Part shown: one piece after another, positions 1-40,524 of the stretch | Numbering within the stretch: position 1 is the first letter of the stretch | Layout of the letters: each line of letters begins with the position of its first letter | Source of the DNA: a virus | DNA length: 40,524 nucleotides | Virus record (IMG/VR): IMGVR_UViG_3300011440_000018 | Span: 1 to 40,524 of that record | Reading direction: 5' to 3' (one strand) | Translations under genes and position numbers: made by a program | Notes under the pieces: generated by a model | Told to the model about the DNA's origin: nothing | The model's database searches: none | What the model saw: only the letters and a program-made list of their open reading frames with translations

Positions 1-75
1 GCGCTTCTTGACCGACGCCCGGATGACATCGACGGCGCGCTCAAGCCACTGCTCGCGGGTGATCTGCTTCTTCAT
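1..75 (-). CDS. SprT-like protein, N-terminal fragment (duplicate of the window-end gene)
   Basis: This is the first 25 codons of the gene annotated at 39883-40476, repeated here because the window ends overlap. The ATG is at 73-75 with a GGAG ribosome site seven bases upstream. The reading frame runs off the left edge, so it is a partial copy produced by the way the circle was opened and not a separate gene. Confidence 0.85.
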   Translation of the reverse strand, partial: MKKQITREQWLERAVDVIRASVKKR

Positions 76-87
76 TCTCAATCTCCT

Positions 88-97
88 TGTTTACACG
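88..97 (-). repeat. Motif A copy in SprT-like leader (9 of 10 matches)
   Basis: TGTTTACACG lies between the promoter at 114-143 and the SprT-like start codon, just upstream of the ribosome site, so it would be in the 5' leader of that transcript. The same copy reappears at 40489-40498. Confidence 0.7.
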
Positions 98-113
98 CTG
101 ATTGCGTGCCACG

Positions 114-143
114 ATTGTAGCCCGGGGTTTTAACGTCGTGCAA
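114..143 (-). promoter_or_regulatory. Leftward sigma70-type promoter for the SprT-like gene
   Basis: On the minus strand, TTGCAC (138-143) and TACAAT (114-119) are separated by 18 bases, and the -10 sits in the block GGGCTACAAT. The same block occurs in the promoters at 3569 and, with one base changed, 5032. It overlaps the 3' end of the gene at 130-324 and faces the SprT-like gene across the window junction. Confidence 0.75.
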
Positions 144-324
144 GCCTTTTTATGTGACTTTCGGCATTCTTGATGCCGCGCCAGTCCGACGGCGTCCAGG
201 GGATCGTGTAGCGGGCGCCACCGGCCAGGATCAGGATCGGGTGCTTGGCGCCCCTGACGACGTCGGTGATGAGGCCCTGGGCCCGTAGACGCTTGACCAT
301 CTGGCTGAAGTCCTTGGCGCTCAT
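130..324 (-). CDS. Small protein, HicA-like (64 aa)
   Basis: A 64-residue basic protein. The N-terminal helix (KDFSQMVKRLRAQG) followed by beta-like segments and a TIPW-type stretch near residue 40 resembles the double-stranded-RNA-binding fold of HicA toxins. It lacks the clear G-S-H active-site pattern of HicA, having R-G-A-K-H instead, so toxin activity is doubtful. No HicB partner lies next to it. The ATG at 322-324 was chosen over an upstream extension because motif B and its GGAG ribosome site lie immediately before it, and it overlaps the stop of the gene upstream by ATGA. Last gene of the small-gene run before the promoter at 114-143. Confidence 0.7.
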   Translation of the reverse strand: MSAKDFSQMVKRLRAQGLITDVVRGAKHPILILAGGARYTIPWTPSDWRGIKNAESHIKRLARR

Positions 325-509
325 TTGCAATTCTCCGTAACGAAACTCGACTGCGGGGAGGCCTGGGCCATCCGACGTTGAGCGGCCTTGATGGCCTCCA
401 GCGAGGCCCGCGTCCATTCGTCGGATCGGCGCTCGTGGAAGTCGTTCAGGGCCTTCTGGAGCCGGGCGTGGGCCTCGGCGGCGGCTTGCAGGTCGGTGGC
501 CTTGCTCAC
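321..509 (-). CDS. Hypothetical small helical protein (62 aa)
   Basis: Not recognised. Residues 1-50 are rich in Ala, Glu, Arg and Lys and should form one long helix or a short coiled coil. The last seven residues (FVTENCK) are encoded by the motif B element at 328-349, so the C-terminus is a by-product of that DNA element. Overlaps both neighbours by four bases, which implies translational coupling. Confidence 0.65.
   Translation of the reverse strand: MSKATDLQAAAEAHARLQKALNDFHERRSDEWTRASLEAIKAAQRRMAQASPQSSFVTENCK
328..349 (+). repeat. Motif B copy at a gene junction
   Basis: CAATTCTCCGTAACGAAA followed by CTCG. It ends the 321-509 gene and supplies the ribosome site of the 130-324 gene, both of which are on the opposite strand. 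Confidence 0.75.
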
Positions 510-745
510 TTGACCCGCCTCTTGGCCTTGTCGGCCTTCTTGATCCGACGCTCGGCGTTTACACGGTTCTTGACGGTCTGGTAGTACAGGCTGACGACAT
601 CGACCACCTCGACCTGTCGGCGCCCCTTGGCGCGTAGCTCGATCAAGCTGCCGGTGATCGTGACGACGACGGCCCGCAGGCCCTGGTCACGCACGTAGGC
701 CGACGTCAGCCGGGTGACTGGCTTGGTGCTCGGGGTCACGGCCAT
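506..745 (-). CDS. Hypothetical basic protein (79 aa)
   Basis: Not recognised. The centre is a short beta-rich stretch (residues about 20-50, alternating Val/Ile with Thr/Arg) and the last 20 residues are strongly basic (RRIKKADKAKRRVK), which suggests contact with nucleic acid. The ATG at 743-745 follows an AGGAGGG ribosome site closely. The sequence RVN in the tail is encoded by a motif A copy. Overlaps the next gene by four bases. Confidence 0.7.
   Translation of the reverse strand: MAVTPSTKPVTRLTSAYVRDQGLRAVVVTITGSLIELRAKGRRQVEVVDVVSLYYQTVKNRVNAERRIKKADKAKRRVK
556..565 (-). repeat. Motif A copy inside the 506-745 gene
   Basis: Exact CGTGTAAACG on the coding (minus) strand, read as codons CGT GTA AAC (Arg-Val-Asn). 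Confidence 0.75.
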
Positions 746-894
746 GCCCTCCTGGAGGTGTAGTTGTGGAAGGCCAGGGCCCACCCGCTGTAGCCCGTGA
801 GGGCCATCAGCGGGTGCGCCAGGGCGTCGTGGATGAAGGCCCAGTGCCAACGCTCGGGGCCGTTGGCGCAGGCGATGCGTGGGTCGGTTCTCAT
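736..894 (-). CDS. Hypothetical small protein (52 aa)
   Basis: Not recognised. Contains several Trp and His residues (RWHWAFIHDALAHPLMAL) and no obvious domain. The ATG at 892-894 has a GGAGAGG ribosome site and overlaps the stop of the preceding membrane-protein gene by ATGA. Its end runs ten bases into the next gene. Confidence 0.6.
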   Translation of the reverse strand: MRTDPRIACANGPERWHWAFIHDALAHPLMALTGYSGWALAFHNYTSRRAWP

Positions 895-1058
895 TGCTTC
901 CACCTCTCCTGCTCGGCGATCCACTTGCTGCGCTCGGCCTTCGCCAGGGCGTCGGCCCGGTCCACGGCGTCCTTGGCGCCGCTGCACCAGCCCCAGGTGA
1001 ACAGCAGGGCGCCGACGATGGCGCCGACTGCCGCTCCGATCAGCACGGCGGTGCTCAT
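891..1058 (-). CDS. Small membrane protein with cytoplasmic helix (55 aa)
   Basis: Residues 4-23 form one Ala/Gly/Val/Leu-rich membrane segment ending at a Trp-rich edge (TWGWC). Residues 28-55 form a charged helix (KDAVDRADALAKAERSKWIAEQERWKQ). The single-pass plus amphipathic helix layout occurs in many small phage membrane proteins, but I cannot assign a role. Overlaps both neighbours by four bases. Confidence 0.7.
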   Translation of the reverse strand: MSTAVLIGAAVGAIVGALLFTWGWCSGAKDAVDRADALAKAERSKWIAEQERWKQ

Positions 1059-1270
1059 GCGCGCCTCTCGTTGTAGGCCACCATGTAGGCGGCGTAGAGG
1101 TGCTCGTACCTGCCGAAAAGTTCCGGCAGGCCAGCGCGCAGCTTGGCCTTGTTGATGCTGTCGGCCCGGGTGTAGGCGGTGGCGATGGCCTGGGCGAAGC
1201 TGCCGCCCGTGCGGTACATCATGTCGATGTCGCTGTCGTACAGCGGGCAGCGAAGGGTCTTGTTGGTCAC
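1055..1270 (-). CDS. Hypothetical protein (71 aa)
   Basis: Not recognised. Soluble and mixed helical, with no membrane segment or Cys motif. It starts at GTG (1268-1270), which overlaps the TGA of the membrane protein upstream (GTGA), and it ends in an ATGA overlap with the next gene. Confidence 0.65.
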   Translation of the reverse strand: MTNKTLRCPLYDSDIDMMYRTGGSFAQAIATAYTRADSINKAKLRAGLPELFGRYEHLYAAYMVAYNERRA

Positions 1271-1416
1271 GGCAGTGGCTTCCTCATGTTGTGCATCAGT
1301 TCGGCCACGCGCTTGGCGCAGCGGTCAGTGGCGTCCACGGCGCCCCGGATGTAGCCCACGCCGAAGCTGATGACGCAGCCGACGGCGAGCAGGACGATCC
1401 ACCAGAGTTCAGTCAT
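1267..1416 (-). CDS. Small single-pass membrane protein (49 aa)
   Basis: Begins MTELWW and has one hydrophobic segment at about residues 4-24 (IVLLAVGCVISFGVGYI), followed by a short basic tail with two Cys. Probably sits in the inner membrane with the C-terminus inside. Coupled to both neighbours by ATGA/GTGA overlaps. Confidence 0.65.
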   Translation of the reverse strand: MTELWWIVLLAVGCVISFGVGYIRGAVDATDRCAKRVAELMHNMRKPLP

Positions 1417-1751
1417 GGCTGGCCTTCCCAGGGGGCCGGGCCCGCCGTCCTGAAGTCGAACGTCAGCGGGTGGACGTCGCCCATGCCGCTGGCATTCATC
1501 GACTGGAAAAGTGCGATGTAAGTGCTCGTTGACATCCCGGCCACGAAGTCGGGGAAGCGCCGGGCCGGGCCCCACTTCGGGTCGCGCAGGTTCCTCATGC
1601 GCTGGCGGGTGCGCTCCTTGAGCTTGCGAAGGGCCGTGGATGGGTCTGCCAGGGCCGTGGCGACCCTCTGGCGCTCGTTGGCTACCTCGGCTACCTCCTT
1701 GGCGATTTCGCGCCTCCTGGCGCGTTCTACGGCGTCGGCGGCGCGGGTCAT
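1413..1751 (-). CDS. Hypothetical protein with basic helical N-terminus (112 aa)
   Basis: Residues 1-60 are a strongly charged helix rich in Arg, Glu and Ala, with RQRMRNLRD just after it. The C-terminal 50 residues are Gly/Pro/Phe-containing and probably form a small fold. No family recognised. ATGA overlaps on both sides place it in the same translational chain as its neighbours. Confidence 0.65.
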   Translation of the reverse strand: MTRAADAVERARRREIAKEVAEVANERQRVATALADPSTALRKLKERTRQRMRNLRDPKWGPARRFPDFVAGMSTSTYIALFQSMNASGMGDVHPLTFDFRTAGPAPWEGQP

Positions 1752-1990
1752 TGCCGCACCCCCGTGGGCGGGTTCCGCAGGCCCACGATGAAGTTGCCCT
1801 GGGCGTCGCCACCCTCCATCACCTGGAGCCCGACGACGGCGTCCAGGTCGGCCTGGGTGATCGTGGCCGACTGGCCCCCGTTGCGAAGCAGCAACACGGC
1901 GATGATGATGCGGCAGAAGCGGGCGTCGAGCAGGGCCCTGCCGGGCTCGGGCTGGATGCTGCCCTTGAAGGCGGGAAGGACGGGGATCAT
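1748..1990 (-). CDS. Hypothetical protein (80 aa)
   Basis: Not recognised. The stretch FCRIIIAVLLLRNGG around residue 28 is hydrophobic but flanked by charges and is more likely a buried strand or helix than a membrane span. ATG at 1988-1990 overlaps the end of the preceding gene by four bases. Confidence 0.65.
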   Translation of the reverse strand: MIPVLPAFKGSIQPEPGRALLDARFCRIIIAVLLLRNGGQSATITQADLDAVVGLQVMEGGDAQGNFIVGLRNPPTGVRQ

Positions 1991-2232
1991 GCGTCGGTCC
2001 CCATCGTGGCGATGGCGGCGGCGCGGCCCACGGCGTCGGTCATCTTCCTGGCGAGCGCGTCGGCCCGTTGCAGCCGGGCAATCTCGCGCACGGCGCAGTC
2101 GATGCCGGTGCCCGGGCCTTGCAGGAAGTCGGGGTTGCCGATGAGCAGGGCGTCGGTCACGGCGTGCCATGCACGCTCGCAGGCCTTGAGGTTCTCCAGC
2201 ACGGGGCTGGCGATGGTGACGATGACAGGCAT
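1987..2232 (-). CDS. Hypothetical helical protein (81 aa)
   Basis: Not recognised. Predominantly helical (LENLKACERAWHAVTDALL and AVREIARLQRADALARKM), soluble, two Cys. The start at 2230-2232 follows the stop of the next upstream gene by one base. Confidence 0.65.
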   Translation of the reverse strand: MPVIVTIASPVLENLKACERAWHAVTDALLIGNPDFLQGPGTGIDCAVREIARLQRADALARKMTDAVGRAAAIATMGTDA

Positions 2233-2233
2233 C

Positions 2234-2539
2234 TCAGTGCCCTCCCTTGTCGGACAGGTCGATGGCCGGGCCGGTGTTCATGTGCAGGCTGTCGGCGAGG
2301 TGGTGGATCAGGCCGTGCAGATCGTCGCGGCGAGTCAGGTTGGAGGCCAGCCGGATGACGTCGTGGCCCTGCTCGTGCTTGGGCAGGACGACGGCGATCA
2401 GGTAGATGGCGCCCGTGATGCCCTGGGCTGTCAGGACGTCGGTGAGGGCCTTGGCCCCGGCCTTGAGGGCCGCGTTGGCCTCCTGGCCGGGGCCGTGGTC
2501 TTCGCCCTCGGCGATGCGTTGCTCTTGCGGTTTGTTCAC
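2234..2539 (-). CDS. Hypothetical protein (101 aa)
   Basis: Not recognised. A hydrophilic N-terminal 25 residues precede a helical and partly hydrophobic centre (ALTDVLTAQGITGAIYLIAVVL) and a His-containing tail (HGLIHHLADSLHM). The GTG start (2537-2539) is preferred because GGAG lies seven bases upstream and GTGA overlaps the preceding stop. Confidence 0.65.
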   Translation of the reverse strand: MNKPQEQRIAEGEDHGPGQEANAALKAGAKALTDVLTAQGITGAIYLIAVVLPKHEQGHDVIRLASNLTRRDDLHGLIHHLADSLHMNTGPAIDLSDKGGH

Positions 2540-2829
2540 TGCGATGCTCCTTGGAAGATGGGCTGGTAGCCCGTGGTGGTGAAACTCTTGCAGAGGGTGG
2601 CGGCGATCACGCTGGCGTGATCCTTGGCGCCCAGGGCGTAGAAGGCGTCCCTGTAGGCGCCGTCCTGGTGCCTGTCGGACAGGTACAGCCAGCCGATGCC
2701 CCTGCGGCATTCGACGGCCATCACGTACACGAGGCGCTGCTCGGTGGTCAGCGACACGGCGGCGTGCGGGGTGGCGGTGACCGGGCCCACGAGGGCCCAG
2801 GCCACCGCCAGGGTGGCGGCGGGGGTCAT
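2536..2829 (-). CDS. Small exported protein (97 aa)
   Basis: The first 20 or so residues (MTPAATLAVAWALVGPVTATPHA) look like a short Sec signal peptide with cleavage near Ala-Thr-Pro. The mature part has two Cys that could form a disulfide in the periplasm and no recognised domain. It ends in a GTGA overlap with the next gene and starts two bases after the DUF6011-type gene. Confidence 0.6.
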   Translation of the reverse strand: MTPAATLAVAWALVGPVTATPHAAVSLTTEQRLVYVMAVECRRGIGWLYLSDRHQDGAYRDAFYALGAKDHASVIAATLCKSFTTTGYQPIFQGASQ

Positions 2830-2831
2830 GC

Positions 2832-3536
2832 TCAGAACCTCTCGGCACAGACGGGGCCGATGCCGCGCTCGATGCTCTCGGGGTCGGTCAGGTCACGCGA
2901 GCAGACCGCGCAGCGCCCGCTGGCCTTGCCGTGCAGGACGGCGGCGGCTTCGGGGTCAGCCTCGATCTTCAGCAGTTCGGCCACGACGTTGGCACCGTTG
3001 GTGCCAGCCGGGATGCGGTGCTTGAAGATGTGCAGCACGCCGTTCTCGATCTTGCCGATCACGCCGCTATGCAGGTCGTACTTGACCCAGCACAGGCTGT
3101 CCTGGTTCTTGCGGGCGATGGTGATCTGGCCGATGGTGAGCTTGCTCAGGCGCTGCATCAGGTCGAACAGCTTGGGCAGCACGACGGCGGCAGGAGCCTG
3201 GGGCTTCGCAGCGGCGGGGGCCTCGGCCTGGGGCTTGCTCCATTCGACCAGTTGCTTGGCGTAGCCAGCCTGCTTGTCGCTGGCGAAGCTGCCGTAGTGG
3301 GCCAGCTTGGAGGCCAAGTCCTTGCAGGTCAGCATGTTGTTGGTCTGGCCGCGCAGTTCAAATCGGCTCGCCGCGTCGCGCAGGGACTGCACCATGTCGG
3401 CCGTCTCGCGCTGGGCGGCGACGGCCTTGGCTAGAACGTCATCGACGGCGCCGTGGGCGCGGGCGGCGGTGCGGTCTATGCCGGGCACGGCCAGGGCGGG
3501 CATGGTGAAGGGGAAGTTGGCGGGGTTGAAGGACAT
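2832..3536 (-). CDS. DUF6011-type zinc-motif protein (234 aa)
   Basis: The C-terminal 30 residues have the pattern CAVC-x2-L-x-DPESIERGIGPVC, typical of DUF6011, a short treble-clef-like Cys motif found in phage and plasmid proteins of unknown role. The N-terminal half is helical (residues 25-100), followed by an Ala/Pro-rich linker and a beta-rich region (about 140-200). The ATG at 3534-3536 has GGAG six bases upstream. It is the first gene after the promoter at 3569-3598. Nucleic-acid or protein binding is likely, and no catalytic residues are evident. Confidence 0.8.
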   Translation of the reverse strand: MSFNPANFPFTMPALAVPGIDRTAARAHGAVDDVLAKAVAAQRETADMVQSLRDAASRFELRGQTNNMLTCKDLASKLAHYGSFASDKQAGYAKQLVEWSKPQAEAPAAAKPQAPAAVVLPKLFDLMQRLSKLTIGQITIARKNQDSLCWVKYDLHSGVIGKIENGVLHIFKHRIPAGTNGANVVAELLKIEADPEAAAVLHGKASGRCAVCSRDLTDPESIERGIGPVCAERF

Positions 3537-3568
3537 CAGAATCTCCGGTGTGTTGAACGAACGATGCG

Positions 3569-3598
3569 ATTGTAGCCCGGGGCTTGGAAGGCTGTCAA
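3569..3598 (-). promoter_or_regulatory. Leftward sigma70 promoter with consensus -35
   Basis: TTGACA (3593-3598) is a perfect -35. Eighteen bases later comes TACAAT (3569-3574), within CCCGGGGCTAC-type sequence ending GGGCTACAAT. It lies in the 58-base gap before the DUF6011-type gene, and its -35 overlaps the stop codon of the 3595-3762 gene. Confidence 0.85.
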
Positions 3599-3762
3599 GT
3601 GGGCCATTCGCCGGTCCCAAGCCAATGCATGGCACAGGCCAGGGTGTTGATGGCCTTGACAATGGCGATGGGCACCATGAACAGGGCGCCGATGCCTACG
3701 CCTCCCAGGGCCAGCCAGCCCAGGGCTGACAGGATCGAGCCCGCGTCGATGACGATGGTCAT
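3595..3762 (-). CDS. Small membrane protein (55 aa)
   Basis: A hydrophobic stretch at about residues 8-38 (SALGWLALGGVGIGALFMVPIAIVKAI) is long enough for one or two tightly packed membrane passes. The tail is short and Trp-containing. Its ATG at 3760-3762 overlaps the end of the upstream gene by four bases. The role is unknown, and holin-like behaviour cannot be excluded. Confidence 0.65.
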   Translation of the reverse strand: MTIVIDAGSILSALGWLALGGVGIGALFMVPIAIVKAINTLACAMHWLGTGEWPT

Positions 3763-4031
3763 GCTGTCACCTGGACCCGGTACGTGGCGAGGTGGTTGCC
3801 CTGGAATGACCAGTCGCTGCCGGGGGCGAAGTAGCCGGGCACGGTGCCGGTCAGGCACACGCCCCTGGCGACGACGCAGGCCGATGGGCCTATGCCCGCC
3901 TGGGGCCAGTAGCCCTCGGGCCGGTGGGTCTGGGACTCGACGGGGTCGGAGACGATCAGGAAGACGCCGCCGTGATGGTGGACAAGATCGCCGGGGCGCA
4001 GGGCGTGCGGGGTCTTGGGGGTGGTCAGCAT
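3759..4031 (-). CDS. Hypothetical beta-rich protein (90 aa)
   Basis: Not recognised. The sequence HALRPGDLVHHHGGVFLIVSDP near the start resembles the opening strands of small SH3-like barrels found in phage accessory proteins. No membrane segment. The ATG at 4029-4031 directly follows motif B, which provides the GGAG ribosome site. Confidence 0.65.
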   Translation of the reverse strand: MLTTPKTPHALRPGDLVHHHGGVFLIVSDPVESQTHRPEGYWPQAGIGPSACVVARGVCLTGTVPGYFAPGSDWSFQGNHLATYRVQVTA

Positions 4032-4033
4032 TG

Positions 4034-4054
4034 CAATTCTCCGTAACGAAATGG
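4034..4054 (+). repeat. Motif B copy in the 4032-4082 gap
   Basis: CAATTCTCCGTAACGAAA followed by TGG. It fills most of the gap and, on the minus strand, forms the leader of the 3759-4031 gene. Confidence 0.75.
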
Positions 4055-4082
4055 GGATGGATTGGAGCCTGGGGGTCGGTGG

Positions 4083-4355
4083 CTACCGGGGGATCGCGGC
4101 GGCGTGGAAGACGTCCTGGTCGGCCAGCACGACGCCGTGCGTGGGGCCGTACATGCCCTCCAGGCCGTTCACCGGGGGCGTGACGACACGGGTGCCGTCG
4201 GTGGGCTTGGGCTGGCCCTCGATGACGACGGTATCGACCTGGATGCGGTACTGGAAGTCGTTGACGGCCAGGACGCGGCCCTCGATGTAGCAATCGACGC
4301 GGGTGGGGAAGTCGTAGCTGCGGACGCGGGCGCCGACGGGGTAGTTGCGGTTCAT
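4083..4355 (-). CDS. Hypothetical SH3-like/beta protein (90 aa)
   Basis: The N-terminal part (YPVGARVRSYDFPTRVDCYIEGRVLAVN) reads like an SH3-type barrel: alternating hydrophobic strands, a VGARV opening and a gap-and-turn pattern as in phage DUFs annotated as hypothetical. No catalytic motif. The start at 4353-4355 follows a GAGGAA ribosome site. A motif A copy lies 30 bases upstream. Confidence 0.65.
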   Translation of the reverse strand: MNRNYPVGARVRSYDFPTRVDCYIEGRVLAVNDFQYRIQVDTVVIEGQPKPTDGTRVVTPPVNGLEGMYGPTHGVVLADQDVFHAAAIPR

Positions 4356-4385
4356 GGTGGTGTGTTCCTCGGGGTTGGTGGTTGG

Positions 4386-4395
4386 CGTGTAAACG
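4386..4395 (+). repeat. Motif A copy in the 4356-4399 gap
   Basis: Exact CGTGTAAACG between the stop of the 4400-4621 gene and the start of the 4083-4355 gene. Confidence 0.75.
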
Positions 4396-4399
4396 ATGG

Positions 4400-4621
4400 T
4401 CAGCCCATCAGGGTCTTGGTCAGGGTCAGGGAGATGCGGGGGTCGGCGTCGTTCTGCTCGACCCAGGCCTGCCCGATGGCCTTGGCTTGGCGGGCCGACT
4501 CGCAGACGTAGTTGTCAACGTAGGCACCGTCGCGGTACAGGGTGACGCCGTGGTTGCGGGTGGTCTTGCCGAAGTAGTTGACGAAGGGGGCGCTGGCGGT
4601 GGTGACGAAGGTGAGGGCCAT
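4400..4621 (-). CDS. Hypothetical protein (73 aa)
   Basis: Not recognised. Soluble, with one Cys; the first half is beta-rich (FVTTASAPFVNYFG, GVTLYRDGAYVDNYVC) and the centre helical (ARQAKAIGQAWVEQN). The ATG at 4619-4621 is preceded by AAGGAA. Second gene of the leftward operon that begins at the divergent region. Confidence 0.65.
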   Translation of the reverse strand: MALTFVTTASAPFVNYFGKTTRNHGVTLYRDGAYVDNYVCESARQAKAIGQAWVEQNDADPRISLTLTKTLMG

Positions 4622-4641
4622 GGTGGGTTCCTTGGGGGTGA

Positions 4642-4998
4642 TCAGGCGAGGGAGAAGGAATCGAGGGAGTCGTCGCGCTCGGCGGGGGCTTCGCGCTTGC
4701 CGCTGGTGGCGCGCATGTCCTTGATGGCCCAGCCGCCGATGCCGGTGGACATCCAGTTGCGGTTCGCCAGGGCGAAGCGGATCAGGTTGTTGACGACATG
4801 CGTCTCGTCGGTGTCGAAGTCGGCGGCGAGCTTGGCGATGGTGGCAGCGGCCTTGCCGTCCAGGCGCAGGGTCTTGAGCTTGTTGGCGGCGCGGAAGGCG
4901 CGCTGGCGGGCGGCTGCGTCGGCGTGCTTGGCGGGGCGGCCCTTCTTGGCGGGGGCGGCGACTGCGGCAGTGTCGAGCAGGGCGGGGGCGGTGTTCAT
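4642..4998 (-). CDS. Putative ribbon-helix-helix DNA-binding protein with AT-hook-like arm (118 aa)
   Basis: Residues 41-80 fit a ribbon-helix-helix fold: a short strand (KTLRLD), a helix (KAAATIAKLAADF), a turn and a second helix (DETHVVNNLIRFALAN). Such proteins bind DNA as dimers with the strands in the major groove. A basic arm with KKGRPAK near residue 20 resembles an AT-hook. It is the first leftward gene after the divergent promoters, a usual place for a regulator of both arms. It is my best candidate for recognising motif A or the operator-like repeats at 5071-5108. The start at 4996-4998 was chosen because the promoter -10 at 5032 excludes longer versions. Confidence 0.7.
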   Translation of the reverse strand: MNTAPALLDTAAVAAPAKKGRPAKHADAAARQRAFRAANKLKTLRLDGKAAATIAKLAADFDTDETHVVNNLIRFALANRNWMSTGIGGWAIKDMRATSGKREAPAERDDSLDSFSLA

Positions 4999-5031
4999 TT
5001 GCAGTACCTTGTTTGTTGATCCGTCGCACGT

Positions 5032-5061
5032 AGTGTAGCCCGGATGTTCAAGGCGGCGCAA
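5032..5061 (-). promoter_or_regulatory. Leftward promoter of the divergent pair
   Basis: TTGCGC (5056-5061), 18 bases, then TACACT (5032-5037), again preceded by CCGGGC. Transcription would start near 5025 and give the RHH gene a leader of roughly 27 bases. Confidence 0.75.
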
Positions 5062-5070
5062 GCACTATTT

Positions 5071-5108
5071 CACAAATAAGTGGGTGGTATACTGATGGCC
5101 CACAAATT
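5071..5108 (+). promoter_or_regulatory. Rightward extended -10 promoter inside operator-like repeats
   Basis: TGG-TATACT (5085-5093) is an extended -10 element with no good -35. It is bracketed by the direct repeat CACAAATA (5071-5078) and CACAAATT (5101-5108), exactly 30 bases apart. It also lies between the inverted arms GTGGG and CCCAC. The geometry suggests a repressor or activator that covers the -10. The first rightward gene starts at 5123. Confidence 0.6.
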
Positions 5109-5122
5109 GACTGGAGCCTACC

Positions 5123-5389
5123 GTGAAATTGACCCCGAATCTGGACACGAACCTGTCCAACATGCGTAAGCAGGAAGCGGCGCTGGCCGACGTCATCAAG
5201 ACGGCCCAGGCCTCACACCGGGTGCTGGTCGAGGCCATCAAGGCCCGGGTGGCCTCGCAGGCCAAGACTAGCGAACGGGCGGCGCGCATCAAGAAGTACC
5301 CACCGTACTGCGTCACGGTGGCGAGCAGGCAGGCCTACGACAGGCAGCTTGCCCACGGCCTGAAGCTGGCGAAAAAACGCCCCGTTTGA
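5123..5389 (+). CDS. Small coiled basic protein (88 aa), first rightward gene
   Basis: Not recognised. Residues 8-58 are helical with heptad-like spacing (LSNMRKQEAALADVIKTA, LVEAIKARVASQAK) and the C-terminal 30 residues are basic. Starts at GTG with GGAG six bases upstream. Being the only gene between the rightward promoter and the 168-base gap before the terminase genes, it could be a regulator or an early host-interaction protein; this is inference from position only. Confidence 0.65.
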   Translation: MKLTPNLDTNLSNMRKQEAALADVIKTAQASHRVLVEAIKARVASQAKTSERAARIKKYPPYCVTVASRQAYDRQLAHGLKLAKKRPV

Positions 5390-5479
5390 GAGGGGGTCTA
5401 TGTAGGTCTGCGGTCCTCTTGTCTTGTTCGTAGGGCCCTCTATAGGGACATAAGGACATTAAATATATATAGATCGCAT

Positions 5480-5499
5480 GTGCGCGAGCGCCCGCGCAC
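5480..5499 (+). repeat. Perfect inverted repeat near the terminase genes
   Basis: Arms GTGCGCG and CGCGCAC with a six-base loop, directly after the AT-rich block. Confidence 0.7.
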
Positions 5500-5522
5500 G
5501 CGAGCCCGTCGTCGTCCAGCGC

Positions 5523-5552
5523 TCGACGGCGTGGCCCGCAGAGGGCTACACT
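5523..5552 (+). promoter_or_regulatory. Possible promoter giving leaderless small terminase mRNA
   Basis: TCGACG (5523-5528), 18 bases, TACACT (5547-5552), with GGGCTACACT as in the leftward promoters. The predicted start of transcription falls at or next to the ATG at 5558. The -35 is weak. Confidence 0.4.
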
Positions 5553-5557
5553 GCGGC

Positions 5558-5938
5558 ATGCCGAAAGTCCTTGACAAGGCCAGCAAAGTGCTGGTGCCTG
5601 CTGTTGAAACGCCCAGGCGCAAGCCTCCCAACGCGGGCAAGGGGCGGGTCAAGGGCGTGCCCAACAAGGTCACGCAGGAGTTCCGCGTCACGGTGCAGCG
5701 CCTGCTCGATGACAACCGCGAGAACGTCGCCCTGTGGCTGCGGCAGGTCGCAGAGGGCACGCCCGACAAGCTCAACGCCAAGGGCCAAGTGATCATGGCG
5801 GGCAGGCCCGCTGACCCCGCTGGTGCGCTCACGCGCCTGGGGCACCTCGCTGACTTCGCAGCGCCCAAGCTGTCCCGCCAGGAGCAGGTCGGCGAGGGTG
5901 GCGGGCCATTGACCGTGGTGATCCGCAAGGAGGCCTGA
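5558..5938 (+). CDS. terS: Putative terminase small subunit (126 aa)
   Basis: The region after residue 20 (GRVKGVPNKVTQEFRVTVQRLLDDN) matches the pattern seen in many phage proteins annotated as small terminase-like or packaging-associated, where a KG-x-PN-K-x-T motif opens a helical domain. It lies directly ahead of the tiny-gene nest and the large terminase. Small terminases form rings that recognise the viral packaging site and stimulate the large subunit. The ATG at 5558 lacks a ribosome site; an upstream in-frame extension exists, but its Arg-rich sequence looks non-genuine. The call rests partly on position. Confidence 0.6.
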   Translation: MPKVLDKASKVLVPAVETPRRKPPNAGKGRVKGVPNKVTQEFRVTVQRLLDDNRENVALWLRQVAEGTPDKLNAKGQVIMAGRPADPAGALTRLGHLADFAAPKLSRQEQVGEGGGPLTVVIRKEA

Positions 5939-5939
5939 G

Positions 5940-6254
5940 ATGGGCGCGACATGGCCGGAAGGCCTCCACCCCAGGGCCAGCAGCCCCGGCAGTTTCGTTA
6001 CGGGGAATTACGTCCAGTTCCTGCCCGATGCCTTCATCAGGGGCTTCCGGCAGGGCCTGCGCCCCCATCGGCTGGCCGACTGCCGCATCCTGGGCGCCAG
6101 CGACAGCGACAGCGTCGTGGTGCGCCTGGGTGAGGCCCGCGTGGCCGTCAGTGGCCTGGACCTGCTCCAGGCCACTGACCTGGAGGCCCTGGGCACGGCC
6201 AAGGCCCGCGAACTGGTGGCGGGGCACAAGGGCATCGAGGGGATCGACCAGTGA
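5940..6254 (+). CDS. Hypothetical protein (104 aa)
   Basis: Not recognised. Mixed alpha/beta: the central part (CRILGASDSDSVVVRLGEARVAVSGLDLL) looks like a small beta sheet followed by helix. Residues near 18-25 (SFVTGNYV) are encoded by a motif B copy, the only one on this strand. It starts one base after the small terminase stop and ends in a GTGA overlap with the next gene. A start after the motif is not obvious because no ATG or GTG with a ribosome site follows it closely. Confidence 0.6.
   Translation: MGATWPEGLHPRASSPGSFVTGNYVQFLPDAFIRGFRQGLRPHRLADCRILGASDSDSVVVRLGEARVAVSGLDLLQATDLEALGTAKARELVAGHKGIEGIDQ
5989..6011 (-). repeat. Motif B copy, the only one in the reverse orientation
   Basis: Reads AATTCCCCGTAACGAAACTG on the minus strand. 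It lies in the N-terminal coding part of the 5940-6254 gene and carries GGGGAATTAC on the coding strand. Confidence 0.7.
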
Positions 6255-6349
6255 CCTGCGCCGTTGACCCTGCCTGGATGCTGTGGGTCATCGCAGCGAG
6301 CCCGCTGATCGCCGCTGCGGTCATCACGGCAGTGGAGGCCTGGGCGTGA
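6251..6349 (+). CDS. Tiny membrane protein (32 aa)
   Basis: GTG start overlapping the preceding stop. It reads MTCAVDPAWMLWVIAAS, continuing with PLIAAAVITAVEAWA; most of the chain is one hydrophobic span. It is the first of four very short genes linked by GTGA/ATGA overlaps ahead of the large terminase. Function unknown; its consistent overlap with neighbours supports translation. Confidence 0.55.
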   Translation: MTCAVDPAWMLWVIAASPLIAAAVITAVEAWA

Positions 6350-6444
6350 TCTGGCTGGCCTTCATCGGCGGCATCGCAGTGGGCGCGCTCGCGGCCTACG
6401 TGATCGAGCGCGTCATCGAGTACCGCATGTGGTACGGGCCATGA
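6346..6444 (+). CDS. Tiny membrane protein (32 aa)
   Basis: GTG start overlapping the previous TGA. Residues 2-20 (IWLAFIGGIAVGALAAYVI) are a single hydrophobic span, followed by a short charged tail ending YRMWYGP. Overlaps the next gene by ATGA. Confidence 0.55.
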   Translation: MIWLAFIGGIAVGALAAYVIERVIEYRMWYGP

Positions 6445-6599
6445 CAAGTCTGCGCCGCCGTCGCAACAGCACGCGCCGCCGCGTGTTCAACATCTCTCGC
6501 ACCATCAGCGAGGTGCTCCGTAAGCACGCGCCGCGCATCGCGGCCAACGTCACGCGGGACAATGCGCTGCTGTCGAGGTTGATGGGGCGGCTGGCGTGA
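6441..6599 (+). CDS. Small basic protein resembling the major capsid N-terminal arm (52 aa)
   Basis: After an Arg-rich start (TSLRRRRNSTRRR), residues 16-50 align without gaps to the N-terminal region of the major capsid protein in this window. I count 13 identities in 35 residues, concentrated in the core (RIAANVTRDNALLSRL here, KIADNVTKNNALYMRL in the capsid). It is therefore a likely truncated paralogue of the capsid N-terminus, or a protein using the same interaction helix, coded between small and large terminase. It could modulate capsid assembly or link capsid to terminase; neither is shown. ATGA overlap upstream and GTGA downstream. Confidence 0.65.
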   Translation: MTSLRRRRNSTRRRVFNISRTISEVLRKHAPRIAANVTRDNALLSRLMGRLA

Positions 6600-6718
6600 T
6601 CTGCATCGTCGCCATCGGCATCGTCGTCATCACGGCCACCGTGGCCGTGGCGAGCTACCTGCTGGCGTGCAGGGTCGAGGAGCGCTGGCTGTCGTGGCAC
6701 GAGTATTGGGGCGACTGA
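6596..6718 (+). CDS. Tiny membrane protein (40 aa)
   Basis: GTG start in overlap with the previous stop. Residues 2-24 are strongly hydrophobic (ICIVAIGIVVITATVAVASYLLAC) and the tail is acidic and Trp-rich (RVEERWLSWHEYWGD). The LLAC at the end of the span loosely resembles a lipobox but is placed late for one. Eleven bases separate it from the large terminase, and those carry motif A. Confidence 0.55.
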   Translation: MICIVAIGIVVITATVAVASYLLACRVEERWLSWHEYWGD

Positions 6719-6719
6719 G

Positions 6720-6729
6720 CGTGTAAACG
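6720..6729 (+). repeat. Motif A copy abutting the large terminase start codon
   Basis: Exact CGTGTAAACG, with the terminase ATG beginning at the very next base. It occupies the place where a ribosome site would be expected. Confidence 0.8.
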
Positions 6730-8091
6730 ATGAGCGAACTGATCCTGCCCAACGGGTTCACGCCCAGGCCACCGCAGCGCAGCCTGATGCGCTACTTCGA
6801 TCACGGTGGCCTGCGTGCCGCCGCGTGCTGGCCGCGCCGCTACGGCAAAGACCTGACGATGGTGCATCAGACGGTCAAGATGATGTTTGAACGTCCAGGC
6901 ATGTACTTCCACATGCTCCCGAATCACAAGCAGGCCAGGAAGGTGATATGGGACGGCTTCGACAACACCGGCCACAAGATTCTCGACACTGCGATGCCCT
7001 CCGCGATCCGGCAGGACACGAACAAGACCGAGATGAAGATCACGCTACGCAACGGCGCGATCTGGCAGTTGGTGGGCAGCGACTACTACGACAGCATCGT
7101 CGGCGCGAACCCCTTCGGCCTGACGATGAGCGAGGCAGCGCTCAGTGACCCACGTGCGTGGCAGATATTCCGTCCGATCCTGGCAGGCAACGGCGGCTGG
7201 GCGGCATTCATCAGCACACCCCGGGGCTACAACCACTTCTACGACCTGATCAAGCTGGCGAAGGCCAACCCTGCGTGGTTCCATTCGCACCTGGGCGTCA
7301 AGGACACGAAGCACATCGCGCAGAGCGTCCTGGATGACGAGCGCGCCGAGATGCCCGATGAGTTGTACCGGCAGGAGTACGACTGCGACTTCAGCGCGGC
7401 CAACGTCGGCGCGATCTTCGGGCGCTACATCGAGCAGGCCGAGAAGCAGGGCCGCATCTGCCACATCGACCCACCAGGGCCCAACGACGAGGTGTGGGTG
7501 ACGTCGGACATCGGCTACCGCGACAAGGCCGCGTGGGTTTGGTGGAAGCGCATGCGCGGCGGGTTTGAAGTCTTCCACTACGACGACGGCAGCGGCATGG
7601 ACGCCGAGGAATGGATCGAGCGCCTGTCCAAGCAGCCGCCCGCCAACGTCCTGGTGCTGCCGCACGACGCCCGCGCCAGGACGTTCGCCAGCAAGCGCAC
7701 CGCCGTCGAGACGTTCCTCGCCAACCCGCCGTGGAAGGGCTGCGAGGTGCGTGTAAACGAGCAGCGCAAGAAGGCCGACAGCATCAACGCCGGGCGCGTC
7801 ATGCTGCGCCGCGCCCGCATCAGTGACGCCCCGGTCTGCGAGCCCTTCCTGATGGCGATGCGGGCCTACGCCTACAAGTACGACGACGAGACGAAGACCT
7901 TCAGCAGCGAGCCCGAGCACGACTGGTCGAGCCACGGCGCCGACGCCTACATGGAAGGCGCCGCCCGCCTGATGGTGCTCGACCCGCCGCCCGAGCCGAA
8001 GACCATAATCGTGCCGCCCATTGACCGCAGCTTCACCCTCGACCAGTTGTGGGCGACTGTCGGGCCCCGGCCCAACGAAGGGAGACTCTGA
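6730..8091 (+). CDS. terL: Terminase large subunit (453 aa)
   Basis: The ATPase-nuclease motor that packages DNA into the prohead. Walker A is the variant WPRRYGKD at residues 34-41, preceded by the PQ-type entry PRPPQRSLMRYF. Walker B with its catalytic Glu is FGLTMSEA at 129-136, and a TPRG element follows at 163-166. The C-terminal RNase H-like nuclease has carboxylates at D260 (TSDIGYRDKA), D313 (LPHDARAR) and D405 (SSHGADAY). Length is normal for the shorter podovirus enzymes. The stop overlaps the portal ATG by one base. Its start has motif A in place of a ribosome site, so translation may depend on coupling with the preceding tiny gene. Confidence 0.92.
   Translation: MSELILPNGFTPRPPQRSLMRYFDHGGLRAAACWPRRYGKDLTMVHQTVKMMFERPGMYFHMLPNHKQARKVIWDGFDNTGHKILDTAMPSAIRQDTNKTEMKITLRNGAIWQLVGSDYYDSIVGANPFGLTMSEAALSDPRAWQIFRPILAGNGGWAAFISTPRGYNHFYDLIKLAKANPAWFHSHLGVKDTKHIAQSVLDDERAEMPDELYRQEYDCDFSAANVGAIFGRYIEQAEKQGRICHIDPPGPNDEVWVTSDIGYRDKAAWVWWKRMRGGFEVFHYDDGSGMDAEEWIERLSKQPPANVLVLPHDARARTFASKRTAVETFLANPPWKGCEVRVNEQRKKADSINAGRVMLRRARISDAPVCEPFLMAMRAYAYKYDDETKTFSSEPEHDWSSHGADAYMEGAARLMVLDPPPEPKTIIVPPIDRSFTLDQLWATVGPRPNEGRL
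7750..7759 (+). repeat. Motif A copy inside terL
   Basis: Exact CGTGTAAACG encoding Arg-Val-Asn at about residues 341-343 of the terminase. Confidence 0.75.
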
Positions 8092-10142
8092 TGCCCCGCA
8101 AGACAACTACCAGTGACGAAAAGGGCTACGGGACCGACCCCGACCCCAGCAACGCCAAGGACATCAACGAGCCTGTGAAGCCCGGGGATCAGTCCAAGGT
8201 GCCCAAGGAGGCCAAGGGCAAGTCGCCTGCCGAGATGGCGAAGCGCTGGGAGACTGAACTGCAAGCGGCGAAGAAGGAGTTGACCAAGTTCCATTCGCTG
8301 GGGCGCAGGCTGGTGCAGAAGTACCTCGATGAGCGCGACGCGAGCGCGATGGACGGCGGCGCCGACAGCAAGTTCAACCTGTTCTGGTCGAACATCGAGG
8401 TGCTCAAGGCCAGCCTGTACGCCAAGCCGCCCAACGTGGACGTCAGCAACAGCTACAAGGACAGCGAAGACGACGTCAGCCGCGTGGGCTGCAACATCCT
8501 CCAGCGCATGCTCAATCACGACGTCGAAGACGGCGACGAATCGACATACCCCGAGGTGACCAAGCAGGCCGTCGGCGACTTCCTGGTGGTGGGCCTGGGG
8601 CAGGTCTGGTACCGCTACGAGGTGGAGACGAAGGAAGCCGAGACGGAGGCGGTCACCGACCAGCAGACCGGGGCTGTACTGGCCGAGCCCATCAAGTACG
8701 AGGCCATCACGGGCGAGGATGCCCCCGCCGACTACGTCTACTGGGAGGACTTCTGGTGGTCGCCTGCGCGGGTCTGGCAGGACGTCCGCTGGGTTGCGCG
8801 CCGGGTCTTCATGAACCGCGAGGAACTGGTCGCCCGCTTCGGCAAGAAGATCGGCAAGCTGATCCCGGTGAGCAAGAGCAAGACCAAGAACGACGGCGTG
8901 GGCCCGCAGAACGACCCGTGGGAGAAGGCGGCGGTTTTCGAGATTTGGGACAAGACCACGCAATGCGCGTACTGGCATGTCCTGGGCTACGACGTCATCT
9001 GCGACTACAAGCCCGACCCGCTTGGGCTCCGGGGCTTCTTCCCGTGCCCGGCGCCGCTGATGGCGAACACGGCGACGTCGCGCTTCATGCCCCGGGCCGA
9101 CTACCTGCTCGCGCAGGATCAGTACCAGCAGATCGATGAAATCACGACGCGCCTGAAGTACCTGATCAAGGCCTGCAAGGTGATCGGCGTCTACGACAAG
9201 AATTCGACGCCCGTCGGGCGCGTGTTCATTGAGGGCATGGAGAACCAGATGATCCCGGTGGACAACTGGGCCGCGTTCGCCGAGAAGGGCGGGCTGAAGG
9301 GCCAGATGGACTTCGTGCCCATCGAGGTGATCGCGTCGGTGATCGGGCAGTTGACGCAGCAGCGCGAGGCCATCAAGGCCAACCTCTACGAGGTGCTGGG
9401 CATCGGCGACATCATGCGCGGCATGACCGACCCGGACGAGACGCTGGGCGCGCAGCAACTGAAGGCCCAGTTCGGCGGCAACAGGCTCCAGTTTAAACAG
9501 CAGGCTATCGGCACCTGGATCGCGCAGGGCCAGCGCATCAGGTCGCAGATCATCTGCGACAAGTTCCAGCCGCAGACCATCGTGGAGCGCAGCAACATCG
9601 AGCATTCGCCCGACGCGCCGCTGGCGCAGCAGGCCATCGCCTTCCTGAAGGAGCCGGGCAACAGCAAGTTCTACCGCATCACCATCGAGGCAGAGTCGAT
9701 GGCGATGGTGGACTGGGCCCAGGAGCGCGACAGCCGCTCGCAGTTCATGACCGCCGTCGGCACCTTCATCACGGCGGTCACGCCGCTGATCGAGAGCAAG
9801 CCCGAGGCTGGCCCCGTCGTGCTCCAGATGATGAAGTGGGGCCTGGGCGGCTTCCGCATCTCCAAGGAAATCGAGACGGTGCTCGATCAGGCCATCGCCG
9901 CCGCGCAGCAGCCCGACAAGCCGCCCGAGCCCGACCCCGTCGAGGAGGCCACGGTGCGCGAGAAGGACAGCAACGTGGACAAGAACAAGACCCAGGCTGT
10001 CAAGAACCTCGCCGAGGCCCGTGTCAAGGGCGCCGAGGCCATGCTGGCCGTCGAAGGCGGCATGGGCCCCGGCGGCATGCCGATGCAGCCCGGCCCCAAC
10101 GTAGCACCATTGCAACCCGCATCGGGACCACCGATGCAATGA
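8091..10142 (+). CDS. Portal protein (683 aa)
   Basis: Portal proteins form the dodecameric ring at one capsid vertex through which DNA enters and leaves. The N-terminal helix (KRWETELQAAKKELTKFHSLGRRLVQKYLDE, split over residues 48-85), the central YWEDFWWSPARVWQDVRWVARR region at about residues 214-240 and the position after terL are characteristic of large podovirus portals. The C-terminal 150 residues are helical, then Pro/Gln/Met-rich. The ATG at 8091 follows GGGAGACTCTG. A longer in-frame start exists upstream inside terL but lacks support. Confidence 0.85.
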   Translation: MPRKTTTSDEKGYGTDPDPSNAKDINEPVKPGDQSKVPKEAKGKSPAEMAKRWETELQAAKKELTKFHSLGRRLVQKYLDERDASAMDGGADSKFNLFWSNIEVLKASLYAKPPNVDVSNSYKDSEDDVSRVGCNILQRMLNHDVEDGDESTYPEVTKQAVGDFLVVGLGQVWYRYEVETKEAETEAVTDQQTGAVLAEPIKYEAITGEDAPADYVYWEDFWWSPARVWQDVRWVARRVFMNREELVARFGKKIGKLIPVSKSKTKNDGVGPQNDPWEKAAVFEIWDKTTQCAYWHVLGYDVICDYKPDPLGLRGFFPCPAPLMANTATSRFMPRADYLLAQDQYQQIDEITTRLKYLIKACKVIGVYDKNSTPVGRVFIEGMENQMIPVDNWAAFAEKGGLKGQMDFVPIEVIASVIGQLTQQREAIKANLYEVLGIGDIMRGMTDPDETLGAQQLKAQFGGNRLQFKQQAIGTWIAQGQRIRSQIICDKFQPQTIVERSNIEHSPDAPLAQQAIAFLKEPGNSKFYRITIEAESMAMVDWAQERDSRSQFMTAVGTFITAVTPLIESKPEAGPVVLQMMKWGLGGFRISKEIETVLDQAIAAAQQPDKPPEPDPVEEATVREKDSNVDKNKTQAVKNLAEARVKGAEAMLAVEGGMGPGGMPMQPGPNVAPLQPASGPPMQ

Positions 10143-10158
10143 CCCAAGGAGAGACGAC

Positions 10159-10440
10159 ATGACCAAGAAGCAGACCCAGGCTGACGCCGACTACGAAGCC
10201 GAGCAAGCCGCCGAAGCCGCCGCCGAGAAGAAGTACCCCACCGACCAGGACGGCAACGAGACGCTCAACGTCGCCGCCGCCGACGTCGTGGAGGAGTACG
10301 ACGAGGAGGTGCCTGCGCGCTTCACCAACGGCGGCGCGTCAGCCGCCGAATTCGACGCCTGGAAGGCCGAGCACTGCGTCAAGCCGGGCTACAAGAAGGA
10401 GCCCGAGGGTGGCTACTCCAACCCGGCCCCGGAGTCCTGA
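10159..10440 (+). CDS. Hypothetical acidic protein (93 aa)
   Basis: Not recognised. Strongly acidic and Ala-rich for the first 50 residues, then a short Trp/Cys-containing segment and a Pro/Ser tail, suggesting a largely unfolded protein. Such small acidic proteins next to the portal gene are common in podoviruses. Clear GGAG ribosome site. Confidence 0.7.
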   Translation: MTKKQTQADADYEAEQAAEAAAEKKYPTDQDGNETLNVAAADVVEEYDEEVPARFTNGGASAAEFDAWKAEHCVKPGYKKEPEGGYSNPAPES

Positions 10441-10441
10441 C

Positions 10442-10678
10442 ATGGGCCTGCGCCCGATGTCCGAGGTGGTGCTGTTGCCCGGGGGTGTTTGGTGCCCAAC
10501 GTGCGGCCATTCGCTGCATCAGGTCGCGCCGCACACCACCCCGGGCGGGGCGCCACCCGTTGCGCTCACGCTCAAGTGTCTCAACAGCCGCTGCGCCGAG
10601 CTTGGCGTGCTCAAGCTGTTGCCGCTTGAGCGTGTAAACGTCGAGGTGCTCGACGCGCCGCCCGACGACGGGTCATAG
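10442..10678 (+). CDS. Small zinc-binding protein (78 aa)
   Basis: CPTCGH near residue 20 and CLNSRC about 30 residues later form a two-knuckle zinc ribbon pattern, giving a small metal-binding domain. The remaining tail (LKLLPLERVNVEVLD) is a beta strand pair. A motif A copy encodes the RVN of the tail. Substrate unknown. ATG chosen at 10442 directly after the preceding stop; upstream codons read as shadow. Confidence 0.65.
   Translation: MGLRPMSEVVLLPGGVWCPTCGHSLHQVAPHTTPGGAPPVALTLKCLNSRCAELGVLKLLPLERVNVEVLDAPPDDGS
10631..10640 (+). repeat. Motif A copy inside the zinc-binding gene
   Basis: Exact CGTGTAAACG read as Arg-Val-Asn. Confidence 0.75.
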
Positions 10679-10687
10679 GAGACGATC

Positions 10688-12283
10688 ATGGCGAGCATGG
10701 CTGAGTTGCTGCGCGAGGTGGGTGGGCAGGCCGACGCCACCGGCCAGTTGCTCAAGGGCATGGCCGTCCAGCCCGTCGCGGGCTTGGCGGGGGCCAGCCG
10801 GGGCATCGTTGACCTGCTGCGCGGCAAGGGCCCCGAGGCGGCGGCGTCGGGCGGCGCCGATACGGTTCGCGCCGTCGAGGACTGGGCCGGTGGCCCGAGC
10901 ACGCAGCGCGGCGCCGAGCGCTTGCAGGGCCTGGGCCAGACCATCGGCAAGGGCATCGACTGGGCCCGCGAGCGCGTGCCCGGCGTGGCCCAGGGCGAGG
11001 CGGGCTGGGACCAGTTCGCCGAGAGCAACCCGATGATGGCGGCGGGCGCCCTGGGGCTGCTGGAGGTGCCGACGCGGGGCGCTGGCAGCGCCGCCAGGAC
11101 GGGCGCCGAGCAGGCCATCAAGCAAGCCAAGGGCGTCGTGCCCACGGTGATGCGGCCCAAGCGCGAGGCGATGTTCCCCGGGGTTTACAAGGCCCCCGAT
11201 GAGCTTGTCGCGGGCGCGAAGGTGGCGCCGGAAGACCCGGCCATGCAGCAGTTGTTCGGCGTGAACCGCTCCGACTTGTTCGACATCTCGCAGCAGGGGC
11301 GCCGCGCAGGCAACATGACCGAGCGGCCCTTCGCCGCAGCCCCGGGCGCCAAGGGCGCCGCGCATGCGGGCGAGGTGATGAACCCGCGCAACAACCAGCG
11401 CCTGCTCGACATCATCAGCGAGGCGCGCAAGCGGCCCGACCTGTTTGAGGGCATGGCCTCCTGGTACACGATGGACCCGCTATACAAACGGTTTGAGGAG
11501 TTGTACGGGCCCGAGCAGGCCGTGGCCGAGTACAAGCGCTTCAACACCCTGACGGGCATGGCGAGTCCTGGCAGCGAGGTGCTGACCGAGATGAACCGTG
11601 GCACCGCCGCCAACTGGCTCGACAAGGCCGGGCGCTTCGATGACTTCGTGACCCACGGCGGCGGCATGACCGGCAACCGGCCCGACGACATGGCGAAGGT
11701 CATGGGCCACGCCTACCACAAGACCGCCCAGGCGGGCCCGATGGCGAAGTACCTGCGCGGCGGCGGCGAGCTTGACATGGGCAGCGCCAAAGTCCCGAGC
11801 TACATCCACGCCAGCGGCGTGCCCGAGACGGGCTTCCAGACGCAGTGGCCTGTCGGTGACGCGCACTGGTCGAGGCTGGTGGGCCTGCCCGACGTACGCG
11901 GCAAGGCCGGTGGCACCACGCCCATCTCGGCGGGCGCCAGCGCGAGCGTGCCCGAGATGGTATCGCTGGGCCCGTGGTGGAAGGACAAGATCGCCCGCGA
12001 GGCGGGGCTTGAGGCGGTGCCCGCCCAGGCCGTGGTGTGGGGCGCGGGCTCCAACGCCACGGGCGTGACGTCGCCCATCGGCGCGCCCAAGCTGGAGTTG
12101 CTGGCGCAGCGCATCATGGACACTTCACGGCGTTTAAACGTGTCGCCTGAGACGGCCCGCGACATGGTGATCATGGGCAAGACCCACGCGGGCGCTGCCA
12201 CCCCCGAGATGCTGGCCGCGCTCGCGGCTGGGACTGGCGGCACCGCCGCCACCATTGCCGCCCTGCGCGAGGAGAAGAAGTAG
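10688..12283 (+). CDS. Large virion-associated hypothetical protein (531 aa)
   Basis: No family I can name firmly. The N-terminal 150 residues are Ala/Gly-rich with amphipathic helices (LLKGMAVQPVAGLAGASRGIVDLLRG), as in phage ejection proteins. Residues about 240-470 look like a globular domain with conserved-looking Trp, Tyr and Gly (GMASWYTMDPLYKRFEELYG, WWKDKIAREAG). A Gly/Ala tail follows. It lies between portal and scaffold, where minor head proteins are usually coded. I find no lysozyme or peptidase motif. Confidence 0.7.
   Translation: MASMAELLREVGGQADATGQLLKGMAVQPVAGLAGASRGIVDLLRGKGPEAAASGGADTVRAVEDWAGGPSTQRGAERLQGLGQTIGKGIDWARERVPGVAQGEAGWDQFAESNPMMAAGALGLLEVPTRGAGSAARTGAEQAIKQAKGVVPTVMRPKREAMFPGVYKAPDELVAGAKVAPEDPAMQQLFGVNRSDLFDISQQGRRAGNMTERPFAAAPGAKGAAHAGEVMNPRNNQRLLDIISEARKRPDLFEGMASWYTMDPLYKRFEELYGPEQAVAEYKRFNTLTGMASPGSEVLTEMNRGTAANWLDKAGRFDDFVTHGGGMTGNRPDDMAKVMGHAYHKTAQAGPMAKYLRGGGELDMGSAKVPSYIHASGVPETGFQTQWPVGDAHWSRLVGLPDVRGKAGGTTPISAGASASVPEMVSLGPWWKDKIAREAGLEAVPAQAVVWGAGSNATGVTSPIGAPKLELLAQRIMDTSRRLNVSPETARDMVIMGKTHAGAATPEMLAALAAGTGGTAATIAALREEKK
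12131..12140. repeat. Motif A, fully palindromic variant CGTTTAAACG
   Basis: Encodes Arg-Leu-Asn (with a TTA codon) near residue 482 of the 10688-12283 protein. Confidence 0.6.
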
Positions 12284-12675
12284 TGCCCACCTACAACTGG
12301 AAATGCCAAGCCTGCGGGCGCGAGGAGGAGACGGTGCGCTCGATCCGCGAGCACATCGACAACCCCCTGCCGCACTTCTGCTGCCAGCAGCAGATGGACC
12401 GCTACTTCCCGCCCGTGCGCTTCAGGGCCATCGACAACCCGCTGTCGGGGGATCGGTCCTACGACGGCCTGCGGACCCTGGACGGCGTTGACATCTCAAG
12501 CCGCAGCAAGCACCGCGAGTACATGAAGCGCCACGGCCTGACCACCGCCGACGACTACACCGAATCCTGGGCCAAGGCCGAAGCCGCCCGCGATCTGTAC
12601 CGGCAAGGCAAGGCCGGTGGAGCAATTACCCGTAACGATATTGCCGAAACCATCGCCCGCATGACGGGCACATAA
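12283..12675 (+). CDS. FmdB-like zinc ribbon protein (130 aa)
   Basis: The first 12 residues (MPTYNWKCQACG) are the signature of FmdB-type zinc ribbons, with CC about 25 residues later completing the metal site. Bacterial members are putative regulators; in phages the family appears in head gene clusters with unknown role. The C-terminal half is helical (KHREYMKRHGLTTADDYTESW). GTG start overlaps the preceding TAG. A motif B copy lies in the coding sequence near the C-terminus (GGAITRNDIAE). Confidence 0.75.
   Translation: MPTYNWKCQACGREEETVRSIREHIDNPLPHFCCQQQMDRYFPPVRFRAIDNPLSGDRSYDGLRTLDGVDISSRSKHREYMKRHGLTTADDYTESWAKAEAARDLYRQGKAGGAITRNDIAETIARMTGT
12623..12643 (+). repeat. Motif B copy inside the FmdB-like gene
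   Basis: CAATTACCCGTAACGATATTG, with one change in the core (GATA for GAAA). It lies at the border between the charged helix and the last 15 residues. Confidence 0.6.
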
Positions 12676-12685
12676 GGAGAAATTC

Positions 12686-13816
12686 ATGGGCCCCGAAGAC
12701 GACCTGCGCGGCGACATCGAGTCGGCGCTGAGTACCGCTGAAGATAGTCCCGGCGACAGCGTCGGCACCCCCGACAGCGGCGACGGCGGCACGCCAGCGC
12801 CCGAGACGCCGCCCGAGGGCACGCCGCCTGCCGATCCCAAGCCCGAGGGCAGCGCCCCGGTGCGCGACTCGATGGGCCGCTTCCTGCCGAAGGCCGAAAA
12901 GGCCCCAGGAGGCGCCGCAGCGGCTCCAGGCACCCCAGGTGCCACCGCGCCCGTGATCGGGGCGCCAGCGGCCCCGCAGGCCCCTTCCCAGGCCATCCAG
13001 CCGCCCTATGGCTGGAGCTTCGGCGCCAAGGAGGCCTGGGCCCAGGTTCCTGTTGCAGCGCAGCAGGAGATTGCCCGGCGCGAGACGCAGATGCAGCAGT
13101 GGGCCCAGGACACGGCCCCGGCGCGCCAGCTTGGCGAGCGCTTCCATCAGGCCGTGCAGCCCTTCATGCCCGCGATCCAGGCCGAGGGGGTTGACCCGTT
13201 GACGGCGGTCACCAACCTGATGCAGTTCGCCACCCGCATGAGGATGGGCACGCCCAACGAGAAGGCGCAGACCCTGGCGACGATCATCAAGACCTACGGC
13301 GTGGACATCCAGTCCCTCGACAACGCCCTGGTGGGCCAGCCGCTGCCGCAGCAGCAGCAGGGCACCGATCCCCAGTACGTGCAGCAGGCCGTGCAGCAGG
13401 CCCTGGCGCCGCTGTACCAAGCCGCGCAGCAGCGCCACCAGCAGGTGCAGCAGCAGGCCGAGACGGCCACGCGCAGCGAGCTTGAGCAGTTCGCCGCAGA
13501 CCCGAAGAATAAGTATTTCCCCGACCTGCGGGTGGCGATGGCCGACATGATCGAGGTGGCCCAGCGCCAGGGCTTCGACATGAGTCTGGCCGACGCCTAC
13601 GAGCGGGCGGCATTCTTGCACCCCGAAATCTCCAAGGTTATGATCGCCCAGCGACAGGGGGCGAGCGCTCACCAACTGACGGCAGCGGCCCAGCGCGCAC
13701 GCGCAGCCGCAGTCAGCGTGACCGGGTCGGCCCCCATCGGCAACCCGAATGTGGCTGAACCGACTTCGATCCGCGAGAGCATCGAAGCGGCCATCGAGGC
13801 GCATTCGCGGTACTGA
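12686..13816 (+). CDS. Scaffolding protein (376 aa)
   Basis: Scaffold proteins guide capsid assembly and then leave the prohead. Support comes from position directly before the major capsid gene, an acidic Pro/Gly/Ala-rich disordered first third, long Gln-rich helices (about residues 130-290, including QQQQ runs) and a C-terminal helix with basic residues (TSIRESIEAAIEAHSRY) of the type that contacts capsid protein. The ribosome site is AAGGAG. No protease motif is seen. Confidence 0.8.
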   Translation: MGPEDDLRGDIESALSTAEDSPGDSVGTPDSGDGGTPAPETPPEGTPPADPKPEGSAPVRDSMGRFLPKAEKAPGGAAAAPGTPGATAPVIGAPAAPQAPSQAIQPPYGWSFGAKEAWAQVPVAAQQEIARRETQMQQWAQDTAPARQLGERFHQAVQPFMPAIQAEGVDPLTAVTNLMQFATRMRMGTPNEKAQTLATIIKTYGVDIQSLDNALVGQPLPQQQQGTDPQYVQQAVQQALAPLYQAAQQRHQQVQQQAETATRSELEQFAADPKNKYFPDLRVAMADMIEVAQRQGFDMSLADAYERAAFLHPEISKVMIAQRQGASAHQLTAAAQRARAAAVSVTGSAPIGNPNVAEPTSIRESIEAAIEAHSRY

Positions 13817-13839
13817 GGCGTAGTAGCACCGCCGCGCCT

Positions 13840-13874
13840 GGGGCTCCACCGTCACTGACGGCCAGGACAGCCCC
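13840..13874 (+). other. Two-tier stem-loop in the major capsid leader
   Basis: Outer arms GGGGCT (13840-13845) and AGCCCC (13869-13874) enclose a perfect inner hairpin CCGTC-act-GACGG (13849-13861). It lies in the 139-base gap between scaffold and capsid genes and lacks a T-run, so it is probably an RNA-stability or processing structure, not a terminator. Confidence 0.55.
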
Positions 13875-13918
13875 GGGCGGGGTAGGCCAGCGAAGCAGTC
13901 CTCAGGCGAGCATAGGCG

Positions 13919-13928
13919 CGTGTAAACG
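13919..13928 (+). repeat. Motif A copy upstream of the major capsid gene
   Basis: Exact CGTGTAAACG, 27 bases before the capsid start codon. Confidence 0.8.
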
Positions 13929-13955
13929 CAGGCTTAACTTCGTCTGGAGGCCCTC

Positions 13956-14927
13956 ATGGCATTCCCCAACGTATCCGACATCGTCGCCACGACGATCCAG
14001 TCGCGCACCCGCAAGATCGCGGACAACGTGACCAAGAACAACGCGCTGTACATGCGTCTCGACCAGCGCGGCAACCGCAAGCCCTTCTCGGGCGGCAACG
14101 TGATCTACCAGGAACTGTCCTTCGCGCAGAACGCGAACGGTGGCTGGTACAGCGGGTACGACCTGCTGCCGGTGGCCGCGAGCGACGTCATCTCGGCGGC
14201 TGAGTTCAACATCAAGCAACTCGCCTGCCCGGTGACCATGTCCGGTCTGGAGCAAATCCAGAACGCGGGCAAGGAGCAGATGATCGACCTGCTGGAAGGC
14301 CGCATCAACGTCTCCGAGGCGACGATGGCGAACCTGATGGCCGAGGGCATCTACGCCGACGGCACGACCTACGCAGGCAAGTCCCTGACGGGCCTGGGCG
14401 CTGCGATGCCCGCGCTGGCGCCAGCCTCGCAGGTCACCGCCTACGGCGGCATCGTGGGCTCGACATGGCTGTTCTGGACGTCGAAGTACACGCTGACGGC
14501 AGCGCAGACGGCGGCGAACATCCAGGGCTTCATGAACACGATGTGGGCCTCGCTGATCCGTGGCACCGACAGGCCCGACCTGATCGTGCAGGACAACGTA
14601 GCCTGGGGCGTGTACCTTGCGTCACTGCAAGCGCAGCAGCGCTTCACCTCGCCCGAGGTGGGCAACCTGGGCTTCCCGAGCGTGAAGTACATGGACGCCG
14701 ACGTCGTGCTCGACGGCGGCATCGGTGGCTTCTGCCCGGCGAACACGACCTTCTTCCTGAACACGAAGTACATCTTCCTGCGCCCCCATAGCGCACGGGA
14801 CATGGTGCCGTTGTCGCCCAACAAGCGCTACGCCGTGAACCAGGACGCCGAGGTGAGCATCCTGGCCTGGGCGGGGAATCTGACCTGCTCTGGACGTCAG
14901 TTCCAGGGCCGGTTGGTCGGAGCCTGA
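13956..14927 (+). CDS. Major capsid protein (323 aa)
   Basis: Builds the icosahedral head, most likely with an HK97-type fold. The N-terminal segment (SDIVATTIQSRTRKIADN, then VTKNNALYMRL) is the conserved N-arm and first helix of a large podovirus capsid family. The rest is alpha/beta with long Ala/Gly loops and a beta-rich C-terminus. Position directly after the scaffold, length and the strong GGAGG ribosome site fit. No internal cleavage motif or fused protease is evident. It is followed by an intrinsic terminator. Confidence 0.88.
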   Translation: MAFPNVSDIVATTIQSRTRKIADNVTKNNALYMRLDQRGNRKPFSGGNVIYQELSFAQNANGGWYSGYDLLPVAASDVISAAEFNIKQLACPVTMSGLEQIQNAGKEQMIDLLEGRINVSEATMANLMAEGIYADGTTYAGKSLTGLGAAMPALAPASQVTAYGGIVGSTWLFWTSKYTLTAAQTAANIQGFMNTMWASLIRGTDRPDLIVQDNVAWGVYLASLQAQQRFTSPEVGNLGFPSVKYMDADVVLDGGIGGFCPANTTFFLNTKYIFLRPHSARDMVPLSPNKRYAVNQDAEVSILAWAGNLTCSGRQFQGRLVGA

Positions 14928-14939
14928 TCAAGGGCATTC

Positions 14940-14973
14940 GGCGGGCGGCGTGTAAACGCCCCCGCCCCTTTTT
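14940..14973 (+). terminator. Intrinsic terminator after the capsid gene, motif A in the loop
   Basis: GGCGGG-c-GGCG pairs with CGCCCCCGCC, followed by CCTTTTTC. The six-base loop TGTAAA and its closing bases are exactly the motif A sequence. It would reduce read-through from capsid to tail genes. Confidence 0.8.
14949..14958 (+). repeat. Motif A copy forming a terminator loop
   Basis: Exact CGTGTAAACG in which the outer CG pairs belong to the stem of the terminator. Confidence 0.8.
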
Positions 14974-14991
14974 CATTCAAGGAGCAACACC

Positions 14992-15594
14992 ATGCCCGCA
15001 GGACTTCCCGGCAGCACGCTTGTCCAGAACCTCGCCAACCCGAGCCTGGGCAACTTCGTCATCTTCGATCTGCTCTCGGGCCCGAAGGGTTCGCCGAAGG
15101 ATCGTGACGTTGACGTCCCTTACCTTGGCCTGCCCGCAGGCACGGGCTTCGCGGCCAGCGGCAACGCATCGACGGGTGGCCTGTCCACCGGCATCGGCTT
15201 CGGCTCGCCGCCGATCATCGGCCTGACGGCCCCCGACTCGATCAAGGCGGCGGGCTTCAGCGACGACTACACCCCAGGCATCACCAAGCCCGACGGCACG
15301 GCGTCGGCCAACAGCACGATCATGTACATCGGCGGCGGCAAGAGCGATGCCACGGGTGCCCCGGTGCCCTACACGGCGGGCTGGGGCATCGGCGGCGCGG
15401 GCCAGGGCGGCTCGCGTGACGCGGGCGCAGGACCGGCCTTCACGGGCTTCGTCATCAAGCTGGTGACGGCCACGGGCGCCGTGGTGACGGGCGGCGCCGT
15501 CGAGGCGGGCTACTCAAACCGTTCGGGCCTCGCGCTGGTGACGGGCCAGTCGGTGTTCGGTTCCTTCGGCACCGCAAGCGCGGCCCCGGCCTGA
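14992..15594 (+). CDS. Gly-rich virion protein, possible head decoration (200 aa)
   Basis: Not recognised by family. Gly, Ala, Ser and Thr dominate and the sequence alternates turns with short strands, the composition of capsid decoration or fibre proteins. It has no Cys and only few basic residues. A strong AAGGAG ribosome site and the place directly after the major capsid gene suggest an abundant structural protein. Decoration is inferred from position. Confidence 0.65.
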   Translation: MPAGLPGSTLVQNLANPSLGNFVIFDLLSGPKGSPKDRDVDVPYLGLPAGTGFAASGNASTGGLSTGIGFGSPPIIGLTAPDSIKAAGFSDDYTPGITKPDGTASANSTIMYIGGGKSDATGAPVPYTAGWGIGGAGQGGSRDAGAGPAFTGFVIKLVTATGAVVTGGAVEAGYSNRSGLALVTGQSVFGSFGTASAAPA

Positions 15595-15602
15595 TGGGCC
15601 TT

Positions 15603-15627
15603 GCCGCCACTGCGGCGCAGTGGCGGC
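15603..15627 (+). other. Perfect 10-base-pair hairpin before the lectin-like gene
   Basis: GCCGCCACTG (15603-15612) and CAGTGGCGGC (15618-15627) with a five-base loop, in the 49-base gap between two structural genes. No T-run follows, so it is more likely an mRNA stabiliser or processing signal than a terminator. Confidence 0.6.
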
Positions 15628-15643
15628 ATCACCGGAGAAGGTC

Positions 15644-16900
15644 ATGGCCGTAGTCGATATTTTCGAGAAGCCTGGGGTTCCATTCAGCACGACGGAAGAC
15701 GTCTACAGCACGACAGCCATCGGCGTTGCGCTGCCTACCGTTGAAACGGAGAGCGTCGTCAACCCGGCGATGGGCGGCGGCGCTTCGGCGCCGGTCCTGC
15801 CGCCAGTCGAGTTCAACGCCCTGGACCCCATCACGGCCCCGGAGCCTTTTGAGGGGTCGCCCTATAGCCTGAACATTGCGTCGCACTTCCAGAACGGCGC
15901 GCCGCAGATTTTCTACTCGATCTTCTCGGGCGCGCTGCCGCCCGGTCTGTCGCTGGGCTCTGGCACAGGCCGCGTCACGGGCACGCCGCTGGCGGGCGGT
16001 CCTGGCGGCGCAGTGGTCTTCCGGGCTACAGACTCTCGCGGCGCCAACGCCAACAGCAACTCGGTGGTGTTCGCGGCGACGGCTCCCGCAGGCAGCGGCA
16101 CGGGCCTGCTCGATGCGTATGCCACCGGCATGTGGTCGGCGTGCTCGCTGCGCCGTCTTGCTGCGGGCTCTGGCCCGTGCCTGCGTATCCGCAGGGCCGA
16201 CAACCTCACCGAAGCCGACATCCCGTTCGTGACGGGCGCAGGCGGCGCGGTCAACGCGGCCACGCTCAATGCCTTCGTTGCCGGTACGACGGGGCAGGTG
16301 GTTCGGCTCTACGACCAGACCGGGGCTGGTAACCACTTCGCGCCGACGGCAGTCGGGCAACTGGTGTGGAACGGGACGGGGCTTGTCACCATCGCTGGCG
16401 GCATGGAACTGCGTTCGGCCAACGCGCTGCCTGTCAGCGCAACGTTGACGGTCCTGGCTCGCGGCATCCTGGCCGCTACGAACAGCGGCAATGCAGGCAA
16501 TGCGTTTCAGAGCGTGGGCTGGAACGATGCTGCCAACGGCATGATCAACACCGGCAGTTCGGCGAACACGACCCGTGTTGACATCGGCGGCGCGAGCGCG
16601 AGCGTCAAGGTGGGACTGTGGTCGCCGAGCTACGACATCTCGGCGCTGGTGCGAACCCGCATGACCGTCTTCAACTGCGGTCTGGTGGGCAACGCCGCCT
16701 GCGTCTACTACACCAACGGCGCGAATGCAGGGCTGACGCAGAACTACGCACCAGCGGGCACCTTGACCACGCTTGCTGGCGTGGTGCTGCGTCACACTGG
16801 CGGCGGCAACTCCCCCTACACGTTTGTCGATGACGTCGTGTGGACTACGGCGTTGTCAGCGGCCAACGCAGCGGCCATCCACACGATCCTGAGCGCCTGA
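15644..16900 (+). CDS. Ig-like plus AbfB-like/lectin-type virion surface protein (418 aa)
   Basis: Residues about 67-146 form a putative Ig-like domain: SGALPPGLSLGSGTGRVTGTP is the hallmark of the He_PIG group. Residues about 155-260 match the pattern of the arabinofuranosidase B catalytic-like domain often found in phage fibres: CSLRRL..GPCLRIRRADNLTEADIPF, then AFV...VVRLYDQTGAGNHF. The remainder is a beta-rich concanavalin-type fold. Together they suggest a carbohydrate-binding, surface-exposed protein for host attachment or capsid decoration. I cannot confirm an active enzyme. ATG at 15644 follows GGAGAAGG. Confidence 0.75.
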   Translation: MAVVDIFEKPGVPFSTTEDVYSTTAIGVALPTVETESVVNPAMGGGASAPVLPPVEFNALDPITAPEPFEGSPYSLNIASHFQNGAPQIFYSIFSGALPPGLSLGSGTGRVTGTPLAGGPGGAVVFRATDSRGANANSNSVVFAATAPAGSGTGLLDAYATGMWSACSLRRLAAGSGPCLRIRRADNLTEADIPFVTGAGGAVNAATLNAFVAGTTGQVVRLYDQTGAGNHFAPTAVGQLVWNGTGLVTIAGGMELRSANALPVSATLTVLARGILAATNSGNAGNAFQSVGWNDAANGMINTGSSANTTRVDIGGASASVKVGLWSPSYDISALVRTRMTVFNCGLVGNAACVYYTNGANAGLTQNYAPAGTLTTLAGVVLRHTGGGNSPYTFVDDVVWTTALSAANAAAIHTILSA

Positions 16901-16902
16901 TC

Positions 16903-17295
16903 ATGCTCATCGCAGGCGTACTCAAGTTCGATCCCGAGGGCCGGATCATCCTGTCGAGCGGTCCGGCTGTTGACTTCAATGGCGGCACGCCCATCGGTGC
17001 AGACGGGGGCTTGGCCGCTGCGGCGGGCTTCGACCCGGATGTGCATTTGGGCGGCATCGGCTACCTCGACGACGGCCAGATCACCGACAGCGACAACCCC
17101 CTGGTCGGGCCTACGGGCCCGGTCACCAACGGCCTGGGCCAGATTCGCATCAGCACTGGCCTGCCTGCGATGTGGTACGCGGGCCTGCCGCTGACCGCCG
17201 AGGGCTTCCTGGCTGTATCCCCGGGCGTCATCCCGCCGCCTGACCTGGGCGCATTCGATGATTCCTTCGACCCATCCTTCGACATCGGAGATTGA
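16903..17295 (+). CDS. Hypothetical structural protein (130 aa)
   Basis: Not recognised. Beta-rich and Gly/Asp/Pro-rich (FDPEGRIILSSG, GLGQIRISTGLPAMWYAGLPLT), with an acidic, Phe/Asp-rich tail (FDDSFDPSFDIGD). The tail looks like a short linear contact motif. It follows the lectin-like gene by two bases and precedes the next by one, which suggests assembly into the same surface structure. Confidence 0.65.
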   Translation: MLIAGVLKFDPEGRIILSSGPAVDFNGGTPIGADGGLAAAAGFDPDVHLGGIGYLDDGQITDSDNPLVGPTGPVTNGLGQIRISTGLPAMWYAGLPLTAEGFLAVSPGVIPPPDLGAFDDSFDPSFDIGD

Positions 17296-17296
17296 C

Positions 17297-17866
17297 ATGG
17301 CCCGCAAGACGATGCTCGCGCTCCTGGCCCAGGCCGACGCGACCCTGCCCGACAACATCACGCAGGACATCACCGCCGCCGACGTCCGCAACATGGTCAA
17401 GGACTTCATCGACACGGTCACGCCCGGCTACGGCATCCTGTCGTCAGATACGTTGACCCTTGTAGCCCTGGGCGTGGCGCCGCAGATCGTCACCTACGCC
17501 GACGTCCTGGCCGAGACTGCTGGCTACGTCGTGGACCCGGTGCTGGGCACCATCGAGCGGCTGGCGGGCGGCTTGCCGTCCACCGTGAACCGCATCTCAT
17601 TCAACTGCGACCTTGCCGCGCCCGCTGGCGACGAGGTGGTCTTCAGCCTGTTCAGGGACGGCGTGGACATCCCTGGCGGCACGACGGTCAGCGGCCAGGG
17701 CCTGGGCAACTTCGTGCAGGCCGCATTCAGCGTCGGCACCACCGCCGAGGATGCGCTCGATCACACCTACACGATCAGGGCGAGCAAGGTCACGGGAGGC
17801 GCCGACAACGTCGAACTGGCGAACGTCCGCTTCTTCGTGGAGTACGTGCCGACCATCGGCATCTGA
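17297..17866 (+). CDS. Hypothetical virion protein (189 aa)
   Basis: The first 50 residues are helical (DITAADVRNMVKDFIDTV), a pattern often seen at the start of phage fibre and head-fibre proteins where it forms the attachment part. The rest is beta-rich and jelly-roll-like (RISFNCDLAAPAGDEVVFSLFRDGVDIPGG and following strands to the C-terminus). A trimeric head fibre or decoration protein is plausible. No exact family assigned. Confidence 0.65.
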   Translation: MARKTMLALLAQADATLPDNITQDITAADVRNMVKDFIDTVTPGYGILSSDTLTLVALGVAPQIVTYADVLAETAGYVVDPVLGTIERLAGGLPSTVNRISFNCDLAAPAGDEVVFSLFRDGVDIPGGTTVSGQGLGNFVQAAFSVGTTAEDALDHTYTIRASKVTGGADNVELANVRFFVEYVPTIGI

Positions 17867-17867
17867 G

Positions 17868-17877
17868 CGTTTACACG
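17868..17877 (-). repeat. Motif A copy in the 17867-17939 gap
   Basis: CGTTTACACG starting one base after the preceding stop codon. The rest of this 73-base gap shows only a ribosome site. Confidence 0.8.
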
Positions 17878-17939
17878 GCGGGTTCAGTGGGATGGCCCGT
17901 CCGAGATTCCCCAACATCCCGCGTACAAGGAGAACCCTC

Positions 17940-18650
17940 ATGTCCCTCGATGCCGCGCAGGTCGAAGCCCTGCAAACCGCTGTCCCAACCGACTGGACGA
18001 AGTTCGACCAGACCGTCGGCGCCGATGCCCGCAAGTTCGGCATGCAGGGCCCCGGAGGCCTGCCGCCCGGCATGGGCCCAGGCCACGACGACAACCTGCA
18101 TGTGCGCTTCTACATGCGCCCGCGCATCGACCCCGAGCGCTCGACGCAGGAGAACCGCCCGATCTACAGGGACGTCCCTCACATCGAAATCATGATCCCC
18201 GGCGACAAGAACAACATCGTCACCGCCGAGGTGTGGGAGCAGCACATCAGGCGCTTCCCGACGCACTGGGCGCAGTTCCAGGCTGGCATCAAGGAGCAGA
18301 TCGTCGGCACGCCGCTGAAGGTGGCGCCGTTCCTCACCGAGAGCCACATCGAGGAACTGGCCTACTTCAAGATTCGCACCATCGAGCAGTTGGCGAACCT
18401 CGCCGACAGCAACATGACCTGGATGGGTGCCCGCGAGATGTCCAACGCGGCCAAGAAGTACCTGCTGACGATCAACGGCAACGAGGCGCTGATGAAGCGC
18501 ATTGAAACTCTGGAGTCCACGGCAGGCAACCGCATCAAGGAACTGGAGGAGCAACTGGCCGAGGCCCGTAGCGCTGCGATGGTCACGAGCAAGGACGACC
18601 CCGACCTGAATGAAGCCCCGCGCACCAAGGCGCCCCTGCGCCGTCGTTAA
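17940..18650 (+). CDS. Hypothetical protein with HhH-like segment and coiled tail (236 aa)
   Basis: Residues 45-125 are beta-rich with many charged and aromatic residues. Around residues 122-150, APFLTESHIEELAYFKIRTIEQLANL resembles a helix-hairpin-helix-like repeat also seen in DNA- or protein-binding modules. Residues 175-215 form a coiled coil (ALMKRIETLESTAGNRIKEL and onward). The C-terminus is basic. Such proteins are found between capsid and adaptor genes in related podoviruses and are probably minor virion components. Confidence 0.7.
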   Translation: MSLDAAQVEALQTAVPTDWTKFDQTVGADARKFGMQGPGGLPPGMGPGHDDNLHVRFYMRPRIDPERSTQENRPIYRDVPHIEIMIPGDKNNIVTAEVWEQHIRRFPTHWAQFQAGIKEQIVGTPLKVAPFLTESHIEELAYFKIRTIEQLANLADSNMTWMGAREMSNAAKKYLLTINGNEALMKRIETLESTAGNRIKELEEQLAEARSAAMVTSKDDPDLNEAPRTKAPLRRR

Positions 18651-18664
18651 CAGGAGCCGCGAGC

Positions 18665-19441
18665 ATGCCCTACCAGATGACAGACTTCTCGACGCTGGCG
18701 AACGTCATCCAGACGGTGTGCTCGCTGCTGTCCCTGCCCAGCCCTGCGGACCCGGCAGGCAGCACCGACAGCAACGTCGGCCTGATGAAGACCGCCGCGA
18801 ACATGGCGAGCCTGGAGATGCTCAATGCCTATGAATGGTCGCAACTGACCAAGATGGGCGAAATCATCGTTGAGACGGCGGTGCCGCCGAGCCCCGGCGA
18901 GGCCACCGAGACGGCCTTCCCGCTGCCCGAGGACTTCTACCGCTTCATCGACCAGACCCAGTGGAACGGGGCGATGCGCTTCCCCGCCGTGGGGCCCGTT
19001 GCACCCCAGGGCTGGATGACCTACATGGTCTTCCCGATCAGCGCCAACTTCACGCTGACATGGCAGATCAGGCAGCGCCAGATTTACTTCCTCAACGCGC
19101 CCGCGCCGCCCGGCCAGCCCTTCAGGTTCATGTACCTGTCGCGTGCGCTGGTGCGTGACGCCGACGACCCCACGCTGTACAAGAACGTCGCCAGCAAGAA
19201 CGGCGACATCTTCCAGCTTGACGGCATCCTCATGTCGCTGCTCACGCGCATCAAGTGGCTTGAAGCCAAGGGCTTCGACAGCGCCGCAGCGGTGCGCGAC
19301 TTCCTGCTGGCCTTCGACTCGCGCATCGGCGCCGAGAAGGGCGCCAACATCCTCAACATGGCCGGTGGCCGTCACGACTACCCGTACATCGGCATCGGCA
19401 ACCTGCCCGAGGCCAGCCTGTACGGCATGCGGCAGAACTGA
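18665..19441 (+). CDS. Head-tail adaptor (tail tubular A-like, 258 aa)
   Basis: Adaptors ring the portal and connect it to the tail nozzle. The mostly helical sequence with an early helix (TLANVIQTVCSLLSL), the PLPEDFYRFIDQTQWN motif at about residues 90-105, WQIRQRQIYFLNAP and the C-terminal helix-turn region match the T7 gp11 / P22 gp4-like adaptor type. Position directly before a nozzle gene fits. Good AGGAG ribosome site. Confidence 0.75.
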   Translation: MPYQMTDFSTLANVIQTVCSLLSLPSPADPAGSTDSNVGLMKTAANMASLEMLNAYEWSQLTKMGEIIVETAVPPSPGEATETAFPLPEDFYRFIDQTQWNGAMRFPAVGPVAPQGWMTYMVFPISANFTLTWQIRQRQIYFLNAPAPPGQPFRFMYLSRALVRDADDPTLYKNVASKNGDIFQLDGILMSLLTRIKWLEAKGFDSAAAVRDFLLAFDSRIGAEKGANILNMAGGRHDYPYIGIGNLPEASLYGMRQN

Positions 19442-19460
19442 TTACTGGTAACGAAATGGC
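19439..19460 (+). repeat. Motif B copy between adaptor and the next gene
   Basis: TGATTACTGGTAACGAAATGGC: the adaptor TGA stop opens it and the next ATG closes it, so the whole gap is the motif. It contains the short inverted repeat TTAC-TG-GTAA. Confidence 0.8.
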
Positions 19461-19689
19461 CGTCGTCCTTCCCCCTGGCTGGGTCATCAATCCGCTGGTC
19501 GAGCACGTTCCTGACCCGAATTTCCCGGGCATCCTGGCCGGGCCCGGCTTCACGCGCCTGACCTACATCTGCACCGATCAGAACGGCCAGACCGTCTGCG
19601 CCAGCGGGGCCCTGGAGGACTGTGAAGCCCAGGCCTTGACGGCGGCGCAGTCGCGCACGCAGCAGCAACCCTACGACGAGGCCCTCTGA
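19456..19689 (+). CDS. Hypothetical protein (77 aa)
   Basis: Not recognised. N-terminal beta strands and Pro/Gly loops (LPPGWVINPLVEHVPDPNFPG), two or three Cys, then an Ala/Gln helix. It starts at the end of a motif B copy with no classical ribosome site, and its stop overlaps the nozzle ATG. Probably a small tail component. Confidence 0.65.
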   Translation: MAVVLPPGWVINPLVEHVPDPNFPGILAGPGFTRLTYICTDQNGQTVCASGALEDCEAQALTAAQSRTQQQPYDEAL

Positions 19690-21350
19690 TGCCCATCCAG
19701 GCCTACGCCCACCCCCGCCGCACGACGCCGCGCCGCAGCACGCAGACGCGCAACCACTTGGCCTTCGCCTACCCGGCGCCGCAGAAGGGGATCAATACCG
19801 CGCAGCCGCTGCCCGGTGGCGATCCGATGACGGCGATCCGGCTGGAGAACCTGATCCCTCGTGCCCTGGGGGTGCAACTGCGCCGGGGCTACCTGCGCTG
19901 GCAGTCCAACCTCGACGGCGAGGTGCGGTCCTTCCTGAAGTACCAAGCGCCCAACGGCACCGAGGAACTGTTCGCGGCCACCAGCGAGGGCAAGATTTAC
20001 GACGTCACGCTGCCGCTGCCGTCGGTCACGGTCCCGGTGCCCGTGGCGACGGTGATCAATGGCGCGCCGCCCGGCGAATGGACGTCTCTCAACTTCGTGA
20101 CCGGCGCGGGTGTGCATGTCCTGGTGGCCGTGAACCCTGGGGGTGGCTACTGGATTTACGACGGCGCCAACTTCATCCAGATCACGCTGGGCGCTGGCGC
20201 CAATCAGGTCAGCAACATCGACCCCGACACGTTCGTCTTCGTGACGGTCTTCAGGAATCGGCTCTGGTTCCTGACCGAGAACAGCGCGAGCGCGTGGTAC
20301 CTGCCGCTGGGTGTGTACTTCGGGGCTGCTATCGAATTCCCCTTCGGCCCGATGCTGCCCAACGGCGGGGCCCTGGCGGCGCTGGTCAACTGGACGTACG
20401 ACGGCAGCGGCGGCGATGGCGCGGGCACCAGCGGCGGCGGCACCATGAACAGCCAACTGGTGGTGATCAGCGAGCAGGGCGACGTCCTGGTCTACGGCCA
20501 CGCCGACGCCGTCAACCCGACTCTGTTCCAGGGCGTCGAGGGCCGCTGGTACGTGGGCCGTGTGCCGGTGGGCAGGCGCTTCTTCAGCACCTACATGGCC
20601 GACGTCATCATCCTGTCCGAGCGCGGCATGTGCTTCATGTCGGAACTGATGCGCGGCCAGGGCTTCTTCACCAACGTCGGCAACGCCCAGGCGATCAACA
20701 GTTCGCTGGCGGGCGAAATCTCGCGCTCGCTGGACACGCGCTACTGGGAGGTGGTCTTCCTGCCCAGCCAGCAGATGGTGGTGATCAATCGCGCCGAAAT
20801 CAACGTCGAGAATCTCCAGTGGGTCTACGAGGTGAACAACCGCGCCTTCGCCATGCTGCGCGGCATCCCGATGCTGACCCTGGCGCAACTTGGTAGCCGC
20901 GTTTACACGGGCGATCTGGATGGCCGTGTCTGGCAGGCCTTTGAGGGCAACTCGGACGGTCACGTTGACGACATCCCCGGGCTCGACTTGGAGGGCATCG
21001 TCGTGACCGCCTTCCAGGCGCTGGGCGATCCGGTGCGCGTCAAGCGCTTCCTGATGGCCCGGCCCAGCTTCATCTCGCAAGCAGCCCCGGGCGTCATGGT
21101 GCAGATGAATAACGAATGGAACCTGGGCATCACGGGCGCCGCGCCGCCGTACTTGGCCGCTGGCGGCAGCTTGTGGGACTCGGGCCTGTGGGACGTCGCG
21201 GTCTGGTCGGGTGAGGGATCGTCCTACGAATACTGGGCGGGCGTCACTGGCACGGGCCGCTACGGCTCGCTGGCGCTGCGCGTGCGCGGTCCTGCTGACC
21301 TGATCTTCGTCGGCTGGCAGGCGCTGGTTGAAGCCGGGGGCATCTTGTGA
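19689..21350 (+). CDS. Tail nozzle / tail tubular B-like protein (553 aa)
   Basis: Forms the tail tube through which DNA passes. The chain is beta-rich throughout with repeated short strands and aromatic turns (GEVRSFLKYQAPNGTEELFA, GGYWIYDGANFIQITLG, RNRLWFLTENSASAWYLPL), the pattern of the beta-propeller-like nozzle proteins (T7 gp12, P22 gp10). It follows the adaptor, as in those phages. ATG overlaps the preceding stop; its end overlaps the next start (GTGA). Confidence 0.8.
   Translation: MPIQAYAHPRRTTPRRSTQTRNHLAFAYPAPQKGINTAQPLPGGDPMTAIRLENLIPRALGVQLRRGYLRWQSNLDGEVRSFLKYQAPNGTEELFAATSEGKIYDVTLPLPSVTVPVPVATVINGAPPGEWTSLNFVTGAGVHVLVAVNPGGGYWIYDGANFIQITLGAGANQVSNIDPDTFVFVTVFRNRLWFLTENSASAWYLPLGVYFGAAIEFPFGPMLPNGGALAALVNWTYDGSGGDGAGTSGGGTMNSQLVVISEQGDVLVYGHADAVNPTLFQGVEGRWYVGRVPVGRRFFSTYMADVIILSERGMCFMSELMRGQGFFTNVGNAQAINSSLAGEISRSLDTRYWEVVFLPSQQMVVINRAEINVENLQWVYEVNNRAFAMLRGIPMLTLAQLGSRVYTGDLDGRVWQAFEGNSDGHVDDIPGLDLEGIVVTAFQALGDPVRVKRFLMARPSFISQAAPGVMVQMNNEWNLGITGAAPPYLAAGGSLWDSGLWDVAVWSGEGSSYEYWAGVTGTGRYGSLALRVRGPADLIFVGWQALVEAGGIL
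20900..20909 (-). repeat. Motif A copy inside the nozzle gene
   Basis: CGTTTACACG read in the frame C-GTT-TAC-ACG (Val-Tyr-Thr). Confidence 0.75.
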
Positions 21351-21766
21351 TCACGACGCAAGACCAAGCCGCCCTGGTGCAGTGGCTCTGCGAGCGCATC
21401 GGCCTGACGCCTTCGTACGACATCAGGGCCATCGGCAGCTTGTCCTTCGTTGACCAGTCGCTGCGCGGCGTCGTCGCCTACGACGGGTTCAACGGCGCGA
21501 GCGTCGTCATGCACATGGCGGGCGAGCCCGGCTGGCTCGACAAGACCGTGCTGCACGCCGCCTTCGACTACCCGTTCCGGGTGATGGGCTGCAATCAGGT
21601 GCTGGCCTTCGTGCCGAGCGGCAACGACGTCGCGCTCGACATCGACCAGCGCCTGGGGTTTGAGGTGGTGGTCGAGCTTGAGGGGGCGCACCCCGATGGC
21701 TCGCTGTTCGTGCTTCGCATGAAGCGCGAGAATTGCAAGTGGATCGCGCCCCGGCGCACGCACTGA
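21347..21766 (+). CDS. GNAT-like virion-associated protein (139 aa)
   Basis: The region FDYPFRVMGCNQVLAFVPSGNDVALDIDQRLGFEVV resembles the C-terminal half of GNAT acetyltransferases, in which a helix, strand and GF element carry the acetyl-CoA site. T7 gp13-type internal proteins in many phages look like this too. The clear R/Q-x-x-G-x-G/A acyl-CoA loop is not seen, so enzymatic activity is doubtful. It lies between the nozzle and the ejection proteins, pointing to a virion or assembly role. Confidence 0.65.
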   Translation: MITTQDQAALVQWLCERIGLTPSYDIRAIGSLSFVDQSLRGVVAYDGFNGASVVMHMAGEPGWLDKTVLHAAFDYPFRVMGCNQVLAFVPSGNDVALDIDQRLGFEVVVELEGAHPDGSLFVLRMKRENCKWIAPRRTH

Positions 21767-21776
21767 GGAGCCTCAC

Positions 21777-22862
21777 ATGGGCAAGAAATCCAAGCCGCCG
21801 CCAGCACCCGACTACAAGGCCGCTGCCGAGGCGACAGCCGCATCGAGCCAGCAGGCGCAGACCAGCGCCGACTGGGCGAATCGGCCCGACCAGACCGACA
21901 TGTACGGCAACAAGACGTCGTGGCAGTCGCAGTCGGTGATCGACCCGGCCACGGGCAAGGCGGTCAACAAGTGGTCGCAGAGCACCCAGTTGTCGCCGCA
22001 GCAGCAGGCCGCGCTCGACCAGCAGATGGGCATCCAGACCGGCCTGATGAACACGGCAGGCGGCATGCTGGGCCGTGCAAACGAAGCCGTGTCCAAGGAC
22101 TTCGACTGGGCGGGCTTGCAGCAGGCCGGTGCCGTGCCGATGGCCCGCGAGACGGGCGGCGCGGGCCAGGGCCTCATGAGCGGCCTGGATACCCAGTCGC
22201 TGGGCGCGATGCCCAGCGCCGACGCCGCCGAGCGCCAGCGCATCGAGGGGGCCCTGTTCGACCGCATGCAGCCGCAGCACCAGCAGGCCCAGGAAGGCCT
22301 GGAGGGCCAGTTGGCGGGCATGGGCCTGACCCGTGGCAGCGAGCAGTGGAACCGCGAGAAGCAGCGCCTGGGTGACCAGCAGTCCCGCGAGCGCTTCAAC
22401 GCGCTGGAGATGGGCGGCAGCGAGATGTCGCGTTTACACGGCATGGGCATGCAGAACCGGCAGCAGGGGTTCAACGAACTGATGGGCGCGGGTCAGTTCC
22501 AGAATCAGGCCCAAGCCCAGGGCTTCGGCCAGAACCTCGCGGCCAACCAGCAGAATTTCGGCCAGGACTTGACCCAGGCGAATTACCAGAACCAGTTGCG
22601 CCAGCAGCAGATCGGAGAGCAACAGCTTGCCCGGCAGATGCCGCTCAACGAACTGAATGCCTTCATGTCGGGGCAGCAGGTCGCTTCGCCGCAGTTCAGC
22701 AACTTCAACACCAGCACTTCAGCCGGGGGCGTCGATTACTCGGGCGCGGCGGGCCAGCAGTACAACGCATCGATGGACGCCTTCAACGCCAAGCAGGCCC
22801 AGGGCCAGGGGCTTATGAGCGGCATCGGCACGCTCGCGGGCGCTGCGGCGACGGCCTTCTGA
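21777..22862 (+). CDS. Internal virion protein, Gln-rich (361 aa)
   Basis: The start (MGKKSKPPPAPDYKAAAEATAASSQ) is typical of ejection proteins coded after the tail nozzle in podoviruses; the DPATGKAVNKWSQSTQLSPQQQAALDQQ region and long Gln/Asn-rich helices support it. Such proteins lie inside the capsid and form a conduit across the cell envelope. No membrane span or peptidoglycan-degrading motif is seen. Contains one exact and one imperfect motif A. Confidence 0.75.
   Translation: MGKKSKPPPAPDYKAAAEATAASSQQAQTSADWANRPDQTDMYGNKTSWQSQSVIDPATGKAVNKWSQSTQLSPQQQAALDQQMGIQTGLMNTAGGMLGRANEAVSKDFDWAGLQQAGAVPMARETGGAGQGLMSGLDTQSLGAMPSADAAERQRIEGALFDRMQPQHQQAQEGLEGQLAGMGLTRGSEQWNREKQRLGDQQSRERFNALEMGGSEMSRLHGMGMQNRQQGFNELMGAGQFQNQAQAQGFGQNLAANQQNFGQDLTQANYQNQLRQQQIGEQQLARQMPLNELNAFMSGQQVASPQFSNFNTSTSAGGVDYSGAAGQQYNASMDAFNAKQAQGQGLMSGIGTLAGAAATAF
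22074..22083 (+). repeat. Motif A-like copy with one mismatch
   Basis: CGTGCAAACG differs from motif A only by C for T at the fifth base. It could be a decayed site or chance. Confidence 0.3.
22431..22440 (-). repeat. Motif A copy inside the internal virion gene
   Basis: CGTTTACACG read as CGT TTA CAC (Arg-Leu-His), using the rare Leu codon TTA. Confidence 0.75.
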
Positions 22863-22864
22863 CC

Positions 22865-23548
22865 ATGAAAATCCTCCAGTTCTCCGGTGGCCTCGACTCT
22901 CTGGCGTGCCTGCTGCTGTTGCAGGACGAACCGGGGCTGCATGTCGTCTCGGTGCTGACCGACGGCGCCTACGGCAGCACCGTCGATTACCTCAACAAGG
23001 TGCGCGAGGCCTTCCCGGCCATCGTCTTCGTCAGCGTGCGTACCGAGCGCGACATCGAGCAGTACGGCCACCCCGTCGATGTCGTGCCGCTGCGCTGGAC
23101 GTTCATGGGGCAGATGATCCGGGGCGCGAAGGACATTCGCTACCAGGACTCCTTCTCGTGCTGCAACCGGGCGATCTGGCAACCGCTGGAGCAGACCAGC
23201 CGGGGCATGGGCGCGACGGTGATCTACCGGGGCCAGCGCGACGACGACAAGCTGCGCGACCCGGCCAACGACGGCATCGTGGTTGACGGCGTGATGTACC
23301 GCTTCCCGATTCATGACTGGACCCGCGAGATGGTCTGGCGCTACGTGGCCGAGCACCGGCCCGATCTGGTGCCTCCAGGCTACGAGGATGGCGAGAAGAC
23401 CAGCCGCGACTGCTGGGACTGCACCGCCTACCTGGACGACAACCATCGCCGCATCGAGAACCTCCCCGCCGCGCAGCGGCACCGTGTAAACGCGCTGGTC
23501 ACCCGCTGGCGCGATGATGTCCTCACAGAAATTGGAGTCCTGCCATGA
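22865..23548 (+). CDS. PP-loop ATPase / PAPS reductase-like protein (227 aa)
   Basis: SGGLDS at residues 7-12 is the ATP pyrophosphatase PP-loop. CC at 99-100, RGQRDDD at 122-128 and CWDC at 183-186 fit the PAPS reductase / DndC-like group, whose members reduce activated sulfate or bind ATP for sulfur or tRNA/DNA modification. The four-Cys arrangement could hold an iron-sulfur cluster. It sits among virion genes, two bases after one ejection protein and overlapping the next gene by ATGA, so it is expressed late with them. Its substrate cannot be read from the sequence. Confidence 0.8.
   Translation: MKILQFSGGLDSLACLLLLQDEPGLHVVSVLTDGAYGSTVDYLNKVREAFPAIVFVSVRTERDIEQYGHPVDVVPLRWTFMGQMIRGAKDIRYQDSFSCCNRAIWQPLEQTSRGMGATVIYRGQRDDDKLRDPANDGIVVDGVMYRFPIHDWTREMVWRYVAEHRPDLVPPGYEDGEKTSRDCWDCTAYLDDNHRRIENLPAAQRHRVNALVTRWRDDVLTEIGVLP
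23483..23492 (+). repeat. Motif A copy inside the PP-loop gene
   Basis: Exact CGTGTAAACG read as Arg-Val-Asn near the C-terminus. Confidence 0.75.
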
Positions 23549-24102
23549 ACGGTCAACCCCTCCCCTTCGACCTGCAACAGATGCTCCAGCAGCAGGCCGG
23601 TCCCGGCATCCCCGGCATGGCTGGCCCCGTGGCCGGTGGCGGCGGCATGCCCCCGATGCCGCCCGGCATGGGCCAGCCGATGGGCCCGCAGATGAACCCC
23701 GGCATGGGCCCTGGGGCGATGCCGCCGCAGGGCGGCAACCCCGACATCGCGGGCCAGGGTCAGGTGCCCGGCACCGCGCCGCCGCCGCCCGGACAGCCGA
23801 ATCAGGATCAACTGATGCTCGACTACCTGACGACGATGGGCGGGCTCCAGCCCCAGCACGCCGAGATTGCCCGCAAGCGGGCGCTGGTCGAGCAGCTTCG
23901 CAAGGGCGGGCAGATGGGCCAGATGCGTAACGCCGGGCGCATGCAGGTCGCCCAGCACCCGCTGGAGATGCTGGGCGCGCTCGCCAACACGGGCGTCGGC
24001 GCCTACAAGGCCCAGCAGGCCGACGAGGATCAGGCCGCGCTGACCCGCAAGAGCGATCAGGCCTTCGCCGATCTGCGCGAGCGCTCTGGAGTCGGCAAGT
24101 AA
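23545..24102 (+). CDS. Gly/Pro/Met-rich virion protein (185 aa)
   Basis: Residues 15-90 are an unfolded Gly/Pro/Met/Gln repeat-like stretch (MPPGMGQPMGPQMNPGMG). Residues 90-185 are helical (DQLMLDYLTTMGGLQPQHAE). The composition matches internal or minor virion proteins. ATG overlaps the PP-loop gene stop. No enzyme motif. Confidence 0.7.
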   Translation: MNGQPLPFDLQQMLQQQAGPGIPGMAGPVAGGGGMPPMPPGMGQPMGPQMNPGMGPGAMPPQGGNPDIAGQGQVPGTAPPPPGQPNQDQLMLDYLTTMGGLQPQHAEIARKRALVEQLRKGGQMGQMRNAGRMQVAQHPLEMLGALANTGVGAYKAQQADEDQAALTRKSDQAFADLRERSGVGK

Positions 24103-24112
24103 GGACACTGTC

Positions 24113-25582
24113 ATGGCCCAAGACCTGTTCTCCTACCTGTTCGGCGATCCCAACGTCACGCCAGCCGAAGCAGCCCGGCGCGAGCGCATGACGATGCAGG
24201 CCGCTGCGCTGCGGGGTGAGCAGGCTGACCGGCCACCGATGCCGACGGCGATGCCGCCCCAGGCGCCGCCCCAGCCGCCTGTCCAGCCGCAACCCCCGGT
24301 CCAGCCGCCCGTGCAGCCTCCCCAGCCGCCGCAGGCCCCCGCGCAGGCCCTTCCCAGGGCCGTGGCGGCGCAATCGGGACCGCCAAGCACCCCTGGTAGC
24401 CAAGCGCCTCCTGCGGCGCCTCCTGGAGCCTCTGAAGCGCTCGACCCCCTGGAGGCCCGGCAGCAGGCCCTGTACGGCCAGTTGCAGGAGGCCATGAAGC
24501 CGCCCGACATGACGGGCGCCCAGGCGGCGTACGACAAGCGGGCCCAGGGCGGGACCACCCAACTGATGCTGGCCCTGGCGGCGCAGCGGGCGGGGCAGGA
24601 CTTCGCCCCGGTCCAGGGGCACTTCCTCAAGCAGGCGGCAGCGGCCAAGGAGCCTATGAAGGTTCACGGCGGGCAGATGACCGAGACGGGCTTCATCGAA
24701 GACCCGGGCTACGCGCAGGAACTGAAGCTCAAGCAGATCAACGCGCAGATCACGGCCCACCAGCGCGTGATCGACAGCGCGGCCACCCGCGCTGCCAAGC
24801 TCGCCGCTGCCAAGGAAATCGAGCGGCTGAAGAAGGAAGGCTGGGAGTACCAGCGCGGCACGGCGATGATGACCGCTGGCATCGTGGCGGGCGCTGCCGG
24901 TGCGAGCGGCCCCGGCAAGGCCGACTTTGAGGGTGTGGACTCCAAGACGGGCAATGAGGTTGTCCGCGACAAGCGGGGTGCTGCCTGGGTCCGCACGGGC
25001 TTCGACGCCAACGGCCAGCCCCAGTACGCACCGCACCAGGGCTCTGTGATCCCGAAGGTTCAGCACGAGAAGAACGTCACGGCGACGACGGAACTGGCCC
25101 AGGCCGCTGCCAGCGCCTCGACCATGCTCGACAAGGTGAAGGCCAACCCGACGGCCTTCGGCTTCGGCGCGACAGCCGCCGACTGGGTGCCCGGCATCAT
25201 GGGCAAGTCAGCCGTGCAGACGGCGGTGGGCATGACCCCGGATGCCAAGGCGCTGCGGGTCAACTTCGTGCGTGACGCGGCGATGGAGATGTCGCGTCTG
25301 TACGGCGCGGCGCAGTCGCAGGGCGAAGCGCACCGCGCCCAGGGCTTCTTGATCAACCCCGACAAGGACGACATCGAACTGGTCATGCAGAAGTTGCAGG
25401 GCGCCAGGGCCTACGCCGACGACGCCCGCTCGCGCTGGGGTCAAGCCGCCAACCGGGCCGTGGCCGAGCGCACCGGGCTCCAGCCACCCGCAGCACCCGC
25501 AGCCCCAGGCGCGGCCCCCGCCCCCGCCCCGGCGCCTGCTGGCGCCGTGGTGGACTTCAACTCGCTGCCGAAGTCGAGGTGA
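24113..25582 (+). CDS. Internal virion/ejection protein with Pro-Gln repeat (489 aa)
   Basis: After a short helix (LFSYLFGDPNVTPAEAARRERM), residues about 45-80 are a Pro/Gln/Val repeat of the form QPPVQPQPPVQ. Then come long Ala/Gln/Lys helices (residues about 105-290, including LKLKQINAQITAHQRVIDSA) and a second helical domain (about 330-460). The C-terminal 30 residues are Ala/Pro-rich. The layout fits large ejection proteins. No transglycosylase Glu motif seen. Confidence 0.7.
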   Translation: MAQDLFSYLFGDPNVTPAEAARRERMTMQAAALRGEQADRPPMPTAMPPQAPPQPPVQPQPPVQPPVQPPQPPQAPAQALPRAVAAQSGPPSTPGSQAPPAAPPGASEALDPLEARQQALYGQLQEAMKPPDMTGAQAAYDKRAQGGTTQLMLALAAQRAGQDFAPVQGHFLKQAAAAKEPMKVHGGQMTETGFIEDPGYAQELKLKQINAQITAHQRVIDSAATRAAKLAAAKEIERLKKEGWEYQRGTAMMTAGIVAGAAGASGPGKADFEGVDSKTGNEVVRDKRGAAWVRTGFDANGQPQYAPHQGSVIPKVQHEKNVTATTELAQAAASASTMLDKVKANPTAFGFGATAADWVPGIMGKSAVQTAVGMTPDAKALRVNFVRDAAMEMSRLYGAAQSQGEAHRAQGFLINPDKDDIELVMQKLQGARAYADDARSRWGQAANRAVAERTGLQPPAAPAAPGAAPAPAPAPAGAVVDFNSLPKSR

Positions 25583-25585
25583 GTC

Positions 25586-27112
25586 ATGGACGTCCGCATG
25601 CCTGATGGCACGATCATTCAGAACGTCCCGGAAGGGACGACACAGGAAGACCTGCAAGGGCGTTTAAACGCATCGCGTGCGCCCAAGACGCCCGAGCCTC
25701 CGAAGGATCAGTGGGACGTCGTCAAGGACCGTGTCTCGCGCATCGGCACCGGGATGATGGACCCGGTGGTGGGCGCCGCTCAGATCATGGAGCGCACGGG
25801 CGTCCCTGGCGCGATCCGCAAGGGCCTGGGCATCGAAGGCGACATGGAGGGTTACGTCAAGCAGCGGGACGCTGAGTACAAGGCCCCCGAAGGCGTCGAT
25901 TGGGCCCGCATGGCGGGCAACGTCGCCAGCCCCATGAACCTGCTGACGGGCGGCACGGGCATGTCGGGGGCCGTCGGCAGCGGTGCGCTCCAGGCTGCGC
26001 TGGCGCCCACCGATGCGGGCGACGACACCGGCACCTTCCTGCTCAAGAAGGCGGGCCAAGCAGCCCTGGGCGGTGGCCTGGGCGGCGTGCTGCATGCGGC
26101 CACCCGGGGCGTGATGGCGCCCACGCGGGAGGCCACCGAATTGATGGATCAGGGCGTCTACCTGACGCCTGGGCAGGCCACCGGCAACCGCGCCGTCAAT
26201 GCGATGGAGCAGAAGTTGACCAGCGTGCCGGTGGCGGGCGAGGTGATCCAGAACGCGCAGCGGCGCGGCGTCGAGGATGTCCAGGGGCGCGTGGTCAACC
26301 GGGCCTTTGGCCTTGGGGCTGAAACGCCGCTGCCTGCCGGGCGCAACAGCGGCGAGGTGATTCGCAACGCCAACCAAGCGGCGTCGGCGCTGTACGACGC
26401 GGCGGTGCCGCACTTGCGCGCCAACCCCGAAGGGATCATGGATGCAGCCGCAGCTTACAACCGTGCGGTGCAGAACCCGCAACTGACGCCCGACGCCGTC
26501 AGGACGCTGCAAGGCCTGTGGGACAACAACTTCGCCAACTACGCGGCCCTCGACGGGCAGGGCCTCAAGGCCCTGGACAGTGAACTGGGCAAGCTGGCAC
26601 GCGACTACAGCGGGCACATGGCTTCGCCGTCGGATCGCGCCCTGTCGGGGGCGCTGGTCGATATCAAGCTGGCGCTGCGCGGGGGCCTGGAGCAGGGCAT
26701 GGCGCCCGAGCATGTGCATCTGCTGCGGACGGCCAACCGGGCCTACCGCAACCTGATCCCGGTCAACAAGGCCGCGAGCACCCGCGCTGATCGGCTGGCG
26801 ACTCCACGGGCGCTTGAGAAGGCGATGGCGAAGCAGGCAGGCACCGACGTCACGCGCACGGCTGACGATCCGCTGATCAGTCGCGCCGTCGAACTGACGA
26901 CGCCCACGGTGGCCGACAGCCAGACCGCTGGGCGTGCGGCCATGCAGAGCATCCCGCACCTGTTGTCGGGCCTCGTGGCGGGCCTGCCAGCGGCGGCGCT
27001 CTACAGCCGCACCGGGACCAACCTCGCGCTGGGGCGCACCGAATTGCAGCGGCTGCTGGCACCGTACAGTGACCGGGTCCGCACCGCGATCATCGCGGCC
27101 CTGCGTCAGTAA
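25586..27112 (+). CDS. Internal virion/ejection protein (508 aa)
   Basis: The first 30 residues (RMPDGTIIQNVPEGTTQEDL) match the short motif found at the start of many phage internal proteins, D-G-x-I-I-x-N-V-P-x-G-T-T. Gly/Ala-rich amphipathic helices follow (residues about 100-190, possible membrane-active part), then a long helical body. The last 70 residues are hydrophobic-helical (SIPHLLSGLVAGLPAAALYS). It could pierce or line the host membrane during ejection. No lysozyme motif. Confidence 0.7.
   Translation: MDVRMPDGTIIQNVPEGTTQEDLQGRLNASRAPKTPEPPKDQWDVVKDRVSRIGTGMMDPVVGAAQIMERTGVPGAIRKGLGIEGDMEGYVKQRDAEYKAPEGVDWARMAGNVASPMNLLTGGTGMSGAVGSGALQAALAPTDAGDDTGTFLLKKAGQAALGGGLGGVLHAATRGVMAPTREATELMDQGVYLTPGQATGNRAVNAMEQKLTSVPVAGEVIQNAQRRGVEDVQGRVVNRAFGLGAETPLPAGRNSGEVIRNANQAASALYDAAVPHLRANPEGIMDAAAAYNRAVQNPQLTPDAVRTLQGLWDNNFANYAALDGQGLKALDSELGKLARDYSGHMASPSDRALSGALVDIKLALRGGLEQGMAPEHVHLLRTANRAYRNLIPVNKAASTRADRLATPRALEKAMAKQAGTDVTRTADDPLISRAVELTTPTVADSQTAGRAAMQSIPHLLSGLVAGLPAAALYSRTGTNLALGRTELQRLLAPYSDRVRTAIIAALRQ
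25661..25670. repeat. Motif A, palindromic variant CGTTTAAACG
   Basis: Encodes Arg-Leu-Asn (CGT TTA AAC) at about residues 26-28 of the ejection protein, at the end of its conserved N-terminal motif. Confidence 0.6.
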
Positions 27113-27131
27113 TTACTGGAGACGAAAATGC
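27112..27131 (+). repeat. Motif B copy between ejection and fibre genes
   Basis: AATTACTGGAGACGAAAATG: it starts at the TAA stop and ends in the fibre ATG. The GGAG variant of the core serves as ribosome site. Confidence 0.7.
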
Positions 27132-28810
27132 CCCGCAGCATCACCGGCAACTACACCCTGCCCCTGCCGCCCGTCGTCCCAAACACCGTCATTTCGTCGG
27201 CCTGGGCGAACACGACGATGGACGATGTAGCCCAGGCGATCACCAACAGCCTGGACCGCTACGGCAGCGGCGGCATGGTGGCGCCTTTCCGGCTGGCCGA
27301 CGGCACCGAAGCCCTGCCCGCCTTCGCCTTCAGCGCAGAAACTGGTTCAGGCCTGTGGCGCGAGGGCACGGGCGTCGTGTCGATGTCGATCCTGGGCACG
27401 ACGGTGCAGTCCTGGACGGCCAACGGCATCAACGTCTTCGGCTCTGCCGTGATCGGCCCCGACGGCATCGACGTCACGGGCGACAGCGGCTTCAGCGGCA
27501 GTCTCGGGGTGACCGGCGACGTCGTCATCGGGGGCGCCCTGGTGGTGGCCGGGGTGCCGATCCCGCCGCCCCCAGTCGGGGGCTACGTGCCGATTGCCGG
27601 TGGCACGATGACCGGCCAGTTGGCGATCAATACGGGCTTCGGCCTGCCGCTGCTGCTCACCAACCTGTTCCAGTTCGGCGGCAACAACGCGGCGCTTCGC
27701 ATCGACGGCGACGGCGCGATCAAGGGCCACATCGGGCAACTGCCTGGGGCTGGGGGCTTGCAGTTCAACGCGGGCGCGAAGCCCATCGGTGGCGGCAACT
27801 GGCAGCTTGACGCTACCGTGACGACGTCCGCGATGATCCAGATGCATGGCGGCAACATCGTCTTCTACAACAACGACACACTGCCAGCGGGTGGCAGCTT
27901 CGCGCCCACCCCGCGCATGTATCTCAACAGCGCCGGGCGCCTCGCTGTCGGCAACAACCTCAACGCCGTCAGCCCCAACCTGTTGACCGTCAGCCTGGGC
28001 GACGCGGGCGTCGGCAACCCCTACTTCAGCGCCTTCCACGACTCCGGTGGCGGCGTCTTCACGCCCCATGGCGGCATCAGGTTGGGTTGGGCCACCGTGA
28101 ACCTTGGGCCTACATGGCGAGTCCTCCACGGCGGCGACAACAACAACGCAGGCTTCATGTTGAGCGTGCTCGCGGCCAACGTCGAGACGCAGGTCATGCG
28201 GGCGTGGCAGACGACCAACGTCACCTTCGGCACCGCCGCCAGCGACTACGGCGGCAAGCTGGGCGTGGTCCCGAATACGACCCCCGGCAGCGCCGCCGAC
28301 GCCAAGCAGATCAGCGTCGGTGAAGCATCGGGCAATGTCCTGTACCGCATGCAGTTGGGCTACGCCTTCTTCGCTGCACAGCACCGCGGCACCATTTCGG
28401 TTTATGGGGGCGGCATCATTGCAGCCCTCCACATCAACGAAGGTGGAGGCGCGATCTTCACCCCCGGTGGCGGCGGGGTTGGTGCTGTCGAGACGGGCTA
28501 CGAGGGCTACCTTTACTACAACAGTATCGAAGTGGGCTGGAAAGACCTGGGCGCAATCGTTGAGTACAAGCGCGGCCAATGCTGCGTGCTGTTCGGCAAC
28601 TTCACCATCCCCTCGATGGCGCAGAACGCGCTGGTCAGCGTCTACAACGAAGCTGGCGGGCCCATCACGTTGACCCCCACGGGTGGGCTGACGCTGCGCC
28701 TGGGCGGCACCGCGCTCACGGGCGCTCGCACACTGGCGAACAAGGGCCTTGTCAGCGTCTGGTACCGCACGCCCACCGAGGCCATCATCCAGGGATCGGG
28801 GCTGACATGA
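27128..28810 (+). CDS. Tail fibre protein (560 aa)
   Basis: Residues 1-45 (TGNYTLPLPPVVPNTVISSAWANTTMDDVAQAITNSLDR) form the virion-attachment segment common in phage fibres. Residues about 75-160 are beta-rich (VTGDSGFSGSLGVTGDVVIGGALVV) as in triple-stranded beta rods, with GYVPIAGGTMTGQL at about 155. The rest is Gly/Asn-rich beta structure. It would bind the host surface; the last third should set specificity. Confidence 0.8.
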   Translation: MPRSITGNYTLPLPPVVPNTVISSAWANTTMDDVAQAITNSLDRYGSGGMVAPFRLADGTEALPAFAFSAETGSGLWREGTGVVSMSILGTTVQSWTANGINVFGSAVIGPDGIDVTGDSGFSGSLGVTGDVVIGGALVVAGVPIPPPPVGGYVPIAGGTMTGQLAINTGFGLPLLLTNLFQFGGNNAALRIDGDGAIKGHIGQLPGAGGLQFNAGAKPIGGGNWQLDATVTTSAMIQMHGGNIVFYNNDTLPAGGSFAPTPRMYLNSAGRLAVGNNLNAVSPNLLTVSLGDAGVGNPYFSAFHDSGGGVFTPHGGIRLGWATVNLGPTWRVLHGGDNNNAGFMLSVLAANVETQVMRAWQTTNVTFGTAASDYGGKLGVVPNTTPGSAADAKQISVGEASGNVLYRMQLGYAFFAAQHRGTISVYGGGIIAALHINEGGGAIFTPGGGGVGAVETGYEGYLYYNSIEVGWKDLGAIVEYKRGQCCVLFGNFTIPSMAQNALVSVYNEAGGPITLTPTGGLTLRLGGTALTGARTLANKGLVSVWYRTPTEAIIQGSGLT

Positions 28811-29244
28811 CCAGTTGTCACCAGATGCTGCTCGCTAGCGGTGGCTCGGGGCCGGTCCCGCCCAACGACCTGATCGGTGTAATCCGGGACTCCAAGATCG
28901 CGCCCGCGACGGCGACGGCGTCCTTCACCCTGAACACCGACGGGACCATCAGCAAGGTCGGTAATGCGTCCCTTGCCGACGCCAACTGGTACCTGCCGAC
29001 GACGGTGGGCGCGGGCAACAATTACTGGTGCCGCTTGGTCAACGTCGGCGGCGGGCTCGCGCTCAACGTGGGCCTCACCTTCGGCACGATCTATGCGCTG
29101 ACCACCTTCCGGCAGTTCGGCTACACCCAGGTCGGCATCGGCATTCGCACCACCACCGCACGGCTGGAGATTGCTACCGACGCGGGCATGGCGAACATCG
29201 TCAGCAGCAACGAGTTTATGCTGGAAGCCGTGTCGGAGCCCTGA
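28807..29244 (+). CDS. Fibre-associated protein (145 aa)
   Basis: Not recognised. Beta-rich: a disordered start, then strands (TATASFTLNTDGTISKVGN, RLVNVGGGLALNVGLTFG, GIGIRTTTARLEIATD) typical of small receptor-binding or fibre-tip domains. ATG overlaps the fibre stop, implying coordinated synthesis. The stretch NNYWC is encoded by a sequence sharing CAATTACTGGTG with motif B. Confidence 0.65.
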   Translation: MTSCHQMLLASGGSGPVPPNDLIGVIRDSKIAPATATASFTLNTDGTISKVGNASLADANWYLPTTVGAGNNYWCRLVNVGGGLALNVGLTFGTIYALTTFRQFGYTQVGIGIRTTTARLEIATDAGMANIVSSNEFMLEAVSEP

Positions 29245-29402
29245 TGCGCTACGCTCTGATCCTGGTGTTCCTGGCTGGCTGCGCTGTAGCCCTGGGCGAC
29301 AACAGCCGGGCCACCAGCGACGTCAAGATCAACAGCTACCCCAGCGTGGACATCGACGCCACCGAGCCCAAAAGGAGCAAGCAACATGGCTACGATCTTT
29401 GA
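29244..29402 (+). CDS. Small lipoprotein, possible outer-membrane spanin (52 aa)
   Basis: MRYALILVFLAGC is a short signal with lipobox LAGC, so Cys13 would become the lipidated N-terminus. The mature part of about 40 residues is polar. Size and place near a holin-like gene fit a Rz1-type outer-membrane spanin, but no inner spanin partner with a coiled coil is obvious; the 29386 gene product is the nearest candidate and lacks a clear membrane anchor. ATG overlaps the preceding stop. Confidence 0.6.
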   Translation: MRYALILVFLAGCAVALGDNSRATSDVKINSYPSVDIDATEPKRSKQHGYDL

Positions 29403-29556
29403 AGAAGCGCGGCGCCGCCGCCAGGAGCAGATGGACGCCGCCGAGAAGGGCGAGACGCCACCGCCGCCACCGCCCAAGCAGGCCGAGCCCGCGAAGGACT
29501 CGATGCTCGACTCCCTGATGAAGAAGGCCCGGCTGAAGCTGTTGCGCGGCGGGTAA
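29386..29556 (+). CDS. Small charged protein (56 aa)
   Basis: Strong AAGGAG ribosome site inside the end of the lipoprotein gene, which it overlaps by 17 bases. An N-terminal charged helix (TIFEEARRRRQEQMDAAEKG), a run of six Pro, then a basic helix (MLDSLMKKARLKLL). No membrane segment or family recognised. The overlapping arrangement with a lipoprotein recalls Rz/Rz1 pairs, but the order and topology differ. Confidence 0.65.
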   Translation: MATIFEEARRRRQEQMDAAEKGETPPPPPPKQAEPAKDSMLDSLMKKARLKLLRGG

Positions 29557-29575
29557 TTCCCCGTAACGAAACTCG
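29553..29575 (+). repeat. Motif B copy at the start of the 29557-29627 gap
   Basis: TAATTCCCCGTAACGAAA then CTCG. The TAA is the stop of the 29386 gene. No gene start follows for 50 bases. Confidence 0.75.
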
Positions 29576-29627
29576 CCTTGGGGCGGTCCCTGGCCTGGGG
29601 TGCAGGCCGACAAAACCGGAGGCTTAA

Positions 29628-29822
29628 ATGTCCCTCGTCAGCCTGCTCATCACGATCCTCATCCTGGGCCTGATCTTCGGCTTGGTCTGGTGGGTCATCT
29701 CGCAGATACCCATGCCCCCACCCTTCAAGATGGCTGCACAGGTGGTCTTCGCCATCATCTGCATCATCGTGCTGCTGGGGCTGCTGACCGGCACGATGGC
29801 CCTGCCGGTGCTCAAGCTGTAG
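29628..29822 (+). CDS. Holin-like membrane protein (64 aa)
   Basis: Two hydrophobic segments, about residues 4-26 (VSLLITILILGLIFGLVWWV) and 35-57 (MAAQVVFAIICIIVLLGLL), separated by a short Pro-rich turn. This is the layout of small two-span holins and of a widespread small phage membrane protein family. It is the last rightward gene, a typical lysis position, with GGAGG upstream. No endolysin gene was found beside it, so the function is not proven. Confidence 0.65.
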   Translation: MSLVSLLITILILGLIFGLVWWVISQIPMPPPFKMAAQVVFAIICIIVLLGLLTGTMALPVLKL

Positions 29823-29824
29823 GC

Positions 29825-29852
29825 GTAAAAAAGGCCCCCTTGCGGGGGCCTT
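29825..29852 (-). terminator. Intrinsic terminator between the two transcription arms
   Basis: Arms AAGGCCCCC (29831-29839) and GGGGGCCTT (29844-29852). On the minus strand the stem is followed by a run of six T, so it is a strong terminator for leftward transcription after the PEP-CTERM gene. On the plus strand only two T follow, so rightward termination is weaker. Confidence 0.85.
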
Positions 29853-29905
29853 GGGCTGGTGCCGGTGTGAGGGAGGAGATGTCCCGGCGCCAGGGGTTCC
29901 CAAAC

Positions 29906-30739
29906 TCAGGCGGGTGCCATCAGCATCGGATCGGCGGCGCGGCGGCGGCGCTTGCTCATGAAGCCCACGGCGCCAAGACCGGCCAGCATCAGGGCGTAGG
30001 TCGAAGGCTCCGGGATCGCGGGCACTGCGCGCAGGTAGGCCCATTCTTCAAACCCGTCACCCGTGTCGGCCCCCGAGAAGGCGCCGAAGCCCGTGCCGAA
30101 GATGATGCGGCTGTCCATGTCCACGCCAGCGAACTGCGACACGGGGATCAGCATCGACAGGTCGTAGCCCAGGCCGCTACCGGCGAACAGGGTGCCGTCC
30201 ATGACCAGGGTGTTCGTCGGCCCCAGGGCGTAGATCAGCGACGGGAACAGGCCATCGACGTCGGCCAGCGAGGTGACGTTGTCGCGGGTCAGCAGTTGCT
30301 GCGCCACCGAATTGGCGTCCCACAGACGGATCGTGTCGATGCTGATCAGGAAGTCGTTCGGGCCGTTGGGTTCGTTCGTGTCGAGGAAGAAGGCGTAGTA
30401 GTCGATCCCCGCGACATTGACGAAGGCCAGATCGTTGCGCGTGAACGTGCGCGTGAACGTGTTGATGTTGTCGCGCTTGCCGTCCAGCGGCAGCAGGTTC
30501 ACCAGCGGCGTGTCGGTGCTGACCCCGAATTCGATGCCGTTGGCCTGCGTGCCCAGGAAGGGCGTGATCGAGCCAGAGCCGATGTTCGACAGGTTCGTCG
30601 GGTTCTGGAAGATCGTCGTGCCGCCGCTTGTGTCGGTGGCGAAGGTGCAGGTGCCGTCCTTCGCCAGCAGGCTGCAAACCTCGGCCTGCGCTGCGAAGGC
30701 CAGGGCGAGAAGCGCCCCTGCCAAAAGTGTCTTCTTCAT
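29906..30739 (-). CDS. PEP-CTERM secreted protein (277 aa)
   Basis: The N-terminus (KKTLLAGALLALAFAAQA) is a standard Sec signal peptide cleaved after AQA. The C-terminus has all three parts of a PEP-CTERM sorting signal: PEPST at about residues 243-247, a hydrophobic helix (YALMLAGLGAVGF) and an Arg cluster (KRRRR at 263-267). In bacteria this signal is processed by exosortase in strains that make exopolysaccharide. The central 220 residues are beta-rich and acidic with no enzyme motif. Ten residues extend beyond the Arg cluster, slightly more than usual. Start: ATG at 30737-30739 with GGAGAG upstream. It ends the leftward operon and is probably of bacterial origin. Confidence 0.85.
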   Translation of the reverse strand: MKKTLLAGALLALAFAAQAEVCSLLAKDGTCTFATDTSGGTTIFQNPTNLSNIGSGSITPFLGTQANGIEFGVSTDTPLVNLLPLDGKRDNINTFTRTFTRNDLAFVNVAGIDYYAFFLDTNEPNGPNDFLISIDTIRLWDANSVAQQLLTRDNVTSLADVDGLFPSLIYALGPTNTLVMDGTLFAGSGLGYDLSMLIPVSQFAGVDMDSRIIFGTGFGAFSGADTGDGFEEWAYLRAVPAIPEPSTYALMLAGLGAVGFMSKRRRRAADPMLMAPA

Positions 30740-30806
30740 TGCGTCTCTCCAGGTGTGTGTGCCGGGGTGGGATGGAGGCCCCCGGTAAGGCCTTTGCGTC
30801 ACGATG

Positions 30807-31025
30807 TTACTGCGGGCCGGGCGCCGGGTCATCCCCCGCGCTGTTGCCGGGCCACGGCGGCATGTGGGGCCTCGGCGCCTCGGTCGTCTGCTCCTGGCGG
30901 CGCCGGTTCTCGGCGGCGATCTGGTTGCCCAGGTTTTGCAGCAGCATGTAGCTGACCCTGGCGGGCATCTCGCCCAGGGCTTGCAGCACGAGGTTTGCTT
31001 CTTGGTCGTTCAGTTCGATCTTCAT
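30807..31025 (-). CDS. Hypothetical protein (72 aa)
   Basis: Not recognised. Residues 1-45 form a helical unit (KIELNDQEANLVLQALGEMPARVSYMLLQNLGNQIAAE) seen in other phage proteins as a short all-helical domain, followed by a Pro-rich disordered tail. It lies one base after the HTH gene stop. The 67-base gap downstream, before the PEP-CTERM gene, shows only a ribosome site. Confidence 0.65.
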   Translation of the reverse strand: MKIELNDQEANLVLQALGEMPARVSYMLLQNLGNQIAAENRRRQEQTTEAPRPHMPPWPGNSAGDDPAPGPQ

Positions 31026-31026
31026 C

Positions 31027-31374
31027 TCAATTGCTCCAGGGGAAGTCAGGCCGAAAAATGGCCGGGGGTACTTTGAACACTTGGGCGAACTGCTGGGCCC
31101 GCAGGACCGGCAGGGGGAAGTTGCGGTCAGCGCGGCAGGCGCGCTCCCACTTGTACAGAGACTGGGGCGCGATGCCCAGGGCGCGGGCGATGCTCGACTT
31201 GTTGCGGTTCTCCGGGTCCAGGCCGATGTGGATCGTCATCAGGTGCAGCAGCGGGTGGCCGCGCATGCGCTGGCCGCTGGGCAGCGTCGAGGGCAGCTTG
31301 AGCACGGGCTGGCGCGAGCCGGGGCCCGTGCCGCCCTTCAGCTTGGGCTTGGCGGGGGTCTTGGTCTTGGTCAT
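31027..31374 (-). CDS. HTH transcriptional regulator, Cro/YdaS-like (115 aa)
   Basis: Residues about 59-77 (KSSIARALGIAPQSLYKWE) make a helix-turn-helix with the A-x-x-L-G-I-x-x-x-x-x-x-K-W pattern of Cro/YdaS-type proteins. The N-terminal 40 residues are basic and flexible, and the C-terminal part (FAQVFKVPPAIFRPDFPW) is often found as a dimerisation or YdaS-like tail. It lies after the SNF2-type helicase in the operon and could control late or early promoters. ATGA overlap with the helicase gene. Confidence 0.75.
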   Translation of the reverse strand: MTKTKTPAKPKLKGGTGPGSRQPVLKLPSTLPSGQRMRGHPLLHLMTIHIGLDPENRNKSSIARALGIAPQSLYKWERACRADRNFPLPVLRAQQFAQVFKVPPAIFRPDFPWSN

Positions 31375-32768
31375 GTCGTACCTTTCAGGCGGTTGAGGAT
31401 CGCGGCCTGGACGTCGCCCTTGCCGATCAGGGCCTTGGCGATGTCCTCGTCAACGGTGCCCTGGGCTGTAATGTAGTGGACAACGACGGTCTTGTCTTGC
31501 CCCTGGCGGTAGACCCGGGCGTTGAACTGGATGTGCTCCTCCAGGCTCCAGGTCAGGCCAAACCAGCAGACGGCGTGACCGCCAGCCTGGAGGTTCAGGC
31601 CGTGGGCCACCGACGTCGGGTGGGCCAGCAGGACCGGGTGCTCGCCGTCGTTCCAGTCGGCCACGACACGGTCAGCCACCTCGCGGCTGACGCCACCGCC
31701 CAGGTACGGCACGACGGTGCCCTCGGGCAGGACATCCTTCAGGGCGGCGCGGATCGCATCCACCTCGTGCAGGAAGGCCACGGCCACCAGCAGCGGCGTG
31801 CCGCTCTGCTCCTCGACCAGATCGGCCAGGGCCGACAGCTTGGCGGTGTGGATCGGCACGCTGCCTTCCTCGCCGTAGGCCCAGCCGTTGGTGATCTGGC
31901 GCAGCTTCATCGTGGCCGCTGCCGCTGTCGCCGCCGTCAGGGTGGCGCCGTCGGCGGTCTTCGCCACCAGATCGTCGGCCAGGGCGTCGTAGACCTTGCG
32001 GGCGGGCTTGCCGATTTCCACCGGGATCACGTTGTAGATGATCGGCGGCATGGTCAGGTAGTCCTCGGCCTGGAGGCGCAGCGAGATGTCGGCGATCTGC
32101 CCGGCCACCATCTTCATCGCGCCGGGGCGGGCGTGCCACTTGGTCACGGTGCGGCCACCGCCGACACGAATCTCCTCGGGGTCCATGAAGTTCTTGCGGA
32201 AGTGGGTGATGAAGCGGCCCAGGCGCTTGCCGTCGTCCAGGATTTGAATCTGGCTGAACAGGTCTTCGATGCCCTGGGGCACAGGGGTGCCGGTCAGGAT
32301 GATGCGGCGTGTAAACGACGGCAGCATGGTCTGGAGGGCCTTGAAGCGGGTGCTGCGCCCGTTCTTGAAGCGGGTGGACTCATCGACCACCAGCAGCGTC
32401 GGCGTGACGGCGAATTTGTCCAGGCCGTAGCCCGCCAGCCAATCGACCATCTCGGGGTTGATCAGGTAGACGTCGGCGGGCGTACGCATTGCAGCTTCGC
32501 GCTGCTTGGGCGTGCCGTGGACGATGCTCACGCGGAGGTGCTTGAACTGGTCCCACTTCGCCACCTCGTTGGGCCATGTCAGGTACATGGGCCGGATCGG
32601 CGCGATCACCAGGGTGGCCTCGATCAGGCCGTGATGCTGGAGCACGCAGTGCGCGGCCAGGGTGATCGACGTCTTGCCCATGCCGGGGTCGAGGAACAGG
32701 GCGCTGCCAGCCTTGTCGCACGCCAGTTGGATCGCCTTGATCTGGAAGGGGTGGGGGTTGTATTGCAT
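31371..32768 (-). CDS. SNF2-type DNA helicase/translocase (465 aa)
   Basis: A superfamily 2 ATPase of the short phage SNF2 group. Motif I is DPGMGKT (27-33), motif II is DEST (129-132), motif III TGTP (159-162) and motif VI QFNARVYRQGQ (414-424). The N-terminal PHPFQIKAI is a Q-motif-like element. It probably remodels or unwinds DNA during replication or recombination, as does the homologue in phage modules with polymerase and VRR-NUC. The promoter at 32796-32825 lies directly upstream. A motif A copy just precedes motif III. Confidence 0.85.
   Translation of the reverse strand: MQYNPHPFQIKAIQLACDKAGSALFLDPGMGKTSITLAAHCVLQHHGLIEATLVIAPIRPMYLTWPNEVAKWDQFKHLRVSIVHGTPKQREAAMRTPADVYLINPEMVDWLAGYGLDKFAVTPTLLVVDESTRFKNGRSTRFKALQTMLPSFTRRIILTGTPVPQGIEDLFSQIQILDDGKRLGRFITHFRKNFMDPEEIRVGGGRTVTKWHARPGAMKMVAGQIADISLRLQAEDYLTMPPIIYNVIPVEIGKPARKVYDALADDLVAKTADGATLTAATAAAATMKLRQITNGWAYGEEGSVPIHTAKLSALADLVEEQSGTPLLVAVAFLHEVDAIRAALKDVLPEGTVVPYLGGGVSREVADRVVADWNDGEHPVLLAHPTSVAHGLNLQAGGHAVCWFGLTWSLEEHIQFNARVYRQGQDKTVVVHYITAQGTVDEDIAKALIGKGDVQAAILNRLKGTT
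32308..32317 (+). repeat. Motif A copy inside the SNF2 gene
   Basis: Exact CGTGTAAACG on the plus strand. On the coding strand it is read TCG TTT ACA CGC (Ser-Phe-Thr-Arg), a third reading frame compared with other copies. Confidence 0.75.
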
Positions 32769-32795
32769 GTTGTAGCTCCGGGTTACAGAGACTCC

Positions 32796-32825
32796 ATTAT
32801 GCTGTAGCCCCGAGCATCAAGTCAA
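32796..32825 (-). promoter_or_regulatory. Leftward sigma70-type promoter for the SNF2 helicase
   Basis: TTGACT (32820-32825), 18 bases, CATAAT (32796-32801), with GGGGCTACAG in the spacer. It overlaps the 3' end of the VRR-NUC gene. The leader of the helicase would be about 20 bases long. Confidence 0.65.
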
Positions 32826-33081
32826 GCGCCTCCTTGAATACTCTCGTGCTGCGTATCACGCTCACCACATGCCCGACTCGCGCCAGTTCAGCGTGGCGTA
32901 CCACCTGCCGGGGTGACAGGCGCCCGGTGGGCGTCTTGAATTCGACCAGCCAGATGCGCCTCTCGGGCAGCAGGAAGCCCCGGTCAGGGTCGCCCGCCAC
33001 GCCCGATTGCAGCTTGATGCTGGGCACGCCCCGCGCCAGGGCGTAGGCCCGGCATGATCCCTCGATGCTCGCCTCCCTCAC
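32797..33081 (-). CDS. VRR-NUC domain nuclease (94 aa)
   Basis: A stand-alone VRR-NUC domain, a PD-(D/E)XK-type endonuclease. The metal-binding residues are visible: GDPDR at 30-34 (D33), EFK at 47-49 and the following S-x-x-Q at 56-59 (LSPRQ). Such minimal nucleases act on branched DNA such as replication forks or Holliday junctions. It sits between primase-helicase and SNF2 genes, the classic arrangement for this phage replication module. Its start overlaps the end of the primase-helicase gene. Confidence 0.85.
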   Translation of the reverse strand: MREASIEGSCRAYALARGVPSIKLQSGVAGDPDRGFLLPERRIWLVEFKTPTGRLSPRQVVRHAELARVGHVVSVIRSTRVFKEALDLMLGATA

Positions 33082-34913
33082 TTGAACACCCGGTACCCGG
33101 CGCCGCCGCTGCCGCTGGACTCAATCTCGCCCTTCTTCGCCATACGCATCAGCATCTTCTTGACACTGTCGAGCGTGCCCTCGACCTGGGCATGCACCTC
33201 CTTGGCGGTCACCCAGGCGCCGTCGGCTTCGCGCAGCACCTGGAGGCAGTGGGCGTGCTTGCCCTGCATCTTGACTTCGTCGGTGGTCTTGTCGCTGATG
33301 CCCCAGCCTCCACCGTCATCGAGCATCGTGAGCATCATCTCGTCGGGCTCGACGGCCTTGCCGGTCACATGCAGGCGCCGGTACTTCAGGGCCTCCTTGC
33401 GGGCGTCGTCGTCCAGGCCGCGCAGATCGACATGGGTCATCAGCATGTTGGCGTGCGTGGCACCGGCCAGCCCCTGCGAACCGCTGATGCGGTTCTGCCA
33501 GTCGTCGTGCTGGCCCTTGTTGGTGTGATGCACCATGACGATGGCGACGTCGGGGTTGCCCTGGACGACGAAGTCGGCGAAGCCCCGGAGTACAGCGTAG
33601 TCGCGGGCGTAGGCGTTCTTCTTGGCGTCTTCGCCCAGTTCGTCGCGCACGCGGGCCAGCAGGTCGATGATGATCAGCTTGGAGCCGCCGTCGATGTGGC
33701 GCTGGATGTCGTCCATCACCTCGACGTCGCCGCCCGACAGTTCCATCACGTAGTGGACGTTAGCCTTGCCGATGTGGTGCGCGAGCCCGATGCGCTTGCG
33801 CCGCTTCTGGAGCAATTCCTCCCATTCCTCCAGGTCGAAGTAGCTCACCCGCATGGGCGACGTCTCGCGCCCCAGGAAGGGCTTACCAGCCCCGACGCAC
33901 AGGGCCATCTGGAGCACGAAGTAGGACTTGCCCATCTTGGGCGGCGCGGCCAGCAGGGTCAGGCCCGGGGGCACCAGACCCTCGACGGGCCAGGGCACCG
34001 GCACATGGACCGTCTCGACCAGTTCGTCGTCGGACAGTTCCTTGCGCCGCCCCGAGACAATTACTGGTGACGAAATGGGCTTGTCATCGGCCTGGGCCAT
34101 GTGTACCAGGGTGCCCATCGTGATGCCTCCCCCGGGCTTAAATCCGGCCCACTTCGCCGCGCATTCGTTCTGCTTGTACTTCTCGCCTTCGCTGCTCCAC
34201 TGGTCCCACATCTGGAGGCCCTCCTCGGCGCCGCCTGAAGCGTCGTGGATCGCCATGCCGACATTGCGCCAGTCTTCGTAGTCCATGTCGGGGTTCAACT
34301 CGGCCAGCAGTTCCTTGACCTTGTAGCGCTCGACCAGCCAGCGCGGCGGGGCCTTGCCCACCAGCCGCAGGGCAGGCTTGGGCCGCACGGGCTTCTGCTG
34401 CACCGCCAGCAGGCCCAGCAGCGGCGTCAGGTCGGGCAGTTTCTTCTTGCCGGTGCAGATCACCCGGCGCCCCAGGGCCATGAAGCGCCCGTGGCCGTAC
34501 GTCTCGACATGGGCGCCTCGGGACGTCGGGAAGTCGGCGCCGCCGTGGCCCAGGACATGGATGCCGTTGCCGCTGATGCTCTCCTCGACAAAGGCCCCCA
34601 GCTTGCGGGCCGCGTCGATGATCGCCTGGGCCCAGGGCTGCACGACGCCGTCATCGACAACCTTGTCCAGGTCGATGAACTGGAAGCCCGGGGTGATGGC
34701 GAAGCCCAGGCCGCTGTAGCTGCCGTTGGCGAAGGCCGCTACAGCCTCGGTGTACGGCACCAGCCGGGCGATGTCCCTGGGGGTATCGAGCGTGCCGCTG
34801 CGGGGTCTGCCGTTCGCGCAGATCGGGTGCTTGTCCTGGTGCAGGAGCCAATTGGGCTCGCGCAGCATCTGTGGATTAAGTGGTAGGCTTGCATTGCGTT
34901 GCGTCCTTGGCAT
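33078..34913 (-). CDS. Primase-helicase (prim-pol/PriCT plus RepA-like ATPase, 611 aa)
   Basis: N-terminal prim-pol-like domain with metal-binding D81 and D83 (FIDLDK) and SGNGIHV at 114-120. A PriCT-type domain spans residues about 200-274 (ELLAELNPDMDYEDWRNVG). The C-terminal RepA-like AAA hexameric helicase has Walker A APPKMGKS at 323-330, Walker B LIIID at 413-417 and HHTNK at 462-466. The last 60 residues look like a winged helix. It should synthesise primers and unwind the template for the polymerase. A motif B copy lies exactly in the linker between PriCT and ATPase parts, residues about 279-286. Confidence 0.85.
   Translation of the reverse strand: MPRTQRNASLPLNPQMLREPNWLLHQDKHPICANGRPRSGTLDTPRDIARLVPYTEAVAAFANGSYSGLGFAITPGFQFIDLDKVVDDGVVQPWAQAIIDAARKLGAFVEESISGNGIHVLGHGGADFPTSRGAHVETYGHGRFMALGRRVICTGKKKLPDLTPLLGLLAVQQKPVRPKPALRLVGKAPPRWLVERYKVKELLAELNPDMDYEDWRNVGMAIHDASGGAEEGLQMWDQWSSEGEKYKQNECAAKWAGFKPGGGITMGTLVHMAQADDKPISSPVIVSGRRKELSDDELVETVHVPVPWPVEGLVPPGLTLLAAPPKMGKSYFVLQMALCVGAGKPFLGRETSPMRVSYFDLEEWEELLQKRRKRIGLAHHIGKANVHYVMELSGGDVEVMDDIQRHIDGGSKLIIIDLLARVRDELGEDAKKNAYARDYAVLRGFADFVVQGNPDVAIVMVHHTNKGQHDDWQNRISGSQGLAGATHANMLMTHVDLRGLDDDARKEALKYRRLHVTGKAVEPDEMMLTMLDDGGGWGISDKTTDEVKMQGKHAHCLQVLREADGAWVTAKEVHAQVEGTLDSVKKMLMRMAKKGEIESSGSGGAGYRVFK
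34058..34078 (+). repeat. Motif B copy in the linker of the primase-helicase gene
   Basis: CAATTACTGGTGACGAAA then TGG, with GTGAC in place of GTAAC. On the coding strand it encodes about residues 279-286 between primase and helicase domains. Confidence 0.7.
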
Positions 34914-34924
34914 GGCGCTCTCAG

Positions 34925-34934
34925 TGTGTAAACG
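34925..34934 (+). repeat. Motif A copy in the gap between primase and polymerase (9 of 10 matches)
   Basis: TGTGTAAACG in the 59-base gap 34914-34972, twelve bases upstream of the primase start. The rest of the gap holds a G+C-rich inverted repeat (GGCCGGGG / CCCCGGCC at about 34949-34972) that may act as a weak terminator after the polymerase gene. Confidence 0.75.
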
Positions 34935-34972
34935 TGGATGGATTCAGGCCGGGGTTGACGCCCCGGCCTGTC

Positions 34973-37063
34973 TTATTTGCGGAACCGTGGGGAGATGTCC
35001 ACCTCGGCCTTCAGGGGGAACCCGTCGGCCCAGGCAGCGGAATCCAGCATACAGCGCTGCAAGGCCTTGCCCTTGGCCTTGGATTGGCGTACAGGGGCCT
35101 CGGTGATCATCTCGTCATGCACATGGCCGATGACGTCCAGGCCCTGCCTGTCGGCCCTCACGAGGGCATCGCGCAGCAGGTCGGCGCAGGCGGCTTGGTC
35201 GGCATTCTCGGCCAGGATGCCGTGCCACAGGCGTGCCTTCGGCCATTCAGTCGCGTCGGCGGTGGGCTTCCACGACGCCTTCAGGTAGGCAATCTCGGGG
35301 CCGAAGTCGCCATCGACCACCTCGGCCATCGGGTACTGCACGCAGCGCCCGCTGGGCAGTTGCATGACCAGATTGGAGCCCAGGTGCGCCAGCACGACGC
35401 GGCCCGCCCGGTACTGGCGCCCAGGGTTACGCATGGCCTGCATGGCGCAGCGGCCCAGGGAGGCCCACCACCCGGTCTTCTTGTCGGCCACCCAGCCGTT
35501 GGCCCGGCGCCAGCGGGTGACGACGGCCTGGGCCTGCTCGATGGTGACGCCGTAGTTCTTCGCCATCGCCCCCAGCGCGCCGACGCCGCCGCCGTATCCC
35601 AGCGACAGCACCACCACCTTGCCCGGCTGGCGCTCTCGGCCCAGGCCAGCGGCTTCGGCCTGCTCGATGTAGATGTCGCGCTCGCTGTCGTTGAAGGCCT
35701 CCATGTAACTCCGGGCGCCGCCGTTGTCGGCCAGCCAGGGCAGGCCACGGGCCTCGACGGCATTCCAGTCGGCGCGCACGATCACGCGGCCTTGGCCCGG
35801 GCAGATCGCCGGGCGCAGCATCGACTTCAGCGTCTTCAGCACGCCCGGCAGCGACTCGCCCCGGCGCATGCGGGCCAGGATCGCCTCGGGGTCTTCGGCC
35901 ACCAGCCGGGGGAAGTTATGCACCTGGGCGCCCACTGACGTCCAGCGGTTCGTCTGGTAGGCGCCGTTGAGGACAAAGGCGCCGCGCAGCCGCCCGTCGG
36001 CGCTGACCCGGTTCAGCATGGTCTGGAACTTCGCCGTGCTCGACAGCGACCCGGCTTCCTTGGCCTCGATCATCTCGACCACTTCGGGGTCGATGGCGCT
36101 GGGGTTGCCCTCGACAATGTCCAGCAGCGTATCGCGCACGCCCGTCGCCAGGGACCGGCCCTTGCTCACCTTGGCCTTCTTGTTGGCGCGACTGATGCCC
36201 TTGCGCCCGCCCATCACGATGCCGGTGCCAGTGCCCTCGCCGGTCTGCGGCGCGTTCTTGACGTCGCCTGCCGATCCGGAAACGCGCCCTTGCAGGCCCA
36301 CGGTGATGGTGTCCATGTACCGCCGCAATGCCGGGTCCAGGCGGTCATAGACCCAGTCGGTCAGCTTGGGGCTACGCACAGAGCGTAACGCGCCCATCGA
36401 CAACTCAAGCACGCGCTCGCTGGCCTCGACCTTCTCCACTTCGGCGTACTGCACCGCGAGCCTGCACAACTCGACGTCGATGGGCAGGCCCCTGTCGTTT
36501 ACACGCTCACTTGCGTGGTACACCTCCAGGTCTTCATCGCGCAGGTCGGGCAGGTTCCGGCTGTTGGCCCGCATCGTCCTGACGTCCTGCGCGCAGTAGC
36601 GGGCGAATTCGGCCATCGCCACCGGGTCGTTGTCGAAGTTGCCGTCCTTGCCGGGGATCGACAACTGCCGGATCAGTTGCATGCCCCGGTGATCCTTCTG
36701 CACCTTGGAGCCCATCGCCCGGCCCAGGTTCTCCAGGCTACCCGGCATCGCCACGCCACGGGCCTGGGCCATCGTGCAGTACCAGCGGTCGATGGGTGGG
36801 GCCTCACCCTTCAACTGGAGCCTGTCGAACTGGGCGCCGTGGGCTCGCACCTGGAGGCGCTTGTCGGCCAGCATGTTGCGTAGCTTCAGCGGCAGCACGC
36901 CGTCTTTCAGGATCGCCGTCTCGATGGGCCCGTCGCCCAGGGCCCAGCTTGCGATCAGGATGCGGTGGTCGGGGCATTGCACGTAGCGGTACGCGCCGTG
37001 CTTCTTCAGGTCAACGCGGGACCGTGTCTCCGTATCGAGCCACAGGATGGGGGTGCGGTTCAT
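34973..37063 (-). CDS. Family A DNA polymerase with 3'-5' exonuclease (696 aa)
   Basis: Replicative polymerase of the T7/Pol I type. The exonuclease domain shows D10 and E12 (DTET), then a Y-x3-D motif with Y156 and D160. In the polymerase domain, the TNRWTSVGAQVHNFPR region (371-386) precedes motif A with D432 (ADWNAVEAR), motif B with R478, K482 and Y490 (RQPGK...LGYGG) and motif C HDE at 649-651. A Lys/Gly-rich insert at about 265-305 has no obvious counterpart in Pol I. Codes immediately downstream of a strong terminator and a motif B element. Confidence 0.92.
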   Translation of the reverse strand: MNRTPILWLDTETRSRVDLKKHGAYRYVQCPDHRILIASWALGDGPIETAILKDGVLPLKLRNMLADKRLQVRAHGAQFDRLQLKGEAPPIDRWYCTMAQARGVAMPGSLENLGRAMGSKVQKDHRGMQLIRQLSIPGKDGNFDNDPVAMAEFARYCAQDVRTMRANSRNLPDLRDEDLEVYHASERVNDRGLPIDVELCRLAVQYAEVEKVEASERVLELSMGALRSVRSPKLTDWVYDRLDPALRRYMDTITVGLQGRVSGSAGDVKNAPQTGEGTGTGIVMGGRKGISRANKKAKVSKGRSLATGVRDTLLDIVEGNPSAIDPEVVEMIEAKEAGSLSSTAKFQTMLNRVSADGRLRGAFVLNGAYQTNRWTSVGAQVHNFPRLVAEDPEAILARMRRGESLPGVLKTLKSMLRPAICPGQGRVIVRADWNAVEARGLPWLADNGGARSYMEAFNDSERDIYIEQAEAAGLGRERQPGKVVVLSLGYGGGVGALGAMAKNYGVTIEQAQAVVTRWRRANGWVADKKTGWWASLGRCAMQAMRNPGRQYRAGRVVLAHLGSNLVMQLPSGRCVQYPMAEVVDGDFGPEIAYLKASWKPTADATEWPKARLWHGILAENADQAACADLLRDALVRADRQGLDVIGHVHDEMITEAPVRQSKAKGKALQRCMLDSAAWADGFPLKAEVDISPRFRK
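36496..36505 (-). repeat. Motif A copy inside the polymerase gene
   Basis: Reads CGTGTAAACG on the coding strand, encoding Arg-Val-Asn at about residues 187-189. Confidence 0.75.
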
Positions 37064-37077
37064 TGTGAAGCTCCGGG

Positions 37078-37100
37078 CTTAACTACCAGTAACGAAAAAG
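37078..37100 (+). repeat. Motif B copy joined to the terminator upstream of the polymerase gene
   Basis: TTAACTACCAGTAACGAAA then AAGG. The A-run of the motif is the T-run of the leftward terminator at 37095-37121, so the elements overlap. Confidence 0.7.
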
Positions 37101-37121
37101 GCCCCGGGACAGCCCGGGGCC
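37095..37121 (-). terminator. Intrinsic terminator between ssDNA-binding-like and polymerase genes
   Basis: Nine-base arms GGCCCCGGG and CCCGGGGCC with a four-base loop, followed on the minus strand by TTTTTC. The polymerase start codon is only 32 bases further, with no visible promoter between them. Confidence 0.85.
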
Positions 37122-37129
37122 TCGGTACT

Positions 37130-37828
37130 TCAGCGGGCGGCTGGGCGCTTGAGGGGGGTCTTCTTCGCCGGGGTCTTGCCCGCAACTTCAGCCTTGGCCT
37201 TGGCCTTGGCGGCGGGACTGATCGGCACCGCCTCGGTGGCCGGGGGCGGGCCCGCGACCCAGTCAACGATGTCGAAGACCGGCACGTAGGTCTTGCCGTA
37301 CTTCTTGTGCTTGTACCAGTCGCTGGACAGCTTCACGACGGCCACCAGCTTGGTCTTGTCGGTGCCGTACTGCTCGCGCAGGGCAACGCCCAGGGCTGCA
37401 ACGGCTTCCTTGCCGCCCAGCGACGTCGTCGTGTACGTGAGCTTGTGATCGCCCAGCACCGCCGACAGGCCACGCATCTCGGTCCATTCGCGCCCGTTCT
37501 TCGGCACCTGATCGGGCATCTCGGGGAGGGGGTCGAAGGCCGGGACCACCTTGTCGCCCAGCAGTTCGGCGTTGACGCCGTCCAGGTCAGTGTCGGCCCA
37601 GCACTGCCAGCCGTGGACCGATCCCATCGGGTCGATGTAGATCAAGTCCTTCTCGCCCACCGGGGTATCGTCCTTGCCGAAGTACCAGTCGCCGCTCTTG
37701 TCCATGCGAAGGAAGTCAGCCCGACCCCCGACGCTGCGGGTCATGTTGTTGACGCTCGCCTGGAACTTGCTCGCGTCGAAGGTGACCATCGCACCGTTGC
37801 TCTTGCCGTTCGTAGCCATGTTGCTCAT
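37130..37828 (-). CDS. Conserved replication-module protein, probable ssDNA-binding (232 aa)
   Basis: I recognise this as the small conserved protein that accompanies the DNA polymerase and Cas4-like nuclease in this type of phage module. Typical pieces are FLRMDKSGDWYFGKD, SVHGWQCWADTD, YTTTSLGGKEAV and YGKTYVPVFDIVDW. The beta-rich core fits a single-strand DNA-binding role, followed by a Lys/Ala/Pro-rich C-terminal tail (AKAKAEVAGKTPAKK), but that role is inferred from context. Start: the ATG at 37828 overlaps the preceding stop; an ATG at 37819 has a better spaced GGAG. Confidence 0.75.
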   Translation of the reverse strand: MSNMATNGKSNGAMVTFDASKFQASVNNMTRSVGGRADFLRMDKSGDWYFGKDDTPVGEKDLIYIDPMGSVHGWQCWADTDLDGVNAELLGDKVVPAFDPLPEMPDQVPKNGREWTEMRGLSAVLGDHKLTYTTTSLGGKEAVAALGVALREQYGTDKTKLVAVVKLSSDWYKHKKYGKTYVPVFDIVDWVAGPPPATEAVPISPAAKAKAKAEVAGKTPAKKTPLKRPAAR

Positions 37829-38958
37829 CTCCTGTGTTTCATCAAGTCAAAATTAGCCATCAGACGTTCCATCTTCGATCCATCCTCGGCCTGCTTAACC
37901 TCGCCCTGGTCTTCAACCCTGACGAGATTCATCCCGGAGGATACAGCAACGATCATGTCGCGCAACTCCTTCGGAAGGCTGGGATGCTCCTTCTCGGCCA
38001 TCGCGGGCGAGAGCAGTTTGTCCTGCCAGATTTTGATCTTGCGCTGGCGGGCGAAGGCGATCACCTTCTCCTCATCGACCCACTGCCGCATCGCACGCTT
38101 GGGCTTCAGGCCCCAGCCTGGGATGCCGGGCTTGCCCTGGCGAGCGGCCAGCGAGGCCACCTCGTGGCCCGTCTCGCGCAGCGACTTGATGAAGGCCTCC
38201 ATACGGTCAGCGCGGTCCAGCCAGCTTGACAGGGCCAGCGGCGTCATCGTCGCGGGCAGGGCACCGCCCAGGGCCTCGACCATCTCGCCGCGCAGCTTGG
38301 GGCAGATCGACTTCGCCGGGCAGAAGCGGCAGTGATCGCCGACGACGTACTCGCCCTGGCCGGTGACCGCCATCGTGATCGCCTCCTCGGCGGCTGCACC
38401 GTGCCGCAGCACGACGCTGGAGGTGGTATCCCAGGACCGCACGGGCTCGGCTTCGTTGGGCGGCTGCACGACGGTCAGCCGGATGATGTCGGGCTGGCGC
38501 TCGCCGCGCCAGATCAGCTTGGACAGCAGCATGTAGGCGTAGGTCAGCATCTGGTGGTTGTCCACGGGATCGACCATGATGCCTGCCCCGGTCTTCAGGT
38601 CGGCCACCTCCAGCAGCGTGCCCACCTTGGCGATCTTCTCCAGGATCACCAGATCGGCGGTGCCGTTGAGCAGTTGCGAATGCTCGATGCGCTCCTCGAC
38701 CCGGCTGACGACGGCGTCCTTCATGCGCTTGCTGGCGTACTCCAGGTAGGGCTTGAGGGTCGCGTAGTCCTCGGCGCACATCGTCGTCGCGCCGTCTTCG
38801 CGGGTCAGGTAGGTCGCGGCCAGATCGTGTAAACGGCTACCCTCGTCGGCGTAGCTGCTCGATGCCTGCTCGGGCACTTGCAGCGACAGCCCGAAGCTGG
38901 CGGTGCAGGTCATCCACCGCTTGGCGGCAGACGGTGGGAAGGGTGCGTGTCCTGACAT
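37825..38958 (-). CDS. DUF2800 / Cas4-like PD-(D/E)XK nuclease with Fe-S cysteines (377 aa)
   Basis: A Cas4/RecB-like exonuclease of the DUF2800 group. The nuclease core is GTAD (D102), then LEVADLKTG with E117, D120 and K122. Four Cys suited to an iron-sulfur cluster are C18, C210, C213 and C219 (HCRFCPAKSICP). The early PPSAAKRWMTC motif is characteristic. It likely processes DNA ends for recombination or replication. The ATG at 38956 directly follows motif B, and a hairpin terminator lies just upstream. Confidence 0.85.
   Translation of the reverse strand: MSGHAPFPPSAAKRWMTCTASFGLSLQVPEQASSSYADEGSRLHDLAATYLTREDGATTMCAEDYATLKPYLEYASKRMKDAVVSRVEERIEHSQLLNGTADLVILEKIAKVGTLLEVADLKTGAGIMVDPVDNHQMLTYAYMLLSKLIWRGERQPDIIRLTVVQPPNEAEPVRSWDTTSSVVLRHGAAAEEAITMAVTGQGEYVVGDHCRFCPAKSICPKLRGEMVEALGGALPATMTPLALSSWLDRADRMEAFIKSLRETGHEVASLAARQGKPGIPGWGLKPKRAMRQWVDEEKVIAFARQRKIKIWQDKLLSPAMAEKEHPSLPKELRDMIVAVSSGMNLVRVEDQGEVKQAEDGSKMERLMANFDLMKHRR
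38826..38835 (+). repeat. Motif A copy inside the DUF2800 gene
   Basis: On the coding strand read CGT TTA CAC (Arg-Leu-His, residues about 42-44), with a rare TTA codon. Confidence 0.75.
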
Positions 38959-38980
38959 GAATTCTCCGTAACGAAATAGG
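38958..38980 (+). repeat. Motif B copy upstream of the DUF2800 gene
   Basis: GAATTCTCCGTAACGAAA then TAGG. On the minus strand the GGAG core is the ribosome site and the TTTC forms the T-rich tail of the adjoining hairpin. Confidence 0.75.
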
Positions 38981-38994
38981 CCCCCGAAGGGGCC
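38974..38994 (-). terminator. Terminator-like hairpin upstream of DUF2800
   Basis: GGCCCC (38979-38984) and GGGGCC (38989-38994) around a four-base loop (TTCG on the minus strand), followed on that strand by TATTTC. Weaker than the one before the polymerase but in the same setting next to motif B. Confidence 0.6.
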
Positions 38995-39003
38995 GGGGGT
39001 TGG

Positions 39004-39345
39004 CTACTTGGTGACGCGGGCGGCGGGCCTTGCGGTCCAGATCGCGGTGCAGTTGGTGTTCAGCGCCACGGCGTTGTCGAAGACCTTGTCGGACACACCG
39101 GCCTTCTTCGCCATCGCCAGGGCGACGGCCTTCCAGTCAGTGGTCGAGCGCAGGGTGTTCGACAGCGCCAGACGGAACAGTTCGCCTTCCAGCTTGCTCT
39201 CGCCTTCGCGCTCGATCAGGACGTCCTTGATGGTGTCAAGCTCGGTGGCGATGTCGGAGGCCTCGGCCTTGAGGCGACCGAAGCGGTCAACCAGTTGGCC
39301 GGTGGCGGTGCTGGAGGGGGCGATCACGGCGTTGTTCATCTTCAT
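39004..39345 (-). CDS. Hypothetical protein (113 aa)
   Basis: Not recognised. A helical first half (LVDRFGRLKAEASDIATELDTIKDVLIE) with heptad spacing is followed by a mixed C-terminal part (DWKAVALAMAKKAGVSDKVF). It is the first gene of the replication block after the promoter at 39398-39428. Two ATGs (39345 and 39339) share one AAGGA site, so the exact start is uncertain by two codons. Confidence 0.7.
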   Translation of the reverse strand: MKMNNAVIAPSSTATGQLVDRFGRLKAEASDIATELDTIKDVLIEREGESKLEGELFRLALSNTLRSTTDWKAVALAMAKKAGVSDKVFDNAVALNTNCTAIWTARPAARVTK

Positions 39346-39397
39346 CTTCCTTCTTCAGGTTACCCGGCTGGGCCGGTCAGGGTGAATCCCTGGGCGT

Positions 39398-39428
39398 ATT
39401 ATAGCCCAGGGCTACAAGTGACTGTCAA
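39398..39428 (-). promoter_or_regulatory. Leftward sigma70 promoter for the replication block
   Basis: Perfect TTGACA (39423-39428) and perfect TATAAT (39398-39403), here with a 19-base spacer that also contains TGTAGCCC. It is the strongest-looking promoter in the window and overlaps the stop of the HTH gene at 39425. Confidence 0.85.
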
Positions 39429-39670
39429 GCGCTATTTTTCTCCTTCCAGAAGGCGCGCACGATGCGCGGGTCGTACCAGACCGCCCGGTTGGCGGCGCCC
39501 ACCTTGCGGTTGTCGATCAGCGGCTGGATGCCAGCCTTTTGCAGGGCCTTGCCCAGCGCCATCGGCGTCGTGCCCAGTTCCTCGGCCAGTTCGCAGCAGG
39601 TCCGCAGCGGTGGCCGGGGGCCACCGGGCGCGAAGTTGAAGCGGGTCAGGCTGCGACTGAGGTGGGCCAT
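39425..39670 (-). CDS. Small HTH DNA-binding protein (81 aa)
   Basis: Residues about 24-45 (TCCELAEELGTTPMALGKALQK) form a helix-turn-helix with the A-x-E-L-G-T-x-x-x-x-L signature. The following Arg/Trp/Tyr-rich part (NRAVWYDPRIVRAFWKEK) may be a wing. It could regulate the neighbouring promoter, which starts inside its last codons. ATG at 39668; the longer version upstream is not supported by a ribosome site. Confidence 0.7.
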   Translation of the reverse strand: MAHLSRSLTRFNFAPGGPRPPLRTCCELAEELGTTPMALGKALQKAGIQPLIDNRKVGAANRAVWYDPRIVRAFWKEKNSA

Positions 39671-39671
39671 G

Positions 39672-39896
39672 TCAGTACGTCCGCTGGCGCATGTAGTCGA
39701 GGGTCTGCTCATGGACCGCCTCGGCGATCCGGCGCAGGCCCACGGCAGTGTCCATGTGCCGCCGCAGGTTGGCCCCCAGGGGCACGAACTGCTTGGCCTC
39801 CTCCTCCAGGGCAGCGGCCCGCAGCACCAGGGCCACGCGCACCACCTCGGCGTCGGCGCCCGTCAGGCGCAGCGTGTAAACGTCAACCGCCGACAT
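39672..39896 (-). CDS. Hypothetical helical protein (74 aa)
   Basis: Not recognised. A beta start (AVDVYTLRLTG) leads to long helices (AEVVRVALVLRAAALEEEAKQF and AVGLRRIAEAVHEQTLDYM). The DVYTLRL start is encoded by motif A. It overlaps the SprT-like gene by 14 bases and stops one base before the HTH gene. Confidence 0.65.
   Translation of the reverse strand: MSAVDVYTLRLTGADAEVVRVALVLRAAALEEEAKQFVPLGANLRRHMDTAVGLRRIAEAVHEQTLDYMRQRTY
39873..39882 (+). repeat. Motif A copy in the overlap area of two genes
   Basis: Exact CGTGTAAACG, read on the coding strand as D-GTT-TAC-ACG (Val-Tyr-Thr). The SprT-like gene ends at the next base. Confidence 0.75.
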
Positions 39897-40476
39897 TGAC
39901 CGCTCCTTCTTCCTGGGTGTGGCAGACCGGGCACGACAACTCGCCGATGGCCGATGCGATGACGGTGCCGCTCATGCGCCAGACCGCGCCGCATTCGTTG
40001 CACTGGCACTTGATCATGCGCGCCGTCTGCGGCTTGGTCGGAGACTGGGTCTTGTCCAGGGTGCGGTGCGGGAAGGGGCCCCACTTGGCGATGACCTTGT
40101 CGGCCCAGGCCTGGGAGACAGCATCGGGCGGCACCATGTTCGTGGGCTTGCCCTCGCAGCCGATCAGCGCCGCCGTGACGACGAACTGGGCCTTGTGGCC
40201 GTGCTTGCAGTCGAGCACGGCGTGCGCCAATTCGTGGGCCAGGATGCCGACGACGCGGCCAGCATCCTCGATCTTGGGCGAGACGAAAATCTCGTTGACG
40301 TCGGCCTTCGATGCGCGCTTGGGCCAGCATTCGCCGATGCGGGTGCGGCTGGAGCCGCCACCGGGCCAGGAGCACGACACTTTGACGGCGGGAATCGTCA
40401 CGCGCTTCTTGACCGACGCCCGGATGACATCGACGGCGCGCTCAAGCCACTGCTCGCGGGTGATCTGCTTCTTCAT
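39883..40476 (-). CDS. SprT-like zinc metalloprotein (197 aa)
   Basis: HELAH at residues 81-85 within VVGILAHELAHAVLDCKHGH is the HExxH zinc protease site of SprT-like proteins. Cys residues at 157, 159 and 162 (CQCNEC), with CPVC at 182-185, form the C-terminal zinc ribbon typical of that family. Eukaryotic members cleave DNA-protein crosslinks; phage members are of unknown target. The ATG at 40474-40476 was chosen since GGAG lies seven bases upstream. The gene continues in the duplicated end at 1-75, and its promoter is at 114-143. Confidence 0.85.
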   Translation of the reverse strand: MKKQITREQWLERAVDVIRASVKKRVTIPAVKVSCSWPGGGSSRTRIGECWPKRASKADVNEIFVSPKIEDAGRVVGILAHELAHAVLDCKHGHKAQFVVTAALIGCEGKPTNMVPPDAVSQAWADKVIAKWGPFPHRTLDKTQSPTKPQTARMIKCQCNECGAVWRMSGTVIASAIGELSCPVCHTQEEGAVNVGG

Positions 40477-40524
40477 TCTCAATCTCCTTGTTTACACGCT
40501 GATTGCGTGCCACGATTGTAGCCC
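40402..40524. repeat. Terminal direct repeat, right copy
   Basis: Identical to 1-123. Contains the SprT-like start codon and leader and ends inside the GTAGCCC block shared by the leftward promoters. Confidence 0.95.
40489..40498 (-). repeat. Motif A copy, duplicate of 88-97
   Basis: Same site as at 88-97, present again because of the overlap of the window ends. Confidence 0.7.

Follow-up and report, generated by a model that had tools for sequence, protein, structure and literature searches.

A PEP-CTERM protein gene at an accessory position in a group of phages that probably borrow host surface sorting

The window analyzed here (the whole 40,524-nucleotide stretch, IMG/VR record IMGVR_UViG_3300011440_000018) carries, at 29906-30739 on the minus strand, a gene that almost certainly encodes a PEP-CTERM substrate as part of a phage genome. 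Exported, PEP-CTERM-tagged proteins sit at one fixed genome position in the uncultured phages concerned; thus, the phage probably borrows the sorting machinery of its host to deliver a protein of its own, during infection, to the cell surface or slime layer. Surface sorting by PEP-CTERM/exosortase is common among environmental Gram-negative bacteria but poorly understood, and it is tied to exopolysaccharide (EPS) and floc formation. As far as our search shows, the system is known only as bacterial; if our reading is true, viruses exploit it. An earlier note on this DNA had described a single gene, and the conserved, swappable slot for exosortase substrates that we find in a phage clade is a stronger observation.

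The gene and its place in the genome

The 40,524-bp record reads as a phage genome. It has a 123-bp end repeat (terminal overlap), a rightward arm with terminase, portal, major head protein, tail, and amidase genes (the last at 19689-21350), and a leftward arm with genes for an exonuclease, a DNA polymerase, a primase-helicase, a resolvase-like nuclease, and a helicase. This gene content, the end repeat, and the gene order conserved in relatives confirm that the PEP-CTERM gene is phage encoded, as the earlier note had claimed. The gene is the final one of the leftward arm, at the point where the arms converge, and next to it, as also claimed, lies a terminator-like structure. The features needed below, all on the minus strand, are as follows.

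29826..29852: terminator-like hairpin plus U run closing the leftward transcription unit, just past the PEP-CTERM gene (-23.5 kcal/mol, z -3.05)
29906..30739: PEP-CTERM protein gene, family A (277 aa; PF07589 and TIGR02595 above cutoff)
29942..30019: PEP-CTERM tail codons, with PEP motif, hydrophobic helix, and Arg cluster, about residues 241-266 (profile match at 241-265; PEP invariant in 12 homologues)
30683..30739: predicted Sec signal peptide codons, residues 1-19, MKKTLLAGALLALAFAAQA (sequence inspection: n/h/c-region layout, A-Q-A cleavage motif)
30807..31025: conserved 72-aa gene directly upstream of the slot (same-order homologues in related phages)
31027..31374: 115-aa helix-turn-helix (HTH)-like protein, the second conserved slot marker (same-order homologues; HTH matches weak, below cutoff)
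31371..32768: DNA helicase, the anchor for finding the slot in other phages (phrog_62, E 9.5e-133)

The hairpin has a 9-bp G+C-rich stem (about 29831-29852) and a U6 run on the minus strand; a consensus terminator scan did not flag it. Neither tRNA nor Rfam elements were found in the window. That the PEP-CTERM gene comes last in the replication arm does not reveal when it is expressed. The rightward arm ends in a gene for a 64-aa two-helix membrane protein (29628-29822, plus strand), which is conserved in relatives and also adjoins the PEP-CTERM gene of an unrelated phage, L133.

The gene is an uninterrupted open reading frame with an ATG start downstream of a GGAG ribosome-binding site. The earlier note had read a full sorting signal in its product (signal peptide, PEP, helix, and Arg cluster) and had named a profile search as a check, and both profiles bear the reading out. 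The 277-aa protein matches PF07589 (PEP-CTERM) at residues 241-265 with an E value of 2.3e-8 and 34.2 bits against a cutoff of 20.7, and it matches TIGR02595 with 27.8 bits against a cutoff of 16; these cutoffs are the curated Pfam and TIGRFAM values. By eye, the N terminus, in which EVC follows the signal peptide residues listed above, resembles a Sec signal peptide in its layout and contains no lipobox. The tail consists of PEPSTYALMLAGLGAVGFMSKRRRR plus 10 further residues, the C-terminal sequence being IPEPSTYALMLAGLGAVGFMSKRRRRAADPMLMAPA. These ten residues follow position 267, most homologues ending sooner. Fewer than 10 residues follow the basic cluster in 87% of known PEP-CTERM cases (Haft et al. 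2006, PMC1569441), and the window protein, with its ten, lies at the limit of what is usual.

The only Cys residues of the body, at positions 22 and 31, are both invariant across family A. Compared with the other phage proteins, the body is rich in Thr (10.9% versus 5.8%) and Asn (6.8% versus 3.6%) and poor in Lys plus Arg (4.1% versus 9.9%); it fits the Thr/Asn-rich composition with few basic residues described for PEP-CTERM proteins (Haft et al. 2006, PMC1569441). Across 300 simulated windows, a loose tail pattern with no signal-peptide requirement came up twice, against one occurrence in the real window, so that a chance tail is unlikely even when the homologues are left aside; what settles the PEP-CTERM identity is that many independent contigs conserve it at this locus. 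The body belongs to no recognized Pfam family, and profile searches found no enzyme domain in it. A sequence search of solved structures gave no match. The structure model of family A is of low confidence (pLDDT 52.9), with helices at positions 4-12 and 245-269; with this model, Foldseek returned no match at an E value of 0.001 or less, and the best Z score in VIA-align was 5.0.

An accessory slot in related phages

Relatives were found in IMG/VR via the helicase anchor and, together with three extra loci, make up 30 contigs. Four of the 30 helicase-sharing contigs end before the slot, and the other 26 are readable. The gene order in the relatives runs from the helicase through the HTH-like gene and a gene of about 70 aa to the slot, which contains an exosortase-type substrate in 21 of the 26 readable contigs and lacks one in 5. 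Because several contigs are near-identical, the independent cases are fewer than 26; a second contig carries a gene identical to the window PEP-CTERM gene.

The slot holds one of the following: family A; family B (about 216 aa) and/or family C (about 200 aa), arranged in tandem with either one first; or an Npun_F0296-type protein that is truncated. A layout of signal peptide and tail is common to families A, B, and C, but their bodies differ. The Npun_F0296-type protein, in L098, is truncated by the contig end and matches NF050191 with 36.8 bits (cutoff, 29). Along the branches of the helicase tree, slot contents vary. Two sister contigs, L088 with an empty slot and L109 with family A, align at 90 to 93% on both sides of the slot, L088 having 36 bp where L109 has about 0.94 kb that contains only the family A gene. 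Because contents vary on the helicase tree and sisters show a clean presence or absence of one gene, the slot behaves like an accessory-gene position, in agreement with the earlier note.

Two observations concern other genes at this locus. (i) In L102 (12106-13414, plus strand), the slot is occupied by two different proteins that appear to be secreted but have no PEP-CTERM tail; the first has no Pfam match. (ii) In L088 (4421-5785, minus strand), the slot is adjoined by a convergent gene for an exported protein whose body is of the GYDDPIVYPGKPGAAHHHTFF type, as it is by the corresponding reverse-strand gene in L109; this protein may resemble DUF1996.

In a second, capsid-based set, restricted to records of about 37 kb or more, five records with capsid identities of 81 to 94% carry PEP-CTERM genes in addition to the window. 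A record at 91% has none, and one at 95% ends just after the HTH gene and is uninformative. Records at 80% or less are without PEP-CTERM genes, except for G041 (a 15.5-kb record), which has an unrelated PEP-CTERM protein (family D).

Pairwise dN/dS values are 0.11 to 0.58 for family A, 0.19 to 0.57 for family B, and 0.15 to 0.40 for family C, with every pair below 1; the three families are under purifying selection. Across 49 to 71% identity, family A keeps the body motifs KRDN and DG-EEW and the two Cys residues. The signal peptide, hydrophobic helix, and basic cluster are likewise retained in diverged homologues from phages. Absence of the motif from orthologues, which the earlier note had named as contrary evidence, was not observed: PEP is invariant in 12 of 12 family A members, and all 12 match PF07589 at an E value of 0.1 or less. 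The weak tails of four members (G053, G054, G056, and G057) had been missed by a first-look genome search.

The family B model (pLDDT 70.8) is a generic beta-sandwich. Its best matches, to adhesin and carbohydrate-binding modules, are nonsignificant (E values of 7e-3 and up), with Z scores that are 7.0 or less and are shared with unrelated adaptin and toxin domains, and nothing was found among viral models. We derive no function from either structure model.

The same families elsewhere and known relatives

Profiles of families A, B, and C recruit further viral contigs of varied sizes and backbones. In L132 (64.7 kb), L140 (43.0 kb), and L149 (67.9 kb), substrate genes lie near a phage-type DNA polymerase gene, and in L133 a RecE-like gene is near the substrate gene. 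L132 (5359-6816, plus strand) has C and A in tandem, which is a third combination of modules. L138 (124-3049, plus strand) has two PEP-CTERM genes near a lambda-like tail fiber J gene and may be a prophage edge or a prophage-borne copy. L157 and L158 were left out of the phage count because their proteins are distant and their neighbors uninformative; these two, together with L181, L184, and L138, may be host or prophage flanks. Records of 64 to 116 kb have at most two PEP-CTERM matches each; the median number of PEP-CTERM proteins per host genome is eight (Haft et al. 2006, PMC1569441).

In a DNA scan for VPEPxxYAxMxAG across all 2.9 million viral contigs, 21 contigs were found, 17 of which carry families A, B, or C. 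Such a tail is therefore a rarity in viral contigs, with most cases in the phages that carry these families. PEP-CTERM proteins with unrelated bodies occur in L186 (286 kb, jumbo-sized), L191, L181, and L184, contigs that are classed as viral.

The earlier note had suggested looking for phage homologues in the same place. These are present in the IMG/VR relatives, as the 21 of 26 slots show, and absent from a collection of 50,697 phage records, in which no homologues of families A to D were found and no credible match was obtained for the tail on its own; the same collection contains no set of phage homologues with a nonsecreted function, the other result that would have spoken against the note. 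Plasmids yielded no relative of the family A body, nothing for family C, and only one tail match (Aquabacterium). In 84,980 bacterial genomes, no relatives of A or C were found by a weak scan that used two short motifs per query (A1 and A2 among the queries), and because only two short motifs were used for each, bacterial relatives may well exist. A host origin of at least family C is likely, because C is a member of a bacterial family already known.

That family is FxDxF (NF038126; cutoff, 50 bits), which family C proteins match with 71.8, 75.1, and 77.4 bits and a family B member in L147 with 55.3 bits; the window's family A protein stays below the cutoff at 40.4 bits, in the tail only. The Npun_F0296 family (NF050191) resembles the L098 slot gene, which passes the domain cutoff, and has a body unrelated to A, B, and C. 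The EpsH/XrtA-type PEP-CTERM/exosortase substrates of Gram-negative bacteria (PMC1569441) have the same signal peptide, Thr/Asn-rich low-basic body, and PEP/helix/Arg tail, whereas the substrates described here are phage encoded, number one or two per genome, have no accompanying exosortase, and have a body outside Pfam. The flocculation-associated protein PepA of Aquincola (NF033554, PMC9850573) has the same sorting signal but is encoded by an RpoN-controlled host gene, not phage borne; at the whole-protein NF033554 cutoff of 80 bits, the window protein is not among the matches listed and the best related phage protein reaches 38.6 bits. The earlier note knew of no description of phage PEP-CTERM proteins, and our full-text literature searches likewise found no paper on them; a 2025 Microcystis paper on PEP-CTERM deals with host genes. 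Thus, the kind of protein is known, while its use by phages, with several families per slot, appears to be undescribed.

Probable role and alternative explanations

No exosortase (TIGR02602) was found in 29 phage records, including the window, so that processing must rely on a host exosortase. We infer an exosortase-positive host for the window phage. If the host does have the enzyme, routing of the protein through it is likely. According to the model of Haft et al. 2006 (PMC1569441), PEP-CTERM proteins are exported by Sec, their PEP motif is recognized at the periplasmic face, and after cleavage they move onward to the outer surface or EPS. By the same route, the phage protein would cross the inner membrane via Sec during infection, the host exosortase would recognize and cut its PEP-CTERM tail, and the mature body would end up in the outer envelope or EPS, where it would most likely modify the exterior of the infected cell, as a protein of the surface or matrix. 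A phage protein of this kind could alter the coat of the infected cell, exclude phages that arrive later, or keep infected cells within the matrix.

Our best explanation, which we consider probable, is that a phage accessory gene makes an exported exosortase substrate that acts at the outside of the infected cell. A benefit to the phage through the envelope or EPS is likewise probable, and a role in the matrix is suggested by analogy with Aquincola, in which overexpressed PepA led to less soluble EPS, more bound EPS, and restored flocs (PMC9850573). Among specific effects, superinfection exclusion is our first choice, a tentative one; a plausible second is that infected cells are retained, or aggregate, in the matrix. 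Ltp of Streptococcus thermophilus phages (PMC3952083), a phage protein on the infected cell surface that causes superinfection exclusion, offers an analogy of working only: it is a lipoprotein of a temperate phage of a Gram-positive host, whereas the window protein has no lipobox and a different anchor or sorting route. More broadly, we lean toward the view that several phage lineages keep a dedicated slot for exosortase-dependent effectors, in which A, B, C, and Npun_F0296-type proteins are swapped, and thereby remodel the outside of the infected cell. If this is true, EPS and surface proteins are a front line between such hosts and their phages, and the phage proteins are small natural substrates for exosortase study. 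There is possible relevance to activated-sludge and biofilm communities, in which flocs are held together by PEP-CTERM proteins.

Alternatively, the protein might be a decoy, overproduced to tie up the host exosortase and leave host PEP-CTERM proteins, be they receptors or EPS anchors, unmatured, the body being only a carrier. Several unrelated bodies have just the slot and the tail in common, as they would if the active part were the tail. However, the bodies are under purifying selection, with the invariant motifs and Cys residues described above, and in some relatives the tail is less conserved than the body; we consider a decoy unlikely. Somewhat less likely still is a helper of lysis or release that loosens the envelope or matrix late in infection. 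The exported, beta-rich body and the adjoining convergent arm, which ends in the two-helix membrane protein, would fit such a role, but the gene lies in the leftward replication arm, away from the amidase gene, and its product has no enzyme domain detectable by profile searches.

Passive cargo, that is, a host gene picked up recently and of no benefit to the phage, is improbable. PEP-CTERM genes are abundant and fast evolving in some hosts, and sister phages differ by presence or absence of the gene; against this, the slot is conserved in many contigs, all tested pairs have dN/dS values below 1, the families are common to unrelated phages, and no bacterial relative of family A was found in the two-motif scan or in plasmids. 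A host fragment misassembled into, or miscalled as, a viral contig is very improbable: the record does derive from a metagenome, and some other PEP-CTERM contigs may be host or prophage flanks (see above), but the window has a terminal overlap, its PEP-CTERM gene recurs unchanged in another contig, and its gene order is found again in many independent samples; for the window's clade, conserved synteny refutes an artifact.

Thus, an exported exosortase substrate acting outside the infected cell remains the preferred reading. As to the phage itself, the genes that we examined include no integrase, which makes a lytic lifestyle likely, though short of proven, as annotation of the left end is poor. 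By capsid, Stenotrophomonas phage BUCT555 (68%) comes closest among isolated phages, but its replication arm contains no close match to the helicase, and it does not indicate a host for the clade. Within the structural arm, the window encodes a GNAT-type acyltransferase (21347-21766, plus strand; phrog_4470), which is annotated at a similar place in BUCT555, and, among the tail genes, a PAPS-reductase/HUP-domain protein (22865-23548, plus strand; PF01507, 39.6 bits).
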